Below are positions 1 through 64,000 of a stretch of 64,000 bases of DNA, piece by piece; within the stretch, counting starts at the first letter, position 1; each line of letters starts with the position of its first letter. The stretch spans positions 1-64,000 of the forward strand of contig NZ_CP030862.1 in assembly GCF_003325375.1 (NCBI RefSeq), read 5' to 3'. Position numbers and translations under genes: made by a program. Source of the DNA: Streptomyces globosus. GTDB taxonomy: Bacteria; Actinomycetota; Actinomycetes; Streptomycetales; Streptomycetaceae. The notes beneath the pieces were generated by a model. That model ran no database searches. It was not told the DNA's origin and worked only from the letters and a program-made list of their open reading frames with translations.

Positions 1-1740
1 GTGCTCGACAAGCTCCTGGGGGAGGGGCAGCAGGCGATCGAGCCCAAGGACCGGCAGTGGATCGAGCGCTGCCAGCCCCTGGCCCTGGTCGCCGACACCG
101 CACTGCTCGCGGTGCCCAACGAGTACGGCAAGCGCGTCCTCGAGGGCCGCCTCGCCCCGCTGATCAGCGATGCGCTGAGCCGCGAGTGCGGCCGCCCGAT
201 CCGCATCGCCATCACCGTCGACGACTCGGCCGGCGAGCCCGCCCCCATGGCGCCGCCGGCCCCGCAGCGCGGCGACGCGTACGAGCCGTACGGCGGGCAG
301 CGCTCCGGCGGGCACACCGGCCCGGCCGACGACCAGCTGCCGACGGCCCGCCCCGCCTACCCGGACTACCAGCAGCCGCGCCCCGAGCCCGGCACCTGGC
401 CCCGCGGGGGCCAGCAGGACGACTACGGCTGGCAGCAGCCCCGCCTCGGCGGCTTCCCCGAGCGCGACCCCTACGCCTCCCCGCAGCCCGGCTACCTCCA
501 GCAGCCGGAGTCCGGCGGCTACGAGCAGGGCCCGTACGACCAGAACGGCTACGACCAGGGATCCTACGAGCAGAAGCCGTACGAGTACGATCCGCAGCCG
601 CTGCCCTACGAGCAGCAGCAGTACGAGCAGTCCGCGCCGCGCCCGGCGCCCGGCCGGCCCGCCCCGCCGGCGCCGTCCGCCGGCTCGACCTCGGGCCCGC
701 TGGAGCCGACGGCCCGGCTGAACCCGAAGTACCTCTTCGACACGTTCGTGATCGGCGCGTCGAACCGCTTCGCGCACGCGGCCGCGGTGGCGGTCGCCGA
801 GGCGCCCGCCAAGGCCTACAACCCGCTCTTCATCTACGGCGAGTCCGGCCTGGGCAAGACGCACCTGCTGCACGCCATCGGGCACTACGCGCGCAGCCTG
901 TACCCGGGGACGCGGGTGCGGTACGTGAGCTCGGAGGAGTTCACCAACGAGTTCATCAACTCCATCCGCGACGGCAAGGGCGACGCCTTCCGCAAGCGCT
1001 ACCGCGAGATGGACATCCTGCTGGTCGACGACATCCAGTTCCTCGCGAGCAAGGAGTCGACGCAGGAGGAGTTCTTCCACACCTTCAACACGCTGCACAA
1101 CGCGAACAAGCAGATCGTGCTGTCCTCCGACCGGCCGCCCAAGCAGCTCGTCACGCTGGAGGACCGGCTCCGCAACCGCTTCGAGTGGGGCCTGATCACG
1201 GACGTGCAGCCGCCCGAGCTGGAGACGCGCATCGCGATCCTGCGCAAGAAGGCGGTGCAGGAGCAGCTCAACGCCCCGCCGGAGGTGCTGGAGTTCATCG
1301 CCTCCCGCATCTCGCGCAACATCCGCGAGCTGGAGGGGGCCCTGATCCGGGTCACCGCCTTCGCGAGCCTGAACCGCCAGCCGGTCGACCTGGGCCTGAC
1401 CGAGGACGTCCTGAAGAACCTGATCCCGGGGGGCGAGGACTCGGCGCCCGAGATCACGGCCGGGGACATCATGGCGGCCACCGCCGACTACTTCGGCCTG
1501 ACGGTGGACGACCTGTGCGGCTCCTCGCGCAGCCGGGTGCTGGTCACGGCGCGGCAGATCGCGATGTACCTGTGCCGGGAGCTGACGGACCTCTCCCTGC
1601 CGAAGATCGGTGCGCACTTCGGCGGCCGCGACCACACCACCGTCATGCACGCGGACCGCAAGATCCGCGCCCTGATGGCGGAGCGGCGCTCCATCTACAA
1701 CCAGGTCACCGAGCTCACGAACCGCATCAAGAACGCCTGA
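1..1740 (+). CDS. dnaA: Chromosomal replication initiator DnaA (5' end cut by the window)
   Basis: DnaA binds DnaA boxes in oriC, opens the duplex and loads the replicative helicase. The visible frame starts at base 1 with a GTG, but Streptomyces DnaA normally has roughly 15-20 residues before the equivalent of LDKLLGEGQ, so this is most likely an internal Val of a gene entering from the left. Seen in order: N-terminal DnaB/DnaA interaction domain (about 1-80), a long low-complexity Tyr/Gln/Pro/Gly linker (about 90-235) with repeated YEQ/YDQ units, the AAA+ ATPase with Walker A GESGLGKT near residue 280 and Walker [10 protein letters not shown] near 339, and the C-terminal HTH with [13 protein letters not shown] near 543. 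The long linker is a Streptomyces trait. It is followed by a hairpin and then oriC, its target. Confidence 0.98.
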
Positions 1741-1762
1741 CCGGCGCTTCCTCCCTCGCATC

Positions 1763-1798
1763 CACAGGCCGGCCCGCGGCTCCCCGGGCCGGCCTGTG
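1763..1798 (+). terminator. Hairpin terminator after dnaA
   Basis: A perfect 14-bp inverted repeat (left arm CACAGGCCGGCCCG, right arm 1785-1798) with an 8-nt loop lies 23 bp after the dnaA stop. No T-run follows, as is common for Streptomyces terminators. It would keep dnaA transcription out of oriC. Its left edge overlaps a weak DnaA box, GCATCCACA at 1758-1766. Confidence 0.6.
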
Positions 1799-2439
1799 CG
1801 CTGCCTCCCGACAGCCCGTCAAAGTGCCTTCTGCGGGGTCTCGGTGCTCCGCCAAACGCATCCACAGGGCGCTTCCGGATCACTCCGGGGGCGCCCTTCT
1901 TCATGCGCGCGCCTCTGGTCTGTTCGAATACGCCCCCTGGAGAGCAACTTATCCACAGATTGCGGGACTTTCTTGGGTCCACAGGGTGGGGACGGGTTTC
2001 GTCACCCACAATCTGTCCACAGGGCTGCCTGGTGAGGGACCATCAGGGCAGGTCAGCCGCCTGTGGAATTGTGCACCGAAGATATCCACAGACTGTGGAC
2101 AGCCACTCCGTCCACAGACACGTCCACGGCGTTGTCCACCGCCAACCCACAGGTTGCCGCATGCTGTGCACAGGTTCCGATGACTTACCCACACCGCTGT
2201 CCACTGTTCGGCAACAGAGTGACCCCGCTCACCGGCCGGAGTGAAAGCCGTCACACCAAGGTCGACGTTTGGGCTGTGGAGTACCGGGGGAAAACTGGGG
2301 ACGCAGCTGTGGAGTACTCCGGGTCATCTGGGGATGGCCTGTGCAGAACTTTCTGTTCTCCACAGCGACACCGTGTTGTCCACGGCGCCGCCCACAGGGC
2401 ATGGGGATAAAAACTGGGGCTTGACCTGCGGAAACGGGC

Positions 2440-2471
2440 TTATCCACGGTTTCCACAGCCCCTACTACTAC
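2440..2471 (+). promoter_or_regulatory. Candidate basal unwinding element: tandem DnaA boxes, GC spacer, TAC trios
   Basis: Two DnaA boxes abut directly (TTATCCACG 2440-2448, GTTTCCACA 2449-2457). They are followed by GCCCC (2458-2462) and three consecutive TAC triplets (2463-2471). This is the same order and spacing as the Bacillus subtilis unwinding region, where DnaA-trio triplets after a GC cluster guide DnaA onto a single strand. The layout is seen directly; the role is inferred from B. subtilis. Confidence 0.6.
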
Positions 2472-2705
2472 CCCCATGGACAGTTAGCTCGGAATCGGTT
2501 TTCAAGCAGCCCCTGTGCACAACCCGGCTCGAAGGCCTCCCCGACACCTCGCTCCGGATTTGACGGCCGGCAGCACGCGCTGTCGGTGCCGTACGTCAGA
2601 CTGGTTCCCGGCACCGACGGGCCGCAGCCCCCGGGGCACGGCAGCGGCGGGCCGACGACGAAGGCCGGCAGACGGACGAGCGAGCAACAGCAGGAGGCGG
2701 TTCCG

Positions 2706-3836
2706 GTGAAGATCCGGGTGGAGCGCGACGTACTCGCGGAGGCGGTGGCCTGGGCTGCCCGCAGCCTCCCGGCCCGGCCGCCCGTGCCCGTCCTCGCGGG
2801 CCTGCTGCTGAAGGCCGAGGAAGGGACGCTGTCCCTCTCCGGCTTCGACTACGAGGTCTCGGCCCGCGTCTCCGTCGAGGCGGACGTCGAGGAGGACGGC
2901 ACCGTCCTCGTCTCCGGCCGGCTCCTCGCCGACATCTGCCGCGCCCTCCCCAACCGGCCGGTGGAGATTTCCACAGACGGTGTACGGGCGACCGTGGTGT
3001 GCGGCTCCTCCCGCTTCACCCTCCACACCCTGCCGGTGGAGGAGTACCCGGCCCTGCCGCAGATGCCGACCGCCACCGGCACCGTCTCCGGCGAGGTCTT
3101 CGCCGCCGCTGCGGCCCAGGTCGCCATCGCCGCCGGCCGTGACGACACCCTTCCCGTCCTCACCGGCGTCCGCATCGAGATCGAGGGCGACCGCGTCACC
3201 CTCGCCTCCACCGACCGCTACCGCTTCGCGGTCCGCGAGTTCCTGTGGAAGCCGGAGAACCCGGATGCCTCCGCCGTCGCCCTCGTCCCCGCCAAGACGC
3301 TCCTCGACACGGCGAAGTCCCTGACCAGCGGCGACACCGTCACCCTGGCGCTGTCGGGCTCCGGTGCCGGCGAGGGCCTCATCGGCTTCGAGGGCGCCGG
3401 CCGCCGCACCACCACCCGCCTCCTCGAAGGCGACCTGCCCAAGTACCGCACGCTCTTCCCGACCGAGTTCAACTCCGTCGCCGTGATCGAGACCGCCCCC
3501 TTCGTGGAGGCCGTCAAGCGCGTCGCGCTGGTCGCCGAGCGCAACACCCCGGTCCGCCTGAGCTTCGAGCAGGGCGTGCTGATCCTGGAGGCCGGCTCCT
3601 CCGACGACGCACAGGCTGTGGAAAGGGTCGACGCGGTCCTGGAGGGCGACGACATCTCGATCGCCTTCAACCCGACCTTCCTGCTCGACGGCCTCAGCGC
3701 GATCGACTCGCCCGCCGCCCAGCTCAGCTTCACCACGTCCACCAAGCCGGCGCTCCTCAGCGGCCGCCCCGCCGTGGACGCCGAGGCGGACGAGGCCTAC
3801 AAGTACCTGATCATGCCGGTGCGCCTCTCCGGCTGA
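2706..3836 (+). CDS. dnaN: DNA polymerase III beta subunit (sliding clamp)
   Basis: Encodes the ring-shaped processivity clamp that tethers polymerase III and repair factors to DNA. The 376-residue length fits the family. The protein begins VKIRVERDVLAEAVAWAARS and ends in the conserved YKYLIMPVRLSG, matching the last strand of domain 3 that helps form the peptide-binding pocket. The frame is open much further upstream, but I chose the GTG at 2706 because AGGAGG (2692-2697) sits 8 bases before it and the protein then starts at the normal clamp N-terminus. It lies directly right of oriC and is transcribed away from it. A further weak DnaA-box-like sequence occurs inside the gene near 2965. Confidence 0.98.
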   Translation: MKIRVERDVLAEAVAWAARSLPARPPVPVLAGLLLKAEEGTLSLSGFDYEVSARVSVEADVEEDGTVLVSGRLLADICRALPNRPVEISTDGVRATVVCGSSRFTLHTLPVEEYPALPQMPTATGTVSGEVFAAAAAQVAIAAGRDDTLPVLTGVRIEIEGDRVTLASTDRYRFAVREFLWKPENPDASAVALVPAKTLLDTAKSLTSGDTVTLALSGSGAGEGLIGFEGAGRRTTTRLLEGDLPKYRTLFPTEFNSVAVIETAPFVEAVKRVALVAERNTPVRLSFEQGVLILEAGSSDDAQAVERVDAVLEGDDISIAFNPTFLLDGLSAIDSPAAQLSFTTSTKPALLSGRPAVDAEADEAYKYLIMPVRLSG

Positions 3837-4059
3837 CACCCGCCCGCCACCGGGGCCCGCTCCCGCCGCCCGCGGGGGACCGGGCCCCGACGGCTGCGGC
3901 CCCGCCTGCCGCACGCCCCGCGGCCCCCGCGCCCCGTACGGCGGAGCCCGGAGCGCCCGTGGCGCCGTGTGCGACGGCCCGGCGTAGGCTCGGAGCCGGG
4001 TACTCCCGGGCACCGGGGGAATCCGGCACACACGGCCACAACGCAAAAGGAACCACCTG

Positions 4060-4935
4060 ATGGAGCTCGGTCTCGTCGGTCTCGGCAAGATGGGCGGCAA
4101 CATGCGCGAGCGCATCCGCCGCGCAGGCCACACCGTCATCGGATACGACCGCAACCCTGACCTCGCCGACGTCCACAGCCTCGCGGAGCTTGTGGACGGA
4201 CTCCAGGCGCCCCGCGTGGTGTGGGTGATGGTCCCGGCCGGTGCCGCGACCCAGTCCACCATCGACGAGCTCGGCGAGCTGCTCTCCCCCGGCGACGTCG
4301 TCGTCGACGGCGGCAACTCGCGCTGGACCGACGACGAGAAGCACGCCGAGGAGCTCGCCGCCAAGGGCGTCGGCTTCGTCGACTGCGGCGTCTCCGGCGG
4401 CGTGTGGGGCCTGGAGAACGGCTACGCGCTCATGTACGGCGGCGAGAAGGAGCACGTCGCGGCCGTCCAGCCGGTCTTCGACGCGCTCAAGCCCGAGGGC
4501 GACTTCGGCGCCGTCCACGCCGGCAAGGTCGGCGCCGGCCACTTCGCGAAGATGGTCCACAACGGCATCGAGTACGCCATGATGCAGGCCTACGCCGAGG
4601 GCTGGGAGCTGCTGGAGAAGGTCGACTCCGTCACCGACGTCCGCGAGGTGTTCCGGTCCTGGCAGGAGGGGACGGTCATCCGCTCCTGGCTGCTCGACCT
4701 GGCCGTCAACGCCCTCGACGAGGACGAGCACCTGGAGCAGCTGCGCGGCTACGCGCAGGACTCCGGCGAGGGCCGCTGGACCGTGGAGGCGGCGATCGAC
4801 AACGCCGTCCCGCTGCCGGCGATCACCGCGTCGCTCTTCGCGCGCTTCGCCTCGCGCCAGGACGACTCGCCGCAGATGAAGATGATCGCCGCGCTGCGCA
4901 ACCAGTTCGGCGGCCACGCGGTGGAGAAGAAGTAG
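4060..4935 (+). CDS. gnd: 6-phosphogluconate dehydrogenase, decarboxylating (short actinobacterial type)
   Basis: Oxidative pentose phosphate enzyme converting 6-phosphogluconate to ribulose 5-phosphate and CO2 while reducing NAD(P)+. The 291 residues begin with the Rossmann fingerprint [20 protein letters not shown]. The beta-hydroxyacid dehydrogenase signature follows (about residues 110-125, [20 protein letters not shown]), and then the catalytic Lys/Asn region [19 protein letters not shown]. It belongs to the roughly 300-residue family, not the 470-residue E. coli form. The ATG at 4060 is preceded by AAAGGAA with 8-base spacing. Placement between dnaN and recF is characteristic of Streptomyces. 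The 223-bp gap before it contains a TAGGCT -10-like sequence at 3985, suggesting its own promoter. Confidence 0.95.
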
Positions 4936-5003
4936 CCGCCGCACCCACCGCACCACCGCACCACACAGCAGAGCAGAGCAGAGCCGGGGGAGGTCGGCGC
5001 CGC

Positions 5004-6140
5004 ATGCACGTCACGCACCTCTCCCTGGCCGACTTCCGCTCGTACGCCCGGGCCGAGGTCCCCCTCGACCCGGGCGTCACCGCCTTCGTGGGCCCCAACG
5101 GCCAGGGCAAGACGAACCTCGTCGAGGCCGTCGGCTACCTGGCCACGCTGGGCAGCCACCGGGTGTCCTCGGACGCCCCCCTCGTCCGGATGGGCGCCGA
5201 GCGGGCCGTCGTCCGCGCCGCCGTCCGGCAGGGCGACCGGCAGCAGCTGGTCGAGCTCGAACTCAACCCGGGCCGCGCCAACCGCGCCCGCATCAACAGG
5301 TCCTCCCAGGTCAGGCCCCGCGACGTGCTCGGCATCGTCCGGACGGTGCTGTTCGCGCCGGAGGACCTCGCCCTCGTCAAGGGCGACCCGGGGGAGCGCC
5401 GCCGCTTCCTCGACGAGCTGGTCACGGCGCGCTCCCCGCGGATGGCGGGGGTCCGCTCCGACTACGAGCGGGTCCTCAAGCAGCGCAACACCCTGCTGAA
5501 GTCCGCGGCCATGGCACGCCGGCACGGCGGCCGCTCCATGGACCTGTCCACCCTGGACGTGTGGGACCAGCACCTGGCCCGGGCCGGCGCCGAGCTGCTG
5601 GCCCAGCGCCTCGACCTGATCGCGTCGCTGCTCCCGCTGGCCGACAAGGCGTACGAGCAGCTCGCGCCCGGCGGCGGCCCGCTCGGCCTGGCCTACCGCT
5701 GCTCCGCGGGCGAGCCCGTCGACAGCGGCGCGGCCCGCTCCCGCGAGGAGCTGTACGAGGTGCTGCTCCAGGCACTGGCGCAGGTGCGCAAGCAGGAGAT
5801 CGAGCGGGGCGTCACCCTCGTCGGGCCGCACCGCGACGACGTGCTGCTGCGGCTCGGCGAGCTGCCGGCCAAGGGGTACGCCAGCCACGGCGAATCCTGG
5901 AGCTACGCGCTCGCGCTGCGGCTCGCCTCGTACGAGCTGCTCCGCGCCGAGGGCGCCGAGCCGGTGCTGATCCTCGACGACGTCTTCGCGGAGCTGGACG
6001 CGCGGCGCCGGGAGCGGCTGGCCGAACTGGTGGCCCCGGGGGAGCAGGTCCTGGTGACGGCCGCGGTGGACGACGATGTCCCCGGGGTCCTCGCGGGGGC
6101 GCGTTTCGCGGTGTCCGGCGGTGAGGTGACCCGGCTGTGA
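5004..6140 (+). CDS. recF: DNA replication and repair protein RecF
   Basis: RecF is an SMC-like ATPase that helps RecO and RecR load RecA at single-strand gaps. The protein has 378 residues, normal for the family. Walker A is GPNGQGKTN at residues 30-38. The C-terminal half carries the ABC-type signature region and Walker B/D-loop [20 protein letters not shown]. The ATG at 5004 follows GGGGGAGG by 11 bases and gives the canonical [14 protein letters not shown] start. The open frame extends upstream into gnd, but that part is an out-of-frame shadow. The stop overlaps the start of the next gene by 4 bp (GTGA), so the two are translationally coupled. Confidence 0.97.
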
Positions 6141-6706
6141 AGGACCACGGGCAGGGCGGAAACGGAACCGGAAGCGAAAGCAACGCTCCGGGCGAGCGGC
6201 CCAGGACTCCGGAGCCCTCCGGCATCGACCTGGCGCGGCAGGCCCTGGCGGCGGCCCGCGAGCAGGCACGTGCCCGGGGCCAGGCTGCCGGCGGCCGCGG
6301 CGCCCGCCGGAACCAGCCGGGCCTGCGATCGGGCGCCCGGGCCGATGGCAGGGACCCCATGCCGCTGATGGCGGCGCTGGAGCGGCTGCGGACCGAGCGC
6401 GGCTGGGAGATGCCGATGGCGGTGGCCGGCGTGATGGAGCGCTGGCCGGAGATCGTCGGGCCGGAGATCGCCGCGCACTGCGAACCGGAACGCTATGAGG
6501 AGCGTGAGCTCTTCGTCCGGTGCGACTCCTCGGCCTGGGCGGCGCAGCTGAAGCTGCTCGCCCCGCAGCTGGTCGCGCGGCTGAACGCGGACCTCGGCCA
6601 GGGCACGGTCCGGCTGATCAAGGTCCGCGGACCGGGCGGGCGCCCCAAGCCGTACGGTCCCTGGCGGGCGCCCGGCAGCTCGGGCCCGGGCGACACCTAC
6701 GGCTGA
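6137..6706 (+). CDS. DUF721 domain protein between recF and gyrB
   Basis: A 189-residue protein of unknown function whose C-terminal half (about 75-170) matches the DUF721 family (DciA-related) found next to recF/gyrB in actinobacteria: [16 protein letters not shown], then [18 protein letters not shown], then a basic [13 protein letters not shown] tail. The N-terminal 70 residues are Gln/Gly/Arg-rich and probably disordered. DUF721/DciA relatives are linked to replicative helicase loading in bacteria that lack DnaC, which fits the location; that role is inferred here. Its GTG start overlaps the recF stop by 4 bp. The protein is basic and has no membrane segment. Confidence 0.85.
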
Positions 6707-9199
<2,493 letters not shown>

Positions 9200-9240
9200 G
9201 TCGGCTCTCAACGGCCGCCCGAAAGGATTTCTGACCAGCA

Positions 9241-11835
<2,595 letters not shown>

Positions 11836-11838
11836 GTC

Positions 11839-12555
11839 GTGAGTGGAGCCACGGGCGCCGGACCGGCCAAGACTGGGGAGGACGGTGCCCGTGGCCCCGC
11901 CGCGGACTCCCGGGCCGGGGCCGCGGACGCCGAGGGCGGGGCGACGACCGTGACGGACGCGCGCGGTGCGAAATCCCAGTCGAAGCCGCAGTCGAAGCCG
12001 CAGCCGAAGCAGGAGAAGGCCGGCAAGCAGTCGCAGGCGCAGCAGAAGCCCCAGCAGCAGAAGCCCCAGCCGTACCACCCGCCGCAGGCGTACGAGGCCC
12101 CCTCGGGTGCCGGCGCGCCCCGCGGCAGCGCCCCGGGCGGCACCTCGCAGCGCGCGCCGCGCCCGGGGGTGCGTACGACGCCGAGGACGCGCAAGGCGCG
12201 GCTGCGGGTGGCCAAGGCCGACCCGTGGTCGGTGATGAAGGTCAGCTTCCTGCTGTCGATCGCGCTCGGCGTGTGCACGGTCGTCGCGGCGGCGGTGCTG
12301 TGGATGGTCATGGACGCCATGGGCGTCTTCTCGACCGTGGGCAGCACGATCAGCGAGGCGACCGGCTCCAGCGAGAGCAACGGCTTCGACCTCCAGGCGT
12401 TCATGTCGCTGCCGCGGGTGCTCGTCTTCACCTCGGTCATCGCCGTGATCGACGTCGTGCTCGCGACGGCGCTCGCGACGCTCGGCGCGTTCATCTACAA
12501 CCTGTCGGCGGGCTTCGTCGGCGGTGTGGAGCTCACGCTCGCCGAGGACGAGTAG
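11839..12555 (+). CDS. DUF3566 transmembrane protein
   Basis: A 238-residue membrane protein of unknown function, conserved directly after gyrA in many actinobacteria. The N-terminal 120 residues are disordered and very rich in Gln, Lys, Ser and Pro (runs such as KSQSKPQSKPQPKQEK). Two membrane spans follow (about 133-162 and 190-218), ending in GGVELTLAEDE. The C-terminal half is the DUF3566 domain. The GTG start follows GAGGAG by 6 bases, and that SD lies inside the last codons of gyrA, so expression is probably coupled to gyrase. The function is not recognised. Confidence 0.85.
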   Translation: MSGATGAGPAKTGEDGARGPAADSRAGAADAEGGATTVTDARGAKSQSKPQSKPQPKQEKAGKQSQAQQKPQQQKPQPYHPPQAYEAPSGAGAPRGSAPGGTSQRAPRPGVRTTPRTRKARLRVAKADPWSVMKVSFLLSIALGVCTVVAAAVLWMVMDAMGVFSTVGSTISEATGSSESNGFDLQAFMSLPRVLVFTSVIAVIDVVLATALATLGAFIYNLSAGFVGGVELTLAEDE

Positions 12556-12571
12556 GGCCCTGATCAGCGAT

Positions 12572-12601
12572 TTGGGAACTCCAGCGTCTGTGCGCTAATC
12601 T
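12572..12601 (+). promoter_or_regulatory. Promoter of tRNA-Ile
   Basis: TTGGGA (12572-12577), an 18-bp spacer and TAATCT (12596-12601) form a good vegetative (HrdB-type) promoter ending 24 bp before the tRNA 5' end. Confidence 0.6.
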
Positions 12602-12625
12602 TCAGGAGTCAGCGCGCAGCGCGGA

Positions 12626-12699
12626 GGGGCTATAGCTCAGTTGGTTAGAGCGCATCCCTGATAAGGATGAGGCCACAGGTTCAAATCCTGTTAGCCCCA
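12626..12699 (+). tRNA. tRNA-Ile (GAT anticodon)
   Basis: A 74-nt cloverleaf: acceptor GGGGCTA pairs with TAGCCCC. The D arm contains AGCTCAGTTGGTTAGAGC. The anticodon stem CATCC/GGATG encloses loop CTGATAA with anticodon GAT. The T arm is ACAGG TTCAAAT CCTGT. The 3' CCA is not encoded (the sequence continues A-CA). It has its own promoter upstream and a strong hairpin directly downstream. Confidence 0.97.
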
Positions 12700-12705
12700 C
12701 ATATG

Positions 12706-12743
12706 GCGAAGACCCCCAGGCCGGAAGGCCCGGGGGTCTTCGC
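12706..12743 (+). terminator. Terminator after tRNA-Ile
   Basis: Near-perfect 17-bp stem with one mismatch: GCGAAGACCCCC-A-GGCC pairs with GGCC-C-GGGGGTCTTCGC around a GGAA loop. It starts 7 bp after the tRNA. Confidence 0.85.
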
Positions 12744-12846
12744 CGTTCGGCCGTCCGGGGCCTCCCAGGTCACCGAACGGTATCGATCGGTGTGTATTGT
12801 TGGCGGCCAGAGGTACCCCAACGACGACGAAAGACGAGGTCGCGCG

Positions 12847-12981
12847 GTGAAGAAGCTGCTCCTGGTCGCACTGGCCGCCATCGGCGGTCTCCTCGTGTAC
12901 CGCCAGATCCAGGCGGACCGCGCCGAGCAGGACCTGTGGACGGAGGCAACCGACTCCGTGCCCTCCGGTTCCGGCGTGTGA
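12847..12981 (+). CDS. DLW-39 family small membrane protein
   Basis: A 44-residue protein, VKKLLLVALAAIGGLLVYRQ followed by IQADRAEQDLWTEATDSV. It has one N-terminal transmembrane helix with a positively charged start and a short charged tail bearing the family-defining DLW motif. The GTG start is preceded by a GAGG-like SD. Function is unknown; it is a conserved neighbour of gyrA and tRNA-Ile in actinobacteria. It is flanked by terminators on both sides, so it is probably expressed as a single gene. Confidence 0.8.
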   Translation: MKKLLLVALAAIGGLLVYRQIQADRAEQDLWTEATDSVPSGSGV

Positions 12982-12997
12982 GACCCGAAGGCCGATC

Positions 12998-13035
12998 CAC
13001 GAAGCCCCGGCTGCCCTTGCGGCCGGGGCTTCGTG
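12998..13035 (+). terminator. Terminator after the DLW-39 gene
   Basis: Perfect 14-bp stem CACGAAGCCCCGGC / GCCGGGGCTTCGTG with a 10-nt loop, 17 bp after the stop codon. Confidence 0.8.
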
Positions 13036-13104
13036 CTGTTCTGTGACGAATTATTCCGTTATGCAAAGATTGTGGTTGCTGCGGCAAAAGCGGGGGTGGG
13101 TGTG

Positions 13105-14409
13105 ATGGGACGGCTGAGCAGGACGCTGCCGGCGGTGGCCGCGGCCCTGGGCCTGGCGGCGGGGCTGCCGGGCACCGCGTACGCGGCCGGGGAGCCGCTG
13201 CCTGCGTACCGGACGGCCGACGGGGCGCGCCCGGTGCAGGGCGCGGAGTCCTCGGCCGACGCCCCGGCCCTGGAGCCGGGCGCGGTGTACGGCGACACCC
13301 TCGCCCCCGGCAGCCGCTTCTACCGGCTGAACCTCGACGACACCTCCAGCGTGTACGTCTCCGCGGTGCTGGTGCCGAAGCCCGGTGCCCGGATCGACTC
13401 CGGCGGCGACGGCCTGGAGGTCTCGCTGATGACCACCGCCGGCCGCTCCTGCCCGGGCAGCCCCGGCCGGACGACCTTCGGCTACGGCCTGGGCGCCCGG
13501 CCCATCGGCGCCGCGGCCGTGCGCCTCCTCCAGGAGGACGGCGACTGCCAGCAGGCCGGCGTCTACTACGTGAAGGTCACCCGGGAGGCCTCGAGGAACT
13601 CCGACCGGTCCCCGTGGCCCGTGGAACTCACCGTCTCGCGCGAACCCGGCCTGAAGACCGGCAGCGCCCCCGCAGCAGCCCCCAGCGGATGGCCTTCCAC
13701 CCCGCCGCAGCCGCCGGCGTCCGAGCCGGTGGCCCGCGAGGGCGGCACCGGCTTCAACGACGCCCGCGCGCTGGGCACGGGCGTATGGCGGGACGGCCTG
13801 AGGCCCGGTCAGACGCGCTTCTACCGGGTCCCGCTGGACTGGGGGCAGCAGCTGTCGGTCGGTGCCGAGCTGGCCGCGGCCAGACTGACGAAGGACTTCG
13901 CCTCCGCCTCCACCGGGCTCGGCGTCACCCTGTACACGCCCTACCGCAGCGTGGTCGACGACAAGGACACCGGCTACGACGGCAGGCAGGCGGGCCTCAC
14001 CCTCCCGCCCACCGCGCCGGTCGCCTACGAGAACCGGTTCGCGAAGGGCTCCGGGGCGGGCGGGGCACGGGTCGCCGGCTGGTACTACCTGGCGGTCACG
14101 CTCGGCGAGAAGGTCGGCGAGTTCACCGAGGACGCCGTCCCCGTGCCGCTGACGCTGCGGCTGACCGTGCAGGGCAAGGCGGCGGCCCCGCCCCCGTACG
14201 CGGAGGGCCTGGCGCGGTCCGGCTTCGGCGTCGACGACGCGGACCGCGCGGCGGCCCGGGAGGGCCTGACGCAGCCGGAGGCGGCCCAGGCCGCGGACCG
14301 GCGCGCGACCATGGGCACCGTCGCGGCGGGCGGCTTCGGGACCGGCACGCTGCTGCTGCTCGTCCTGGGCGGCTGGCTGCTGCTGGCCCGGCGCGGGCGC
14401 ACCGGCTGA
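13105..14409 (+). CDS. Secreted, membrane-anchored protein of unknown function
   Basis: 434 residues. The N-terminus MGRLSRTLPAVAAALGLAAG...AYA-AG is a typical signal peptide cleaved near residue 28. Two similar extracellular beta-rich modules follow (about 60-195 and 235-385), each with the pattern L.PG..RFYRL/V....QLSVGA and ending in a strand after GVYYVKVT or GWYYLAVT, so the protein arose by internal duplication. A Pro-rich linker joins them. A C-terminal transmembrane helix (about 405-428) with RRGRTG anchors it. The frame opens at 13033, but ATG 13105 (or GTG 13102) gives the signal peptide. An unusually AT-rich stretch at 13045-13080 probably holds the promoter. It converges on the kinase gene. 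The function is not recognised. Confidence 0.7.
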   Translation: MGRLSRTLPAVAAALGLAAGLPGTAYAAGEPLPAYRTADGARPVQGAESSADAPALEPGAVYGDTLAPGSRFYRLNLDDTSSVYVSAVLVPKPGARIDSGGDGLEVSLMTTAGRSCPGSPGRTTFGYGLGARPIGAAAVRLLQEDGDCQQAGVYYVKVTREASRNSDRSPWPVELTVSREPGLKTGSAPAAAPSGWPSTPPQPPASEPVAREGGTGFNDARALGTGVWRDGLRPGQTRFYRVPLDWGQQLSVGAELAAARLTKDFASASTGLGVTLYTPYRSVVDDKDTGYDGRQAGLTLPPTAPVAYENRFAKGSGAGGARVAGWYYLAVTLGEKVGEFTEDAVPVPLTLRLTVQGKAAAPPPYAEGLARSGFGVDDADRAAAREGLTQPEAAQAADRRATMGTVAAGGFGTGTLLLLVLGGWLLLARRGRTG

Positions 14410-14455
14410 CGGGCCCGCGACCGGGCGCGGCCCACGGCCTGTCCCAGGCCCCTTC

Positions 14456-15781
14456 TCACGTCTGGGTGAGCGCCCACACGCCGACGGCGAAGCACAGCAG
14501 CGCGGCCGCCAGGAGGGCCGCGGCGGCCGCCTTCGACGGCGGGGCGACGCGGCCGCGGCCGGCCGGCCCGGGCAGGGCGGTCGCGGCCGCCGCCGAAGCA
14601 GGCTCCGGCCGGGCGGGCTGCGGTACGGGGTGGGCCGGCGGGGCCAGGTGGAAGCTGCCCGTCGCGGAGGAGCCGGGGTGCGCGGGCGCCGCGGCGGCCG
14701 GGGCGGGCGCGGGAGCCGGCTGCGCCGCGGGTGTCCACGCCGGTGCGGCCGCGGCCGCCCGCGGGTCCGTACGCGTCGGCTCGCCGGCCCCCGCGCCGGC
14801 CGTCGGCACACCGCCCGGCGGCGAGGGAGCCGCCGCAGGGCCGGCCGCGGCCGCCGCCCCCGCCGCCTTCCGCGGGTCCGGGCCGCCGCCCGCGGCGCCG
14901 CTCTTGGGGCCCTGCGGGCCGAAACCCGGCGGCAGCGGGCCCAGTTGGTCGAAGACCTCCACGTCGGCCGCTTCCGGCGGGTCCGCCGGCAGCAGCTCCA
15001 CGGCCTCGGCAAGGGCCCTGCGGACGCCCGTGGCGGTCTTGAAACGGCTCTGCGGGTCGGGCTGGAGGAGGTTCGCGACGACGTCCCACAGCGGGGCGGG
15101 CACGCCCTCGGGGGCGCCCGGGGTGCCGTGGGCGCGGAAGTGCTCCACCAGGGCGCGGGAGTCGGGCCGGGCACCCTGGAGCAGGTACAGCGCGACGAGC
15201 CCGACGGCGAACAGGTCCGCGGGGAAGTCGGGTTCGGCGCCGAGGAGTTGCTCGGGCGCGAAGTACCCGGGGGTGCCCACCACGTAGTCGGTCTCGGTGA
15301 GGCGGGGCTCGCCCTTGCGCATCGAGATGCCGAAGTCGGAGAGCCGGAGGTGCGGCCGGCCGGTCCCGGTCGCCTCCAGCAGGATGTTGGCGGGCTTGAT
15401 GTCGCGGTGGACGACGCCCTCCGCGTGCACCGCGGCCAGCCCCGCGAGGAGCTGGTCGAGGAGCGTGCACACGAAGCGCGGCGGCAGCGGCCCGTAGTCG
15501 CCGATCAGGTGGGCGAGCGAGCCGCCCCCGACCAGGTCCATCGTGAAGAGGACCTTGTCGTCGTCCGCCGCCCAGCTGGCCGGCGCCAGCACGTTCGGGT
15601 GGTCGATCCGCAGGGCCTGCTCGCGCACGAAGCGCAGCAGGGTGTGGGCGTCGCCCTGCTGGAGGACCTTGGCGGCGACGTACCGGCGCCGCCGCTGGTC
15701 CCAGGCCCGCCAGACGGCGCCCATGCCGCCGCGGCCGATCGGGTCGACCAGCTCGTACCGGCCGGCGAAGACCTCACCCAT
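14456..15781 (-). CDS. Serine/threonine protein kinase, tail-anchored, no sensor domain
   Basis: 441-residue Hanks-type kinase. Seen: glycine loop IGRGGMGAVW (15-24), Lys38, HRDIKPANILL with catalytic Asp127, DFG at 149-151 and the APE-like FAPEQL. The kinase domain ends near 265. A 150-residue Ala/Pro/Gly-rich linker follows, then a single membrane helix (about 418-437) ending ALTQT, so almost nothing is exposed outside. It has no PASTA or other ligand-binding domain, unlike PknB in this window. The start at 15781 follows a GGGGG SD. The upstream gene, 44 bp away on the same strand, encodes an XRE-type protein and is probably co-transcribed; it may be a substrate or regulator (inference). 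Confidence 0.9.
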   Translation of the reverse strand: MGEVFAGRYELVDPIGRGGMGAVWRAWDQRRRRYVAAKVLQQGDAHTLLRFVREQALRIDHPNVLAPASWAADDDKVLFTMDLVGGGSLAHLIGDYGPLPPRFVCTLLDQLLAGLAAVHAEGVVHRDIKPANILLEATGTGRPHLRLSDFGISMRKGEPRLTETDYVVGTPGYFAPEQLLGAEPDFPADLFAVGLVALYLLQGARPDSRALVEHFRAHGTPGAPEGVPAPLWDVVANLLQPDPQSRFKTATGVRRALAEAVELLPADPPEAADVEVFDQLGPLPPGFGPQGPKSGAAGGGPDPRKAAGAAAAAGPAAAPSPPGGVPTAGAGAGEPTRTDPRAAAAAPAWTPAAQPAPAPAPAAAAPAHPGSSATGSFHLAPPAHPVPQPARPEPASAAAATALPGPAGRGRVAPPSKAAAAALLAAALLCFAVGVWALTQT

Positions 15782-15825
15782 GGCTGTGCATCCCCCGTTG
15801 TGGTGTCCGTCCGCGCCCGGCGGCG

Positions 15826-16374
15826 TCAGTTCTGGTGCGCCTCGTAGTGCGCGACGGCGTCCGCCGTGCGGCCGGCGCCGTACACCCGGAGGAACTCGGC
15901 GAGCTCCGGGTGGCTGGGCGCGAGGCTGTTCGCGGCGTCGAGTATGTCGCCGGCTGCGGAGACCGACCGCAGCAGGGACTGGATCTCGCGGACGACGCGC
16001 TTGACCGTCGGGGCGCCCGAACCGGTGCTGTTCTGGGTGCTGCTGCTGAGTACGGAGCCGCCCTGGGTCCGCTTGATCTCGTCCATGCGGTCGGTGGCCT
16101 CGGCGGCGCTGACGCTGCCGTCCGAGACCTGGGCCGCGAGGTCCTGGAGCGCCTGCACCCGCTGCACCACCGCGGGGTTGCCGATCTTGGCGCGCTGGCC
16201 GCTCATCAGCTGGGACAGCATGGGCGCCGACAGGCCGAGGACGGCGGCGAGGCGGGCCTGGTTCAGCCCGAGGTCGTCTATGAGCCGGCGGAAGAGGGCA
16301 CCGAGGGGCTCGCCGTACCAGCTGCGCTGGAGTTCCCTGGCTCTGGCCGTGGCCTCTTGCTGAACTGCATCCAC
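15826..16374 (-). CDS. XRE-type helix-turn-helix DNA-binding protein
   Basis: 182 residues with a Cro/XRE helix-turn-helix at about 31-67 (LGLNQARLAAVLGLSAPMLS), followed by a helical stretch, a Ser/Thr-rich linker (110-128) and a C-terminal helical domain with a TPR-like feel (ILDAANSLAPSHPELAEFLR). It lies directly upstream of the tail-anchored kinase. The Ser/Thr-rich linker is a plausible phosphorylation site, but that is inference. The ATG at 16374 follows a purine-rich GGAAGAG. Confidence 0.85.
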   Translation of the reverse strand: MDAVQQEATARARELQRSWYGEPLGALFRRLIDDLGLNQARLAAVLGLSAPMLSQLMSGQRAKIGNPAVVQRVQALQDLAAQVSDGSVSAAEATDRMDEIKRTQGGSVLSSSTQNSTGSGAPTVKRVVREIQSLLRSVSAAGDILDAANSLAPSHPELAEFLRVYGAGRTADAVAHYEAHQN

Positions 16375-16454
16375 TCTTCCTACTCCCCTTCGCTGGTGCG
16401 AACCTCGCCGAGCATCTTACGGAGAGTGGTCGCGCGAGGGGAGTCCCCATCATT

Positions 16455-16485
16455 TTGCGGGATGCGGCCGAGAACCCGGTACTCT
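16455..16485 (+). promoter_or_regulatory. Promoter of tRNA-Ala
   Basis: TTGCGG (16455-16460), a 19-bp spacer and TACTCT (16480-16485) lie about 50 bp upstream of the tRNA. Confidence 0.5.
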
Positions 16486-16536
16486 GTTGTGCGGAACGGC
16501 CACTCCTCTGCCGGGGGATGGTCGCGTCCGCGTTCC

Positions 16537-16609
16537 GGGGCTTTAGCTCAGTTGGTAGAGCGCTGCCTTTGCAAGGCAGATGTCAGGAGTTCGAATCTCC
16601 TAAGCTCCA
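16537..16609 (+). tRNA. tRNA-Ala (TGC anticodon)
   Basis: A 73-nt cloverleaf. Acceptor GGGGCTT pairs with AAGCTCC (one G-T wobble). The D arm is AGCTCAGTTGGTAGAGC. Anticodon stem CTGCC/GGCAG surrounds TTTGCAA with anticodon TGC. The T arm is AGGAG TTCGAAT CTCCT. CCA is not encoded in full. Confidence 0.97.
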
Positions 16610-16618
16610 CCGGAAGAG

Positions 16619-16659
16619 AGGCCCCTGGCCTGCGAACATGCAGGCCAGGGGCCTTTTTT
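16619..16659 (+). terminator. Rho-independent terminator after tRNA-Ala
   Basis: Perfect 15-bp stem AGGCCCCTGGCCTGC / GCAGGCCAGGGGCCT with a 6-nt loop, followed by a T-run to 16659. It is one of the few terminators here with a true T-tract. Confidence 0.92.
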
Positions 16660-16725
16660 GCATGTGCGCGGCCATGCTCGCGGGCCTACGCTGGGCGGGG
16701 GGCGTTCCCCTGCGGAGGTGACGAG

Positions 16726-17448
16726 ATGGCCCGGTTCCGCAAGGCGGCCGCCGTACTGGCCGCCGGCTGCTCGGCCGCGCTGCTGACGGGCCTCGCCCCG
16801 GCCGGCAACGGCATCGAGGACGAGAGCGCCCGCGCGATCGTCGACAAGGCCCGGACGGAGCTGGCGGAGGCGCGCTCCGTGCACATGGTGGCGCACGCCG
16901 CCGGGGAGGAGGGGGAGGCCGCCCTCGACCTCCGCTTCGACGTGGACGGCAACTGCGCCGGGTCGGTGTCCCTGCCGCGCGGCGGCGGCCGCGCCGAGAT
17001 CGTCAAGCGGGGCCAGGACATCTGGGTGAAGCCGGACGGGGCCTTCCTCCGGTCGCAGGTCCCCGCGCCCGCCGCGGACGGCGCCGCCGCCCTGATCGGC
17101 GACCGCTGGCTGCACGGCACGTCCGGCGACGCCCTGCTGCGCAAGCTCACCGACGTCTGCGACCTGAAGGACTTCCAGCGGGCCTACGCCTCGCACCTGG
17201 CCACCGGGGACCTGAGCAAGGGCGGCCGCGCGACCGTCGGCGGCAGCCCGGCGGTCACCGTCACCGCCACCCGCGGCGGCGACACGGCCACCTTCTACGT
17301 GGCCACCGAGGGCGAGCCCCGCCTGCTGCGCCTCGAAGGCCGCGAGGACGGGCGGAGCGCGCGGGCCGACTTCCTCGACTACGGCGCCCCGGTGCCGGCC
17401 CGCACGCCGCCGCCGGAGCAGTCGGTGGACATCTCCGGGCTCCGGTAG
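16726..17448 (+). CDS. Putative lipoprotein (LppX/LprAFG-like)
   Basis: 240 residues starting MARFRKAAAVLAAGCSAALL. AAGC at 12-15 resembles a lipobox, though Ala replaces the usual Leu at -3 and the hydrophobic run before it is short. Downstream, DKARTELAEARSVHMVAHAA, an AALDLRFD strand, DIWVKPDGAF and a TFYVATEGEPRLLRLEG strand pattern look like the LppX/LolA-like beta fold of actinobacterial envelope lipoproteins. An SD GGAGG lies about 7 bases before ATG 16726. It begins after the tRNA-Ala terminator. The assignment rests on pattern only; substrate and role are unknown. Confidence 0.65.
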   Translation: MARFRKAAAVLAAGCSAALLTGLAPAGNGIEDESARAIVDKARTELAEARSVHMVAHAAGEEGEAALDLRFDVDGNCAGSVSLPRGGGRAEIVKRGQDIWVKPDGAFLRSQVPAPAADGAAALIGDRWLHGTSGDALLRKLTDVCDLKDFQRAYASHLATGDLSKGGRATVGGSPAVTVTATRGGDTATFYVATEGEPRLLRLEGREDGRSARADFLDYGAPVPARTPPPEQSVDISGLR

Positions 17449-17573
17449 CCGCTGTTCCGGGGCGCCGGACGTCCCCCGGACGGGTCGGCCGCGGGGCCCG
17501 CGGGAGCGACCTGGCGGACAGTGGGACAGCAGGCACCGAGCCGGGGGGCGAGACCACGCCGGAGGCGCATGAC

Positions 17574-18047
17574 ATGGGACTCTTCGACTTCCTGAGATCC
17601 GAGAAGAGGAAACAGGCCGCTGCCCGGAAGGCCGCCGGGCAGGCTTCCGCCGACTACGCGGCGACCTACACCGACGCGGTCAACGCGACGCGCGCCGCCG
17701 CCGAGCGGATGGCCGCGGCGGCCCCGCCCAAGGCCGCCCCCGCCCCGCCGAGGGCCGCGGCCCCGCGCCGCCCCGCCGCGGCGGGCCGGCCGCCGCACAC
17801 GCCGACGCCGTCCTCGGCCGCGCACAAGGCCGTCCCGGCGGCCCCCGACGCGCCCTTGCCCGGGGCCGGGGCAGGGGCCGCCAGGCGCACGTACACGGTC
17901 CGCAAGGGCGACACGCTGATGCTGATCGCCCGCCGGGAGCTGGGGAACGAGGCCCGCTGGCGGGAGCTGTACGCCGTGAACCGCGGGGTCATCGGCACCG
18001 ACCCGCACCAGGTCCACCCCGGCCAGGTGCTCACCCTGCCGGGCTGA
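17574..18047 (+). CDS. LysM domain protein without signal peptide
   Basis: 157 residues. The N-terminal 35 residues are charged and helical (MGLFDFLRSEKRKQAAARKA), with no signal sequence or membrane helix. A long Ala/Pro linker (about 45-100) leads to one LysM domain (about 104-156): YTVRKGDTLMLIARRELGN...WRELYAVNRGVI...QVHPGQVLTLPG. LysM normally binds N-acetylglucosamine in cell wall, so the absence of an export signal is notable. Cytoplasmic LysM proteins of this shape occur in Streptomyces with unknown role. A 17-bp perfect hairpin follows. Confidence 0.85.
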   Translation: MGLFDFLRSEKRKQAAARKAAGQASADYAATYTDAVNATRAAAERMAAAAPPKAAPAPPRAAAPRRPAAAGRPPHTPTPSSAAHKAVPAAPDAPLPGAGAGAARRTYTVRKGDTLMLIARRELGNEARWRELYAVNRGVIGTDPHQVHPGQVLTLPG

Positions 18048-18060
18048 GCCTTCGGGGAAC

Positions 18061-18097
18061 GCGCGGGGCCCGGATCCACCGGATCCGGGCCCCGCGC
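18061..18097. terminator. Bidirectional terminator, perfect 17-bp stem
   Basis: GCGCGGGGCCCGGATCC and its exact complement flank a 3-nt ACC loop, placed between the stops of two converging genes (LysM on plus, DUF5324 on minus). Confidence 0.85.
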
Positions 18098-18117
18098 GGT
18101 TCGGCCTGCGGAACTGC

Positions 18118-18795
18118 TCACTCCTCCTCGGTCGCCTCGCGCTCCTTCTCGGCGAGCTCGTCGTCGAAGCTCGCCGGGGCGTCCCGGCGGGAGGACAGCT
18201 CGGTCGCGGCGGGTGGCTCGACCAGCCAGTCGGGGCTCGACTGGCGGTCCCACCAACGCCATGCGGCGTACGCGGCGCCGGCCACGGCCGCGGCCACCGC
18301 GAGGCCCTTGAGGACGTGCCCGGCGCGGGCCCGCCGCTCGTGGCGCCTGATCAGCCGCTGCACCTCCTGCGCCGACACCTGGCCGCGCAGCGCGGCGATC
18401 GCCGCCACGGACCGGGAGGCGGCCTCCTCGGCCACGGGGCGGCCCGCCGCGATGGCGTGCTCCAGCCGCGGGCCCGCGTAGTCGGCGGCCTGCCGGGCGG
18501 CGCGGCGCGTCTCGTGCACGGCCTGGACGGCGGCCCGGTCGACGTTCGGCGGCACATGCGTGCGCGCGGCCTTCAGCCGCGGGTGCAGATGGCACTCGTA
18601 CGCCGTGCGCGCCTGCCGCGAGGCCTGGTGGGCCGTCTGGGCCACCAGCGGCGCGAGCCGGTCGTTCGCCTCGTGCGCGTAGTGGACCGCCGCCTCCTTG
18701 GCGGTCTCTGCGTACGGCGCCACCACTTCCGCTGCGTGCCTCATGGTGTCCCGGGCGCTGTCGGCGCACAGGCGCACGCTGTCCTTGCGGGTCAC
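18118..18795 (-). CDS. DUF5324 family membrane protein
   Basis: 225 residues: an Ala-rich amphipathic helical region (about 1-150, motif RHAAEVVAPYAETAKEAAVH), a membrane helix (about 160-180, LKGLAVAAAVAGAAYAAWRW), then an acidic tail ending in EKEREATEEE. This is the DUF5324 pattern, function unknown. The frame opens 9 codons earlier, but the GTG at 18795 has GGAGG 5 bases ahead and starts with the family's usual VTRKDSVR. The gene is divergent from the cyclophilin gene. Confidence 0.85.
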   Translation of the reverse strand: MTRKDSVRLCADSARDTMRHAAEVVAPYAETAKEAAVHYAHEANDRLAPLVAQTAHQASRQARTAYECHLHPRLKAARTHVPPNVDRAAVQAVHETRRAARQAADYAGPRLEHAIAAGRPVAEEAASRSVAAIAALRGQVSAQEVQRLIRRHERRARAGHVLKGLAVAAAVAGAAYAAWRWWDRQSSPDWLVEPPAATELSSRRDAPASFDDELAEKEREATEEE

Positions 18796-18969
18796 GTGAT
18801 CCTCCTCATCGGTGGCGGACACAGTTCACCTTTCCACCCTTTGTCGGATCATGCCTGGGTTGGGGGCGGGCGGCATGCACGACAGGGCATCCGGGTGGGC
18901 GATTTCCGCTCCGTACCGCCCTCCGTGGGAGGATCGGGAACCGACAGTGCCGACTAGGAAGGCGGACCC

Positions 18970-19497
<528 letters not shown>

Positions 19498-19591
19498 CGC
19501 CGGGCCGGGAACCTTCCGCCCCGCCCGTCCGTCCTGAGGGCATACCGGACCGGCGGGGCGCGCCGTGCCCCGCCGCTGATCGAGGGGACCG

Positions 19592-20467
19592 ATGGACACC
19601 GACCGTCTGCCGGGCTGCTACCGCCACCCGGACCGCGACACGGCCATCCGCTGCACCCGCTGCGAGCGGCCCATCTGCCCGGACTGCATGATCAGCGCAG
19701 CCGTCGGCTTCCAGTGCCCCGACTGCGTCCGCGGCGGCTCCGGTACGGGGCACCGGCCGGCGGCGAACGCCCCGCGGACGCTGGCGGGGGGCCGGGTCGA
19801 GTCCGACCCCCACCTCGTCACCAAGGTCCTCATCGGGCTGAACGCCGCCGTGTTCCTCGCCGCCCTGGCCGTGCCCGGCCTGGCCGTGCAGCTGGAGCTG
19901 CTCGGCCTGTACGTGCAGTTCTGGGGCGCTCCCGTGCAGGGCGTGGCCACCGGGGAGTACCACCGGCTGCTGACCTCGGTGTTCCTGCACGTGGAGTGGT
20001 GGCACATCGCGGGCAACATGCTCGCCCTGTGGTTCCTCGGCAGCCCGCTGGAGGCCGTGCTCGGCCGGGCCCGCTTCCTCGCCCTCTACCTGCTGTCCGG
20101 GCTGGGCGGGAGCGCCGTGGTGTACCTGCTGACGCCGCCGAACACGCCGACGCTCGGCGCCTCGGGCGCGGTGTTCGGGCTGCTGGGGGCGACGGTGGTG
20201 CTGGTGCGGCGCACGCGCCAGGAGATGCGCCCGGTCGTGGTCATGCTCGCGCTGATGCTGGTGCTGACCTTCGCGCCGTACGGGGGCGGGCTGGAGGTGT
20301 CCTGGCAGGCGCACGTGGGAGGCCTGGTCACGGGCCTGCTGCTCGGGGCGGCCATGATCCGGCCCGCTGCCGGGGGAAAGCGGCCGCTCATCCAGTGGGG
20401 TGCCTGCGCGGTGGTGTTCGTGCTGGTCACGGCGTTGGTGCTGGTCCGGACGGCGGCACTCACCTGA
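19592..20467 (+). CDS. Rhomboid family intramembrane serine protease
   Basis: 291 residues. The N-terminal cytoplasmic part carries a small Cys/His cluster (CYRHPDRDTAIRCTRCERPI then CPDC...CPDC), probably a zinc-binding B-box-like module. Six or seven membrane helices follow, with rhomboid signatures: HVEWWHIAGNMLALWFLG, the catalytic Ser191 in GASGAVFG, and the second catalytic residue His241 in WQAHVGG. It would cleave membrane proteins within or near the bilayer; substrates are unknown. The gene converges with crgA, and the gap between them holds a DnaA-box cluster. Confidence 0.93.
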   Translation: MDTDRLPGCYRHPDRDTAIRCTRCERPICPDCMISAAVGFQCPDCVRGGSGTGHRPAANAPRTLAGGRVESDPHLVTKVLIGLNAAVFLAALAVPGLAVQLELLGLYVQFWGAPVQGVATGEYHRLLTSVFLHVEWWHIAGNMLALWFLGSPLEAVLGRARFLALYLLSGLGGSAVVYLLTPPNTPTLGASGAVFGLLGATVVLVRRTRQEMRPVVVMLALMLVLTFAPYGGGLEVSWQAHVGGLVTGLLLGAAMIRPAAGGKRPLIQWGACAVVFVLVTALVLVRTAALT

Positions 20468-20482
20468 TCACACCGGCGTCAA

Positions 20483-20546
20483 CCCTCCACAAGGTTATCC
20501 ACAGATCTTCTGTCTTTTCCTCAGGTGTGGATGACGCTGTGGATAA
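20483..20546. promoter_or_regulatory. DnaA-box cluster outside oriC
   Basis: Within 64 bp of the rhomboid/crgA intergenic gap lie CCCTCCACA (20483-20491, weak), TTATCCACA (20495-20503, perfect), TCATCCACA on minus (20526-20534) and TTATCCACA on minus (20538-20546, perfect). The two perfect boxes point at each other. The local sequence is AT-rich compared with its surroundings. Clusters of DnaA boxes outside oriC are known in S. coelicolor to influence initiation; assigning that role here is inference. Confidence 0.75.
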
Positions 20547-20610
20547 CTCATGGGGAGAACTTGCGGGCCGGGCGGCCGGTGTGCTCAGCCGCCCGGGCCC
20601 CGCGACCTGC

Positions 20611-20862
20611 CTACTTCCACTGCGTGGAGACGCCGAATCCGGCCGCGATGAACCCGAATCCGACCACGATGTTCCAGTTGCCGAGGGATTCGATCGGCAG
20701 CTGGGTCTCGCTCACGTAGAAGACGACGATCCAGGCGAGGCCGATCAGGAAGAACGCCAGCATGACCGGGGCGACCCAGCTCCGGTTCGTCAGCTTGATC
20801 GGCTGCGCCTTCACGGGCGGCGGGGTGAACTCGTCCTTCTTGCGGATACGTGACTTCGGCAC
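20611..20862 (-). CDS. crgA: Cell division protein CrgA
   Basis: 83-residue membrane protein that in Streptomyces and Mycobacterium acts at the septum, where it limits FtsZ ring formation and coordinates sporulation septation. Seen: basic N-terminus [18 protein letters not shown], two membrane helices (about 32-52 and 62-80) and the ending [16 protein letters not shown]. The GTG start at 20862 follows a GGAG SD by 9 bases. The open frame continues upstream, but this start gives the family-standard N-terminus. It is divergent from the DUF881 gene. Confidence 0.95.
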
Positions 20863-20952
20863 GAGGGGCTCTCCTGTCGATGCGCTGGGGACCTGCCTGC
20901 CCCGGGCGTCCGTTAGCGTAGTGGACCTGTGGCGTTGAAGGAGAAGGGTACG

Positions 20953-21741
20953 TTGAGCGATTCCGCCGACTCCTCCGCGGGTCCCCGTCGCCGGTTCCGG
21001 GCGGTCCGGCTGCTCACGGCCGCCGTCTTCGCCCTGGCGGGGCTGCTCTTCGTCACCAGCTTCAACACCTCCAAGGGTACGAACATCCGCACGGACGCCT
21101 CGCTCCTGCGGCTCACCGACCTCATCCACGAGCGCAGCCAGAACAACGCGCTGCTGGAGCAGTCCACCGCGGCCGCCCGCGGCCGCGTCGAGGCCCTCGC
21201 CGACCGCGACGACGGCAGCACCCGCGCCGAGGACGCCAGGCTGGCCGCCCTGCGCGCCACCGCAGGCCTGGAGCCGCTGGCCGGCAAGGGCCTCACCGTC
21301 ACCCTCAACGACGCCCCGCCGAACGCCACCGCCCGCATCCCGAACATCCCCGAGCCGCAGCCCAACGACCTGGTCATCCACCAGCAGGACCTCCAGGCCG
21401 TCGTGAACGCCCTGTGGCAGGGCGGCGCCCAGGGCATCCAGGTCATGGACCAGCGGCTGATCTCCACCAGCGCGGTGCGCTGCGTCGGCAACACCCTGAT
21501 CCTCCAGGGCCGCGTCTACTCGCCGCCCTACAAGGTGAGCGCCGTCGGCGACCCCGCCGCGCTGCGCCGGGCGCTCGCCGCCTCCCCGGCGCTGCAGAAC
21601 TACCAGATGTACGTCGCCGCGTACGGGCTCGGCTGGAAGGTCGACGAGCACAAGGAGCTGAAGCTCCCCGGCTACGCCGGCACCGTCGACCTGCACCACG
21701 CCAAGCCGGCCGACGGCCCCTCCGCGCCGGGCACGCCCTGA
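20953..21741 (+). CDS. DUF881 family protein
   Basis: About 262 residues: a short cytoplasmic Arg-rich start, one membrane helix (about 20-38, [19 protein letters not shown]), a coiled-coil-like stretch, then the DUF881 domain with [30 protein letters not shown] and [23 protein letters not shown]881 proteins cluster with crgA and division genes in actinobacteria and are thought to be extracytoplasmic, but their role is unknown. I chose TTG 20953 because GGAGAAGGG stands about 9 bases before it. A GTG at 20929 is in frame (270 residues) but has no SD. Confidence 0.85.
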
Positions 21742-21868
21742 CCCGCCGGGGGACCGCCCCGCCGGTCCCGTCCGGGGTTCGGGCAGGCGGCCCTCCCCGG
21801 AGCCCCGCTGGCTTTACCCTGTGTGCGTACCGCCCACGCGGTGCGAGAGCGAAAGGGACGCGGACGGG

Positions 21869-22045
21869 ATGTACGGCTGGATCTGGCGGCACCTGCCGGG
21901 CAACGCGTGGGTGCGCGCGCTGATCTCCCTCGTACTCGTCCTCGGCGTGGTCTACGTGCTGTTCCAGTACGTCTTCCCGTGGGCCGAGCCGCTCCTTCCG
22001 TTCAACGACGTAACGGTGGACGAGGGATCGGGAGCCACTCCGTGA
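21869..22045 (+). CDS. Small conserved single-pass membrane protein
   Basis: 58 residues: MYGWIWRHLPGNAWVRALIS, then a hydrophobic helix LVLVLGVVYVLFQYVFPW, then an acidic tail with PLLPFNDVTVDEG. It is topologically N-in with a short outside tail. The SD is GAAAGGGA, 13 bases before ATG 21869. The stop overlaps the GTG of pabA by 4 bp, so the two are coupled. A TACCCT -10-like sequence lies around 21815. I recognise it only as a conserved neighbour of crgA/DUF881 in Streptomyces; the function is unknown. Confidence 0.75.
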   Translation: MYGWIWRHLPGNAWVRALISLVLVLGVVYVLFQYVFPWAEPLLPFNDVTVDEGSGATP

Positions 22046-22680
22046 GCGCGCGCATTCTGGTCGTGGACAACTACGACAGCTTTGTCTTCAACCTGGTCCA
22101 GTACCTGTACCAGCTCGGCGCCGAGTGCGAGGTGCTGCGCAACGACGAGGTCGCCCCCGCCCACGCCCAGGACGGCTTCGACGGCGTGCTCCTCTCCCCG
22201 GGGCCGGGCACTCCCGAGGAGGCGGGCGTCTGCGTCGACATGGTCCGCCACTGCGCCGCCGCCGGCGTCCCCGTCTTCGGCGTCTGCCTCGGCATGCAGT
22301 CCATGGCCGTCGCGTACGGCGGCGTCGTCGGCCGCGCGCCCGAGCTGCTGCACGGCAAGACCTCCCCGGTGGTCCACGAGGGGCTCGGGGTCTTCCGCGG
22401 GCTCCCCTCGCCCTTCACCGCGACCCGCTACCACTCGCTGGCGGCCGAGCCGCAGACCCTGCCGGACGTGCTGGAGGTCACCGCGCGGACCGAGGACGGG
22501 ATCATCATGGGTTTGCGGCACCGCGAGCACGATGTCGAGGGCGTCCAGTTCCACCCCGAGTCGGTGCTCACCGAGTGGGGCCACCGGATGCTCGCCAACT
22601 GGCTCGTCCGCTGCGGCGACGAGGGCGCCGTCGAGCGCTCGGCGGGGCTGGCCCCGGTGGTGGGCAAGGCCGTCGCGTGA
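22042..22680 (+). CDS. pabA: Glutamine amidotransferase, aminodeoxychorismate/anthranilate synthase component II
   Basis: 212-residue class I glutamine amidotransferase subunit that supplies ammonia to a chorismate-using partner for folate or tryptophan synthesis. Seen: ILVVDNYDSFVFNLVQYL at the start, the oxyanion region LLSPGPGTPEEAG, the nucleophile Cys82 in GVCLGMQ, and the catalytic His and Glu in VEGVQFHPESVLTEWG. No component I gene is in the window, so pabA versus trpG cannot be settled. Translation is coupled on both sides by GTGA overlaps with the small membrane protein and the first sortase. Confidence 0.9.
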   Translation: MSARILVVDNYDSFVFNLVQYLYQLGAECEVLRNDEVAPAHAQDGFDGVLLSPGPGTPEEAGVCVDMVRHCAAAGVPVFGVCLGMQSMAVAYGGVVGRAPELLHGKTSPVVHEGLGVFRGLPSPFTATRYHSLAAEPQTLPDVLEVTARTEDGIIMGLRHREHDVEGVQFHPESVLTEWGHRMLANWLVRCGDEGAVERSAGLAPVVGKAVA

Positions 22681-23489
22681 CCTCGCTCGCGCCGTCCGCC
22701 CCCGCAGAGGGCCGGGCCGCGCGGCGCAGGGCCGCCCAGCAGGCCGCCAGACGGGCCCGCAGGCGCGGGGGCGGGCGGCGGCGCAAGCGGCCCGCCTCGG
22801 GCGGCCCTGTGGTCGTCCTGAGCCGTCTGGCGGGCGAACTGCTGATCACCACGGGAGTGGTGATGCTGCTGTTTGTCGCCTACCAGCTCTGGTACACCAA
22901 CGTGCTCGCGCAGCGCACGGCCGACGGGGCCGCCGGCTCGCTGCGCCAGACCTGGGAGCGGCTGCCGCAGGGGGACGCCGCCCCGCCCCCGGCGGCCTTC
23001 GAGCCGGGCCAGGGCTTCGCGATCCTCCACATCCCGAAACTGGACGTGAAGGTGCCCGTGGCCGAGGGCACCAGCAAGGCAAAGGTGCTCGACCGCGGCA
23101 TGGTCGGGCACTACGCGGACGGGGCGCTGAAGACGGCGATGCCCTCGGACAAGCAGGGCAACTTCGCGGTGGCGGGCCACCGCAACACCCACGGCGAGCC
23201 GTTCCGCTTCATCAACCGGCTGGTGCCGGGCGACCCGATCGTGGTCGAGACCCGGGACGCGTACTACACGTACGAGATGGCCTCGGTGCTGCCGCAGACG
23301 CCGCCGACCAACGTGTCCGTCCTCGAACCGGTGCCGAAGGGCTCCGGGTTCACGGCGCCGGGCCGGTACATCACGCTGACGACCTGCACGCCCGAGTTCA
23401 CCAGCACCTACCGCCTGATCGTATGGGGCAGGATGGTCGAAGAACGCCCCCGCGGCCAGGGCGCTCCGCCCGCGCTGGCCGCCCGCTGA
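22677..23489 (+). CDS. srtE1: Class E sortase (first of a pair)
   Basis: 270-residue transpeptidase that anchors surface proteins (LAxTG-type signals, such as long chaplins in Streptomyces) to peptidoglycan. Seen: a very Arg-rich cytoplasmic N-terminus (about 1-45), a membrane helix (about 54-75), then the extracellular sortase barrel with His168 in VAGHRNTH, Cys237 in TLTTCTP and the catalytic Arg in TYRLIVWG. The GTG start overlaps the pabA stop by 4 bp. The second sortase gene follows after 37 bp. Paired srtE genes at this locus are known from S. coelicolor. Confidence 0.93.
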   Translation: MTSLAPSAPAEGRAARRRAAQQAARRARRRGGGRRRKRPASGGPVVVLSRLAGELLITTGVVMLLFVAYQLWYTNVLAQRTADGAAGSLRQTWERLPQGDAAPPPAAFEPGQGFAILHIPKLDVKVPVAEGTSKAKVLDRGMVGHYADGALKTAMPSDKQGNFAVAGHRNTHGEPFRFINRLVPGDPIVVETRDAYYTYEMASVLPQTPPTNVSVLEPVPKGSGFTAPGRYITLTTCTPEFTSTYRLIVWGRMVEERPRGQGAPPALAAR

Positions 23490-23526
23490 GCCCGCAGCGG
23501 CTCTCCCGCCCGAAGGACGAACCGCA

Positions 23527-24240
23527 GTGCCCCCTACCGCGCCGCCCCGGAACCGCAGTCTGCTCGCCGGGTTCCTGAGCCTGCTGGGCGAGTTCCTGAT
23601 CACGGTCGGCCTGGTGCTCGGCCTGTTCGTGGCGTACTCGCTGTGGTGGACCAACGTCCTCGCCGACCGGCAGGCCTCCTCCCGCGGCGACGAGATCCGC
23701 CGCCAGTGGCTGAGCGCCCCCGCCGCCGGCGCCCCCGCCGAGCCCGGCGCGCTGGACACGCAGGGCGGCGCCGGCTTCCTGCACGTGCCGGCGATGGGCG
23801 GCGGCGAGGTGCTCGTCAAGCGGGGCACGTCGCCCGAGGTGCTGAACCACGGCGTCGCCGGCTACTACACGGAGCCGGTGAAGTCGGCGCTGCCTTGGGA
23901 GGCCTCGGGGAACTTCGCGCTGGCGGCGCACCGCGACGGGCACGGCGCCAAGTTCCACGACATCCACAGGATCCGCAGGGGCGACGCGATCGTCTTCGAG
24001 ACGCGGGACACCTGGTACGTCTACAAGGTCTTCGCGGAACTGCGCCAGACCTCCAAGTACAACGTCGACGTGATCTCCCCCGTGCCCAAGGAGTCGGGCA
24101 AGACCGCCCCGGGCCGCTACATCACCCTGACGACCTGCACCCCCGTCTACACCTCGAAGTACCGCTACGTGGTGTGGGGCGAGCTGGTGCGCACCGAGAA
24201 GGTCGACGCGAAGCGGACGCCGCCGGCCGAGCTGCGCTGA
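23527..24240 (+). CDS. srtE2: Class E sortase (second of a pair)
   Basis: 237 residues, paralogous to the preceding sortase but with a short N-terminus. A membrane helix (about 20-40) precedes the barrel with His135 in ALAAHRDGHG, Cys204 in TLTTCTP and Arg in KYRYVVWG. It shares the blocks GRYITLTTCTP and IVxETRDxxYxY with its neighbour, showing tandem duplication. No sortase substrate (C-terminal LAxTG plus hydrophobic tail) was found among the proteins of this window. It converges with pknB. Confidence 0.93.
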   Translation: MPPTAPPRNRSLLAGFLSLLGEFLITVGLVLGLFVAYSLWWTNVLADRQASSRGDEIRRQWLSAPAAGAPAEPGALDTQGGAGFLHVPAMGGGEVLVKRGTSPEVLNHGVAGYYTEPVKSALPWEASGNFALAAHRDGHGAKFHDIHRIRRGDAIVFETRDTWYVYKVFAELRQTSKYNVDVISPVPKESGKTAPGRYITLTTCTPVYTSKYRYVVWGELVRTEKVDAKRTPPAELR

Positions 24241-24270
24241 CGCGGCCGCCGGCGCCGTCCGGCGCGCACG

Positions 24271-24314
24271 GAAGAGGCCCGGCCCCTCCCGCGGGGGAGG
24301 GGCCGGGCCTCTTC
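24271..24314. terminator. Bidirectional terminator between srtE2 and pknB
   Basis: A perfect 20-bp stem (left arm GAAGAGGCCCGGCCCCTCCC, right arm 24295-24314) with a 4-nt loop lies between two converging genes. Confidence 0.9.
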
Positions 24315-24330
24315 GGGGGCCGGGTGCCGG

Positions 24331-26346
<2,016 letters not shown>

Positions 26347-26583
26347 AACGTTCCAGCCCTCTCCGTCAGTCCCGACCGCACCCGTGTGTGGTCCGGCGGT
26401 GTGCTGTCCGCGCAAAGGCTACCGGCCGATCGTCGGTGATCGGTTGGCGGCCACAGCCTGATACCGGACCGGTACAGTGCGCTCGCCCGGCGGCGCCGCC
26501 GGCGGCCCGGTCCCCCGCGGCGGCCCTCGCGCCCCGCCGCGGTCGTTCCATTGTCCGTGCCGTCCGCCGGTGCACCGCGTCCG

Positions 26584-28050
26584 TCAGATCTTGCTCTTCA
26601 GGACCGCGTCCATGACGGCCTTGGCGACCGGGGCGGCCAGGCCGCCGCCGCTGATGTCCTCGCGGTCGGCATTGCTGTCCTCGATGACGACGGCGACGGC
26701 GACCGGGGAGGTTCCGTCCGGGTTCTGGACGTAGGAGATGAACCAGGCGTAGGGGCGCTTCTTGTTGCCCTCGCCGTGCTGCGCGGTGCCGGTCTTGCCG
26801 CCGACCGTGACGCCCTTGATCTTCGCGGACTTTCCGGTGCCGTTCTCGACGACGTCGACCATCGTCTGCTGGATCTTCTGCGCGTTCGCGGCGGAGAGCG
26901 GGCGGCTCATCTCCTGCGGCTCGTGCTTCTCGACCACGTCGAGGTTGGGCGCGGTCAGCTGGTCGACCATGTACGGCTTCATCAGCTTGCCGTCGTTGGC
27001 GATGGCGGCGGTCACCATGGCCATCTGCAGCGGGGTGGCCGCGGTGTTGAACTGGCCGATGGAGCTCTGGGCGTTGCCGTCGCGGTTCATCGTCTTGTCG
27101 TAGACGCTCGCGAAGGCGCGGACCGGGGTGTCGATCTTGTCGTTGTTGAAGCCGAACTTCTCGGCCGTCTCGACCATGTTGTCGCGGCCGACCTTGTCGC
27201 CGAGGTTGGCGAAGACCGAGTTGCAGGAGACGCGCATCGCCGCGAGGAGGCTGGCCTTCTCGCAGCCCTGGGCGTGGTTGACCATCGGGGTCCGGGTGCC
27301 CGGCAGGATGTACGGCTCCGGGGTGTCCGTCGGCTCGTTGACGTCCTTCACGACGCCGTGCTCCAGCGCGGCGGCCGCGGTGACGACCTTGAACGTGGAG
27401 CCGGGCGGGTACGTCTCGCGCAGGGCGCGGTTGACGAGCTTCTTGTCCTCGCCGTCCTTCAGCTCGACCCAGGCCTTCTCGTCCGCCTTGGAGTTGCCCG
27501 CGAAGCTGCCGGGGTCGTACGACGGGGTGCTGACCAGGGCCAGGATCGCGCCGGTGCGCGGGTCGATGGCCGCGACCGCGCCCTTGTTGTTGCCGAGCGC
27601 CTTGAAGGCGGCTTCCTGCACGTCCGGCATGAGCGTGGTGACGACGTTGCCGCCGGCCTTCTTCTCGCCGGTGAACATGCCGATGGTGCGGTCGAAGAAC
27701 AGCCGGTCGTCGTTGCCCGTGAGGATCTTGTCCTCCAGGGCCTCCAGCTGCGTGGACCCGAAGGCCTGCGAGGCGTAGCCGGTGACCGGCGCCCACAGCT
27801 CGCCGTTGACGTAGGTCCGCTTGTACTTGTAGTCGCTGCCGTCGGTGGCCGTCGAGCCGGTGATCGCCTGACCGCCCTTGACGATGATGTTGCCGCGCTG
27901 GATCGCGTACTGGGCGATCTGGACCCGGCGGTTCTCCTTGCGGGTGCTGAGCTCCTCGGCCTGCACGTACTGCAGCCAGTTCGTGCGCACGAGCAGGGCG
28001 AGGACCAGCAGTCCGCAGAAGATCGAGATGCGGCGCAGCGGCTTGTTCAT
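26584..28050 (-). CDS. pbpA: Penicillin-binding protein PbpA (class B transpeptidase)
   Basis: 488-residue monofunctional transpeptidase that cross-links peptidoglycan in partnership with the adjacent SEDS protein. Seen: short cytoplasmic start MNKPLRRI, membrane helix (about 8-23), an N-terminal dimerisation region, then SxxK (Ser218-Thr-Phe-Lys221 in PPGSTFKVV), SxN (SCN 275-277) and KTG (419-421 in GGKTGTAQ). Its ATG overlaps the rodA stop by 4 bp (ATGA), so the two are translationally coupled. Confidence 0.96.
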   Translation of the reverse strand: MNKPLRRISIFCGLLVLALLVRTNWLQYVQAEELSTRKENRRVQIAQYAIQRGNIIVKGGQAITGSTATDGSDYKYKRTYVNGELWAPVTGYASQAFGSTQLEALEDKILTGNDDRLFFDRTIGMFTGEKKAGGNVVTTLMPDVQEAAFKALGNNKGAVAAIDPRTGAILALVSTPSYDPGSFAGNSKADEKAWVELKDGEDKKLVNRALRETYPPGSTFKVVTAAAALEHGVVKDVNEPTDTPEPYILPGTRTPMVNHAQGCEKASLLAAMRVSCNSVFANLGDKVGRDNMVETAEKFGFNNDKIDTPVRAFASVYDKTMNRDGNAQSSIGQFNTAATPLQMAMVTAAIANDGKLMKPYMVDQLTAPNLDVVEKHEPQEMSRPLSAANAQKIQQTMVDVVENGTGKSAKIKGVTVGGKTGTAQHGEGNKKRPYAWFISYVQNPDGTSPVAVAVVIEDSNADREDISGGGLAAPVAKAVMDAVLKSKI

Positions 28051-29471
28051 GACGGGCGGACCACCTGGGTCATCTCGGAGTCGGGGGACGGCGCGGGGGC
28101 GGGCGCGGGGCGGCGCGCGGTGTCGCTGATCCGGATGAGGATGCCGATCAGGGCCCAGTTGGCGAGGACGGACGAACCGCCGGACGCGAGGAAGGGCATC
28201 GTCATACCGGTCAGCGGGATGAGTCCCATGACGCCGCCTGCGACCACGAAGATCTGGAGCGAGAAGGCTCCGGACAGGCCGATGGCGAAGAGCTTGCCGA
28301 ACGGGTCGCGGGCGGCCAGTGCGGTGCGCACACCGCGCTCGATGATCAGGCCGTAGAGCAGGAGGAAGGCCATCACACCGGAGAGCCCGAGCTCTTCGCC
28401 GACCGTGGAGAAGATGAAGTCGGAGTTCGCGGCGAAGCCGATGAGGTCCGAGTTGCCCTGGCCCCAGCCGGTGCCGAGGACGCCGCCGGAGCCGAAGCTC
28501 ATGATCGACTGGCCGACCTGCTCGCAGGCGCCCGAGGTGGTGTAGCAGCCGAAGGGGTCGAGCCAGGCGTTGACGCGGGCCTGGACGTGGCTGGCGAAGG
28601 TGCCGACGACGACGGCGCCGCCGACGCTCATCAGCAGGCCGATCACGATCCAGCTGGTCCGCTCGGTCGCCACGTACAGCATGATCACGAACATGCCGAA
28701 GAAGAGCAGCGAGGTGCCGAGGTCGTTCTCGAAGACGAGGATGAGCAGGCTCATCGCCCAGATCATCAGGATCGGGCCGAGGTCGCGGCCGCGCGGCAGG
28801 TACAGGCCCATGAAGCGGCGGGAGGCCAGGGCCAGGGCGTCGCGCTTGACCATGAGGTAGCCGGCGAAGAAGACCGCGATGACGATCTTGGCGAACTCGC
28901 CGGGCTGGATGGAGAAGCCAGCGACGCTGATCCAGATCTTCGCGCCGAAGACGTCCGCGCCGAGGCCCGGGATGACCGGCAGGATCAGCAGGACGAGCGC
29001 CGCCGCCATCGAGATGTACGTGAACCGCTGGAGCGTGCGGTGGTCCTTCAGGAGCATCAGCACCGCCGCGAACAGGGCGATGGCCACCGCGGTGTACATC
29101 ATCTGGCGCGGCGCCGACTCCGAGAACGCGCCGAAGCTCCGCTTGGCCAGGTTCTGGAGCCGCTCCGACTGGTCGAGCCGCCAGATCAGCACGCAGCCGA
29201 GGCCGTTGAGCAGGGTGGCGATCGGCAGCAGCAGCGGGTCGGCGTACTTGGCGTAGCGGCGTACGACGAAGTGGGCGAGGCCTGCCAGGACGGCGAGGCC
29301 GCCCCCGTAGGCGAGCATGCCCGGGGGCAGCTCGCCGTGGATCGCGAGCCCCACGTTGGCGTAGGCGAAGATCGGGATGACCACGGCGAACACGAGCAGC
29401 ATGAGCTCGGTGTTCCGCCGGCTCGGCAGCTCGATGGCACCGATGGTGGTCGTGTTGGTGACAACGCTCAT
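28047..29471 (-). CDS. rodA: SEDS family peptidoglycan polymerase RodA/FtsW
   Basis: 474-residue polytopic membrane protein with about ten or more helices. SEDS proteins polymerise glycan strands from lipid II together with a class B PBP, here PbpA. Seen: family blocks FSIQPGEFAKIVIAVFFAGY, FENDLGTSLLFFGMFVIMLY, SGGVLGTGWGQGNSD and IPLTGMTMPFLASGGSSVLAN. The N-terminus MSVVTNTTTIGAIELPSRRN is cytoplasmic. It ends by overlapping the pbpA start. RodA versus FtsW cannot be fully separated by sequence, but the pbpA-pknB context fits the RodA-like paralogue. Confidence 0.94.
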   Translation of the reverse strand: MSVVTNTTTIGAIELPSRRNTELMLLVFAVVIPIFAYANVGLAIHGELPPGMLAYGGGLAVLAGLAHFVVRRYAKYADPLLLPIATLLNGLGCVLIWRLDQSERLQNLAKRSFGAFSESAPRQMMYTAVAIALFAAVLMLLKDHRTLQRFTYISMAAALVLLILPVIPGLGADVFGAKIWISVAGFSIQPGEFAKIVIAVFFAGYLMVKRDALALASRRFMGLYLPRGRDLGPILMIWAMSLLILVFENDLGTSLLFFGMFVIMLYVATERTSWIVIGLLMSVGGAVVVGTFASHVQARVNAWLDPFGCYTTSGACEQVGQSIMSFGSGGVLGTGWGQGNSDLIGFAANSDFIFSTVGEELGLSGVMAFLLLYGLIIERGVRTALAARDPFGKLFAIGLSGAFSLQIFVVAGGVMGLIPLTGMTMPFLASGGSSVLANWALIGILIRISDTARRPAPAPAPSPDSEMTQVVRPS

Positions 29472-29502
29472 GGTGTGGCAGGCCCCCTGTGCCCGCGTGG
29501 GT

Positions 29503-31014
29503 CTACTGCTTCTGGCACTGGCCGACCAGCTGCTGCTCCTCGGGAGTCAGGCTGGGACCGGGTGTCGGGCTGTTCTGCGCCTCGGCCTTGCGGCGCTCCT
29601 CTTCCTTCTTGCACGCGGCGACCTGGGTGCCGAGTTCATCGACCTTCTTGCGGGCCCCGTCGAGGCTGGCCTCGCCGATGGTGTCCTCCACCAGCTTCCG
29701 CTTGAAGGGCGGCAGGTACTTCAGTTCGATGTCGGGGCGGTCGGTCTCCACCTTGGAGAGCTCCAGCGGCCCCAGATTCTGGCTGATGCCGCGGAAGAGC
29801 GCCACGTGGTCGCCCTTGACGCCGATGTAGTACTGCGTCTGCGTCCAGCGGTGGGCCGCGTAGAGGCCGCCGCCGACGACGCCGGCGACGAGCAGCAGGA
29901 GCAGGGTGCGAGTGGTCCACTTGCGCCCTTTGCCGCGGCGCCTGCGGGGGTTGTCGTACCCGTCGTCGAAGGCGGCGCCGTCGTCGTAGGGTTCGGGGTC
30001 GCCGAAGCTGCCGTACCCGCCCCCGGACTGGCTCTGGTCGGGGTAGCCGTAGCCGGGGACGTCGCCGCTGCCGGGCGGCCCGAAGGCGCCGGCGGGCGGG
30101 GGCGCCTGCCGGCCGAGGCCGGCGGCGCGGCCCGCGGGGGTCTGCATGGCGCCGCCGTCGAAGAGCTGGTGCTGGTTCTCGGCGACCGCGCCGACGACGA
30201 CCGGGGTGTCGTTCAGCTGGGCGGCGAGCGTGTCGCCGCTGTCGGTGTCGAGGACGTCGGCGACGATGCAGGTGATGTTGTCCGGTCCGCCGCCGCGCAG
30301 GGCGAGCTGGATCAGGGACTGCACCGTCTCGTGCGGGCCGTGGTAGTCGGCGAGGGTCTCCTCCAGGGTCTGGTGGGAGACGACGCCGGAGAGGCCGTCG
30401 GAGCAGATCAGGTAGCGGTCGCCGGCCCGGACCTCGCGGATCGACAGGTCGGGCTCGACGGTGTCGCCGCTGCCCAGGGCCCGCATGAGCAGCGAGCGCT
30501 GCGGGTGGGTGGTGGCTTCCTCTTCCGTGATGCGGCCCTCGTCGACGAGGCGCTGCACCCAGGTGTGGTCCTGTGTGATCTGCGTCAGGACGCCGTCGCG
30601 CAGCAGGTACGCGCGGGAGTCGCCGACGTGGACCAGGCCGAGCCGCTGGCCCGTCCACAGCAGGGCGGTCAGCGTGGTGCCCATGCCTTCGAGCTGGGCG
30701 TCCTCCTCGACCATGATGCGCAGCTGCTCGTTGGCGCGCTGTACGGCGGAGCCGAGGGAGGTGAGGATGTCGGAGCCCGGGACGTCGTCGTCGAGCTGTA
30801 CGAGCGAGGAGATCACCTCGGAGCTGGCGACCTCGCCGGCGGCCTGGCCGCCCATGCCGTCGGCGACCGCGAGGAGGCGCGGGCCGGCGTACCCGGAGTC
30901 CTCGTTGCCCTCGCGGATCATGCCCTTGTGGGATCCGGCGGCGAACCGCAGGGACAGACTCATGTGCACCTGCCCTGTCGACGCCTCGTCGGGGTACAGC
31001 CGGTCTCGAGCCAC
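29503..31014 (-). CDS. pstP: PP2C-family serine/threonine phosphatase PstP
   Basis: About 503 residues. The cytoplasmic PP2C domain (about 18-255) carries the metal-binding motifs REGNEDSGY, ADGMGGQAAGE, GDSRAYLLR, CSDGLSGVV and GGGPDNITCIVAD. A disordered Gly/Pro/Tyr linker, a basic RRRRGKGRKW stop, one membrane helix (about 375-395) and an extracellular tail of about 105 residues follow. It dephosphorylates PknB and its substrates. Start: GTG 31014 has GGAGG 7 bases ahead; the in-frame ATG at 30963 begins at the more conserved MSLSLRFAAGSHKG and is a real alternative. Confidence 0.94.
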   Translation of the reverse strand: MARDRLYPDEASTGQVHMSLSLRFAAGSHKGMIREGNEDSGYAGPRLLAVADGMGGQAAGEVASSEVISSLVQLDDDVPGSDILTSLGSAVQRANEQLRIMVEEDAQLEGMGTTLTALLWTGQRLGLVHVGDSRAYLLRDGVLTQITQDHTWVQRLVDEGRITEEEATTHPQRSLLMRALGSGDTVEPDLSIREVRAGDRYLICSDGLSGVVSHQTLEETLADYHGPHETVQSLIQLALRGGGPDNITCIVADVLDTDSGDTLAAQLNDTPVVVGAVAENQHQLFDGGAMQTPAGRAAGLGRQAPPPAGAFGPPGSGDVPGYGYPDQSQSGGGYGSFGDPEPYDDGAAFDDGYDNPRRRRGKGRKWTTRTLLLLLVAGVVGGGLYAAHRWTQTQYYIGVKGDHVALFRGISQNLGPLELSKVETDRPDIELKYLPPFKRKLVEDTIGEASLDGARKKVDELGTQVAACKKEEERRKAEAQNSPTPGPSLTPEEQQLVGQCQKQ

Positions 31015-31107
31015 ACTGCCCACCCTCCGGTCGGGAGCGCGCTCGGGTCCGTGCCCCGGGCGGGACGGACTGCCGCGGCTCGCTCGCTCCGCTCGCTCAT
31101 TCTCGTA

Positions 31108-31605
31108 CTACTTCCGCAGCTCGATGACGGTCTTGCCGATGCGGATCGGGGCGCCCGGCGGGATGGGCGTCGGGGTGGTCAGCCGGGTCCGGTCGAGGTA
31201 CGTGCCGTTCGTGGACCCGAGATCCTCGACGATCCACTGGCCGTCACGGTCGGGGTAGATCCTGGCATGGCGGCTGGAGGCGTAGTCGTCGTCCAGCACG
31301 ATGGTGGAGTCGTGCGCCCGGCCCAGCGTGATCGTCTGGCCTGCCAGGGCGACCGTGGTGCCGGTCAGGGTGCCCTCGGAGACGACGAGCTTGGTGGGCG
31401 CGCCGCGGCGCTGGCGCTGCTGCGGGGGCCCGGCGGCCTGGCGGCCCGGCGCCTGCGGCGCGGAGCCGCTGCCGCGGCGCGAGCCGCGCTGCGTGACGCG
31501 CGTACCGAAGAGGTCGCTGCGGATGACCTGGACGGCCACGATGACGAACAGCCACAGAACGGCCAGGAAACCCAACCGCATGACCGTCAGGGTCAGCTCT
31601 GACAT
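31108..31605 (-). CDS. fhaB: FHA domain protein FhaB (FipA-like)
   Basis: 165 residues: an N-terminal membrane helix (about 8-27), an Arg/Pro/Gly-rich linker, and a C-terminal FHA domain (about 85-160) with the phosphothreonine-binding residues in LGRAHDSTIVL, SSRHARIYP and DLGSTNGTYLD. In mycobacteria this protein links PknA/PknB phosphorylation to septal and polar wall synthesis. It is transcribed between fhaA and pstP, with 10 bp to fhaA. Confidence 0.94.
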   Translation of the reverse strand: MSELTLTVMRLGFLAVLWLFVIVAVQVIRSDLFGTRVTQRGSRRGSGSAPQAPGRQAAGPPQQRQRRGAPTKLVVSEGTLTGTTVALAGQTITLGRAHDSTIVLDDDYASSRHARIYPDRDGQWIVEDLGSTNGTYLDRTRLTTPTPIPPGAPIRIGKTVIELRK

Positions 31606-31615
31606 TGCCCCCGCT

Positions 31616-32419
31616 TCACCCTTCGGCTTGCCGGTAAATGATGGTGGTGCTGCCCACGACGATCCGCGAGCCGTCGCGGAGCGTAGCGCGGGTGGTGTGC
31701 TGCCCGTCCACCACGATGCCGTTGGTGGACCCGAGATCCTGGATCGTCGAGGGCGTTCCGGTCCGGATCTCGCAGTGCCGGCGCGAGACGCCGGGGTCGT
31801 CGATCCGCACGTCGGCCTCGGTGCTTCGGCCGAGTACGAGCGTCGGGCGGGAAATCTGGTGGCGGGTGCCGTTGATCTCGATCCAGTGGCGCCGCGGGCC
31901 GCCGCCGGGGGCGGCGGGCCCGGCCGGGGCGCCGGGCCGGTGGCCGGGGGCGCCCGGCGGCGGTCCGGCCGGCATGGGCGGCGCGGCGACCGGCGGGTAG
32001 CCGTAGCCGCCCGGCTGGTTCTGCGGGGCCTGGGGCTGCGAGGTGCTGGCGGCCAGGGTCCGGCTGCGGACCCGGTAGAGGCCGGTGTCCAGGTCCTCTG
32101 CCTTCTCCAGGTGGACCTTGATCGGGCCCATGAAGCTGTAGCGCTGCTGCTTGGCGTAGTCGCGGACCAGGCCCGCGAGCTCGTCGCCGAGCTGGCCCGA
32201 GTACGGGCTCAGGCGCTCGTAGTCGCCGGTGCTCAGCTCCACGATGAAGTCGTTGGGGACGACCGTCCGCTCGCGGTTCCAGATCGTGGCGTTGTTGTCG
32301 CACTCCCGCTGGAGGGCGCCGGCGATCTCGACGGGCTGGACCTCGGACTTGAAGACCTTGGCGAAGGTGCCGTTCACCAGACCTTCGAGTCGCTGCTCGA
32401 ACCGCTTCAGAACTCCCAT
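31616..32419 (-). CDS. fhaA: FHA domain protein FhaA (DUF3662 plus FHA)
   Basis: 267 residues. The N-terminal DUF3662 domain (about 1-120) begins MGVLKRFEQRLEGLVNGTFA. A Pro/Gly-rich linker with PPPGAPGHRPGAPAGP joins it to a C-terminal FHA domain (about 190-265: LGRSTEADVRIDDPGVSRRH, DLGSTNGIVVD). FhaA binds phosphorylated MviN/MurJ and other PknB targets in mycobacteria. ATG 32419 with GGAGG 5-6 bases before it is clearly the start; the open frame upstream is not coding. It is the first gene of the operon running to pknB. Confidence 0.95.
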   Translation of the reverse strand: MGVLKRFEQRLEGLVNGTFAKVFKSEVQPVEIAGALQRECDNNATIWNRERTVVPNDFIVELSTGDYERLSPYSGQLGDELAGLVRDYAKQQRYSFMGPIKVHLEKAEDLDTGLYRVRSRTLAASTSQPQAPQNQPGGYGYPPVAAPPMPAGPPPGAPGHRPGAPAGPAAPGGGPRRHWIEINGTRHQISRPTLVLGRSTEADVRIDDPGVSRRHCEIRTGTPSTIQDLGSTNGIVVDGQHTTRATLRDGSRIVVGSTTIIYRQAEG

Positions 32420-32534
32420 GGGGCACCTCCTCCGTCGCTGTCGCCCTGTACTGCTTACTGATCGTATCCACGCGTGGCGGATTCGGGTGGTTCCCCCTGG
32501 GACCTGTGCGGACGAGTGTTGGTCCTCACAAGGG

Positions 32535-32570
32535 ATCGTAGGGGTGCGCAAGGGACAGTGTCCCGCACCC
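32535..32570 (-). promoter_or_regulatory. Putative promoter with palindrome upstream of fhaA
   Basis: On the minus strand GGGACA (32564-32559), an 18-bp spacer and TACGAT (32540-32535) could form a promoter about 110 bp before fhaA. A perfect dyad GGGACA-G-TGTCCC (32552-32564) covers the -35 and is extended by GGGTGC (32542-32547) and GCACCC (32565-32570). It looks like an operator; the regulator is unknown. Confidence 0.45.
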
Positions 32571-32628
32571 GGTGCGCTGTGCGGGAGGGGCGTTCCGGGT
32601 CGCCTCCCGGGTGCCCCCGGAAAGCGAT

Positions 32629-32658
32629 GTGAATCCAGCCCCGATGACGTGCTAATGT
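32629..32658 (+). promoter_or_regulatory. Possible promoter of tRNA-Leu
   Basis: GTGAAT (32629-32634), 18 bp, TAATGT (32653-32658). The -10 is good and the -35 is poor. It ends 54 bp before the tRNA. Confidence 0.4.
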
Positions 32659-32712
32659 TTCGACGTCGCCAGGGGGACGGACCGAAAGGGAAGAACCACT
32701 GGGACGCTGCTC

Positions 32713-32795
32713 GGGCGAGTGGCGGAACGGCAGACGCGCTGGCTTCAGGTGCCAGTGTCCTTCGGGACGTGGGGGTTCAAATCCCCCCTCGCCCA
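32713..32795 (+). tRNA. tRNA-Leu (CAG anticodon)
   Basis: An 83-nt class II tRNA with a long variable arm (TGTCCTTCGGGACG). Acceptor GGGCGAG pairs with CTCGCCC. Anticodon stem CTGGC/GCCAG encloses TTCAGGT with anticodon CAG. The T arm is GGGGG TTCAAAT CCCCC. CCA is not encoded. Confidence 0.96.
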
Positions 32796-32800
32796 CTGAC

Positions 32801-32840
32801 AGAACCCCCGGTTCGGAGAAATCCGCACCGGGGGTTCTTT
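32801..32840 (+). terminator. Terminator after tRNA-Leu
   Basis: 12-bp stem AGAACCCCCGGT / ACCGGGGGTTCT with a 14-nt loop and a short TTT tail. Confidence 0.8.
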
Positions 32841-32928
32841 CGTCGTGGCCCCAATTCCGTGTGACGCGGCCGACTTTCGTCGGCCGGAACGCGACGAAAG
32901 AGGGCGGACCCGTGCCCGCTCGGGTGTC

Positions 32929-32941
32929 TAGGGTCGTCGCG
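32929..32941 (+). promoter_or_regulatory. Leaderless promoter of the histidine kinase gene
   Basis: TAGGGT (32929-32934) is followed by exactly 6 bases and then the GTG start, with no SD, so transcription should begin at the start codon. Confidence 0.55.
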
Positions 32942-34614
32942 TGGATGTGACGGCGAAGACACGTGCGGGCCTGCGGTGGCTGCGGGGCCCCGAGCCCTGG
33001 ACCGGCCGGATGCTCGCGGCCGACCTGGCGCTGGCCGCGGGCGTCGCGCTGCTCGGCCTCGGGGTGGAGGAGCTCGACAGCGGCGGTCCGGTGCGCATGG
33101 CGCTCGGTGCCGCGGCCGTGTTCCCGCTCGTCCTGCTGCGCCGGCGGCTGCCCGCGGCGACCCTCGTCGCCGCAGCGGCCGTCGGCCCGTTCCTGCCGGG
33201 CACGGTGCTGGTCACCCTCCCGCTCGGCTGGTCCGCGGGCCGGCGGATCGTCGGGGCGGGGCGGGCCCTGGCGGCGTTCGTCCTCGCCTTCCTCGCCTCC
33301 GTGGGCTTCGGCGTCCTCGAACAGTGGTCGGGGATGCGGCCGCTGCTGGTCGTCGTGTTCACCACGCTGATGTTCCTGGTGACGACCGTGATGCCCGGCC
33401 TCGCCAGCCGGTACTGGTCGCAGCGCCGGACCCTGCTGCAGGCCCTGCAGGAGCGCAACAGGCAGCTCCTGAGGGAGCGGGCGATGGTCGCCGGGCAGGC
33501 CCGGCTGCGCGAACGCCAGCGGATCGCCCAGGACATGCACGACAGCCTGGGCCACCAGCTCGCCCTGATCTCGGTGCACACCGGCGCCCTGGAGGTCGAT
33601 CCGGAGCTCACGGACCGCCAGCGTGAGGCCGTCGGCGTGCTGCGGCAGGCCTCGGTGTCGGCCATGCACGAACTGCGCGAGGCCGTCGGCATCCTGCGCG
33701 ACGGCGTGGAGGCGCCCGCCCCGGTCGAGGAGGCGCACCCCGCCGCCCGCGGGGTCGCCGGCATCGCCGGGATCGTCGAGGCGGCGCGCAGCGCCGGCAC
33801 CGACGTGCGGCTCGGCACGGCGGGCACGCCGCGGCCGCTGGCCGCGGCGTGCGACCACGCCGCGTACCGGATCGTGCAGGAGGCGCTGACGAACGCGTAC
33901 AAGCATGCGCCGGGCGCGGCGATCGCGGTCGAGCTGCGCTACGAGGACGACTCCCTGGTCGTGGAGGTCGCCAACGGGCCGGCCCCCGCGGCGGCTGCCG
34001 GGGCGGTGGTCTCCGGCGGGCAGGGGCTGACCGGCCTGCGGGAGCGGGCCCGGCTCGTCGGCGGGATGGTGCACGCCGGGGCGACCGGGGACGGCGGCTT
34101 CCGGATCGCGGGCGTGCTGCCGTACGGGGCCGAGCCGGCCGGGGCCGAGGACGCCGCCGACGACTTCGGCCAGCAGGAGCGGGGGCTCGCCGGGGGGCCG
34201 CCGATGGACTGGGCGGCCGTCGACCGGGAGCTGGCGGTGCGGGGGCGCAGCCGGGCCGGGGGGCTCGCGCTGGGCTGCGGCATAGCGGTGGCGGCCGTGG
34301 TGGCGCTCCTGATCGTGTTCGCGGCCATGATCGCCCTGTTCATAGGGTCGGCGAACAACGCGATGATCAGCCGGGCGGACTACGACCGGGTGCGCGTCGG
34401 CGATTCCGAGCAGTCGGTGCGGGACCGGCTGCCCGACGGCGACAGCTTCCTGACGGACGGCCTGGACCGGAAGGGGCCGCCGCGGCCCGGGGGCTCGGAG
34501 TGCCTGGCCCTGATGTCGGTCGACGACTCGGACTTCGGAACCGATACGGTTTTCCGGTTCTGCTTCAAGGACGGCAAGCTCGTCGACAAGCAGTCGTACG
34601 AGGCCGAGCACTAG
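32941..34614 (+). CDS. NarL-type sensor histidine kinase with C-terminal membrane-anchored domain
   Basis: 557 residues. The N-terminal sensor part has about five to six membrane helices (about 22-150). The HisKA_3 domain carries the phospho-acceptor His200 in RQRIAQDMHDSLGHQLALIS. The ATPase domain has AAYRIVQEALTNAYKHAPG and GQGLTGLRERARLVGG, ending near 400. Unusually, a further 155 residues follow: a membrane helix (about 440-465), then ISRADYDRVRVGDSEQSVRD...CLALMSV...FRFCFKDGKLVDKQSY, which resembles a BamE/SmpA-like small alpha-beta domain and would lie outside the cell. The response regulator follows after 8 bp. Confidence 0.9.
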   Translation: MDVTAKTRAGLRWLRGPEPWTGRMLAADLALAAGVALLGLGVEELDSGGPVRMALGAAAVFPLVLLRRRLPAATLVAAAAVGPFLPGTVLVTLPLGWSAGRRIVGAGRALAAFVLAFLASVGFGVLEQWSGMRPLLVVVFTTLMFLVTTVMPGLASRYWSQRRTLLQALQERNRQLLRERAMVAGQARLRERQRIAQDMHDSLGHQLALISVHTGALEVDPELTDRQREAVGVLRQASVSAMHELREAVGILRDGVEAPAPVEEAHPAARGVAGIAGIVEAARSAGTDVRLGTAGTPRPLAAACDHAAYRIVQEALTNAYKHAPGAAIAVELRYEDDSLVVEVANGPAPAAAAGAVVSGGQGLTGLRERARLVGGMVHAGATGDGGFRIAGVLPYGAEPAGAEDAADDFGQQERGLAGGPPMDWAAVDRELAVRGRSRAGGLALGCGIAVAAVVALLIVFAAMIALFIGSANNAMISRADYDRVRVGDSEQSVRDRLPDGDSFLTDGLDRKGPPRPGGSECLALMSVDDSDFGTDTVFRFCFKDGKLVDKQSYEAEH

Positions 34615-34622
34615 GAGCACGG

Positions 34623-35282
34623 GTGACAGCCAAGGTGATCCGCGTCGTGATCGCTGACGACGAGCCGCTGATCCGGGCGGGGATCAGGATGATCCTGACC
34701 TCGGACCCGGCGATCGAGGTCGTGGCGGAGGCGTCCGACGGCCGGCAGGCGGTGGACCTCGCCCGCGCCCACACGCCCGATGTGGTGCTGCTGGACATCC
34801 AGATGCCGGTGATGGACGGCCTGACCGCGCTCGGCGAGCTGCGCCGGGCCGCCCCCGAGGTGCGGGCGCTGGTCCTGACGACCTTCGGGGAGAAGGAGAA
34901 CGTGCTGCGGGCGCTCGGCCAGGGCAGTGCCGGGTTCCTGCTGAAGGACTCGGCGCCGGGCGAGCTGATCGGCGCGGTCCGGGCGGCCGCCGCGGGCGAC
35001 GCCTACCTCTCGCCCGGGGCGACCCGGCACGTCGTCGACCAGCTGGCCTCCGGCAGGGCCGCCGCCCGCAGCGAGGAGGCGCGGCGGCGGATCGCCGAGC
35101 TGAGCGAGCGGGAGTGCGGGGTCCTGGCGCTGCTCGGGGAGGGGCTGTCCAACGCGGACGCCGGCCGGCGGCTCCACATGAGCGAGGCGACGGTGAAGAC
35201 GTACGTCAGCCGGATCCTGTCGAAGCTGGGCTGCGAGAACCGGGTGCAGGCGGCCCTGCTGGCCAGGGACGCCGGGCTGTAG
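34623..35282 (+). CDS. LuxR/NarL-family response regulator
   Basis: 219 residues. The receiver domain (about 5-122) has the acidic pocket Asp12-Asp13, phospho-acceptor Asp58 in VVLLDIQMPVMDG, and the Lys in GFLLKDSAPG. The C-terminal LuxR-type helix-turn-helix (about 150-215) contains LSERECGVLALLGEGLSN and MSEATVKTYVSRILSKLG. The start GTG 34623 follows AGGAGC, 8 bases after the kinase stop, so the pair is one operon and presumably one signalling unit. The target genes are not evident. Confidence 0.95.
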   Translation: MTAKVIRVVIADDEPLIRAGIRMILTSDPAIEVVAEASDGRQAVDLARAHTPDVVLLDIQMPVMDGLTALGELRRAAPEVRALVLTTFGEKENVLRALGQGSAGFLLKDSAPGELIGAVRAAAAGDAYLSPGATRHVVDQLASGRAAARSEEARRRIAELSERECGVLALLGEGLSNADAGRRLHMSEATVKTYVSRILSKLGCENRVQAALLARDAGL

Positions 35283-35349
35283 GTAGGTTCGCCGGCATCG
35301 GAAGGCAACAGGACCGCGGCGGAGTGCGGCGGTCGGGGCGGGGGCACGG

Positions 35350-36801
35350 ATGACGGTGGCGGAGCAGTACGCGGCGGGCGCGGGCCTGGCCGCATCGGTG
35401 CTCGGGGCGGCGGACGGCGGCCGGATCCCGGCCGTCCGCGGTTTCGCGCCGCGGCACGAGGCGGGCTCGCCGAGGGAGGCCGGCAAGGCGCTGCGCGAGC
35501 GCGTCCCGCGGTCCGCGCACGCCCGGTTCGAGCCGCCCGCCGGACGGCCCGACGCGGTGCAGGCCGTGGAGGAGTCCAACGCCGGGCGGGTGGCCGCGCT
35601 CACGCCGATACGGGTGGGCCGGATGGCCGCGAACCCGTTCGCGTTCCTGCGGGGTGCGGCCGGGCTGATGGCGCACGACCTGTCCGCCGGGCCGGTGACC
35701 GGGATCGGCGCCCAGATCTGCGGCGACGCGCACGCGGCGAACTTCGGGCTGTACGGCGACGCCCGCGGCGGGCTCGTCATGGACCTCAACGACTTCGACG
35801 AGACCGTCTTCGGCCCGTGGGAGTGGGACCTCAAGCGGCTGGCGACCTCGCTCGTCCTGGCGGGCCGGGTGGCCGGCGCCGACGAGGACGCCTGCCGGGC
35901 GGCCGCCCTCGACGCGGTCGGCGCCTACCGGCGCACCCTGCGGCTGCTGGCGAAGCTGCCCGCGCTGGATGCGTGGAACGCCATCGCGGACGAGGAGCTC
36001 GTCTCGCACACCGACGCCCGCGACCTGCTGGGCACGCTCCAGCGGGTCATGGCGAAGGCCCGCAACAACACCTCCGCCCGGTTCGCCGCCAAGTCGACCG
36101 AGCAGGGCCCCGACGGGGGCCGGCGCTTCGTCGACGCCCTCCCGGTGCTGCGCCGGGTCGGGGACGCGGAGGCGGCCGCCGTGGCGTCGTCGCTGGACCC
36201 TTACCTGCGGACCCTCCAGGGCGACCGGCTGCCGCTGCTGGCCCGGTACGCGATCCACGACGTCGCCTTCCGGGTCGTGGGCACCGGGAGTGTCGGCACC
36301 CGTTCGTACGTGGTCCTGCTGGTGGACCACCGGGGCGAGGCGCTGGTGCTCCAGGTGAAGGAGGCGCGGCCGTCGGTGCTGCTGCCGCACCTGCCGGAGG
36401 TGGGATTCGCCGCCCGCGCCGAGGAGCACGAGGGCCGGCGGGTGGTGTCGGGGCAGAAGCGGATGCAGGTGGTGTCCGACATCCTGCTGGGGTGGACGAC
36501 CGTGGAGGGGCGCCCGTACCAGGTGCGGCAGTTCCGCAACCGCAAGGGGAGCGTGGACCCGGCGGCGCTGACCGCGGCCCAGCTCGACGACTACGGCCGG
36601 ATGACCGGCGCGCTGCTGGCCCGGGCGCACACGCACACGGCGGATCCGCGGCTGCTGTCCGGCTACTGCGGCAAGAACGGCGAGCTGGACGAGGCGGTCG
36701 CCGCGTTCGCGGTGGCCTACGCGGACCGCAGCGAGGCCGACCACGCCGACCTGGTGGCGGCGGTGCGGGCGGGGCGGATCGCCGCGGAGTCCGGCGTCTG
36801 A
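35350..36801 (+). CDS. DUF2252 domain protein
   Basis: 483-residue soluble protein. The DUF2252 family has a distant kinase/phosphotransferase-like look: GAQICGDAHAANFGLYGDAR and LVMDLNDFDETVFGPWEWDL resemble the catalytic and metal-binding loops of aminoglycoside-kinase-like folds (HxDxxxxN, D-F-D). No biochemical role has been established that I know of. It begins at ATG 35350, 67 bp after the response regulator. A parS-like dyad follows the stop. Confidence 0.85.
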   Translation: MTVAEQYAAGAGLAASVLGAADGGRIPAVRGFAPRHEAGSPREAGKALRERVPRSAHARFEPPAGRPDAVQAVEESNAGRVAALTPIRVGRMAANPFAFLRGAAGLMAHDLSAGPVTGIGAQICGDAHAANFGLYGDARGGLVMDLNDFDETVFGPWEWDLKRLATSLVLAGRVAGADEDACRAAALDAVGAYRRTLRLLAKLPALDAWNAIADEELVSHTDARDLLGTLQRVMAKARNNTSARFAAKSTEQGPDGGRRFVDALPVLRRVGDAEAAAVASSLDPYLRTLQGDRLPLLARYAIHDVAFRVVGTGSVGTRSYVVLLVDHRGEALVLQVKEARPSVLLPHLPEVGFAARAEEHEGRRVVSGQKRMQVVSDILLGWTTVEGRPYQVRQFRNRKGSVDPAALTAAQLDDYGRMTGALLARAHTHTADPRLLSGYCGKNGELDEAVAAFAVAYADRSEADHADLVAAVRAGRIAAESGV

Positions 36802-36867
36802 GGCGGGCGCCGCGGCCGCTGCCGGGCTGTGCCCCGGCGGTGCGGCGTCCGTCCGGGTCACGTTCGC

Positions 36868-36897
36868 GGACCGATGTTCCACGTGAAACATCGGTCC
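36868..36897. promoter_or_regulatory. parS: parS-like ParB-binding site in an extended dyad
   Basis: GTTCCACGTGAAAC (36876-36889) differs from the parS consensus GTTTCACGTGAAAC at one base. It sits inside a longer inverted repeat with 11-bp arms GGACCGATGTT and AACATCGGTCC (36868-36878, 36887-36897). In Streptomyces ParB binds many parS sites near oriC to organise and segregate chromosomes. The dyad may also terminate transcription of the DUF2252 gene. Confidence 0.85.
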
Positions 36898-36911
36898 GGG
36901 CGCACCGGCCT

Positions 36912-36924
36912 TAGGCTGGCCGGG
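36912..36924 (+). promoter_or_regulatory. Leaderless promoter of the J-domain gene
   Basis: TAGGCT (36912-36917), 6 bases, then the GTG start. There is no SD. Confidence 0.55.
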
Positions 36925-37781
36925 TGAGCGAGCAGCAGACTGAGGAAACCGCCGCCGGGGCGCCCGGCGGCGCCGGCGGCAGCGGTGCGGACGGCGGTGA
37001 GCGGCCCGAGGCCCGCCTGGAGCGGGCCGTGCGGGCGGCCGAGCAGGCGCTGATCGAGTTCGAGATCGCGGTCGAGACCTTCCGGGTGGAGGTGGAGAAC
37101 TTCTCCCGGCTGCACCACCAGAAGCTCGGCCCGATGTACACGCGCCTCGACGAGCTGGACGCGCTGATCGCGGAGGCCCGCGCGGCCCGCACCGGCGACG
37201 AGGAGGACCTGCGGCTGGCCCGGGAGGCCCGGTCGCTGGTGATGCCGATGCCGGGCGTCGAGGAGCTCTTCCACGACTGGATGGACTCCGGCGGCATCTC
37301 CGACGACGCCGCCGCGATGCTCACCGACCGGCCGGTGCGGCCGCCGCAGCGGGTCCGGCCCACGGAGGAGGTCCGCCGCCTCTACCGCGAGCTGGTCCGC
37401 CGGGCGCACCCCGACCTCGCGCAGGACGACGCCGAGCGGGAGCGCCGCGACGCCTTCATCGCGCGGGTCAACGCCGCGTACGGGCGCGGCGAGGAGCAGC
37501 AGCTGCGCGAGCTGGCCGCCGAGTGGGAGGCCGGCCCGGCCGCCGCCCCCGCGCAGGGGTACGGCGAGAGCGAGGAGCTGTACGCCCGCCTGGAGTGGCT
37601 GGCGCAGCGCAAGGAGCTGCTGTCGGTGGTGGCCCGGGAGCTGGAGGACAGTGCGATCGGCGCCATGCTGCGGATGGCGCCCGAGGACCCGGACGGGCTG
37701 CTCGACGAGATCGCGGAGCAGCTGCTCGCGCAGGTCTCCGAAAAGGAGGCCCTGCTCGCGGAGCTGGCCGGCCGGCCGTAG
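36924..37781 (+). CDS. J-domain (DnaJ-like) protein
   Basis: 285 residues. After a Gly/Ala-rich start comes a long helical, coiled-coil-like region (about 30-100). A J-domain-like segment follows (about 148-190) with VRRLYRELVRRAHPDLAQDD...FIARVNAAYGRG, including the HPD motif that stimulates Hsp70 ATPase. The C-terminal part is helical and acidic. It lacks the Gly/Phe and zinc modules of DnaJ, so it would be a specialised co-chaperone rather than the general one. The GTG start is set by a leaderless promoter arrangement. Confidence 0.85.
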   Translation: MSEQQTEETAAGAPGGAGGSGADGGERPEARLERAVRAAEQALIEFEIAVETFRVEVENFSRLHHQKLGPMYTRLDELDALIAEARAARTGDEEDLRLAREARSLVMPMPGVEELFHDWMDSGGISDDAAAMLTDRPVRPPQRVRPTEEVRRLYRELVRRAHPDLAQDDAERERRDAFIARVNAAYGRGEEQQLRELAAEWEAGPAAAPAQGYGESEELYARLEWLAQRKELLSVVARELEDSAIGAMLRMAPEDPDGLLDEIAEQLLAQVSEKEALLAELAGRP

Positions 37782-37847
37782 CGGGGCCGCAGGGCCTCCG
37801 GCTCGGCTAAGTTGGGGGGCCTGACCTGTGACGAGAGAGGGCGACGT

Positions 37848-38192
37848 ATGAACTTCGGGCCGCTTCCCTCGGTGGACGCCGCCGCGGTGCCCGCTGAAGG
37901 GTTTGTCCTGGACGTCCGCGAGGACGACGAGTGGGCCGCGGGCCACGTCGAGGGCGCGCTGCACATCCCCATGAGCGACTTCGTGGCCCGCTTCGGCGAG
38001 CTGACGGAGGCCGTCGAGGACGGCCGCCGGGTCCACGTGGTGTGCCGCGTCGGCGGGCGCTCCGCCCAGGTGACCCAGTACCTGGTCCGCCAGGGCATCG
38101 ACGCGGTCAACGTCGACGGCGGCATGCAGGCCTGGCAGGGCGCCGGCCGTGCGATGGTGGCGGAGACCGGCGCCGACGCCTTCGTGCTCTAG
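37848..38192 (+). CDS. Rhodanese-like domain protein
   Basis: 114 residues, a single rhodanese domain with the nucleophile Cys66 in HVVCRVGGRS, the entry motif VLDVREDDEWAAGHVEGALH, and VNVDGGMQAWQGAGR near the end. Single-domain rhodaneses carry sulfur as a persulfide; the acceptor is unknown. ATG 37848 follows GAGAGGG by 6 bases. A TAAGTT -10-like sequence is near 37808. It converges with the acyl-CoA dehydrogenase gene. Confidence 0.92.
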   Translation: MNFGPLPSVDAAAVPAEGFVLDVREDDEWAAGHVEGALHIPMSDFVARFGELTEAVEDGRRVHVVCRVGGRSAQVTQYLVRQGIDAVNVDGGMQAWQGAGRAMVAETGADAFVL

Positions 38193-38253
38193 GCCCTGTC
38201 GTCACACTCCCGTCTGCCCTTCGGGCGACGACGCGAGTGTGACGACAGGGCCT
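38191..38253. repeat. Perfect 19-bp inverted repeat (bidirectional terminator or MITE-like)
   Basis: Arms AGGCCCTGTCGTCACACTC (38191-38209) and its exact complement (38235-38253) flank a 25-nt loop that itself contains GCCC/GGGC. It overlaps the rhodanese stop codon and lies between converging genes, so it can terminate both. The long arms and short span also resemble a miniature inverted-repeat element. Confidence 0.7.
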
Positions 38254-38281
38254 GGCAGGGGCGCCGCGCCCCGGCGGGGGC

Positions 38282-39418
38282 TCAGGAGAGCGGGTGGGCG
38301 GCCAGCAGGTCGCCCAGTTCCTGCTCGTGCGCGGCGGCCGGCCCGAGCTGGAGCTCCAGCTGCTTGGCCCAGGCGTGGTAGCGGTGCAGCGGGTAGCCGG
38401 TGTCGGCGCCGAGGCCGCCGTGCAGGTGCTGGGCGGTCTGGACGATGCGGCGCACGCCCTCTGACGCCCAGATCTTCGCGACGGCGAGGTCGCCGGCCGC
38501 GGGCAGCGGGCCGCCTGCCCCGTCGGCGTCGAGGCGCCACGCCGCCTGCCAGAGGACGGCCTCCATCGCGCGCAGGTCGACGTAGCGGTCGGCGGCCTGC
38601 ACGGCGACCGCCTGGAACGTGGCGACAGGGAAACCGAACTGCTCGCGCTGCGCGGTGTACCGGCTGGTCATGCCGAGGACGGCCGAGCCGGCGCCGAGGG
38701 CGAGCGCGCACGTCCCGAGAGTGAGGAGACCGCGCAGCCGCTCCCAGGCCTGCGGGGCTTGGATGAGGTGTGCCGCGGGGACGCGCACCCCGTTCAGGGT
38801 GAGCTCGGCGAGCCGCTCCCCGCTGGTGGAGAACTGGTCGGCGAGGGCGAGGCCCGGCGCGCCGCGCGGTACCAGGGCGAGAACCGCCTCCCCGCCGCCG
38901 GTGTGCGCCGGTACGGCGATCCAGTCCGCGCCGTGCGCCCAGGGGACGGCGGTCTGCATGCCGTCCAGGAGCCAGTCGGCGCCGTCGCGGCGTGCGGTGA
39001 CGGCGAGCTCCGCCGGGTCGTGGCCGGTGCGGCCGTGTGCGGCGGCGGTCAGGACGGGCCGGCCCGCGCCGGCGCCGGGCAGCAGGGCGGCGGCCAGTTC
39101 GGGGCCGGCGTGGGCCTGGAGCGCCGCGGCGGTGGCGCAGTGCTCCAGCAGCGGCACCCGGGCGAGCACCCTGCCCGCCTCGCGCAGCACCAGGCAGAGG
39201 GCGGTGGCGCCGAGGCCCGCCCCACCGTGCTCCTCGGCCAGGACCAGGCCGAGGAGGTCCGCGGCCGCGAGGCGGGACCACAGGGCGCGGTCGAAGTCGT
39301 CCGCGACGGCGCCGGAGACCAGGGCCGGGCTCGGCACCACGTCCGGTGCGGTGTCCGCGAAGACGGCTGCGGCCGCCTCCGCGGCAGCCTGCTGCTCCTC
39401 GGTGAAGGTGAAGTCCAC
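38282..39418 (-). CDS. Acyl-CoA dehydrogenase-like protein
   Basis: 378 residues with the three-part acyl-CoA dehydrogenase fold: N-terminal helical domain MDFTFTEEQQAAAEAA, a middle beta domain with DWLLDGMQTAVPWAHGA, and a C-terminal helical domain with YTAQREQFGFPVATFQAVA and TAQHLHGGLGADTGYPLHRY. The family's usual catalytic Glu near the second motif (as in NTEYP of medium-chain enzymes) is Gly here. It may need a partner subunit, use another base, or act on an unusual substrate. The GTG start has GGGAGGA 7 bases ahead. It lies beside paaE but in a separate unit after a 101-bp gap. Confidence 0.88.
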   Translation of the reverse strand: MDFTFTEEQQAAAEAAAAVFADTAPDVVPSPALVSGAVADDFDRALWSRLAAADLLGLVLAEEHGGAGLGATALCLVLREAGRVLARVPLLEHCATAAALQAHAGPELAAALLPGAGAGRPVLTAAAHGRTGHDPAELAVTARRDGADWLLDGMQTAVPWAHGADWIAVPAHTGGGEAVLALVPRGAPGLALADQFSTSGERLAELTLNGVRVPAAHLIQAPQAWERLRGLLTLGTCALALGAGSAVLGMTSRYTAQREQFGFPVATFQAVAVQAADRYVDLRAMEAVLWQAAWRLDADGAGGPLPAAGDLAVAKIWASEGVRRIVQTAQHLHGGLGADTGYPLHRYHAWAKQLELQLGPAAAHEQELGDLLAAHPLS

Positions 39419-39519
39419 TGCCCGTCCTCCCGATGCGCCGGAACCCGCCCCGTATCTGACGGAGCGTCAAGATAGGGCAGGTTCCGGCAATTGGACAGGC
39501 CGCGGTCGGCGGTGGGGTG

Positions 39520-40656
39520 TCAGCGGTCGAAGTCGATCTCGACTTCCTCGGTCAGCGCGTGCGACTGGCAGGCCAGCACGAACCCGGCCTCCGTCTCCTC
39601 GGCCTCCAGGGCGAAGTTCCGGTCCATCCGGACCTCGCCCGAGACCACGAACGCCCGGCAGGTCCCGCAGACGCCGCCCTTGCAGGCGTACGGCGCGTCC
39701 GCCCGGTTCCGCAGGACCGTGTCGAGCAGGGACTCGCCGGCCTGCACGGGCCAGGTGCCGGCGCGGCCGTCCAGGCGCGCGGTGACCCGGCCGTGGGCCG
39801 GCGCGGCGGCGGACGCGGGCGCGGCGGGCGCCGCCGTGTCCTCGACGTGGAAGACCTCCTCGTGGATCCGGGTGCGGACCACGCCCAGCGAGCCGAGGGC
39901 GCGCTCCGCCTCGACGACCAGCCCGTACGGGCCGCACAGGTACCAGCCCGTCACGTCGGCGACGGGCAGCAGCGCCGGCAGCAGGCCCGTCAGGCGCTCC
40001 TGGTCGAGCCGGCCGGAGGGCAGGCCCGCCTCCTGCTCCTCGCGGGAGAGCACCGTCACCAGCTGGAAGCGGTCCGGGTAGCGGTCCTTGAGGTCGGCGA
40101 CCTCCTCCAGGAACATCGTGGAGGCGGCCGTGCGGTCGCTGCGCACCAGGCAGAACCGGGCGTCGGGCCGGGCCGCGAGCAGCGTCGCCGCGATGGACAG
40201 CACCGGGGTGATGCCGCTGCCGCCGACGACGGCCGCGTAGTGGGCGCCGGCCGGGGCGGCCGCCGGGTCGAGGACGAAGCGCCCGGCCGGGACCATCACC
40301 TCCAGGACGTCCCCGGCGGCGGCCTCCTTGTGCGCGAAGGTGGAGAACTCGCCGCCCTCCACCAGGCGGACGCCGACCCGGAGCGACGCCGGGCCCGGCC
40401 CGGCCGGGTCGGGGGCCGGGGAGCAGATCGAGTACGTGCGCCGGACCTCGGCGCCGCCGGGGGCGGTGCGGCGCAGCGTCAGGTGCTGGCCGGGAGCGTG
40501 CCGGTAGGCGTCGCGCAGCTCCTCGGGGACCGACAGCGTCAGCGCCACGGAGTCGTCGGTGAGCCGGTCGACCGCCGACACCGCCAGCCGGTGGAAGGCG
40601 CCGTGGCGCGCGGGTCGCGCGGGGCTCGGCGCGGGCGCCGGCGTCGTCGCGGCCAT
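39520..40656 (-). CDS. paaE: 1,2-phenylacetyl-CoA epoxidase, reductase subunit PaaE
   Basis: 378 residues. An FAD-binding domain (RRTYSICSP) is followed by an NADPH-binding domain (AAVVGGSGITPVLSIAATLL, YLCGPYGLV), then a C-terminal plant-type 2Fe-2S ferredoxin with CKGGVCGTC and the last Cys in ACQSH. It passes electrons from NADPH to the PaaA di-iron centre. Its ATG lies directly after the paaD stop with no spacer. It is the last gene of the paaABCDE operon. Confidence 0.96.
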   Translation of the reverse strand: MAATTPAPAPSPARPARHGAFHRLAVSAVDRLTDDSVALTLSVPEELRDAYRHAPGQHLTLRRTAPGGAEVRRTYSICSPAPDPAGPGPASLRVGVRLVEGGEFSTFAHKEAAAGDVLEVMVPAGRFVLDPAAAPAGAHYAAVVGGSGITPVLSIAATLLAARPDARFCLVRSDRTAASTMFLEEVADLKDRYPDRFQLVTVLSREEQEAGLPSGRLDQERLTGLLPALLPVADVTGWYLCGPYGLVVEAERALGSLGVVRTRIHEEVFHVEDTAAPAAPASAAAPAHGRVTARLDGRAGTWPVQAGESLLDTVLRNRADAPYACKGGVCGTCRAFVVSGEVRMDRNFALEAEETEAGFVLACQSHALTEEVEIDFDR

Positions 40657-41181
40657 CTACAGCTCCTTGAAGTGGTCGAACGGTTCGCGGCAGGCGGTGC
40701 AGCGGCGCAGCGCCTTGCACGCGGTGGAGGAGAAGCGGCTGAGCAGCTCGGTCTCGGTGGACCCGCAGTGCGGGCAGCGCACCGACAGGGCGACCGGCAC
40801 CGGTCCGCCCGCCGCGTGCGGGCGGGGCGGGGCGATGCCGAACTCGGCGAGCTTGCGGCGTCCTTCGGCCGTGATGTCGTCGGTCGACCAGGCCGGGGAG
40901 AGCACGGTGCGGACCCGCACGTCGGGGATGCCGTGGCCGGCGAGGACGCGCTCGATGTCGGCGGACATCGCCTCCACCGCCGGGCAGCCGGTGTAGGTGG
41001 GGGTCAGGGTGACCTCGGCGTGGCCGTCCTCGTGCACCCGCACCCCGCGCAGGACGCCGAGGTCGGCGAGGGTGAGCACGGGCAGCTCCGGGTCCGGGAC
41101 GGAGCCGGCGAGGGCCGCGAGCTCCTCCTCCAGGCGGGTCGCGGTCGCGGTGCCGGATCCGGAGCCGGCCGGGCCGGTCAC
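40657..41181 (-). CDS. paaD: Phenylacetyl-CoA epoxidase subunit PaaD
   Basis: 174 residues. The DUF59/MIP18-like domain (about 20-110) has DPELPVLTLADLGVLRGV and TPTYTGCPAVEAM, typical of iron-sulfur maturation factors. The C-terminal zinc-ribbon-like part has CPHCGST...CKALRRCTAC. PaaD is needed for epoxidase activity, probably for cluster assembly. I chose the GTG at 41181, which overlaps the paaC stop by 4 bp; the frame remains open further upstream as a shadow. Confidence 0.93.
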   Translation of the reverse strand: MTGPAGSGSGTATATRLEEELAALAGSVPDPELPVLTLADLGVLRGVRVHEDGHAEVTLTPTYTGCPAVEAMSADIERVLAGHGIPDVRVRTVLSPAWSTDDITAEGRRKLAEFGIAPPRPHAAGGPVPVALSVRCPHCGSTETELLSRFSSTACKALRRCTACREPFDHFKEL

Positions 41182-41903
41182 CACGACGCCCCCGGGTGGC
41201 TGCGGTGCAGGTGCTGCATCTCGGCGAGCATCCTGCCGAAAGGCTCGGTGTGCAGGCCCTGCCGGCCCGCTCCGGCCGCCCAGGCGCCGGTGCGCGGCCC
41301 CTCGGGGAGGGCGAGGCCGGCCCGCTCCAGCACCTCGGCCAGGGCGGCGGTCCAGCGGCCCTCCAGGGCTGCCCAGTCGATGCCGTCGAGCCCCTCCACC
41401 GGCTGGAACATCTCTCCGGTGAACTTCCACAGGGCGTCCAGGGCGGCGCGCATCCGGCGCCGGCTCTCCTCGGTGCCGTCGCCGAGGCGGAGCGTCCACT
41501 GCACCGCGTGGTCGCGGTGGTAGGCGGTCTCCTTGACGGCCTTCGCGGCGAGCCCGGCGAAGGGGCCGTCCCCGGCGGCGAGGTCCGTGTGCAGTTCGTG
41601 CTGGTACAGGCTGAAGTACAGCTGACGGGCGATGGTGTGCGCGAAGTCCCCGTTCGGCTGCTCGACGAGCTGGAGGTTGCGGAAGGACCGCTCCTCGCGG
41701 AGGAAGGCCATCTCGTCCTCGTCGCCCGCCATGGACAGCAGGAAGCGGGCCTGGCCGAGCAGGTCGAGCGCGATGTTGGCGAGGGCGACCTCCTCCTCCA
41801 GCTCGGGGGCGTGGCCGGCCCATTCGCCGAGGCGGTGCGAGAGGATCAGCGCGTCGTCGCCGAGGGCGAGGGCGGCGGAGACGGCGGTGCCGGTGGCGGT
41901 CAC
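41178..41903 (-). CDS. paaC: Phenylacetyl-CoA epoxidase structural subunit PaaC
   Basis: 241 residues, a ferritin-like helical protein that pairs with PaaA. Seen: LGDDALILSHRLGEWAGHAP, EEEVALANIALDLLGQARFL, KAVKETAYHRDHAVQWTLRL and the ending FGRMLAEMQHLHRSHPG. It keeps the complex together and helps bind substrate, while the iron site resides in PaaA. The GTG start overlaps the paaB stop by 4 bp, and the stop overlaps the paaD start. Confidence 0.95.
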   Translation of the reverse strand: MTATGTAVSAALALGDDALILSHRLGEWAGHAPELEEEVALANIALDLLGQARFLLSMAGDEDEMAFLREERSFRNLQLVEQPNGDFAHTIARQLYFSLYQHELHTDLAAGDGPFAGLAAKAVKETAYHRDHAVQWTLRLGDGTEESRRRMRAALDALWKFTGEMFQPVEGLDGIDWAALEGRWTAALAEVLERAGLALPEGPRTGAWAAGAGRQGLHTEPFGRMLAEMQHLHRSHPGASW

Positions 41904-42184
41904 AGGTGGCTCACCCCCTCCGGGATGTCGTAGAAGGTCGGGTGCCGGTACGCCTTGTCGGCGGCGGGCGCGAAGAAGGGGTCGCGCTCGTCCGGCGAGG
42001 AGGCGGTGATCTCGGCGGAGGGCACCACCCAGATGGAGACGCCCTCGCTGCGCCGGGTGTACAGGTCGCGGGCGTTGCGCAGGGCCATCTCGGCGTCCGG
42101 CGCGTGGAGGCTGCCCGCGTGCGTGTGCGACAGACCTCGCCGCGAGCGCACGAACACCTCCCACAGCGGCCAGTTCTGCGTCAT
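41900..42184 (-). CDS. paaB: Phenylacetyl-CoA epoxidase subunit PaaB
   Basis: 94 residues, matching the small PaaB subunit: [36 protein letters not shown] and [12 protein letters not shown]. PaaB bridges the PaaA-PaaC heterodimers in the complex. The start overlaps the paaA stop (ATGA), so the whole paaA-D series is translationally coupled. Confidence 0.95.
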
Positions 42185-43194
42185 ACCCGTGCCTCCTCGT
42201 TCCGTTCCGCCGCGGCCGGTGCCGCCGCGTGCTTGCGTGCGTAGGCCGCGGCGGCCTCGCGGACCCACGCGCCCTCCTCGTGCGCCCGGCGGCGCTGGCT
42301 CAGCCGCTGCTCGTTGCAGGGGCCGTTGCCCTTGAGGACGTCCCAGAACTCCGCCCAGTCGATCGGTCCGAAGTCGTAGTGCCCGCGCTCCTCGTTCCAC
42401 TTCAGGTCCGGGTCGGGCAGGGTCAGGCCGAGGGTCTCGGCCTGGGGGACGGCGATGTCCACGAACCGCTGGCGCAGCTCGTCGTTGGAGTGGCGCTTGA
42501 TCCGCCAGGCCATGGACTGCGCCGAGTGCGCCGACTCGTCGTCCGGCGGGCCGAACATCATCAGCGAGGGCCACCACCAGCGGTCCACCGCGTCCTGCGC
42601 CATCGCGTGCTGCTCCGGGGTGCCCTTCGAGAGGGCGAGGAGGAGCTCGAAGCCCTGGCGCTGGTGGAAGGACTCCTCCTTGCAGATGCGGACCATCGCG
42701 CGGGCGTACGGGCCGTAGGAGCAACGGCACAGCGGCACCTGGTTGGTGATCGCCGCGCCGTCCACGAGCCAGCCGATCGCGCCGACGTCCGCCCACGTCA
42801 GCGTGGGGTAGTTGAAGATCGACGAGTACTTCTGCCGGCCGGAGTGCAGCTTGTCGAGCAGCTCGTCCCGGCTGGTGCCGAGGGTCTCGGCCGCGCTGTA
42901 CAGGTACAGGCCGTGCCCGGCCTCGTCCTGCACCTTGGCCATGAGGATCGCCTTGCGCCGCAGTGAGGGCGCGCGCGTGATCCAGTTGGCCTCGGGCTGC
43001 ATGCCGATGATCTCGGAGTGCGCGTGCTGCGCCATCTGGCGGACGAGCGAGGCACGGTACTCCTCGGGCATCCAGTCCCGCGGCTCGACGCGCTCGTCGG
43101 CCGCGACCGCGGCGTCGAAGGCCGCCGCGAGCTGTGCTCCGAGGTCAGCCCCGAGGCCCGAGTCCTGCCCCGATTCCGGGGTCACTGCCACCAT
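42181..43194 (-). CDS. paaA: Phenylacetyl-CoA epoxidase catalytic subunit PaaA
   Basis: 337 residues. This is the di-iron oxygenase subunit that turns phenylacetyl-CoA into ring-1,2-epoxyphenylacetyl-CoA. Seen: iron-ligand helices with [20 protein letters not shown] and [19 protein letters not shown] (E..H pairs), [13 protein letters not shown], and the C-terminal [20 protein letters not shown]. It is first in the operon. The promoter region carries a PaaR-type operator about 35 bp upstream of the start. Confidence 0.97.
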
Positions 43195-43228
43195 CCCGGC
43201 CCCCTGCCAGAGTCCTTTGACCGCCCGA

Positions 43229-43246
43229 CCGACCGATCGTTCGGTT
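43229..43246. promoter_or_regulatory. Candidate PaaR operator at the paaA promoter
   Basis: CCGACCGATCGTTCGGTT is the exact reverse complement of the sequence at 47845-47862 before paaN/paaH. Its core ACCGA-N4-TCGGT is a dyad. On the minus strand TTGACA (43287-43282), 18 bp, CACCAT could be the paaA promoter, placing this site just after the start of transcription, where a TetR-type repressor would block it. Confidence 0.75.
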
Positions 43247-43330
43247 CATGCTCTTCAATGGTGAGACGGCGCCCCGTAGGGTGTCAACCTCTGAGGTCGA
43301 CCCTGTGGACGGCGAAACGATCGGGGCGGG

Positions 43331-44011
43331 ATGGAAGCGAACGGGCGCGAGGCCGCGGAGGAGCCCCTTCCACCCGATCCGCCGCCGCCCGTCCGGGCGC
43401 CCGGCATCGCCGGCCTCGGCACCCCCGGCCGCGTCGTCGCCTCGGCTGCCCTGGCCGCCGTCGCCCTCACCGCCTGCGCGCACCTCGCGGCCGTCTTCCT
43501 GCACGTCGCCCCGGCCAACACGCTCAGCAAGCGGCACGCGGGGGCCGTGGACGCCTGGATCTACCCCGAGTTCGAGCAGAACTGGAAGCTCTTCGCCCCC
43601 AACCCCCTCCAGCAGAACATCGCCGTCGAGGCGCGCGCCCAGGTCCGCACCCGCGACGGCGGCCTCGTCACCGAGGAGTGGCGCGACCTCTCCGCCGAGG
43701 ACGGCAAGGCCATCCGGCACAGCTTCTTCCCCAGCCACACCCGCCAGAACGAGCTGCGGCGGGCCTGGGACTTCTTCACCGCCTCGCACGACGAGGAGGA
43801 CCAGCCCGTCGGCGAGCGCGGCGGACTGTCGGAGCAGTACCTCAAGCGGATCGCGCTGAACCGGCTGCGGGCCGCCCGCCCCGCCGACGGCGGCGAGATC
43901 GTCCGGGTCCAGCTGCGCTCCGCCACGCGTGCCGTCGAGGCCCCCGCGTGGAGCGACGAGGAGACCGACACCCGCACCCACCACCGGGAGCTGTCGTGGT
44001 GGACGGTGTGA
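43331..44011 (+). CDS. DUF5819 family membrane-anchored protein
   Basis: 226 residues: a Pro-rich start, one membrane helix (about 35-58), then a domain of about 165 residues with SKRHAGAVDAWIYPEFEQNW, KLFAPNPLQQNIAVEARA and a conserved Trp-rich ending ELSWWTV. DUF5819 is of unknown function and usually stands next to an HTTM-domain gene, as here, where the two overlap. Its promoter may be TTCAAT-N17-TAGGGT (43254-43282), back to back with the paaA promoter. Confidence 0.85.
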   Translation: MEANGREAAEEPLPPDPPPPVRAPGIAGLGTPGRVVASAALAAVALTACAHLAAVFLHVAPANTLSKRHAGAVDAWIYPEFEQNWKLFAPNPLQQNIAVEARAQVRTRDGGLVTEEWRDLSAEDGKAIRHSFFPSHTRQNELRRAWDFFTASHDEEDQPVGERGGLSEQYLKRIALNRLRAARPADGGEIVRVQLRSATRAVEAPAWSDEETDTRTHHRELSWWTV

Positions 44012-45243
44012 GGAGGGCCCGGGCCGCCGCCGGCCGCGCCCTGGCCCGCGCCACCGGGGAGGCGCTCGGCCCCTACCAGAGCGCCGTCGTCCGCATCGGC
44101 TTCGCGACGACCTGGCTGTGCTTCCTGCTGCGCGAGTTCCCCCACCGGCACGAGCTGTACGGGCCCGACGGCCCGTGGAGCTGGGAGCTGGCCCGGCGGC
44201 TCGTCGACTCCAACCACGCCTTCACCGTCCTGCTGTGGTCGGACTCGGCCCTGTGGTTCGAGGCCGTGTACGCGCTGTCGGCGGCGTCGAGCGCCCTGCT
44301 CGCCCTGGGCTGGCGTACCAGGGCGGTGTCCGCCGTGTTCGCGGCCGGGGTGCTGTCCCTGCAGAACCGCAGCGTGTTCATGGGCGACGGCGGGGACAAC
44401 GTCATCCACCTGATGGCGATCTACCTGGTCCTGACCCGGTGTGCGCAGGTGTGGTCGCTGGACGCGCGCCGGGCGCGGCGGCACGGCTCGGCCTCCGCCG
44501 GGGCGGCCGGGCCGGTGCTGTGGGGCCTCCTCGGCGCGGTGTTCGCGTTCGGCACGGTGACCGGGCGGCTCGGCTACGGCTGGGTCGCCGCCTTCGCCGC
44601 CCTGTGGGTCGTCTGCGCCGTGTGGTGGACGGCCGACCGGTACGAGCCGCGCAGCGAGGCCCGGGCCGTCCTCGACGTCCTCGCGAACACGGTGCACAAC
44701 GCCGGCATGCTCGTCATCGCGGCCGAGGTGTGCCTGATCTACGCGACCGCCGGCTGGTACAAGGTCCAGGGGTCGCGGTGGCAGGACGGGACCGCGCTGT
44801 ACTACCCGCTCGGCCTCGACTACTTCAGCCCCTGGCCGGAGCTGTCGTCGCTGCTGGCGGGCAGCGGCACGCTGGTGATGCTGCTGACGTACGGGACGGT
44901 CGCGGTGCAGGTGGCGTTCCCGTTCACGGTCTTCCAGCGGCGTGTGAAGAACGTCCTGCTCGCCGTGATGGTGCTGGAGCACGCGGGCATCGCGGTGCTG
45001 CTGGGGCTGCCGTTCTTCTCCATGGCGATGATCGCCGCCGACGCGGTGTTCCTGCCGACCGCGTTCCTGCTGTGGCTCGGGGCGCGGGCCGCAGGCGCGC
45101 GCACCGGGCTCGCGCGGCGGCTGCGCCGGGCGCGGCCGGGCGGCGGACCGGACGCCGCGGTCCTCCCCTCGCAGCGGGCCCCCGGCGGCGGGGCGGGGAC
45201 CGGCCCCGGTCCCGCTCCGCCGGATGTGCGCACCGCGGGGTGA
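43996..45243 (+). CDS. HTTM domain membrane protein (vitamin K-dependent carboxylase-like)
   Basis: About 415 residues with roughly seven to eight membrane helices. The HTTM region resembles the membrane part of vitamin K-dependent gamma-carboxylases: HRHELYGPDGPWSW, LALGWRTRAVSAVFAAGVLS, LQNRSVFMGDGGDNVIHLM, YATAGWYKVQGSRWQDGTAL. GTG at 43996 (or 43999) follows GGGAG; a later GTG at 44008 overlaps the DUF5819 stop. The coding overlap with DUF5819 points to a functional pair. The substrate is unknown. Confidence 0.85.
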   Translation: MVDGVRRARAAAGRALARATGEALGPYQSAVVRIGFATTWLCFLLREFPHRHELYGPDGPWSWELARRLVDSNHAFTVLLWSDSALWFEAVYALSAASSALLALGWRTRAVSAVFAAGVLSLQNRSVFMGDGGDNVIHLMAIYLVLTRCAQVWSLDARRARRHGSASAGAAGPVLWGLLGAVFAFGTVTGRLGYGWVAAFAALWVVCAVWWTADRYEPRSEARAVLDVLANTVHNAGMLVIAAEVCLIYATAGWYKVQGSRWQDGTALYYPLGLDYFSPWPELSSLLAGSGTLVMLLTYGTVAVQVAFPFTVFQRRVKNVLLAVMVLEHAGIAVLLGLPFFSMAMIAADAVFLPTAFLLWLGARAAGARTGLARRLRRARPGGGPDAAVLPSQRAPGGGAGTGPGPAPPDVRTAG

Positions 45244-45254
45244 GCGCGGCGCCG

Positions 45255-45267
45255 TAGGGTCGGGGCA
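45255..45267 (+). promoter_or_regulatory. Leaderless promoter of the TrmH-type gene
   Basis: TAGGGT (45255-45260), 6 bases, then ATG. There is no SD. Confidence 0.55.
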
Positions 45268-46010
45268 TGAGCGACGAGACGGTGCGGGAGTGGCAGGCGG
45301 GGCTGGAGCAGGACGGGCTCGTGCTGCTCGACGGATTCCACGCCCTCAAGCACGCCCTGCGGTTCGGTGCGGACGTGCGGATCGCCGTGGCCCGGGACCC
45401 CGGCGCCGCCCTCGCACTGGCCGCGCAGCTCGCCCCCGACGTCCTCGACGACGTACGGCGGCTGCTGCGCCCCGCCGACCTGCGCGGGCTCCTCGCCCGC
45501 GTGCACCCCACCGGGGTCGCCGCCCTCGCCGTACGGCCGGACGCGGCGCGGGGGCGGGCCCTGCTGGACCGGCGGCCGCGGAGCGCGCCCGTGGTGGTGC
45601 TGGACAACCCCCGCAACCTCGGGAACGTCGGAGCCGTGGTCCGGCTGGCCGCCGGCTTCGGAGCCACGGGCGTGGTGACCCGCGGCGACCTCGACCCCTG
45701 GCACCCGAACGTGGTCCGGGCCGGCGCCGGGCTGCACTACGCGACGACCGTGGACCGGGTCACCCTCGACACCCTGCCCGAGGGCCCCCTGTACGCGCTC
45801 GACCCGGAGGGCGAGGACATCCGCGCCCTCGCCCTCCCGGACGACGCCCTGCTGGCCTTCGGCTCCGAGCGCCACGGCATCTCGCCCGAGCTGCGCGCCC
45901 GCGCCGACCACCTGGTGTCGCTGCCGATGAGGCCCCAGGTGTCCAGCTACAACCTGGCCACCAGCGTGGCCATGTCCCTCTTCCACTGGGGCGGGCCCAA
46001 GGCCGGCTGA
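45267..46010 (+). CDS. SpoU/TrmH-family RNA 2'-O-methyltransferase
   Basis: 247 residues. The C-terminal SPOUT domain carries the three motifs of the trefoil knot: VVVLDNPRNLGNVGAVVRLA, LAFGSERHGIS and QVSSYNLATSVAMSLFHWGG. The N-terminal 95 residues form the substrate-recognition part. It would methylate a ribose in tRNA or rRNA with S-adenosylmethionine; the target cannot be read from sequence. It is expressed from its own leaderless promoter and converges with paaN. Confidence 0.92.
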   Translation: MSDETVREWQAGLEQDGLVLLDGFHALKHALRFGADVRIAVARDPGAALALAAQLAPDVLDDVRRLLRPADLRGLLARVHPTGVAALAVRPDAARGRALLDRRPRSAPVVVLDNPRNLGNVGAVVRLAAGFGATGVVTRGDLDPWHPNVVRAGAGLHYATTVDRVTLDTLPEGPLYALDPEGEDIRALALPDDALLAFGSERHGISPELRARADHLVSLPMRPQVSSYNLATSVAMSLFHWGGPKAG

Positions 46011-46047
46011 GCCTGCCCCTGCCCTACCCCTGCCCCCGCCGCAGCCG

Positions 46048-47748
46048 TCAGGCCTGGCGGCGGACCTCCACCATGCGGAACCGGTTCGCGACGAACGCCC
46101 CGTCGCACAGCGCCGCGTTCGCCGCGGGGTTGCCGCCGGAGCCGTGGAAGTCGGAGAAGGCGGCCGTCTGGTTGACGTACACCCCGCCGGTCAGGTTCAG
46201 CGACAGCTGCGCCGACTCCTCCAGGCAGACCTCCTCGACGGCCCGCTCGGTGTCCGCCGAGGTGGTGTACGCGCCCACCGTCATGGCGCCCTTCTCGCGG
46301 ACCGTGCGCCGCAGCAGTTCCAGGGCGTCCGCCGTGGAGTCCACGGCGACCGCGAAGGAGACCGGGCCGAAGCACTCGGAGAGGTAGGGCGCCGCGTCGT
46401 CCGGCTTGGCCGCGTCCAGCTTCACCATGACCGGGGTGCGGACCACGGCGTCAGGGAAGTCGGGGTTCGCGACCTCGCGGGAGGCGAGGGCCACCTCGCC
46501 GAGCCCGGCCGCCGCCTCCAGCCGGGCCTTGACGTCCGGATTGACCAGGGCGCCGAGCAGGGCGTTGGCCCGGGCGTCGTCCCCGAGGAGGCCGCCGACC
46601 GAGGCCGCGAGGTCCGCGACGACCTCGTCGTAGGTCTTGCGGCCGGCGTCGGTGTCGATGCCGTCGCGCGGGATCAGCAGGTTCTGCGGGGTCGTGCACA
46701 TCTGGCCGCTGTACAGGGACAGCGAGAAGGCCAGGTTCGCCAGCATGCCCTTGTAGTCGTCCGTGGAGTCGACGACGACCGTGTTGACGCCGGCCTTCTC
46801 CGTGTAGACCTGAGCCTGGCGGGCGTTGGCCTCCAGCCAGTCGCCGAACTCCGTGGAGCCCGTGTAGTCGATCACCTTGATCTCGGGGCGGACCGCGAGG
46901 GCCTTGGCGATGCCCTCGCCGGGGCGCTCGGCCGCCAGCGCCACCAGGTTCGGGTCGAAGCCGGCCTCCGCCAGGACGGTACGGGCCGCCTGCACGGTCA
47001 GGGCGAGCGGGAGGACCGCGCGCGGGTGGGGCTTGACCAGCACCGGGTTGCCGGTGGCGAGGGAGGCGAAGAGGCCCGGGTAGCCGTTCCACGTGGGGAA
47101 GGTGTTGCAGCCGATCAGCAGGGCGATGCCGCGCGGGACTGCCTTGAAGGTCTTGTCCAGCCGGAGCGGGTCACGCTTCCCCTGCGGCTTGGACCAGGCG
47201 GCCTCGCCGGGCACGCGGGTCTGCTCCGCGTACGCGTACGCCACGGCCTCCAGGCCGCGGTCCTGGGCGTGGGGGCCGCCCGCCTGGAACGCCATCATGA
47301 AGGCCTGGCCGCTGGTGTGCATCACCGCGTGCGCGAACTCGTGCGTCCGGGCGCTGATCCGGGCCAGGATCTCGATGCAGACCAGGGCGCGCGCCTCCGG
47401 GCCGGCATCCCGCCAGGCGGCCATGCCCGCCTTCATCGCGGGCAGCAGCACGTCCATGTCGGCGTGCGGGTACTCCACGCCCAGCTCCGGGCCGTACGGG
47501 GAGACCTCGCCGCCGGTCCAGCCGTCCGTCCCCGGCTGGTCCAGCTCCAGGCGCGTGCCCCGCAGCGCCTCGAAGGCCGCCAGGCCGTCGGCCGGGGCGG
47601 TCTCGCCGTAGGCCTTGGGGTGCTCCGGGTGCGGGGACCAGTACGCGCGGCTGCGGATGGCCTCCAGCGCCTGGTCGAGGGTGGGCCGGTGCCGGGCGGA
47701 GAGCTCCGACAGGGCGGTCGTCTGGGGGCGGGTGGGCTCGGCGGCCAT
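46048..47748 (-). CDS. paaN: Phenylacetate degradation protein PaaN (aldehyde dehydrogenase only)
   Basis: 566 residues with an aldehyde dehydrogenase fold: NPVLVKPHPRAVLPL, DYTGSTEFGDWLE and the catalytic Cys in YSGQMCTTPQN. In gamma-proteobacterial PaaZ a hydratase domain is fused at the C-terminus and opens the oxepin ring; here it is absent, so ring-opening hydratase activity must come from another gene outside the window. ATG 47748 is chosen over a codon 10 residues upstream because MAAEPTRPQTTALSELSARH is the usual start. It is divergent from paaH over a shared operator. Confidence 0.92.
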   Translation of the reverse strand: MAAEPTRPQTTALSELSARHRPTLDQALEAIRSRAYWSPHPEHPKAYGETAPADGLAAFEALRGTRLELDQPGTDGWTGGEVSPYGPELGVEYPHADMDVLLPAMKAGMAAWRDAGPEARALVCIEILARISARTHEFAHAVMHTSGQAFMMAFQAGGPHAQDRGLEAVAYAYAEQTRVPGEAAWSKPQGKRDPLRLDKTFKAVPRGIALLIGCNTFPTWNGYPGLFASLATGNPVLVKPHPRAVLPLALTVQAARTVLAEAGFDPNLVALAAERPGEGIAKALAVRPEIKVIDYTGSTEFGDWLEANARQAQVYTEKAGVNTVVVDSTDDYKGMLANLAFSLSLYSGQMCTTPQNLLIPRDGIDTDAGRKTYDEVVADLAASVGGLLGDDARANALLGALVNPDVKARLEAAAGLGEVALASREVANPDFPDAVVRTPVMVKLDAAKPDDAAPYLSECFGPVSFAVAVDSTADALELLRRTVREKGAMTVGAYTTSADTERAVEEVCLEESAQLSLNLTGGVYVNQTAAFSDFHGSGGNPAANAALCDGAFVANRFRMVEVRRQA

Positions 47749-47838
47749 CAGGGACCAACTCCTCGTTGAGCCGGGCAAGATCGGACTGGATCGCGGCTGG
47801 GTTCAGGCAAGGGCGGGTGAAGACGAGCAGACTGGAGT

Positions 47839-47867
47839 TAGAGTAACCGAACGATCGGTCGGGACAA
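47839..47867. promoter_or_regulatory. Divergent paaN/paaH promoters with PaaR-type operator
   Basis: AACCGAACGATCGGTCGG (47845-47862) fills the 16-bp spacer of a minus-strand promoter TTGTCC (47867-47862) / TACTCT (47845-47840) for paaN. It also lies immediately after a plus-strand -10 TAGAGT (47839-47844) for paaH. A bound repressor would shut both. Confidence 0.75.
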
Positions 47868-47883
47868 GAGGGCCCGACCGGCC

Positions 47884-47892
47884 TGTGGACAA
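47884..47892 (-). promoter_or_regulatory. Isolated perfect DnaA box
   Basis: TTGTCCACA on the minus strand, between the paaR-type operator and the paaH SD. Confidence 0.6.
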
Positions 47893-47914
47893 CCCGGTGC
47901 GGGAGGATCAGGAC

Positions 47915-49465
47915 ATGACAGCAATCGAGCGGTCCCGCACCGTGGCGGTCGTCGGCGCGGGCACCATGGGCCAGGGAATCGCCCAGGTCGCCCTGCTGGC
48001 GGGCCACCGCGTCCTGGTCCACGACGTGAGCGCCGGCCTCGCCGCCGACGCCGTCGGCATCGTCCGGGACCGCGTGGAGCGGATGGCGGCCAAGGGCCGC
48101 ATCGAGCGCGCCGAGGCCGCAGACGCGGCCGCCCGGATCGGATCCGCGGCCACCCTGGCCGACCTCGCGGACGCCGCCCTGGTCATCGAGGCCGTCGTCG
48201 AGGACACCGCAGTCAAGCGGGCGCTGTTCGCCGCCCTCGAAGAGGTGGTCGCGCCGGACGCGCTGCTCGCCACGAACACCTCCTCCCTCTCCGTCACCGA
48301 GCTCGCGGGAGGCCTCGCCCACCCGGGCCGCTTCCTCGGCCTGCACTTCTTCAACCCGGCCCCGCTGCTCCCGCTCGTCGAGGTGGTCAGCGGCTTCGCG
48401 ACCGACCCGGCCGCCGCCGAGTCCGCGTACCGCACCGTCCTCGGCTGGGGGAAGACGCCGGTGCGCTGCGCCGACACCCCCGGCTTCATCGTCAACCGGA
48501 TCGCCCGGCCCTTCTACGCCGAGGCCTTCGCCGTGTACGAGGAGCAGGGCGCGGACCCGGCGACGATCGACGCCGTGCTCCGCGAGTGCGGCGGCTTCCG
48601 GATGGGGCCCTTCGCGCTGACCGACCTGATCGGCCAGGACGTCAACGAGGCCGTCACGCGCTCCGTGTGGGAGTCCTTCCACCACAGCCCGAAGTTCACC
48701 CCCTCGCTCGCGCAGCGCCGCCTGGTCCAGTCGGGCCGCCTCGGCCGCAAGTCGGGGCACGGCTGGTTCCCGTACGGGCCGGACGCACAGCTTCCGCAGC
48801 CGCACACCGCCGCGCCCGAGGAGGCGCCGGAGAAGGTGACCGTCGTCGGCGACCTCGGGCCGGCCGCGGAGCTGGTGGACCTGATCGAGGAGGCCGGCGT
48901 GGCCGTCACGGCCGCCGGCAGCGGGGGCCCGTACATCCAGCTGCCCGGCGAGGGCCAGCTGGTCCTCGCCGACGGCAGGACGTCCGTCGAGTTCACCGAC
49001 GTCGTCTACTTCGACCTCTCGCCGGACTACCGCGGCGCCGCCCGGATCGCCCTGTCCGCCTCGGCGGACACGAGCGAGCGCACCCTCGCCGAGGCCGTCG
49101 GCCTCTTCCAGCGGCTCGGCAAGCAGGTCTCCGTCATCGGCGACGTGCCCGGCATGATCGTGGCCCGCACGGTCGCGATGCTGATCGACCTCACCGCGGA
49201 CGCCGTCGCCCGCGGCGTCGCCACCGCCGAGGACATCGACACCGCGATGAAGCTGGGCGTGAACTACCCGCTCGGCCCGCTGGAATGGCACCGCCGCCTC
49301 GGCCGCGACTGGGCCTACGACCTGCTGCACCACCTGGACGAGCGCTGCCCGGGCGGTCGGTACGCACCCTCCCTCGCGCTGTTCAGGCTCGGCTACGCCG
49401 AGGACGCGGCGGACGCCGGCGAGGCCGGGGACGGCGCGGACGGGCAGGACGGGGACGGCGCATGA
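47915..49465 (+). CDS. paaH: 3-hydroxyacyl-CoA dehydrogenase PaaH
   Basis: 516 residues. It oxidises 3-hydroxyadipyl-CoA late in phenylacetate breakdown (by analogy; a general role is possible). The N-terminal Rossmann domain has VAVVGAGTMGQGIAQVALLA. Downstream are LLATNTSSLSVTELAGGLAH and HFFNPAPLLPLVEVV with the catalytic His. Two 3HCDH C-terminal domains follow (about 190-285 and 420-500), a duplication seen in PaaH/PaaC-type enzymes. ATG 47915 has GGGAGGATCAGG before it. The stop overlaps the regulator start (ATGA). Confidence 0.92.
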   Translation: MTAIERSRTVAVVGAGTMGQGIAQVALLAGHRVLVHDVSAGLAADAVGIVRDRVERMAAKGRIERAEAADAAARIGSAATLADLADAALVIEAVVEDTAVKRALFAALEEVVAPDALLATNTSSLSVTELAGGLAHPGRFLGLHFFNPAPLLPLVEVVSGFATDPAAAESAYRTVLGWGKTPVRCADTPGFIVNRIARPFYAEAFAVYEEQGADPATIDAVLRECGGFRMGPFALTDLIGQDVNEAVTRSVWESFHHSPKFTPSLAQRRLVQSGRLGRKSGHGWFPYGPDAQLPQPHTAAPEEAPEKVTVVGDLGPAAELVDLIEEAGVAVTAAGSGGPYIQLPGEGQLVLADGRTSVEFTDVVYFDLSPDYRGAARIALSASADTSERTLAEAVGLFQRLGKQVSVIGDVPGMIVARTVAMLIDLTADAVARGVATAEDIDTAMKLGVNYPLGPLEWHRRLGRDWAYDLLHHLDERCPGGRYAPSLALFRLGYAEDAADAGEAGDGADGQDGDGA

Positions 49466-50052
49466 CCACCGCCAGGCGCGACACCTACACCCCGGAGAGC
49501 CTCCTCTCCGTGGCGGTCCAGGTCTTCAACGAGCGCGGCTACGACGGCACCTCCATGGAGCACCTCTCCAAGGCGGCGGGCATCTCGAAGTCCTCGATCT
49601 ACCACCACGTCGCGGGCAAGGAGGAGCTCCTGCAGCGCGCCGTCAGCCGGGCCCTGGACGGGCTGTTCTCCGTCCTCGACGAGCCCGGCGCGGTACGCGG
49701 CCGGGCGGTGGAGCGCGTGGAGTACGTGACCCGGCGCACCGTCGAGGTGCTGGTCGACGAACTGCCGTACGTGACGCTGCTGCTGCGGGTGCGGGGCAAC
49801 ACGCGCACCGAGCGGTGGGCGCTGGAGCGGCGCCGCGAGTTCGACCACCAGGTCGCGGAGCTGCTGAAGGCCGCCGCGGCGGACGGCGACCTGCGCGCGG
49901 ACGTGGACATCAGGCTGGCCACGCGCCTGCTGTTCGGCATGGTGAACTCGCTCGTCGAGTGGTACCGGCCGCACCCGGGGACCACCCCCGGCCAGCTGGC
50001 CGACGCGGTCGTCCACATGGCCTTCGACGGGCTGCGCACCGCCCGGCCGTAG
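49462..50052 (+). CDS. paaR: TetR-family regulator PaaR
   Basis: 196 residues. The N-terminal TetR helix-turn-helix (about 10-56) reads AVQVFNERGYDGTSMEHLSK, GISKSSIYHHVAGKEELLQR. The C-terminal ligand domain has LLLRVRGNTRTERWALERRR. It is coupled to paaH by a 4-bp overlap. Its location and the matching dyads at the paaA and paaN/paaH promoters make it the likely repressor of the phenylacetate genes, released by phenylacetyl-CoA as in other actinobacterial PaaR proteins. The operator assignment is inference. Confidence 0.88.
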   Translation: MTTARRDTYTPESLLSVAVQVFNERGYDGTSMEHLSKAAGISKSSIYHHVAGKEELLQRAVSRALDGLFSVLDEPGAVRGRAVERVEYVTRRTVEVLVDELPYVTLLLRVRGNTRTERWALERRREFDHQVAELLKAAAADGDLRADVDIRLATRLLFGMVNSLVEWYRPHPGTTPGQLADAVVHMAFDGLRTARP

Positions 50053-50180
50053 CGGACTGGGTCCTTCCGTCCTGGCCTGCGGTTTTTGGCCGAAAAATTG
50101 TGCGATCAACAGGGCTCGGCGGCATGTACGCTGGGCCCGACTCGATCCTGAGCGCGTTCAAAAATCATCATGGGGGGCCG

Positions 50181-51884
50181 GTGCGCAACCGCCGTCTTGT
50201 CATCTCCGCTGCCGTCGTTGCGGCGGCCAGCTTCGGAACGGTCCTGGTGCCCGCAGCGGCGCAGGCCGCTCCCGTCCGACCCGCGGCCAAGGGGGGGCCT
50301 GCCGGGGGCGTGGACGCCGGCCCGCTGGCCAAGCCCGAGGCCAAGACCTTCCACAGCCCGGCCGAGCGGTCGGTCCGCAAGGCCCTGCCCGGCACGAAGG
50401 GCAAGGCGGGAGCAGGTGCGGAGGCCGGCGCCACCGCGCAGTCCGACGCCACGGCGCAGGCGGAGCCCGCCCCCGCCGCCAACGAGGAGCTGGCCGTCGT
50501 CCTGAACGGCCGCACCACCACCGCCCACGGCGTCGAGCTGCAGGCGGCGATCATCAGCGCCCCCGGCACCACCCTCAAGGTCACCTTCGACTGGGGCGAC
50601 GGAACCGTCGAGACCGCCGACGGCCTGCCCGGCCTGGAGGTCAAGCGCGAGCACCGCTACGCCGAGGTGGGCGAGTACAACGTCAAGGTGACGGTGACCG
50701 ACGCGGCGAACAACGCCCAGGTCGTGAACGAGGTCCCGCTCTCGACCAGCGGCTCGGACTTCACCCCGCACACCCCGACCCGCCTGCTGGACACCCGTAC
50801 CGGCGGCGGCAAGGTCGCGCCCTACACCTCCACCCGGGTGAAGATCGCCGGGAACGCGAAGATCCCGGCCGGCGCCACCGCGGTCGCCCTGAACGTCACC
50901 GTCACCAACACCGCCACGGGCGGCCACGTCACCGCCTTCCCCGGCGGCGGCAAGCGCCCGACCACCTCGAACCTCAACTTCGAGGCGGGCCAGACCGTCC
51001 CGAACATGGTGATCGTGCCGGTCGGCAAGGACGGGACCGTCGAGCTGTACAACGGCGGCTGGGAGGCGGTGGACCTCATCGCCGACGTCACCGGCTACTT
51101 CAGCCGCAGCGCCTCCAGCGGCTTCACGCCGATGACGCCGGTCCGCACCGTCGACACCCGCTCCGGCCTCGGCGCGCCGCGCGGCCAGGTCGCCGGCCGG
51201 GCCAGCTTCTCCACCCAGCTCGGCGGCCTGTACGTGCCCTCGAACGCCACCGCCGTGGCCCTGAACGTGACGGCGACCGCCCCGCGCGAGGCCGGCCACC
51301 TGACCGTCTACCCGAGCGGCCAGGCGGCCCCGAACACCTCGAACGTGAACTTCACGGCCGGGCAGACGGTCGCCAACTCGGTGATCGTCCCGGTCGGCTC
51401 CGACGGCCGGATCAGCGTCATGAACGGCGCCTGGGCGGGCGTCGACGTCATCGTCGACGTGGTCGGCTACTACAGCCCCGACAGCTCGGGCGCCTTCATG
51501 GCCACCACCCCGCACCGCCGCCTGGACACCCGCGAGTGGGGCAGCGGCCCGCTGCCCGGCCAGGACTACATCTGGATGGACATCTCCCACGGGGAGCCGG
51601 GCATCGCCGGGTACGTGCTGAACACGACGGTGACCAACACCCGCGACAGCGGCTTCCTCTCCGTCGCCCCCGACGTCAACTCGCCGGCGTCCTACTTCGA
51701 CAACACGGCCGTCTGGCAGGACCCGCCGCGGTCCTCGTCGCTGAACTTCACGCCGGGCAAGACGGTCCCGAACCTGGTGCAGGCGAGCTCCGGCGGCACC
51801 AACGGCACCATCGACCTCTGGAACCAGAGCTTCGGCGACATCGACCTGATCGTCGATATGTTCGGGTACTACGAGACGAAGTGA
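50181..51884 (+). CDS. Secreted protein with PKD domain and three cell-wall-type repeats
   Basis: 567 residues. The signal peptide VRNRRLVISAAVVAAASFGT...AQA-AP is followed by an Ala/Gly/Pro-rich spacer (about 30-115). A PKD-like domain (about 116-190) has LKVTFDWGDGTVETADG and YAEVGEYNVKVTVTD. Three tandem repeats of about 120 residues follow, each with FTP..P.R.LDTR, VALNVTVT, SNLNFxAGQTVxNxV and a closing VDLIADVxGYF/Y. These repeats occur in many Streptomyces surface proteins of unknown role; the third copy is the most divergent. The GTG start has GGGGGG ahead. It ends at a bidirectional hairpin. Confidence 0.85.
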   Translation: MRNRRLVISAAVVAAASFGTVLVPAAAQAAPVRPAAKGGPAGGVDAGPLAKPEAKTFHSPAERSVRKALPGTKGKAGAGAEAGATAQSDATAQAEPAPAANEELAVVLNGRTTTAHGVELQAAIISAPGTTLKVTFDWGDGTVETADGLPGLEVKREHRYAEVGEYNVKVTVTDAANNAQVVNEVPLSTSGSDFTPHTPTRLLDTRTGGGKVAPYTSTRVKIAGNAKIPAGATAVALNVTVTNTATGGHVTAFPGGGKRPTTSNLNFEAGQTVPNMVIVPVGKDGTVELYNGGWEAVDLIADVTGYFSRSASSGFTPMTPVRTVDTRSGLGAPRGQVAGRASFSTQLGGLYVPSNATAVALNVTATAPREAGHLTVYPSGQAAPNTSNVNFTAGQTVANSVIVPVGSDGRISVMNGAWAGVDVIVDVVGYYSPDSSGAFMATTPHRRLDTREWGSGPLPGQDYIWMDISHGEPGIAGYVLNTTVTNTRDSGFLSVAPDVNSPASYFDNTAVWQDPPRSSSLNFTPGKTVPNLVQASSGGTNGTIDLWNQSFGDIDLIVDMFGYYETK

Positions 51885-51895
51885 CCCGGTGAAAC

Positions 51896-51937
51896 GGCGC
51901 CCCGGAGGCAGGCCCGCGAGGCCGCCTCCGGGGCGCC
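51896..51937. terminator. Bidirectional terminator between converging genes
   Basis: Perfect 14-bp stem GGCGCCCCGGAGGC / GCCTCCGGGGCGCC with a 14-nt loop, between the secreted repeat protein and the Lrp-type regulator. Confidence 0.85.
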
Positions 51938-51967
51938 GCCGTGTCCGGTGCAGGACCGGCGGGGCGG

Positions 51968-52537
51968 TCACTCCTCCGCGATGGCCCGGGCTCCGCCGCC
52001 GGGGCCCGCATCGAGCAGGTCGGTCTCCTCGAAGACCAGCAGGGTGCGCGTCGAGAGCACCTCCGGGATCGCCTGGAGGCGGGTGAGGACCAGTTCGCGC
52101 AGGGTGCGGTTGTCGGGCGTGTGGACCAGCAGCAGGACGTCGAAGTCGCCGCTGACCAGCGCGATGTGGGCCGCGCCCGGCAGCTCGCGGAGCTTCTCGC
52201 GGACCGTCCGCCACGAGTTCTGCACGATCTTCAGCGTGATGTAGGCGGAGGCGCCCTGGCCCGCCCGCTCGTGGTTGACGCGCGCCGTGAACCCGCGGAT
52301 CACGCCGTCGTCGATGAGCCGGTTGATGCGGGCGTAGGCGTTCGCCCGGGACACGTGCACCTGCTCGGCGACCGACCGTATGGAGGCCCGTCCGTCCGCC
52401 TGGAGCAGCCGCATGATCGAGCGGTCGATCGGGTCCAGTGGGCGGGGAGGGGCCTGAGGGGCGGGAGCGGCACCTCCGGCCGGGGCGGGTGCGGATCCCG
52501 CTGCGGAGCCCGCCGCGGCCATTTGTTCATCCGGCAT
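51968..52537 (-). CDS. bkdR: Lrp/AsnC-family regulator of the bkd genes
   Basis: 189 residues. A disordered Ala/Pro/Gly N-terminus (about 1-34) precedes the AsnC-type helix-turn-helix (about 35-85, DPIDRSIMRLLQADGRASIR, VSRANAYARINRLIDDGVI) and the RAM/ligand domain (LVSGDFDVLLLVHT, LQAIPEVLSTRTLLVFEET). Lrp relatives divergent from branched-chain 2-oxoacid dehydrogenase genes usually control them in response to amino acids. ATG 52537 follows GGGAGG. Confidence 0.88.
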   Translation of the reverse strand: MPDEQMAAAGSAAGSAPAPAGGAAPAPQAPPRPLDPIDRSIMRLLQADGRASIRSVAEQVHVSRANAYARINRLIDDGVIRGFTARVNHERAGQGASAYITLKIVQNSWRTVREKLRELPGAAHIALVSGDFDVLLLVHTPDNRTLRELVLTRLQAIPEVLSTRTLLVFEETDLLDAGPGGGARAIAEE

Positions 52538-52595
52538 TGCCCACTGCCTCCCTGTCCTGGACGTCCTGCATCCATCCCAGGGCCCCGGCGCCACT

Positions 52596-52668
52596 TTGTC
52601 CACAGCCTGCACCCGCCTGTAGCCAAATTGCGCCATCGACCGAACAATCGGTTGGTGAGGCGCCTCAC
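52596..52668. promoter_or_regulatory. bkd/Lrp divergent control region
   Basis: The 210-bp gap between the Lrp gene and bkdA carries three signals: a perfect DnaA box TTGTCCACA (52596-52604), a PaaR-operator-like sequence GACCGAACAATCGGTTGG (52638-52655; 15 of 18 bases as in the paa operators), and a perfect 14-bp palindrome GTGAGGCGCCTCAC (52655-52668). No convincing -10/-35 pair could be fixed. Confidence 0.6.
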
Positions 52669-52747
52669 ACCCGTGGCCGCGCCCCTCCCCCAGCCCACCC
52701 GCTGGGCGGTACCCCAGCCCGCTTCCCATGAGGAGGTGTACGCCGCC

Positions 52748-53884
52748 ATGACGGTCCAAGAGCTGCCCGGCGCAGGTGCGTCCCACCGGTCGACCCCGCC
52801 GCCCGCCTGGAGGCCCCGTACGGACGCCGCTCCGCTGCTCCCGGACCCCGAGCCGTACCGGGTGCTGGGCACCCCGGCCGCGGAGAAGCTCGACGCCGAC
52901 CTGATGCGCCGCTGCCACGCGGAACTGGTCCGCGGCCGCCGCTACAACGCGCAGGCCACCGCGCTGACCCGGCAGGGCCGGCTCGCCGTCTACCCCTCCA
53001 CCGTCGGCCAGGAGGCCTGCGAGATCGCGGCCGCCCTGGTCCTCCAGGAGCAGGACTGGCTCTTCCCGAGCTACCGCGACACCCTGGCAGCCGTGGCGCG
53101 CGGCCTGGACCCCGTCCAGGCGCTGACCCTGCTGCGCGGCGACTGGCACACCGGCTACGACCCGCGCGAGCACCGCATCGCCCCCCTCAGCACCCCGCTC
53201 GCCACCCAGCTCCCGCACGCGGTCGGCCTGGCCCACGCGGCCCGGCTGCGCGGCGACGACGTGGTGGCGCTCGCCATGGTCGGCGACGGCGGCACCAGCG
53301 AGGGCGACTTCCACGAGGCCCTGAACTTCGCGGCCGTCTGGAAGGCCCCGGTGGTCTTCCTCGTCCAGAACAACGGCTTCGCGATCTCCGTCCCGCTGTC
53401 CAAGCAGACGGCCGCCCCGACCCTGGCGCACAAGGCCGTCGGCTACGGCATGCCCGGCCGCCTGGTCGACGGCAACGACATCGCCGCCGTCCACGAGGTG
53501 CTGTCCGAGGCCGTCCGGCGGGCCCGCTCGGGCGGCGGCCCGACCCTGGTCGAGGCCGTCACCTACCGCATCGAAGCCCACACGAACGCCGACGACGCGA
53601 CCCGCTACCGCGGGGACGCCGAGGTCGAGGCATGGAAGGCGCACGACCCCGTGGCACTGCTGGAGCGCGAGCTGACCGCCCGCGGGATCCTGGACGAGCA
53701 GGCCGTCCAGGCGGCCAGGGACGCCGCCGAGGAGATGGCGGCCGACCTGCGCGAGCGGATGAACGCCGACCCGGTCCTGAACCCGATGGACATCTTCGCG
53801 CACGTCTACGCGGAGCAGACCGGCCGGCTGCGCGAGCAGGCGGACATGCTGCGCGCCGAGCTCGACGCGGAGGAGCAGTCGTGA
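52748..53884 (+). CDS. bkdA: Branched-chain 2-oxoacid dehydrogenase E1 alpha subunit
   Basis: 378 residues. With BkdB it forms the thiamine-diphosphate E1 that decarboxylates 2-oxoacids from Val, Leu and Ile to give primers for branched fatty acids and polyketides. Seen: TPP motif GDGGTSEGDFHEALNFAAVW...NNGFAI, YPSTVGQEACEIAAALVL, FPSYRDTLAAVARG and VEAVTYRIEAHTNADDATRY. ATG 52748 follows GGAGG by about 9 bases; the long open frame upstream is not coding. It is coupled to bkdB by GTGA. Confidence 0.95.
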   Translation: MTVQELPGAGASHRSTPPPAWRPRTDAAPLLPDPEPYRVLGTPAAEKLDADLMRRCHAELVRGRRYNAQATALTRQGRLAVYPSTVGQEACEIAAALVLQEQDWLFPSYRDTLAAVARGLDPVQALTLLRGDWHTGYDPREHRIAPLSTPLATQLPHAVGLAHAARLRGDDVVALAMVGDGGTSEGDFHEALNFAAVWKAPVVFLVQNNGFAISVPLSKQTAAPTLAHKAVGYGMPGRLVDGNDIAAVHEVLSEAVRRARSGGGPTLVEAVTYRIEAHTNADDATRYRGDAEVEAWKAHDPVALLERELTARGILDEQAVQAARDAAEEMAADLRERMNADPVLNPMDIFAHVYAEQTGRLREQADMLRAELDAEEQS

Positions 53885-54879
53885 CGACGGTGGCGGCGAA
53901 GCCCGCGACGATGGCGCAGGCCCTGAACCGGGCCATGCGCGACGCGATGGCCGCGGATCCGGCGGTGCACGTGATGGGCGAGGACGTCGGCACCCTCGGC
54001 GGCGTCTTCCGCATCACCGACGGGCTCGCCAAGGAGTTCGGGGAGGACCGCTGCACGGACACCCCGCTCGCCGAGGCCGGCATCCTGGGCACGGCGGTCG
54101 GCATGGCCATGTACGGCCTGCGGCCGGTCGTGGAGATGCAGTTCGACGCGTTCGCCTACCCGGCGTTCGAGCAGCTCGTCTCGCACGTGGCGCGGATGCG
54201 CAACCGCACCCGCGGCGCGATGCCCCTGCCGATCACCATCCGCGTGCCCTACGGCGGCGGCATCGGCGGCGTCGAGCACCACAGCGACTCCTCCGAGGCC
54301 TACTACACGGCCACCCCCGGGCTGCACGTGGTGACCCCGGCGACCGTCGAGGACGCGTACGGGCTGCTGCGCGCGGCCATCGCCAGCGACGACCCGGTCG
54401 TCTTCATGGAGCCGAAGCGGCTCTACTGGTCGAAGGCCGACTGGAACCCCGAGGCCCCGGCCGGCGTGCCCGGCATCGGCAAGGCGCTCGTCCGCCGCGC
54501 CGGCACCGGCGCCACCCTGATCACGTACGGGCCGTCGCTGCCGGTGTGCCTGGAGGCGGCCGAGGCGGCGCGCGAGGAGGGCTGGGACCTGGAGGTCCTC
54601 GACCTGCGCTCGCTGGTTCCGTTGGACGAGGAGGCGGTCGTCGCCTCGGTGCGCCGCACCGGGCGCGCCGTGGTGGTCCACGAGGCGAACGGCTTCGGCG
54701 GCCCCGGTGCGGAGATCGCCGCCCGCATCCAGGAGAAGTGCTTCCACCACCTGGAGGCGCCGGTGCTGCGTGTGACGGGCTTCGACATCCCGTACCCGCC
54801 GCCGATGCTGGAGAAGCACCACCTGCCCGGTGTGGACCGGATCCTGGACACCGTGGCCCGCCTCCAGTGGGAGGACTGA
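53881..54879 (+). CDS. bkdB: Branched-chain 2-oxoacid dehydrogenase E1 beta subunit
   Basis: 332 residues. The E1 beta fold is shown by HVMGEDVGTLGGVFRITDGL, PLAEAGILGTAVGMAMYGLR, MQFDAFAYPAFEQLVSHVAR, VEHHSDSSEAYYTATPGLHV and a C-terminal transketolase domain with VLDLRSLVPLDEEAVVASV. The GTG start overlaps the bkdA stop by 4 bp, and the stop shares one base with the bkdC ATG (TGATG). Confidence 0.95.
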   Translation: MTTVAAKPATMAQALNRAMRDAMAADPAVHVMGEDVGTLGGVFRITDGLAKEFGEDRCTDTPLAEAGILGTAVGMAMYGLRPVVEMQFDAFAYPAFEQLVSHVARMRNRTRGAMPLPITIRVPYGGGIGGVEHHSDSSEAYYTATPGLHVVTPATVEDAYGLLRAAIASDDPVVFMEPKRLYWSKADWNPEAPAGVPGIGKALVRRAGTGATLITYGPSLPVCLEAAEAAREEGWDLEVLDLRSLVPLDEEAVVASVRRTGRAVVVHEANGFGGPGAEIAARIQEKCFHHLEAPVLRVTGFDIPYPPPMLEKHHLPGVDRILDTVARLQWED

Positions 54880-56237
54880 TGGCGCAGGTGATGGAGTTCA
54901 AGCTCCCCGACCTCGGGGAGGGACTGACCGAGGCCGAGATCGTCCGCTGGCTGGTCGCGGTCGGCGACGTCGTCGCCGTCGACCAGCCCGTGGTCGAGGT
55001 CGAGACGGCCAAGGCGATGGTGGAAGTGCCGTGCCCTTACGGCGGTGTCGTCACCGCCCGCTTCGGGGAGGAGGGCACGGAACTCCCCGTCGGAGCACCG
55101 CTGATCACGGTGGCGGTGGGTGCGGGCGCGGGTGACGCGGCCGGCGCCGGCACGGTGCAGGAGCCGGAGGAGTCCGGTTCGGGCAACGTCCTGGTCGGCT
55201 ACGGCACGGACCACTCGCGCACGGCGCGTCGGAGGCGGGTGCGACCCGCCTCCGCGGCTCCGGCCCCCGCTCCCGCCGCCCCCGCGGCCCCTCCGGCCCC
55301 TCCGGCCCCTCCGGCCCCAGCGGCCGCTCCGGCCGCGCCTGCCGTCCGGCCCGCCGGGCCGGTGCCCGTCATCTCGCCGCTGGTGCGCAAGCTGGCCCGC
55401 GACAACGGGATCGACCTGCGGGTCCTGACCGGGTCCGGGCCCGAAGGCCTGATCCTGCGCGCGGACGTCGAGGCGGCGCTCCGGGCGCCGGCCGCCGTCT
55501 CCGCCGCACCCGCCGTTGCTCCGGCGACCGCCGCCGCGGCGCCGGCCGGCGCCGAGCGGATCCCGCTCAAGGGGCTGCGCGGCGCGGTCGCCGACAAGCT
55601 CTCGCGCAGCCGGCGCGAGATCCCCGACGCGACCTGCTGGGTCGACGCCGACGCGACCGAGCTGATGGCGGCGCGCGCGGCGATGAACGCCGCGGGCGGC
55701 CCGAAGGTCTCGGTGCTGGCCCTGCTGGCCCGGATCTGCACGGCGGCGCTGGCCCGCCACCCGGAGCTCAACTCCACGGTCGACCTCGCGGCGAACGAAA
55801 TCGTCCGCCTGCCCTCCGTGCACCTGGGCTTCGCCGCCCAGACGGAGCGCGGCCTGGTCGTCCCGGTCGTCCGCGACGCCCACGAGCGCAGCGCGGAGTC
55901 GCTGACGGCGGAGTTCGCGCGGCTGACCGAGCTGGCGCGCACCGGGAAGCTCGCCCCGTCCGACCTGACGGGCGGCACCTTCACCCTGAACAACTACGGG
56001 GTGTTCGGGGTGGACGGCTCGACGCCGATCATCAACCACCCGGAGGCCGCGATGCTCGGGGTCGGCCGGATCACCCCGAAGCCGTGGGTGCACCGGGGCG
56101 AGCTCGCCGTCCGCCAGGTCGTGCAGCTGTCCTTCACCTTCGACCACCGGGTGTGCGACGGCGGCACGGCGGGCGGCTTCCTCCGGTACGTCGCCGACTG
56201 CGTGGAGAACCCGGCGGTGCTGCTGCGCACCCTGTAG
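54879..56237 (+). CDS. bkdC: Branched-chain 2-oxoacid dehydrogenase E2 (dihydrolipoyl acyltransferase)
   Basis: 452 residues. One N-terminal lipoyl domain (about 5-78) has its lipoylated Lys in VETAKAMVEVP. An Ala/Pro hinge with repeated PAP units follows, then a peripheral-subunit-binding domain (about 155-195, ISPLVRKLARDNGIDLRVLT) and the catalytic domain (about 225-450) ending in FDHRVCDGGTAGGF, where the active-site His and Asp are present. Cys in place of the more usual hydrophobic residue there is a small oddity. No E3 (lpd) gene is in the window, so E3 must be shared. A terminator follows. Confidence 0.95.
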   Translation: MAQVMEFKLPDLGEGLTEAEIVRWLVAVGDVVAVDQPVVEVETAKAMVEVPCPYGGVVTARFGEEGTELPVGAPLITVAVGAGAGDAAGAGTVQEPEESGSGNVLVGYGTDHSRTARRRRVRPASAAPAPAPAAPAAPPAPPAPPAPAAAPAAPAVRPAGPVPVISPLVRKLARDNGIDLRVLTGSGPEGLILRADVEAALRAPAAVSAAPAVAPATAAAAPAGAERIPLKGLRGAVADKLSRSRREIPDATCWVDADATELMAARAAMNAAGGPKVSVLALLARICTAALARHPELNSTVDLAANEIVRLPSVHLGFAAQTERGLVVPVVRDAHERSAESLTAEFARLTELARTGKLAPSDLTGGTFTLNNYGVFGVDGSTPIINHPEAAMLGVGRITPKPWVHRGELAVRQVVQLSFTFDHRVCDGGTAGGFLRYVADCVENPAVLLRTL

Positions 56238-56259
56238 GCCCGCCCGCGGGCGGGGCGGC

Positions 56260-56293
56260 CGGTCCGGGCGGGGGTCAGACCGCCCGGACCGGC
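56260..56293. terminator. Bidirectional terminator between bkdC and the oxidoreductase
   Basis: Perfect 13-bp stem CCGGTCCGGGCGG / CCGCCCGGACCGG with an 8-nt loop between converging genes. Confidence 0.85.
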
Positions 56294-56337
56294 GCGCTGC
56301 CGCGCCCTGCCCCCGGCCCCCGCGGTGCGCGGCGGGC

Positions 56338-57315
56338 TCAGACGGCCAGCAGCACCTTGCCGACGTGGGCGCCGGACTCCACCAGCCGGTGGGCCTCGGC
56401 GGCCTCGCGCATCGGCAGCACGGTGTGGACGACGGGCCGGACGCGGCCGGCCGCCACCAGCGGCCACACGTGCTCCCGTACGGCCGCGACGATCGCGGCC
56501 TTCTCCTCCCGGGGCCGCGCCCGCAGCGTCGTCCCGGCGACCGCGGCCCGCTTGGCGAGCAGTGCGCCGAGGTTCAGCTCGGCCTTCACACCGCCCTGGA
56601 GGCCGATCACGACGAGCCGCCCGTTCACGGCGAGGGCGTCGACGTTCCGTGCGAGGTACTTGGCGCCGATGATGTCCAGGATGACGTCGGCCCCGGCGCC
56701 GCCGGTCGCGGCCTTCACCTCCGCCGCGAAGTCCTGCGTCCGGTAGTCGATCAGGATGTCGGCGCCGAGCTCCCTGCAGCGGGCGAGCTTCTCGGGGCCG
56801 CCCGCGGTGACCGCCACCGTTGCCCCGGCCGCCTTCGCCAGCTGGACGGCCATGGTGCCGATGCCGCTCGCACCGCCGTGCACCAGCACGGTCTCGCCGG
56901 GGCGCAGGTGGGCGACCATGAAGAGATTCGACCAGACGGTGCAGGCGGCCTCGGGCAGGGCCGCGGCCGTCGCCAGGTCGGTGCCCGCGGGGACGGGCAG
57001 CAGCTGGCCGGCGGGGACGGCGACCCGCTCCGCGTAGCCGCCGCCGCTGAGCAGGGCGCACACCTCGTCCCCGACGGCCCAGCCGGACACGCCGGGCCCG
57101 ACGGCGGCGATCCGCCCCGAGCACTCCAGGCCGGGGTGGGGGGAGGCGCCGGGCGGCGGGTCGTAGAAGCCCTGCCGCTGGAGGAGGTCGGCGCGGTTCA
57201 CCGCGCTCGCGGCGACGTCGACGAGGACCTCTCCCTCGCCCGCCACCGGGTCGGGTGCCCGGTCCCAGACGAGGGCCTCGGGACCGCCGGGCTGCTCGAT
57301 CGTGATCGCATGCAT
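56338..57315 (-). CDS. NAD(P)H:quinone oxidoreductase, zinc-independent MDR family (PIG3-like)
   Basis: 325 residues. A GroES-like N-terminal domain (SAVNRADLLQRQGFYDPPPG) and a Rossmann NADPH-binding domain (LVHGGASGIGTMAVQLAKAA) are present. The catalytic and structural zinc ligands of alcohol dehydrogenases are absent. It matches the TP53I3/PIG3-like quinone oxidoreductase group. The start ATG 57315 is preceded on its strand by TACGCT and 7 bases, consistent with a leaderless transcript. Its substrate is uncertain. Confidence 0.92.
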   Translation of the reverse strand: MHAITIEQPGGPEALVWDRAPDPVAGEGEVLVDVAASAVNRADLLQRQGFYDPPPGASPHPGLECSGRIAAVGPGVSGWAVGDEVCALLSGGGYAERVAVPAGQLLPVPAGTDLATAAALPEAACTVWSNLFMVAHLRPGETVLVHGGASGIGTMAVQLAKAAGATVAVTAGGPEKLARCRELGADILIDYRTQDFAAEVKAATGGAGADVILDIIGAKYLARNVDALAVNGRLVVIGLQGGVKAELNLGALLAKRAAVAGTTLRARPREEKAAIVAAVREHVWPLVAAGRVRPVVHTVLPMREAAEAHRLVESGAHVGKVLLAV

Positions 57316-57367
57316 GGCCCGGAGCGTACGCCAGCCCCGCCCCGGGCCGGTCCGTGCAGCGGTGTGC

Positions 57368-58459
57368 TCAGCCGGTCGGGCCGAGGTTGATCGGGGGCTG
57401 GGCCGGCGGGGCGGCGCGCACGATGGTGATCAGACGGTCGGTCAGCTGGAGGGGACTGGCGTGCGGGTCGGTGTACGGCAGCAGCCGGTGCCCGCGCAGT
57501 ACGCTGACGACCAGGTCCTCGGTCTCCCGGACCCCCTTGCCGACCTCGGACTTCTTCACGGGCCGCTCCACGATGTCGAGGCCGCTGCCCTGCTGGATGA
57601 GGTCCTCCATCACCTCGCCGGAGCTGGGGCTCAGCACCGACAGCCCGAGGAGCCGCCCGGCCGCGCTCGCGCTGGTGATGACCGCGTCGGCGCCCGACTG
57701 TCGCAGCAGCGGCGCGTTCTCCTCCTCGCGGACCGCCGCGACGATCTTCGCGCCGCGGTTCATCTGCCGGGCCGTCAGGGTCACGAGGACCGCGGTGTCG
57801 TCGCGCTGGGTGGCGATGATGACCTGGCGCGCCTTCTGGAGTTCCGCGCGCAGCAGGACGTCGGAGCGGGTCGCGTCGCCCACGACGCCGGTGAGGCCCT
57901 CGGAGTTGGCGATCTCGATGACCTTGGAGCTGGGGTCGACGATGACGACCTGCTCCTTCTGGAGTCCCGTGGCCAGCAGTGTCTGGAGGGCCGAGCGGCC
58001 CTTGGTGCCGAAGCCGACCACGACCGTGTGCTCGCGCAAGTTTTTCCTCCAGCGGCTCAGCCGCCACTCTTCCCTGGTGCGCTCCGTGAGCACTTCCAGG
58101 GTGGTACCCACCAGGATGATCAGGAAGAGCACGCGCAGCGGCGTGATCAGCAGGATGTTGATCAGGCGGGCGCTGTCGCTGTACGGCACGATGTCGCCGT
58201 AGCCCGTCGTCGACAGGGTCACCGTCGCGTAGTAGAAGCAGTCGAGCAGGTCGACCGTCTCGTTCGCGTTGTCGTGGTAGCCGTCCCGGTCGAGCCAGAC
58301 GATCAGCACCGTCAGGAGCAGGACGAACAGCGCCATCAGCAGCCGCTTGGCGACCTGCCGGAGCGGCTTCTCCACCACCCTGCGCGGCAGTTTGATGCGG
58401 CGTGAGACGAGCTGCTCGTCCGCCGCCCGCGCCATGGCGTCATGGCCGTGCAGTTTCAC
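57368..58459 (-). CDS. Potassium channel with RCK/TrkA-N regulatory domain
   Basis: About 363 residues. Two membrane helices (about 32-52 and 98-122) flank a pore loop with the K+ filter TLSTTGYGDIVPYSD. A cytoplasmic TrkA-N domain (VVVGFGTKGRSALQTLL, VDPSSKVIEIA, GDATRSDVLLRAELQKARQV) and a C-terminal RCK_C part follow. The frame allows ATG 58468, but its GGGAGG SD directly abuts that ATG. GTG 58459 lies 9 bases after the same SD and is preferred; ATG 58435 is another option. The start region is the perfect parS site, which encodes FHVK, and it overlaps the moeA stop. Confidence 0.9.
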   Translation of the reverse strand: MKLHGHDAMARAADEQLVSRRIKLPRRVVEKPLRQVAKRLLMALFVLLLTVLIVWLDRDGYHDNANETVDLLDCFYYATVTLSTTGYGDIVPYSDSARLINILLITPLRVLFLIILVGTTLEVLTERTREEWRLSRWRKNLREHTVVVGFGTKGRSALQTLLATGLQKEQVVIVDPSSKVIEIANSEGLTGVVGDATRSDVLLRAELQKARQVIIATQRDDTAVLVTLTARQMNRGAKIVAAVREEENAPLLRQSGADAVITSASAAGRLLGLSVLSPSSGEVMEDLIQQGSGLDIVERPVKKSEVGKGVRETEDLVVSVLRGHRLLPYTDPHASPLQLTDRLITIVRAAPPAQPPINLGPTG

Positions 58460-58466
58460 GTGAAAC
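58453..58466. promoter_or_regulatory. parS: Perfect parS site overlapping moeA stop and channel start
   Basis: GTTTCACGTGAAAC is an exact match to the parS consensus. It contains the moeA stop codon (58456-58458) and the preferred GTG start of the potassium channel gene (58457-58459), both on the minus strand. ParB should bind here. Confidence 0.93.
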
Positions 58467-59790
58467 ATCCTCCCGAGACCCACGGCAGGTCGAGGATCTC
58501 CAGGTCCTGTCCCGACCGCGCACCGTGCGGCGGTACGACGGCCAGCGCGTCGGCCGCCGCGATGCCGCGCAGCATCGCGGGCCCGTTGTAGCGCAGCGGT
58601 ACGGCGTGCTCGTCGGTCAGCCGGACCGGGACGAGCCGGGTGTCGTACGGGTGCCCCGGCACGTCGCCCTGGACGGGGGCCCCGTAGCGGGGCCGCAGGC
58701 GGCGGCCCGCCAGGGCGCGCAGCAGTGGCTCGGCGAGGGTCAGCAGGCCGGAGACGGCGGCCAGCGGGTTGCCGGGCAGGCCGACCACGTGCCGGCCGTC
58801 GGCGGGGTCGCCGAGGCGGGCCAGCAGCATGGGGTGCCCGGGGCGTACGGCCACCCCGTCGACGAGCAGCTCGGCGCCGGCCCGGCGCAGGACCGGGTGG
58901 ACGTGGTCGACGGGGCCGGAGGCGGTGCCGCCGGTGGTGATGACGACGTCGGCCCCCGAGCCGGTGACCGCCTCCAGCAGCGCCTCGGCGCCGGCGGCGT
59001 CGTCCCCGATCCGGCGGGTGGCGGTGACCTCGGCGCCGAGCCGCTCCAGCCAGGGGCCGAGCATGGGGCCGAGGGCGTCGCGGATCAGGCCGTCGTGCGG
59101 GCGGCCCTCGGTGAGCAGCTCGTCGCCGAGGACCAGCACCTCGACGCGGGGCCGGGGGCGGGTGGCGAGCTCGTCGTACCCGGCGGCCGCGGCGAGTCCC
59201 AGGACGGCGGGGGTGACCAGGGAGCCGGCGGGCAGCAGCAGGTCGCCGGAGCGGCACTCCTGGCCGCGGGGGCGGATGTCCTGGCCGGTGGTGACGGGCC
59301 GGTCGGCGTAGAGCTGCCCGCCGGCCTCGCGGGAGTGCTCGCTGCGGAGGACGGCGGTGGTCTCGGCGGGGATCCGGGCGCCGGTGGCGATCCGCACGGC
59401 CTCGCCGTCGGCGAGGGGCTCGGGCCGCCCGGAGCCGGCGAGCACGCCGCCGTCGGCGCGGATGGTCCAGGGGCCCGGTCCGGCGACGGCCCATCCGTCC
59501 ATGGCGGAGGTGTCGAAGGACGGCAGATCGGTGAGGGCGTCCAGGGGCGCCGCGAGGACCTCGCCGAGGGCGTCGGCGAGGGGGACGCGGCGGGTGCGCG
59601 GCCGGACGCCGGCGCCGGCGCGGGCGGCGGCGTCACGGGCCTGCGGCCAGGCCGCGGCCCGGTGCCCGCCGCCCCCGGAGCCGCCCGATCCGGCGGGGCC
59701 GCTCCCGCCCGATCCGGCGGGGGCGGGGTTGACCAGGGCGAGCGCCTCGTCGAGGGCCCGCATGGCGTGGTCGGCGTCCGTGGGGGTCAT
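58456..59790 (-). CDS. moeA: Molybdopterin molybdenumtransferase MoeA
   Basis: 444 residues. Inserts molybdate into adenylylated molybdopterin in molybdenum-cofactor synthesis. Seen: RVPLADALGEVLAAPLDALT, the substrate motif PSFDTSAMDGWAVAG, ATGARIPAET, the MoCF domain VLVLGDELLTEG and VVITTGGTASGPVDHV, then GLPGNPLAAVSGLL. A Gly/Ser/Pro insert near residues 22-45 is unusual. The ATG overlaps the stop of the upstream mobA-like gene (ATGA). The 3' end runs into the parS site. Confidence 0.95.
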   Translation of the reverse strand: MTPTDADHAMRALDEALALVNPAPAGSGGSGPAGSGGSGGGGHRAAAWPQARDAAARAGAGVRPRTRRVPLADALGEVLAAPLDALTDLPSFDTSAMDGWAVAGPGPWTIRADGGVLAGSGRPEPLADGEAVRIATGARIPAETTAVLRSEHSREAGGQLYADRPVTTGQDIRPRGQECRSGDLLLPAGSLVTPAVLGLAAAAGYDELATRPRPRVEVLVLGDELLTEGRPHDGLIRDALGPMLGPWLERLGAEVTATRRIGDDAAGAEALLEAVTGSGADVVITTGGTASGPVDHVHPVLRRAGAELLVDGVAVRPGHPMLLARLGDPADGRHVVGLPGNPLAAVSGLLTLAEPLLRALAGRRLRPRYGAPVQGDVPGHPYDTRLVPVRLTDEHAVPLRYNGPAMLRGIAAADALAVVPPHGARSGQDLEILDLPWVSGGCFT

Positions 59791-60662
59791 TGCGGTGCCG
59801 CCCCGTTCTCCCCGGCCCCGGCCTCGGAGGCCCACTGCTGCGCGAGCGCGGCGGCCTTGTGGACAGCCTCGGCCAGGGCGGTGGCCGGGTCGGCCCCCGC
59901 GGCCTCGGCGCGCGCCGCTGCGTAGCCGACGAGGAAGGTCGTCAGGGGGGCGGCGGGCCGGGCGACGCCGTGGGCGGCGTCCCGGGCGAGGTCGAGCAGG
60001 GCCTTGGTGTCGACGTCGATGTCGATGCCGAGCTCGGCCTTGGCGGCGGTGATCCATTGGTCCAGCACGTTCCCATGCTCCCTGATCGTGGCGCGGGCCG
60101 ATGCGAGATCGTCCCAGGTGTCGCAGTCGAACGAGGCGAGTGGCCCAGTATCCGTCACGTGGGCCAGAACCAGTTCGGCGGTCAGCGCCCGCAGCGGCAG
60201 ACCGGTGAGGGTTCCGTGCTCGGCGGCCAGCAGGGCGATCTCGCGGCGCAGCGGCTCGGCCCGGTAGGCGGCGACGAGCGGCTGGTCCCGCCCGGCGCTG
60301 TCGCGCAGCAGGGCGCCCTCCGCATCCCCGGTCGGGGCGAGGCGGCCGAGGAGGGCGCGGACCGTGCCGCGGTCGAGGAAGGGCAGGTCGGCGGAGAGGA
60401 CGAGGACCGTGTCGGCGGTGGTGTGCCGCAGCCCCGCGTCGAGCGCGGCGACGGGGCCCGCGCCGGGCGGGCTCTCCAGGGTCCAGGAGACGGGCCGGGC
60501 CGTGGGCCGGCGCCCGCCGACCACCACGGTGGCCGCGGCGTCGGGGCAGGCGTCGAGGACGCGGTCGAGCAGCGTGCGGCCGCCCACCCGCAGACCAGGC
60601 TTGTCCGCTCCGCCGAGGCGCCGCGCGGCGCCGCCGGCGAGGACGATCGCGTCGTAGCTCAT
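59787..60662 (-). CDS. MobA-like nucleotidyltransferase fused to a DUF6457 domain
   Basis: 291 residues. The N-terminal domain (about 1-185) is MobA-like: AIVLAGGAARRLGGADKPGL, VLVLSADLPFLDRGTVRALL and DTWDDLASAR, fitting the enzyme that attaches GMP to molybdenum cofactor. The C-terminal 95 residues (LDQWITAAKAELGIDIDVDT, HGVARPAAPLTTFLVGYAAA) form a separate helical domain of unknown function often encoded near molybdoenzyme genes. ATG 60662 is chosen; upstream codons read through a GC-rich repeat and are not coding. A CATACT -10-like sequence lies 7 bases before the start. It is coupled to moeA. Confidence 0.87.
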   Translation of the reverse strand: MSYDAIVLAGGAARRLGGADKPGLRVGGRTLLDRVLDACPDAAATVVVGGRRPTARPVSWTLESPPGAGPVAALDAGLRHTTADTVLVLSADLPFLDRGTVRALLGRLAPTGDAEGALLRDSAGRDQPLVAAYRAEPLRREIALLAAEHGTLTGLPLRALTAELVLAHVTDTGPLASFDCDTWDDLASARATIREHGNVLDQWITAAKAELGIDIDVDTKALLDLARDAAHGVARPAAPLTTFLVGYAAARAEAAGADPATALAEAVHKAAALAQQWASEAGAGENGAAPQ

Positions 60663-60892
60663 GCCCACGAGTATGCGCGGACCATGTTCCGCGGTGGGAG
60701 CCGCACTTGCCGGACCCTCTGATCTCCCCTGCCGACGGGGCTCCCGCCCGCCCTGGCCGCCCGCCCCGGACACGCGCCCCGGCCGCCCGCCCCGGACACG
60801 CGCCCGCGCCGGGCGGGATGCCGGCGGACGGGCCGGCACCGCCCGGCGCGGGCCGGTACGGCAGGGACGGCCGGGGCGGCGGCGCCGCCCGG
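60663..60892. repeat. Intergenic gap with 26-bp tandem repeat
   Basis: Two adjacent copies of a 26-bp C-rich unit starting GGCCGCCCGCCCCGGACACG (60755-60780 and 60781-60806) differ at one base. No gene was found in this 230-bp gap between bpa and the mobA-like gene. Confidence 0.6.
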
Positions 60893-61441
60893 CTACAGGT
60901 AGGGGCCGGAGCGGATCGCGCCGTGCGGCCCGTCGCCCTCGTCGTCGTGCAGGCCGCCGGGCGGCAGCGCGCGGCGCATCTGCTCCAACTGGGCCCGCGC
61001 GGCCATCTGCTGTGCGAACAGGGCGGTCTGGATGCCGTGGAACAGGCCTTCCAGCCAGCCCACCAACTGTGCCTGAGCAATCCGCAGTTCCGCCTCGGAG
61101 GGCACGGTCTCCTCGGTGAACGGCAGGGAGAGGCGCTCCAGTTCCTCGACGAGCTCCGGAGCCAGGCCGTCCTCCAGCTCCTTCACCGACGCCGCATGGA
61201 TGTCCTTCAGACGGACCCGGCTGGCCTCGTCCAGAGGTGCTGCGCGCACTTCTTCCAGAAGTTGCTTGATCATGCTGCCGATGCGCATGACCTTGGCGGG
61301 CTGTTCGACCATCTCCGTCACCGGGACCTCGCGCGACTCGTCATCGGCGCCGCCGACCGCCATCCCGTCCTGTCCCACGATCAGGACGTGCGGGGGACTG
61401 TCCTGCGACCGTTCACTCCTCGGCATCTCCATGCCGGCCAT
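60893..61441 (-). CDS. bpa: Bacterial proteasome activator Bpa (DUF2587)
   Basis: About 182 residues. Bpa forms a ring that docks on the 20S proteasome and feeds unfolded proteins without ATP. Seen: a disordered acidic start, then the four-helix core KVMRIGSMIKQLLEEVRAAP, LEDGLAPELVEELERLSLPF, EAELRIAQAQLVGWLEGLFH, GIQTALFAQQMAARAQLEQM. It ends GPYL, the docking tail, where the mycobacterial protein has GQYL. Starts at 61441, 61432 or 61426 are all possible; none has a strong SD. Proteasome genes themselves are outside the window. Confidence 0.9.
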   Translation of the reverse strand: MAGMEMPRSERSQDSPPHVLIVGQDGMAVGGADDESREVPVTEMVEQPAKVMRIGSMIKQLLEEVRAAPLDEASRVRLKDIHAASVKELEDGLAPELVEELERLSLPFTEETVPSEAELRIAQAQLVGWLEGLFHGIQTALFAQQMAARAQLEQMRRALPPGGLHDDEGDGPHGAIRSGPYL

Positions 61442-61537
61442 TGTCTCGCACACGTGCGTACGCACACGGTGTGCCCCCGTACGGGCGTGATCCACCCTGT
61501 ACGGGGGCACCGGCCGTGCGGCACGGGCCGGTCGGGC

Positions 61538-64000
61538 TCAGCCGGCGGCGCGCCGGGCGATCCCGCTCGCGGACCGGGTCACCGCGGCGGCGAGCAGGGC
61601 CGCGCCCAGCGGGACCAGGACGAGGAGCGCCGCGAAGGTGTCCCACGGCAGCACGATCGGCACGAACGGCACCTCCTCCCCGATCCCGGACGCCTTCGCC
61701 ATGTCGGCGATCTCGCGCCGCTGTGCGAGCCGCAGCGCGACCGCGGGGAGGATGCCGGAGGCGGTGCCCAGGGCGACGCCCATGAGGGCCACCACGCCGC
61801 ACTGGAAGCCGCTGAGGGTGCGCCGCACCCGCGGGGGTGCGCCGACCGCGGCGAGGGTCTTCAGGTCGGCTTCGGCGTCGGTCTGCGCGAGGCCGGTCGC
61901 GATGCCCGCGGCGCCGATGGTGACGAGGGCGGCGAAGACGGTCAGCGCGAGCATGGCCGTGGTGTCCTCGGGCTCGAAGCCGGACTCGATGGCCACGGGC
62001 GCCTCCACGCCGATCCGGTCGATCTCGGCGGCCAGCTGCTGGCGCTGCCGCTCGGTCGGCGGTCCCTCCAGCGTGAAGTAGGAAGCGAACGGCTGGGCGG
62101 TGAGCCCGGCGGCCTGCGCGGCGGAGGGCGGCAGGACCACGGAGATGCCGTAGCCGTTGGTGCCCTTGGGCGCCTGGTGCACGGCGAACACCTTGTCCTC
62201 GCCGGGCGGCTCGCCCGGTCCCGCGAACGTGCGTTCCGCCTCGGAGGTGATGAGCCGGACGGTGGCCTTGCCGTCCTTGACGTCGCGCGGGTCCAGGGAG
62301 ACGGCCTTGCCGGACTTCAGCGCGGCGACGGTGCCCGGGTCGGTCACGGCGAGCGCGGTGAGCAGCTTCTCGTCGGCGACGACCAGCTCGTACATCGAGC
62401 TGTGCTGTGAGACGGTGCAACGCCAGTCCCGGCGCAGCCTCCTGACCTCCGCGGCGGTGAACTCGGGGGCCCCGTCCTCCCAGAGCGGGCAGCGCTGGTC
62501 CTTCGGCCGGACGATCTGGGCCCGGCCGCAGTCGCCCGGTCCCGTCACCCGCTCGCAGCCGGGCTTGCCGACCTGGACATGGGCGACGTCCGCCCGTACG
62601 GAGACGGGCAGTTCCCGGCTCACGGCCTGGCGGACGGCCCCCATGGACTTCTGGTGCCCGGACTCGTGCAGTTCCACCTTGCCGGAGCCGGCAGGCAGTT
62701 GGGCGACGTACTCGGCGCGCTGCTGCGCCTCGCTGCTCTGCTGGTACGTGGCCAGCGCGACGGTGCCGGCGACGGCGGCGAGGACGGCCGCCACGGCGGG
62801 CGCGGTGCGGCCCCGGTTGCGCACGGCGTCGCGCAGGGCGAGCCGCGGCGAGAGCGGCAGCCAGCGCCCCGCCCGGCCGAACAGCCCGACGAGGACGGGG
62901 GTGAGGGCGACGACGCCCAGTTCGGCGAGCGCGCTTCCGCCGGCGACGACGGTGGCGCCCGCGTCGGCGGTCGCGCCGTAGAGGGCGATGGCCGCGCCGA
63001 GGGCGACGGCCGCGAGCCCGGCGAAGGGCAGGACGCGGTTGGCCCGGCGGATGCCGCGCCGCCCGGTCAGCGAGGACAGCACGGTCTCCCGGGAGGCGGT
63101 GATCGCGGGGACCACGGCCGCGAGCAGGCCGGTGAGCACGGCGAGCAGGGCGATGCCGAGGAGTTCCAGGGGCCGGAGGTCGAAGCTGCCGAAGCGGACG
63201 CCGATGCGCTCCTCCAGGAGGGGCTGCAGCGCCAGGGTGAGGAGGATGCCGGCCGCGGTGCCGACGACGGCGGCCGCGGCGCCGATGACGAGGCCCCCGG
63301 AGAGGACGATGGCCCGGATGTGGCGCCGGTCGCCGCCGTTGGCGCCGACGAGGCCGAGCTGGCGGCGCGAGCGGCGGGCGCCGACCGCGAAGGCGGGGCC
63401 GGCGAGCAGGCAGATCTCCAGCATGGCGAGGCCGACGACGGTGGCGAGGATGGCCGTCTCGCTGGCCGGCAGCGATGCGAAGTCGCGCTCGCCCGTGCTG
63501 TCCATCAGCGCGTACAGGGGGACGTCGGACCGCGCGGGCGGGTCGAGGGCGACGGCCCGGGAGCGGACCAGGACGCCCTTGGTGTTGGCCTCCTTGACCA
63601 TGTTCCACGTGAAACCACCCGGCCCGGTCTTCACCAGGTAGGCGTCGTCGGCGACCACCCCGGGCACCCCGGCGGCCCGCAGCTCCTTGTCGAGCGGGGT
63701 GAGCAGGGTGCCGGGCGGGGCGGTGATCTCGATCTTGTGCAGGTCGGAGGGGAGCTCGTACGCGCCGACGATCCGGTACCACGTGGCGGAGCCGCGCGGG
63801 GTGAACTGCGAGCCCACGAAGAGCCCGGAGGCCTCCAGGAAGGCGTTGGTGGCGACGACCTCCCCGGCCTCCTCGGGTGCCCGCCCGCGGTCCATGACGA
63901 TCATGCCCTTGACCAGGGGGCTGGCGGTGTCGACCTCGCGCAGCTCGGTCTGCAGCAGCCCGTACCGGCTCCGGATCTTGGTGTGGCCGGTGCTGACCTT
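61538..64000 (-). CDS. FtsX-family ABC transporter permease (5' end beyond the window)
   Basis: At least 820 residues visible; the frame continues without a stop to the window edge, so the N-terminus is missing. It shows two FtsX-type permease domains: one around ETAILATVVGLAMLEICLLA to the following helices, and a C-terminal one with LTVFAALVTIGAAGIATGLA and FAALLVLVPLGAALLAAAVT. Between them is a large extracytoplasmic region containing Cys residues (PGCERVTGPGDCG, QRCPLWED, WRCTV). This layout suits MacB-like exporters or lipoprotein/antimicrobial-peptide systems; the ATPase would be upstream, outside the window. A one-mismatch parS lies inside the coding sequence at 63602. Confidence 0.85.
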   Translation of the reverse strand, partial: KVSTGHTKIRSRYGLLQTELREVDTASPLVKGMIVMDRGRAPEEAGEVVATNAFLEASGLFVGSQFTPRGSATWYRIVGAYELPSDLHKIEITAPPGTLLTPLDKELRAAGVPGVVADDAYLVKTGPGGFTWNMVKEANTKGVLVRSRAVALDPPARSDVPLYALMDSTGERDFASLPASETAILATVVGLAMLEICLLAGPAFAVGARRSRRQLGLVGANGGDRRHIRAIVLSGGLVIGAAAAVVGTAAGILLTLALQPLLEERIGVRFGSFDLRPLELLGIALLAVLTGLLAAVVPAITASRETVLSSLTGRRGIRRANRVLPFAGLAAVALGAAIALYGATADAGATVVAGGSALAELGVVALTPVLVGLFGRAGRWLPLSPRLALRDAVRNRGRTAPAVAAVLAAVAGTVALATYQQSSEAQQRAEYVAQLPAGSGKVELHESGHQKSMGAVRQAVSRELPVSVRADVAHVQVGKPGCERVTGPGDCGRAQIVRPKDQRCPLWEDGAPEFTAAEVRRLRRDWRCTVSQHSSMYELVVADEKLLTALAVTDPGTVAALKSGKAVSLDPRDVKDGKATVRLITSEAERTFAGPGEPPGEDKVFAVHQAPKGTNGYGISVVLPPSAAQAAGLTAQPFASYFTLEGPPTERQRQQLAAEIDRIGVEAPVAIESGFEPEDTTAMLALTVFAALVTIGAAGIATGLAQTDAEADLKTLAAVGAPPRVRRTLSGFQCGVVALMGVALGTASGILPAVALRLAQRREIADMAKASGIGEEVPFVPIVLPWDTFAALLVLVPLGAALLAAAVTRSASGIARRAAG
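63602..63615. promoter_or_regulatory. parS: parS-like site within the permease gene
   Basis: GTTCCACGTGAAAC, one base from the parS consensus and identical to the site at 36876. It lies inside the coding sequence, where it encodes GFTWNM. Confidence 0.8.

Follow-up and report, generated by a model that had tools for sequence, protein, structure and literature searches.

A candidate DnaA-box/DnaA-trio unwinding element between dnaA and dnaN in Streptomyces

The present analysis concerns the replication origin in a stretch of 64,000 nucleotides, hereafter the window, which comprises bases 1-64000 of the largest contig of a 7.5-Mb Streptomyces genome and is 73% GC. Judged from its letters, its conservation in related genomes and the predicted stability of the duplex, the site at 2440-2470 together with the stretch that follows it is very probably where the Streptomyces origin has its basal unwinding system (BUS) of DnaA boxes and DnaA-trios. 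As read from the sequence, two abutting DnaA boxes are followed by a GC spacer and three trios in the order TTATCCACG-GTTTCCACA-GCCC-CTA-CTA-CTA, and the base after CTACTACTA is a C at 2471. The features of the region are as follows.

1..1740, + strand: dnaA, read from base 1 of the contig; its trio-contact residues are identical to those of 8btg
1741..2705, + strand: oriC intergenic region, 965 bp, with 18 sites at no more than two mismatches from TTATCCACA
2402-2410, - strand: inverted DnaA-like box TTATCCCCA, overlapping an A-tract at 2409-2413 on the + strand
2422..2430, + strand: conserved element TGACCTGCG ahead of box 1; it is no canonical DnaA box
2440..2448, + strand: DnaA box 1, TTATCCACG, the upstream and better box, one mismatch to TTATCCACA
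2449..2457, + strand: DnaA box 2, GTTTCCACA, at a gap of 0 from box 1, two mismatches to TTATCCACA
2458..2461, + strand: GCCC, a GC spacer that separates box 2 from the first trio
2462..2470, - strand: three DnaA-trios, CTACTACTA on the + strand and 3'-GAT-GAT-GAT-5' on the - strand, conserved, and in a register supported by the class alignment
2460..2509, no strand assigned: predicted first-opened duplex, the least stable 50 bp of the dnaA-dnaN gap by nearest-neighbour energies
2706..3836, + strand: dnaN, downstream of the oriC gap

Layout of the site and its surroundings

By the published definition of a BUS (Pelliciari 2021), a DnaA box with no more than two mismatches lies 0-16 bp from the trios, a second box stands in tandem with it at a gap of at most 3, the upstream one usually being the better match, and there are at least three contiguous 3'-NAN-5' trios. 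In the window, box 2 with its two mismatches lies 4 bp from the trios and box 1 with its single mismatch 13 bp from them, the gap between the boxes is 0 with the upstream box 1 the better match, and exactly three contiguous trios are present, all of them 3'-GAT-5', the fourth triplet being CCC. The spacing of 13 from box 1 to the trios is also the commonest one in the published survey of origins (PMC8287927). The sequence-only reading had proposed a box-box-GC-trio order of the B. subtilis type, and this order is matched down to the gap of 0 and the spacer of 4. It had parsed the letters as GCCCC followed by TAC three times; those letters and that layout are indeed present, but the parsing was one base out of register, and a trio register of CTA rather than TAC is supported by the alignment of the class. 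The - strand of 2462-2470 is the predicted strand bound by the DnaA filament.

If the element works in the manner of its B. subtilis counterpart, DnaA would bind the two abutting boxes via domain IV, and the AAA+ domains of the box-bound DnaA would come to lie beside the GCCC spacer. From there, on the model of the B. subtilis structure, additional DnaA-ATP protomers would polymerise rightwards on the - strand, each holding one 3'-GAT-5' trio; the filament would stretch the DNA and flip bases, the duplex would open from 2462 towards dnaN across a weak stretch of oriC, and the helicase would presumably be loaded in the opened stretch.

CTACTACTA occurs once in the 64 kb and in 0 of 100 dinucleotide shuffles, and a BUS-like scan of both strands of the 965-bp dnaA-dnaN gap (box with no more than two mismatches, 0-16 bp, at least three trios with a middle T on the strand read) gave the 2440-2470 site as its sole match, from either box. 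A box-linked run of three trios appeared in 8.4% of 5000 dinucleotide shuffles of the gap, and a box-linked run with two or three CTA in none of the 5000.

Elsewhere around the origin, TTGTGCACA at 2514-2522 on the - strand is DnaA-box-like and lies downstream of the trios, and CTGTGCA is also found downstream of the trios in L286-L290. At 20495-20559, 18 kb from oriC, there is a second DnaA-box cluster made up of two perfect inverted copies of TTATCCACA and near matches. Streptomyces is known to have a box cluster with a limiting effect on initiation, on which a literature search gave nothing among the matches listed.

Conservation in the genus, the family and the class

The strict box-box-spacer-trio pattern (TCCAC, 4, TCCAC, 5, CTACTACTA) was found at fixed spacing in 386 of 392 Streptomyces genomes, the window's own included and with one match each in the table rows, and a reversed control pattern gave no match in the same 392-genome search. 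The six remaining genomes carry CTACTACTA at the same place with an altered box 1, which is TTATGCACC in L020 and TTATCCCC in L286-L290, and CTACTACTA was found in 392/392 genomes when the pattern search and the reading of the six misses are taken together. A 141-bp query matched 295/295 genomes of the genus; the locus was read in 90 of those 295, the window's own among them, and a gap of 0, a 4-nt spacer and CTACTACTA were found in 90/90, with the columns of box 1 near invariant except for its last base. Conservation of the triplets among close relatives was one of the two observations on which the sequence-only reading had staked its proposal, and in both samples they were retained. Upstream of box 1, TGACCTGCG lies at -18 to -10 in the genus, with its TGA and CTG columns at 98-100% over the 90 loci, and it can also be made out in the class loci, there at about -19 to -11. 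The fifth trio has C at its + strand centre in 83/90 genus loci (G on the trio strand), and this G-centred type of trio 5 counts against a BUS because G slowed strand separation in B. subtilis, as do the small number of trios in the window, only three, and the CCC at its trio 4. Since these genomes share ancestry and their neighbourhood is conserved throughout, the invariance in the genus is not independent evidence, and it shows that the block is constrained more than it shows this for just the trios.

Outside Streptomyces but within the family, the locus was read in 40 of 51 genomes, and trios 1-3 were CTA-YTA-CTA behind the best box pair in 40/40 loci, the runs being CTACTACTA in 25 and CTATTACTA in 15. 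The class sample held 82 loci from 36 families, i.e. 22 best matches and 60 picked to spread over families, from 107 out-of-family genomes with a dnaN match. Each locus was anchored on its best abutting box pair (gap 0) within 750 bp of dnaN, with the trios unused, and this anchor fits most class loci. Sixteen of the 82 had no clear best box pair (margin <2 or score <18) and were excluded from the column table and the class stability figures; the totals for the first trio and for NKA take in all 82.

The first trio was CTA in 52/82 class loci, and CTA stood at the same place in 1/82 after the second-best box pair and in 1/82 on the opposite strand, which served as controls. CTA three times over was found in 6/82 and YTA three times over in 11/82, and 30/82 do not start with CTA. 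On the aligned loci the strict Streptomyces trio sequence is not general in the class, and N-K-A on the + strand is. An in-frame NKA occupied 183/328 positions at trios 2-5, compared with 30/328 after the second-best box pair and 24/328 on the opposite strand, and with a shuffle expectation of mean 40.0, sd 5.7 and maximum 58 in 2000 shuffles.

In the 66 clear class loci (31 families) the three-base period spans five trios and then ends. The + strand centre was T or G in 65, 62, 50, 48 and 49 of the 66 loci at trios 1-5, A in 1, 2, 3, 2 and 0, and C in 0, 2, 13, 16 and 17; on the trio strand, therefore, almost every centre at trios 1-2 and about three quarters of those at trios 3-5 are A or C, and T is hardly ever found. 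Weighted by family over all 82 loci, the T-or-G share at trios 1-5 was 0.88, 0.78, 0.65, 0.69 and 0.69, as calculated from rounded figures. Where the + strand centre of trios 2-5 precedes an A (n=191 in the class), it was G in 107, T in 55, C in 22 and A in 7; the comparison upstream gave G 33%, T 7%, C 40% and A 20%, so that G and T are raised at the trio centres and C and A lowered. A 121-bp stretch from L219 matched 18/60 genomes of its genus, and of these 18 loci, which were the ones read, 6/18 fit the box-box-trio pattern; the remaining 12/18 fail it, yet similar runs are seen in their alignments.

A related layout with a spacer one nucleotide shorter was found in other bacteria. A contig scan for box-box, a 3-nt spacer and CTACTACTA, in which selection used the boxes and trios 1-3 only, gave 63 contigs (L223-L285), 56/63 with the layout no more than 1.5 kb from a dnaA or dnaN match. 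Many of the records are titled Clostridia or relatives, and others Zipacnadia, Armatimonadetes, WS1, Uhrbacteria, Riflebacteria and a cyanobacterium; none of the listed titles names an actinobacterium, though several give no more than "bacterium", and the listing may omit close neighbours of the window's genome. In 44 distinct oriC-adjacent sequences of this set the + strand centre of trio 4 was T in 37 and G in 7, that of trio 5 was T in 38, G in 5 and A in 1, and 42% of the bases at trios 7-9 were A. In this set A predominates at the trio-strand centre, C accounts for some of the rest, and other bases are all but absent. The box-box-spacer-CTACTACTA order beside dnaA or dnaN is that of the window, with a spacer of 3 nt as opposed to 4, and the 3-nt-spacer pattern had 0 matches in the window's own genome.

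Duplex stability and competing explanations

The weak duplex that follows the trios in a BUS is present in the window at 50 bp, and not at 12 or 20 bp. At the 30-bp scale the stretch from 2461 is the third weakest of the gap; the least stable 12-bp stretch is 2406-2417, and at 20 bp the trios are more stable than several other places, among them the region of the inverted box and A-tract. The remark in the sequence-only reading that high-G+C Streptomyces origins are usually said to be without a clear AT-rich site has to be qualified: at 50 bp 2460-2509 is the weakest stretch of the gap, and at 12 and 20 bp other places are weaker. In related genomes the best 50-bp window starting at -3 to +12 from the first trio fell within the lowest 5% in 85/90 genus, 35/40 family and 58/66 class loci (28/29, 20/25 and 49/57 among loci with the whole gap present), and 50 bp starting exactly at the trio did so in 84/90, 35/40 and 53/66.

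It is possible that opening begins instead at the inverted box and A-tract (GGGGATAAAAAC, 2403-2414) or at another weak place, and that the boxes and trios only anchor DnaA. This would be consistent with 2406-2417 being the weakest 12 bp and with the greater weakness of that region at 20 bp, with retention of the A-tract (2409-2413) in the genus and family, and with melting in M. tuberculosis, which was mapped at the dnaA end of the gap. At 50 bp, however, it is the trio region that is weakest, and conservation of the A-tract does not extend to the class (AT in that bin is 82% in the genus and 38% in the class), whereas the trio period and the weak stretch after the trios are, and we consider such a start to opening unlikely.

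L291, L292, L293, L295 and L296, from a genus that is presumably mycobacterial, have box 1 at -310 to -312, followed by CTA TTA CTR and a T-rich stretch; a search for the M. tuberculosis site itself matched 0/248 genomes. Against an opening at the trios stands the KMnO4 probing of M. tuberculosis, which mapped melting to the dnaA end of the gap, 500-518 bp upstream of dnaN (PMC2607554). Of the primers in that study, one annealing at -292 to -320 and one at -402 to -420 read away from dnaN and would be blind to a site near -290; the third lies in the vector and reads towards dnaN, and in principle it could see such a site, the reported products being only 63-79 nt (PMC2607554). A site of the L291 type would be missed by two of the three primers, and need not be by the third.

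Still less probable is that the conserved block is a dnaN promoter or regulatory site, or an operator controlled by DnaA, and has no part in unwinding: the block does lie upstream of dnaN and does carry DnaA boxes, but a consensus scan, which covers the sigma-70 type only, found no sigma-70-like promoter in 1700-2720, and a period of three bases that keeps a constant distance from the boxes when the 36 families are pooled is not what a promoter would lead one to expect. Least credible of all, despite the relatedness of the genus members and the conservation of their flanks, is that the trios are a functionless by-product of shared ancestry or low-complexity sequence, given that 0/5000 shuffles had a box-linked run of even two CTA, that the trio columns of the class are informative for five trios and then stop, and that 56/63 spacer-3 contigs have the layout near a dnaA or dnaN match.

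Known unwinding systems and the centre of the trio

In B. subtilis the BUS, made up of DnaA-boxes 6/7, a GC cluster and six DnaA-trios, also lies on the dnaN side. The window resembles it in the two boxes, the short GC spacer, the trios of 3'-GAT-5' consensus beside the boxes and the identity of the trio-contact residues of DnaA, and differs in having three strict trios against six, a spacer of 4 against the reported 5-mer, a GC content of 73% and a stretch after the trios that is only relatively weak. Origins of the E. coli type have AT-rich 13-mers, TTATT and ATP-DnaA boxes. They share with the window a DnaA-box cluster beside the opening site; the dnaA-dnaN gap contained no TTATT and no AGATCT, and its best match to the 13-mer consensus was 9 of 13 with two N positions counted as matches. 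P1-nuclease assays in C. difficile located unwinding in the oriC2 region, which has a trio run and a predicted AT-rich site (PMC7561715). That run is of the CTACTACTATTACTACTA type and lies upstream of the predicted weak stretch (PMC7561715), much as in the window, and C. difficile differs in its greater number of trios and its bipartite origin. For T. maritima it was found that binding did not need the annotated box-proximal trios and that they played only a supporting part in opening, the essential element being three TAG repeats farther from the boxes (PMC10316083); a matching layout is therefore not in itself proof of function.

The BUS and its breadth have already been published, with 1755 of 2070 origins (PMC8287927), and the Streptomyces site may already stand in the tables of that paper. 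None of the passages searched describes a Streptomyces trio, and no melting map of a Streptomyces oriC was found in the literature searches. The S. coelicolor origin is long and has 19 DnaA boxes (PMC3411110).

N316, I319, I322, R331 and E357 of the window's DnaA correspond in the alignment to 8btg to N187, I190, I193, R202 and E228 of B. subtilis, residue numbers counted by hand on that alignment, and all five are identical; in B. subtilis these residues hold the trio bases (PMC10721633). Among 19 DnaAs of other actinobacterial families (L309-L328, none from L325) the equivalents of N187, I190, I193 and E228 were unchanged, and at the equivalent of residue 202 there was Q in 12 DnaAs from nine families, R in 6 others and K in the last one. 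Eleven further DnaA loci count little because they were found by a motif that demands R or K at 202 and similar residues elsewhere. They include R lineages with TGA and AGA trios. No clear link between residue 202 and trio sequence emerged.

B. subtilis strands separated at a similar rate with C or A at the trio centre and more slowly with G or T, and in vivo cells with C grew faster and initiated more than those with G or T; Asn187 holds the amino group at the trio centre (PMC10721633). This C-for-A option at the trio centre seems to be used in natural origins, and none of the passages searched describes natural C-centred trios. We lean, with some reservation, towards the view that the BUS of Actinomycetes is a five-trio element with A or C at the trio-strand centre, in which the first trio is usually 3'-GAT-5' and later ones often 3'-GCT-5', 3'-ACT-5' or 3'-GAT-5', that DnaA would read the exocyclic amino group via the equivalent of Asn187, and that high-GC origins may have shifted to C-centred trios. 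The published BUS motif search demands A at the trio centre (PMC8287927) and, if this view is true, is blind to C-centred trios. Such natural trios would then provide a natural test of the nucleobase-capture model, the contacting Asn being unchanged in the DnaAs examined. For Streptomyces, the site offers a base-level and directly testable candidate for where the origin opens, with its CTACTACTA in all 392 genomes of the genus searched.
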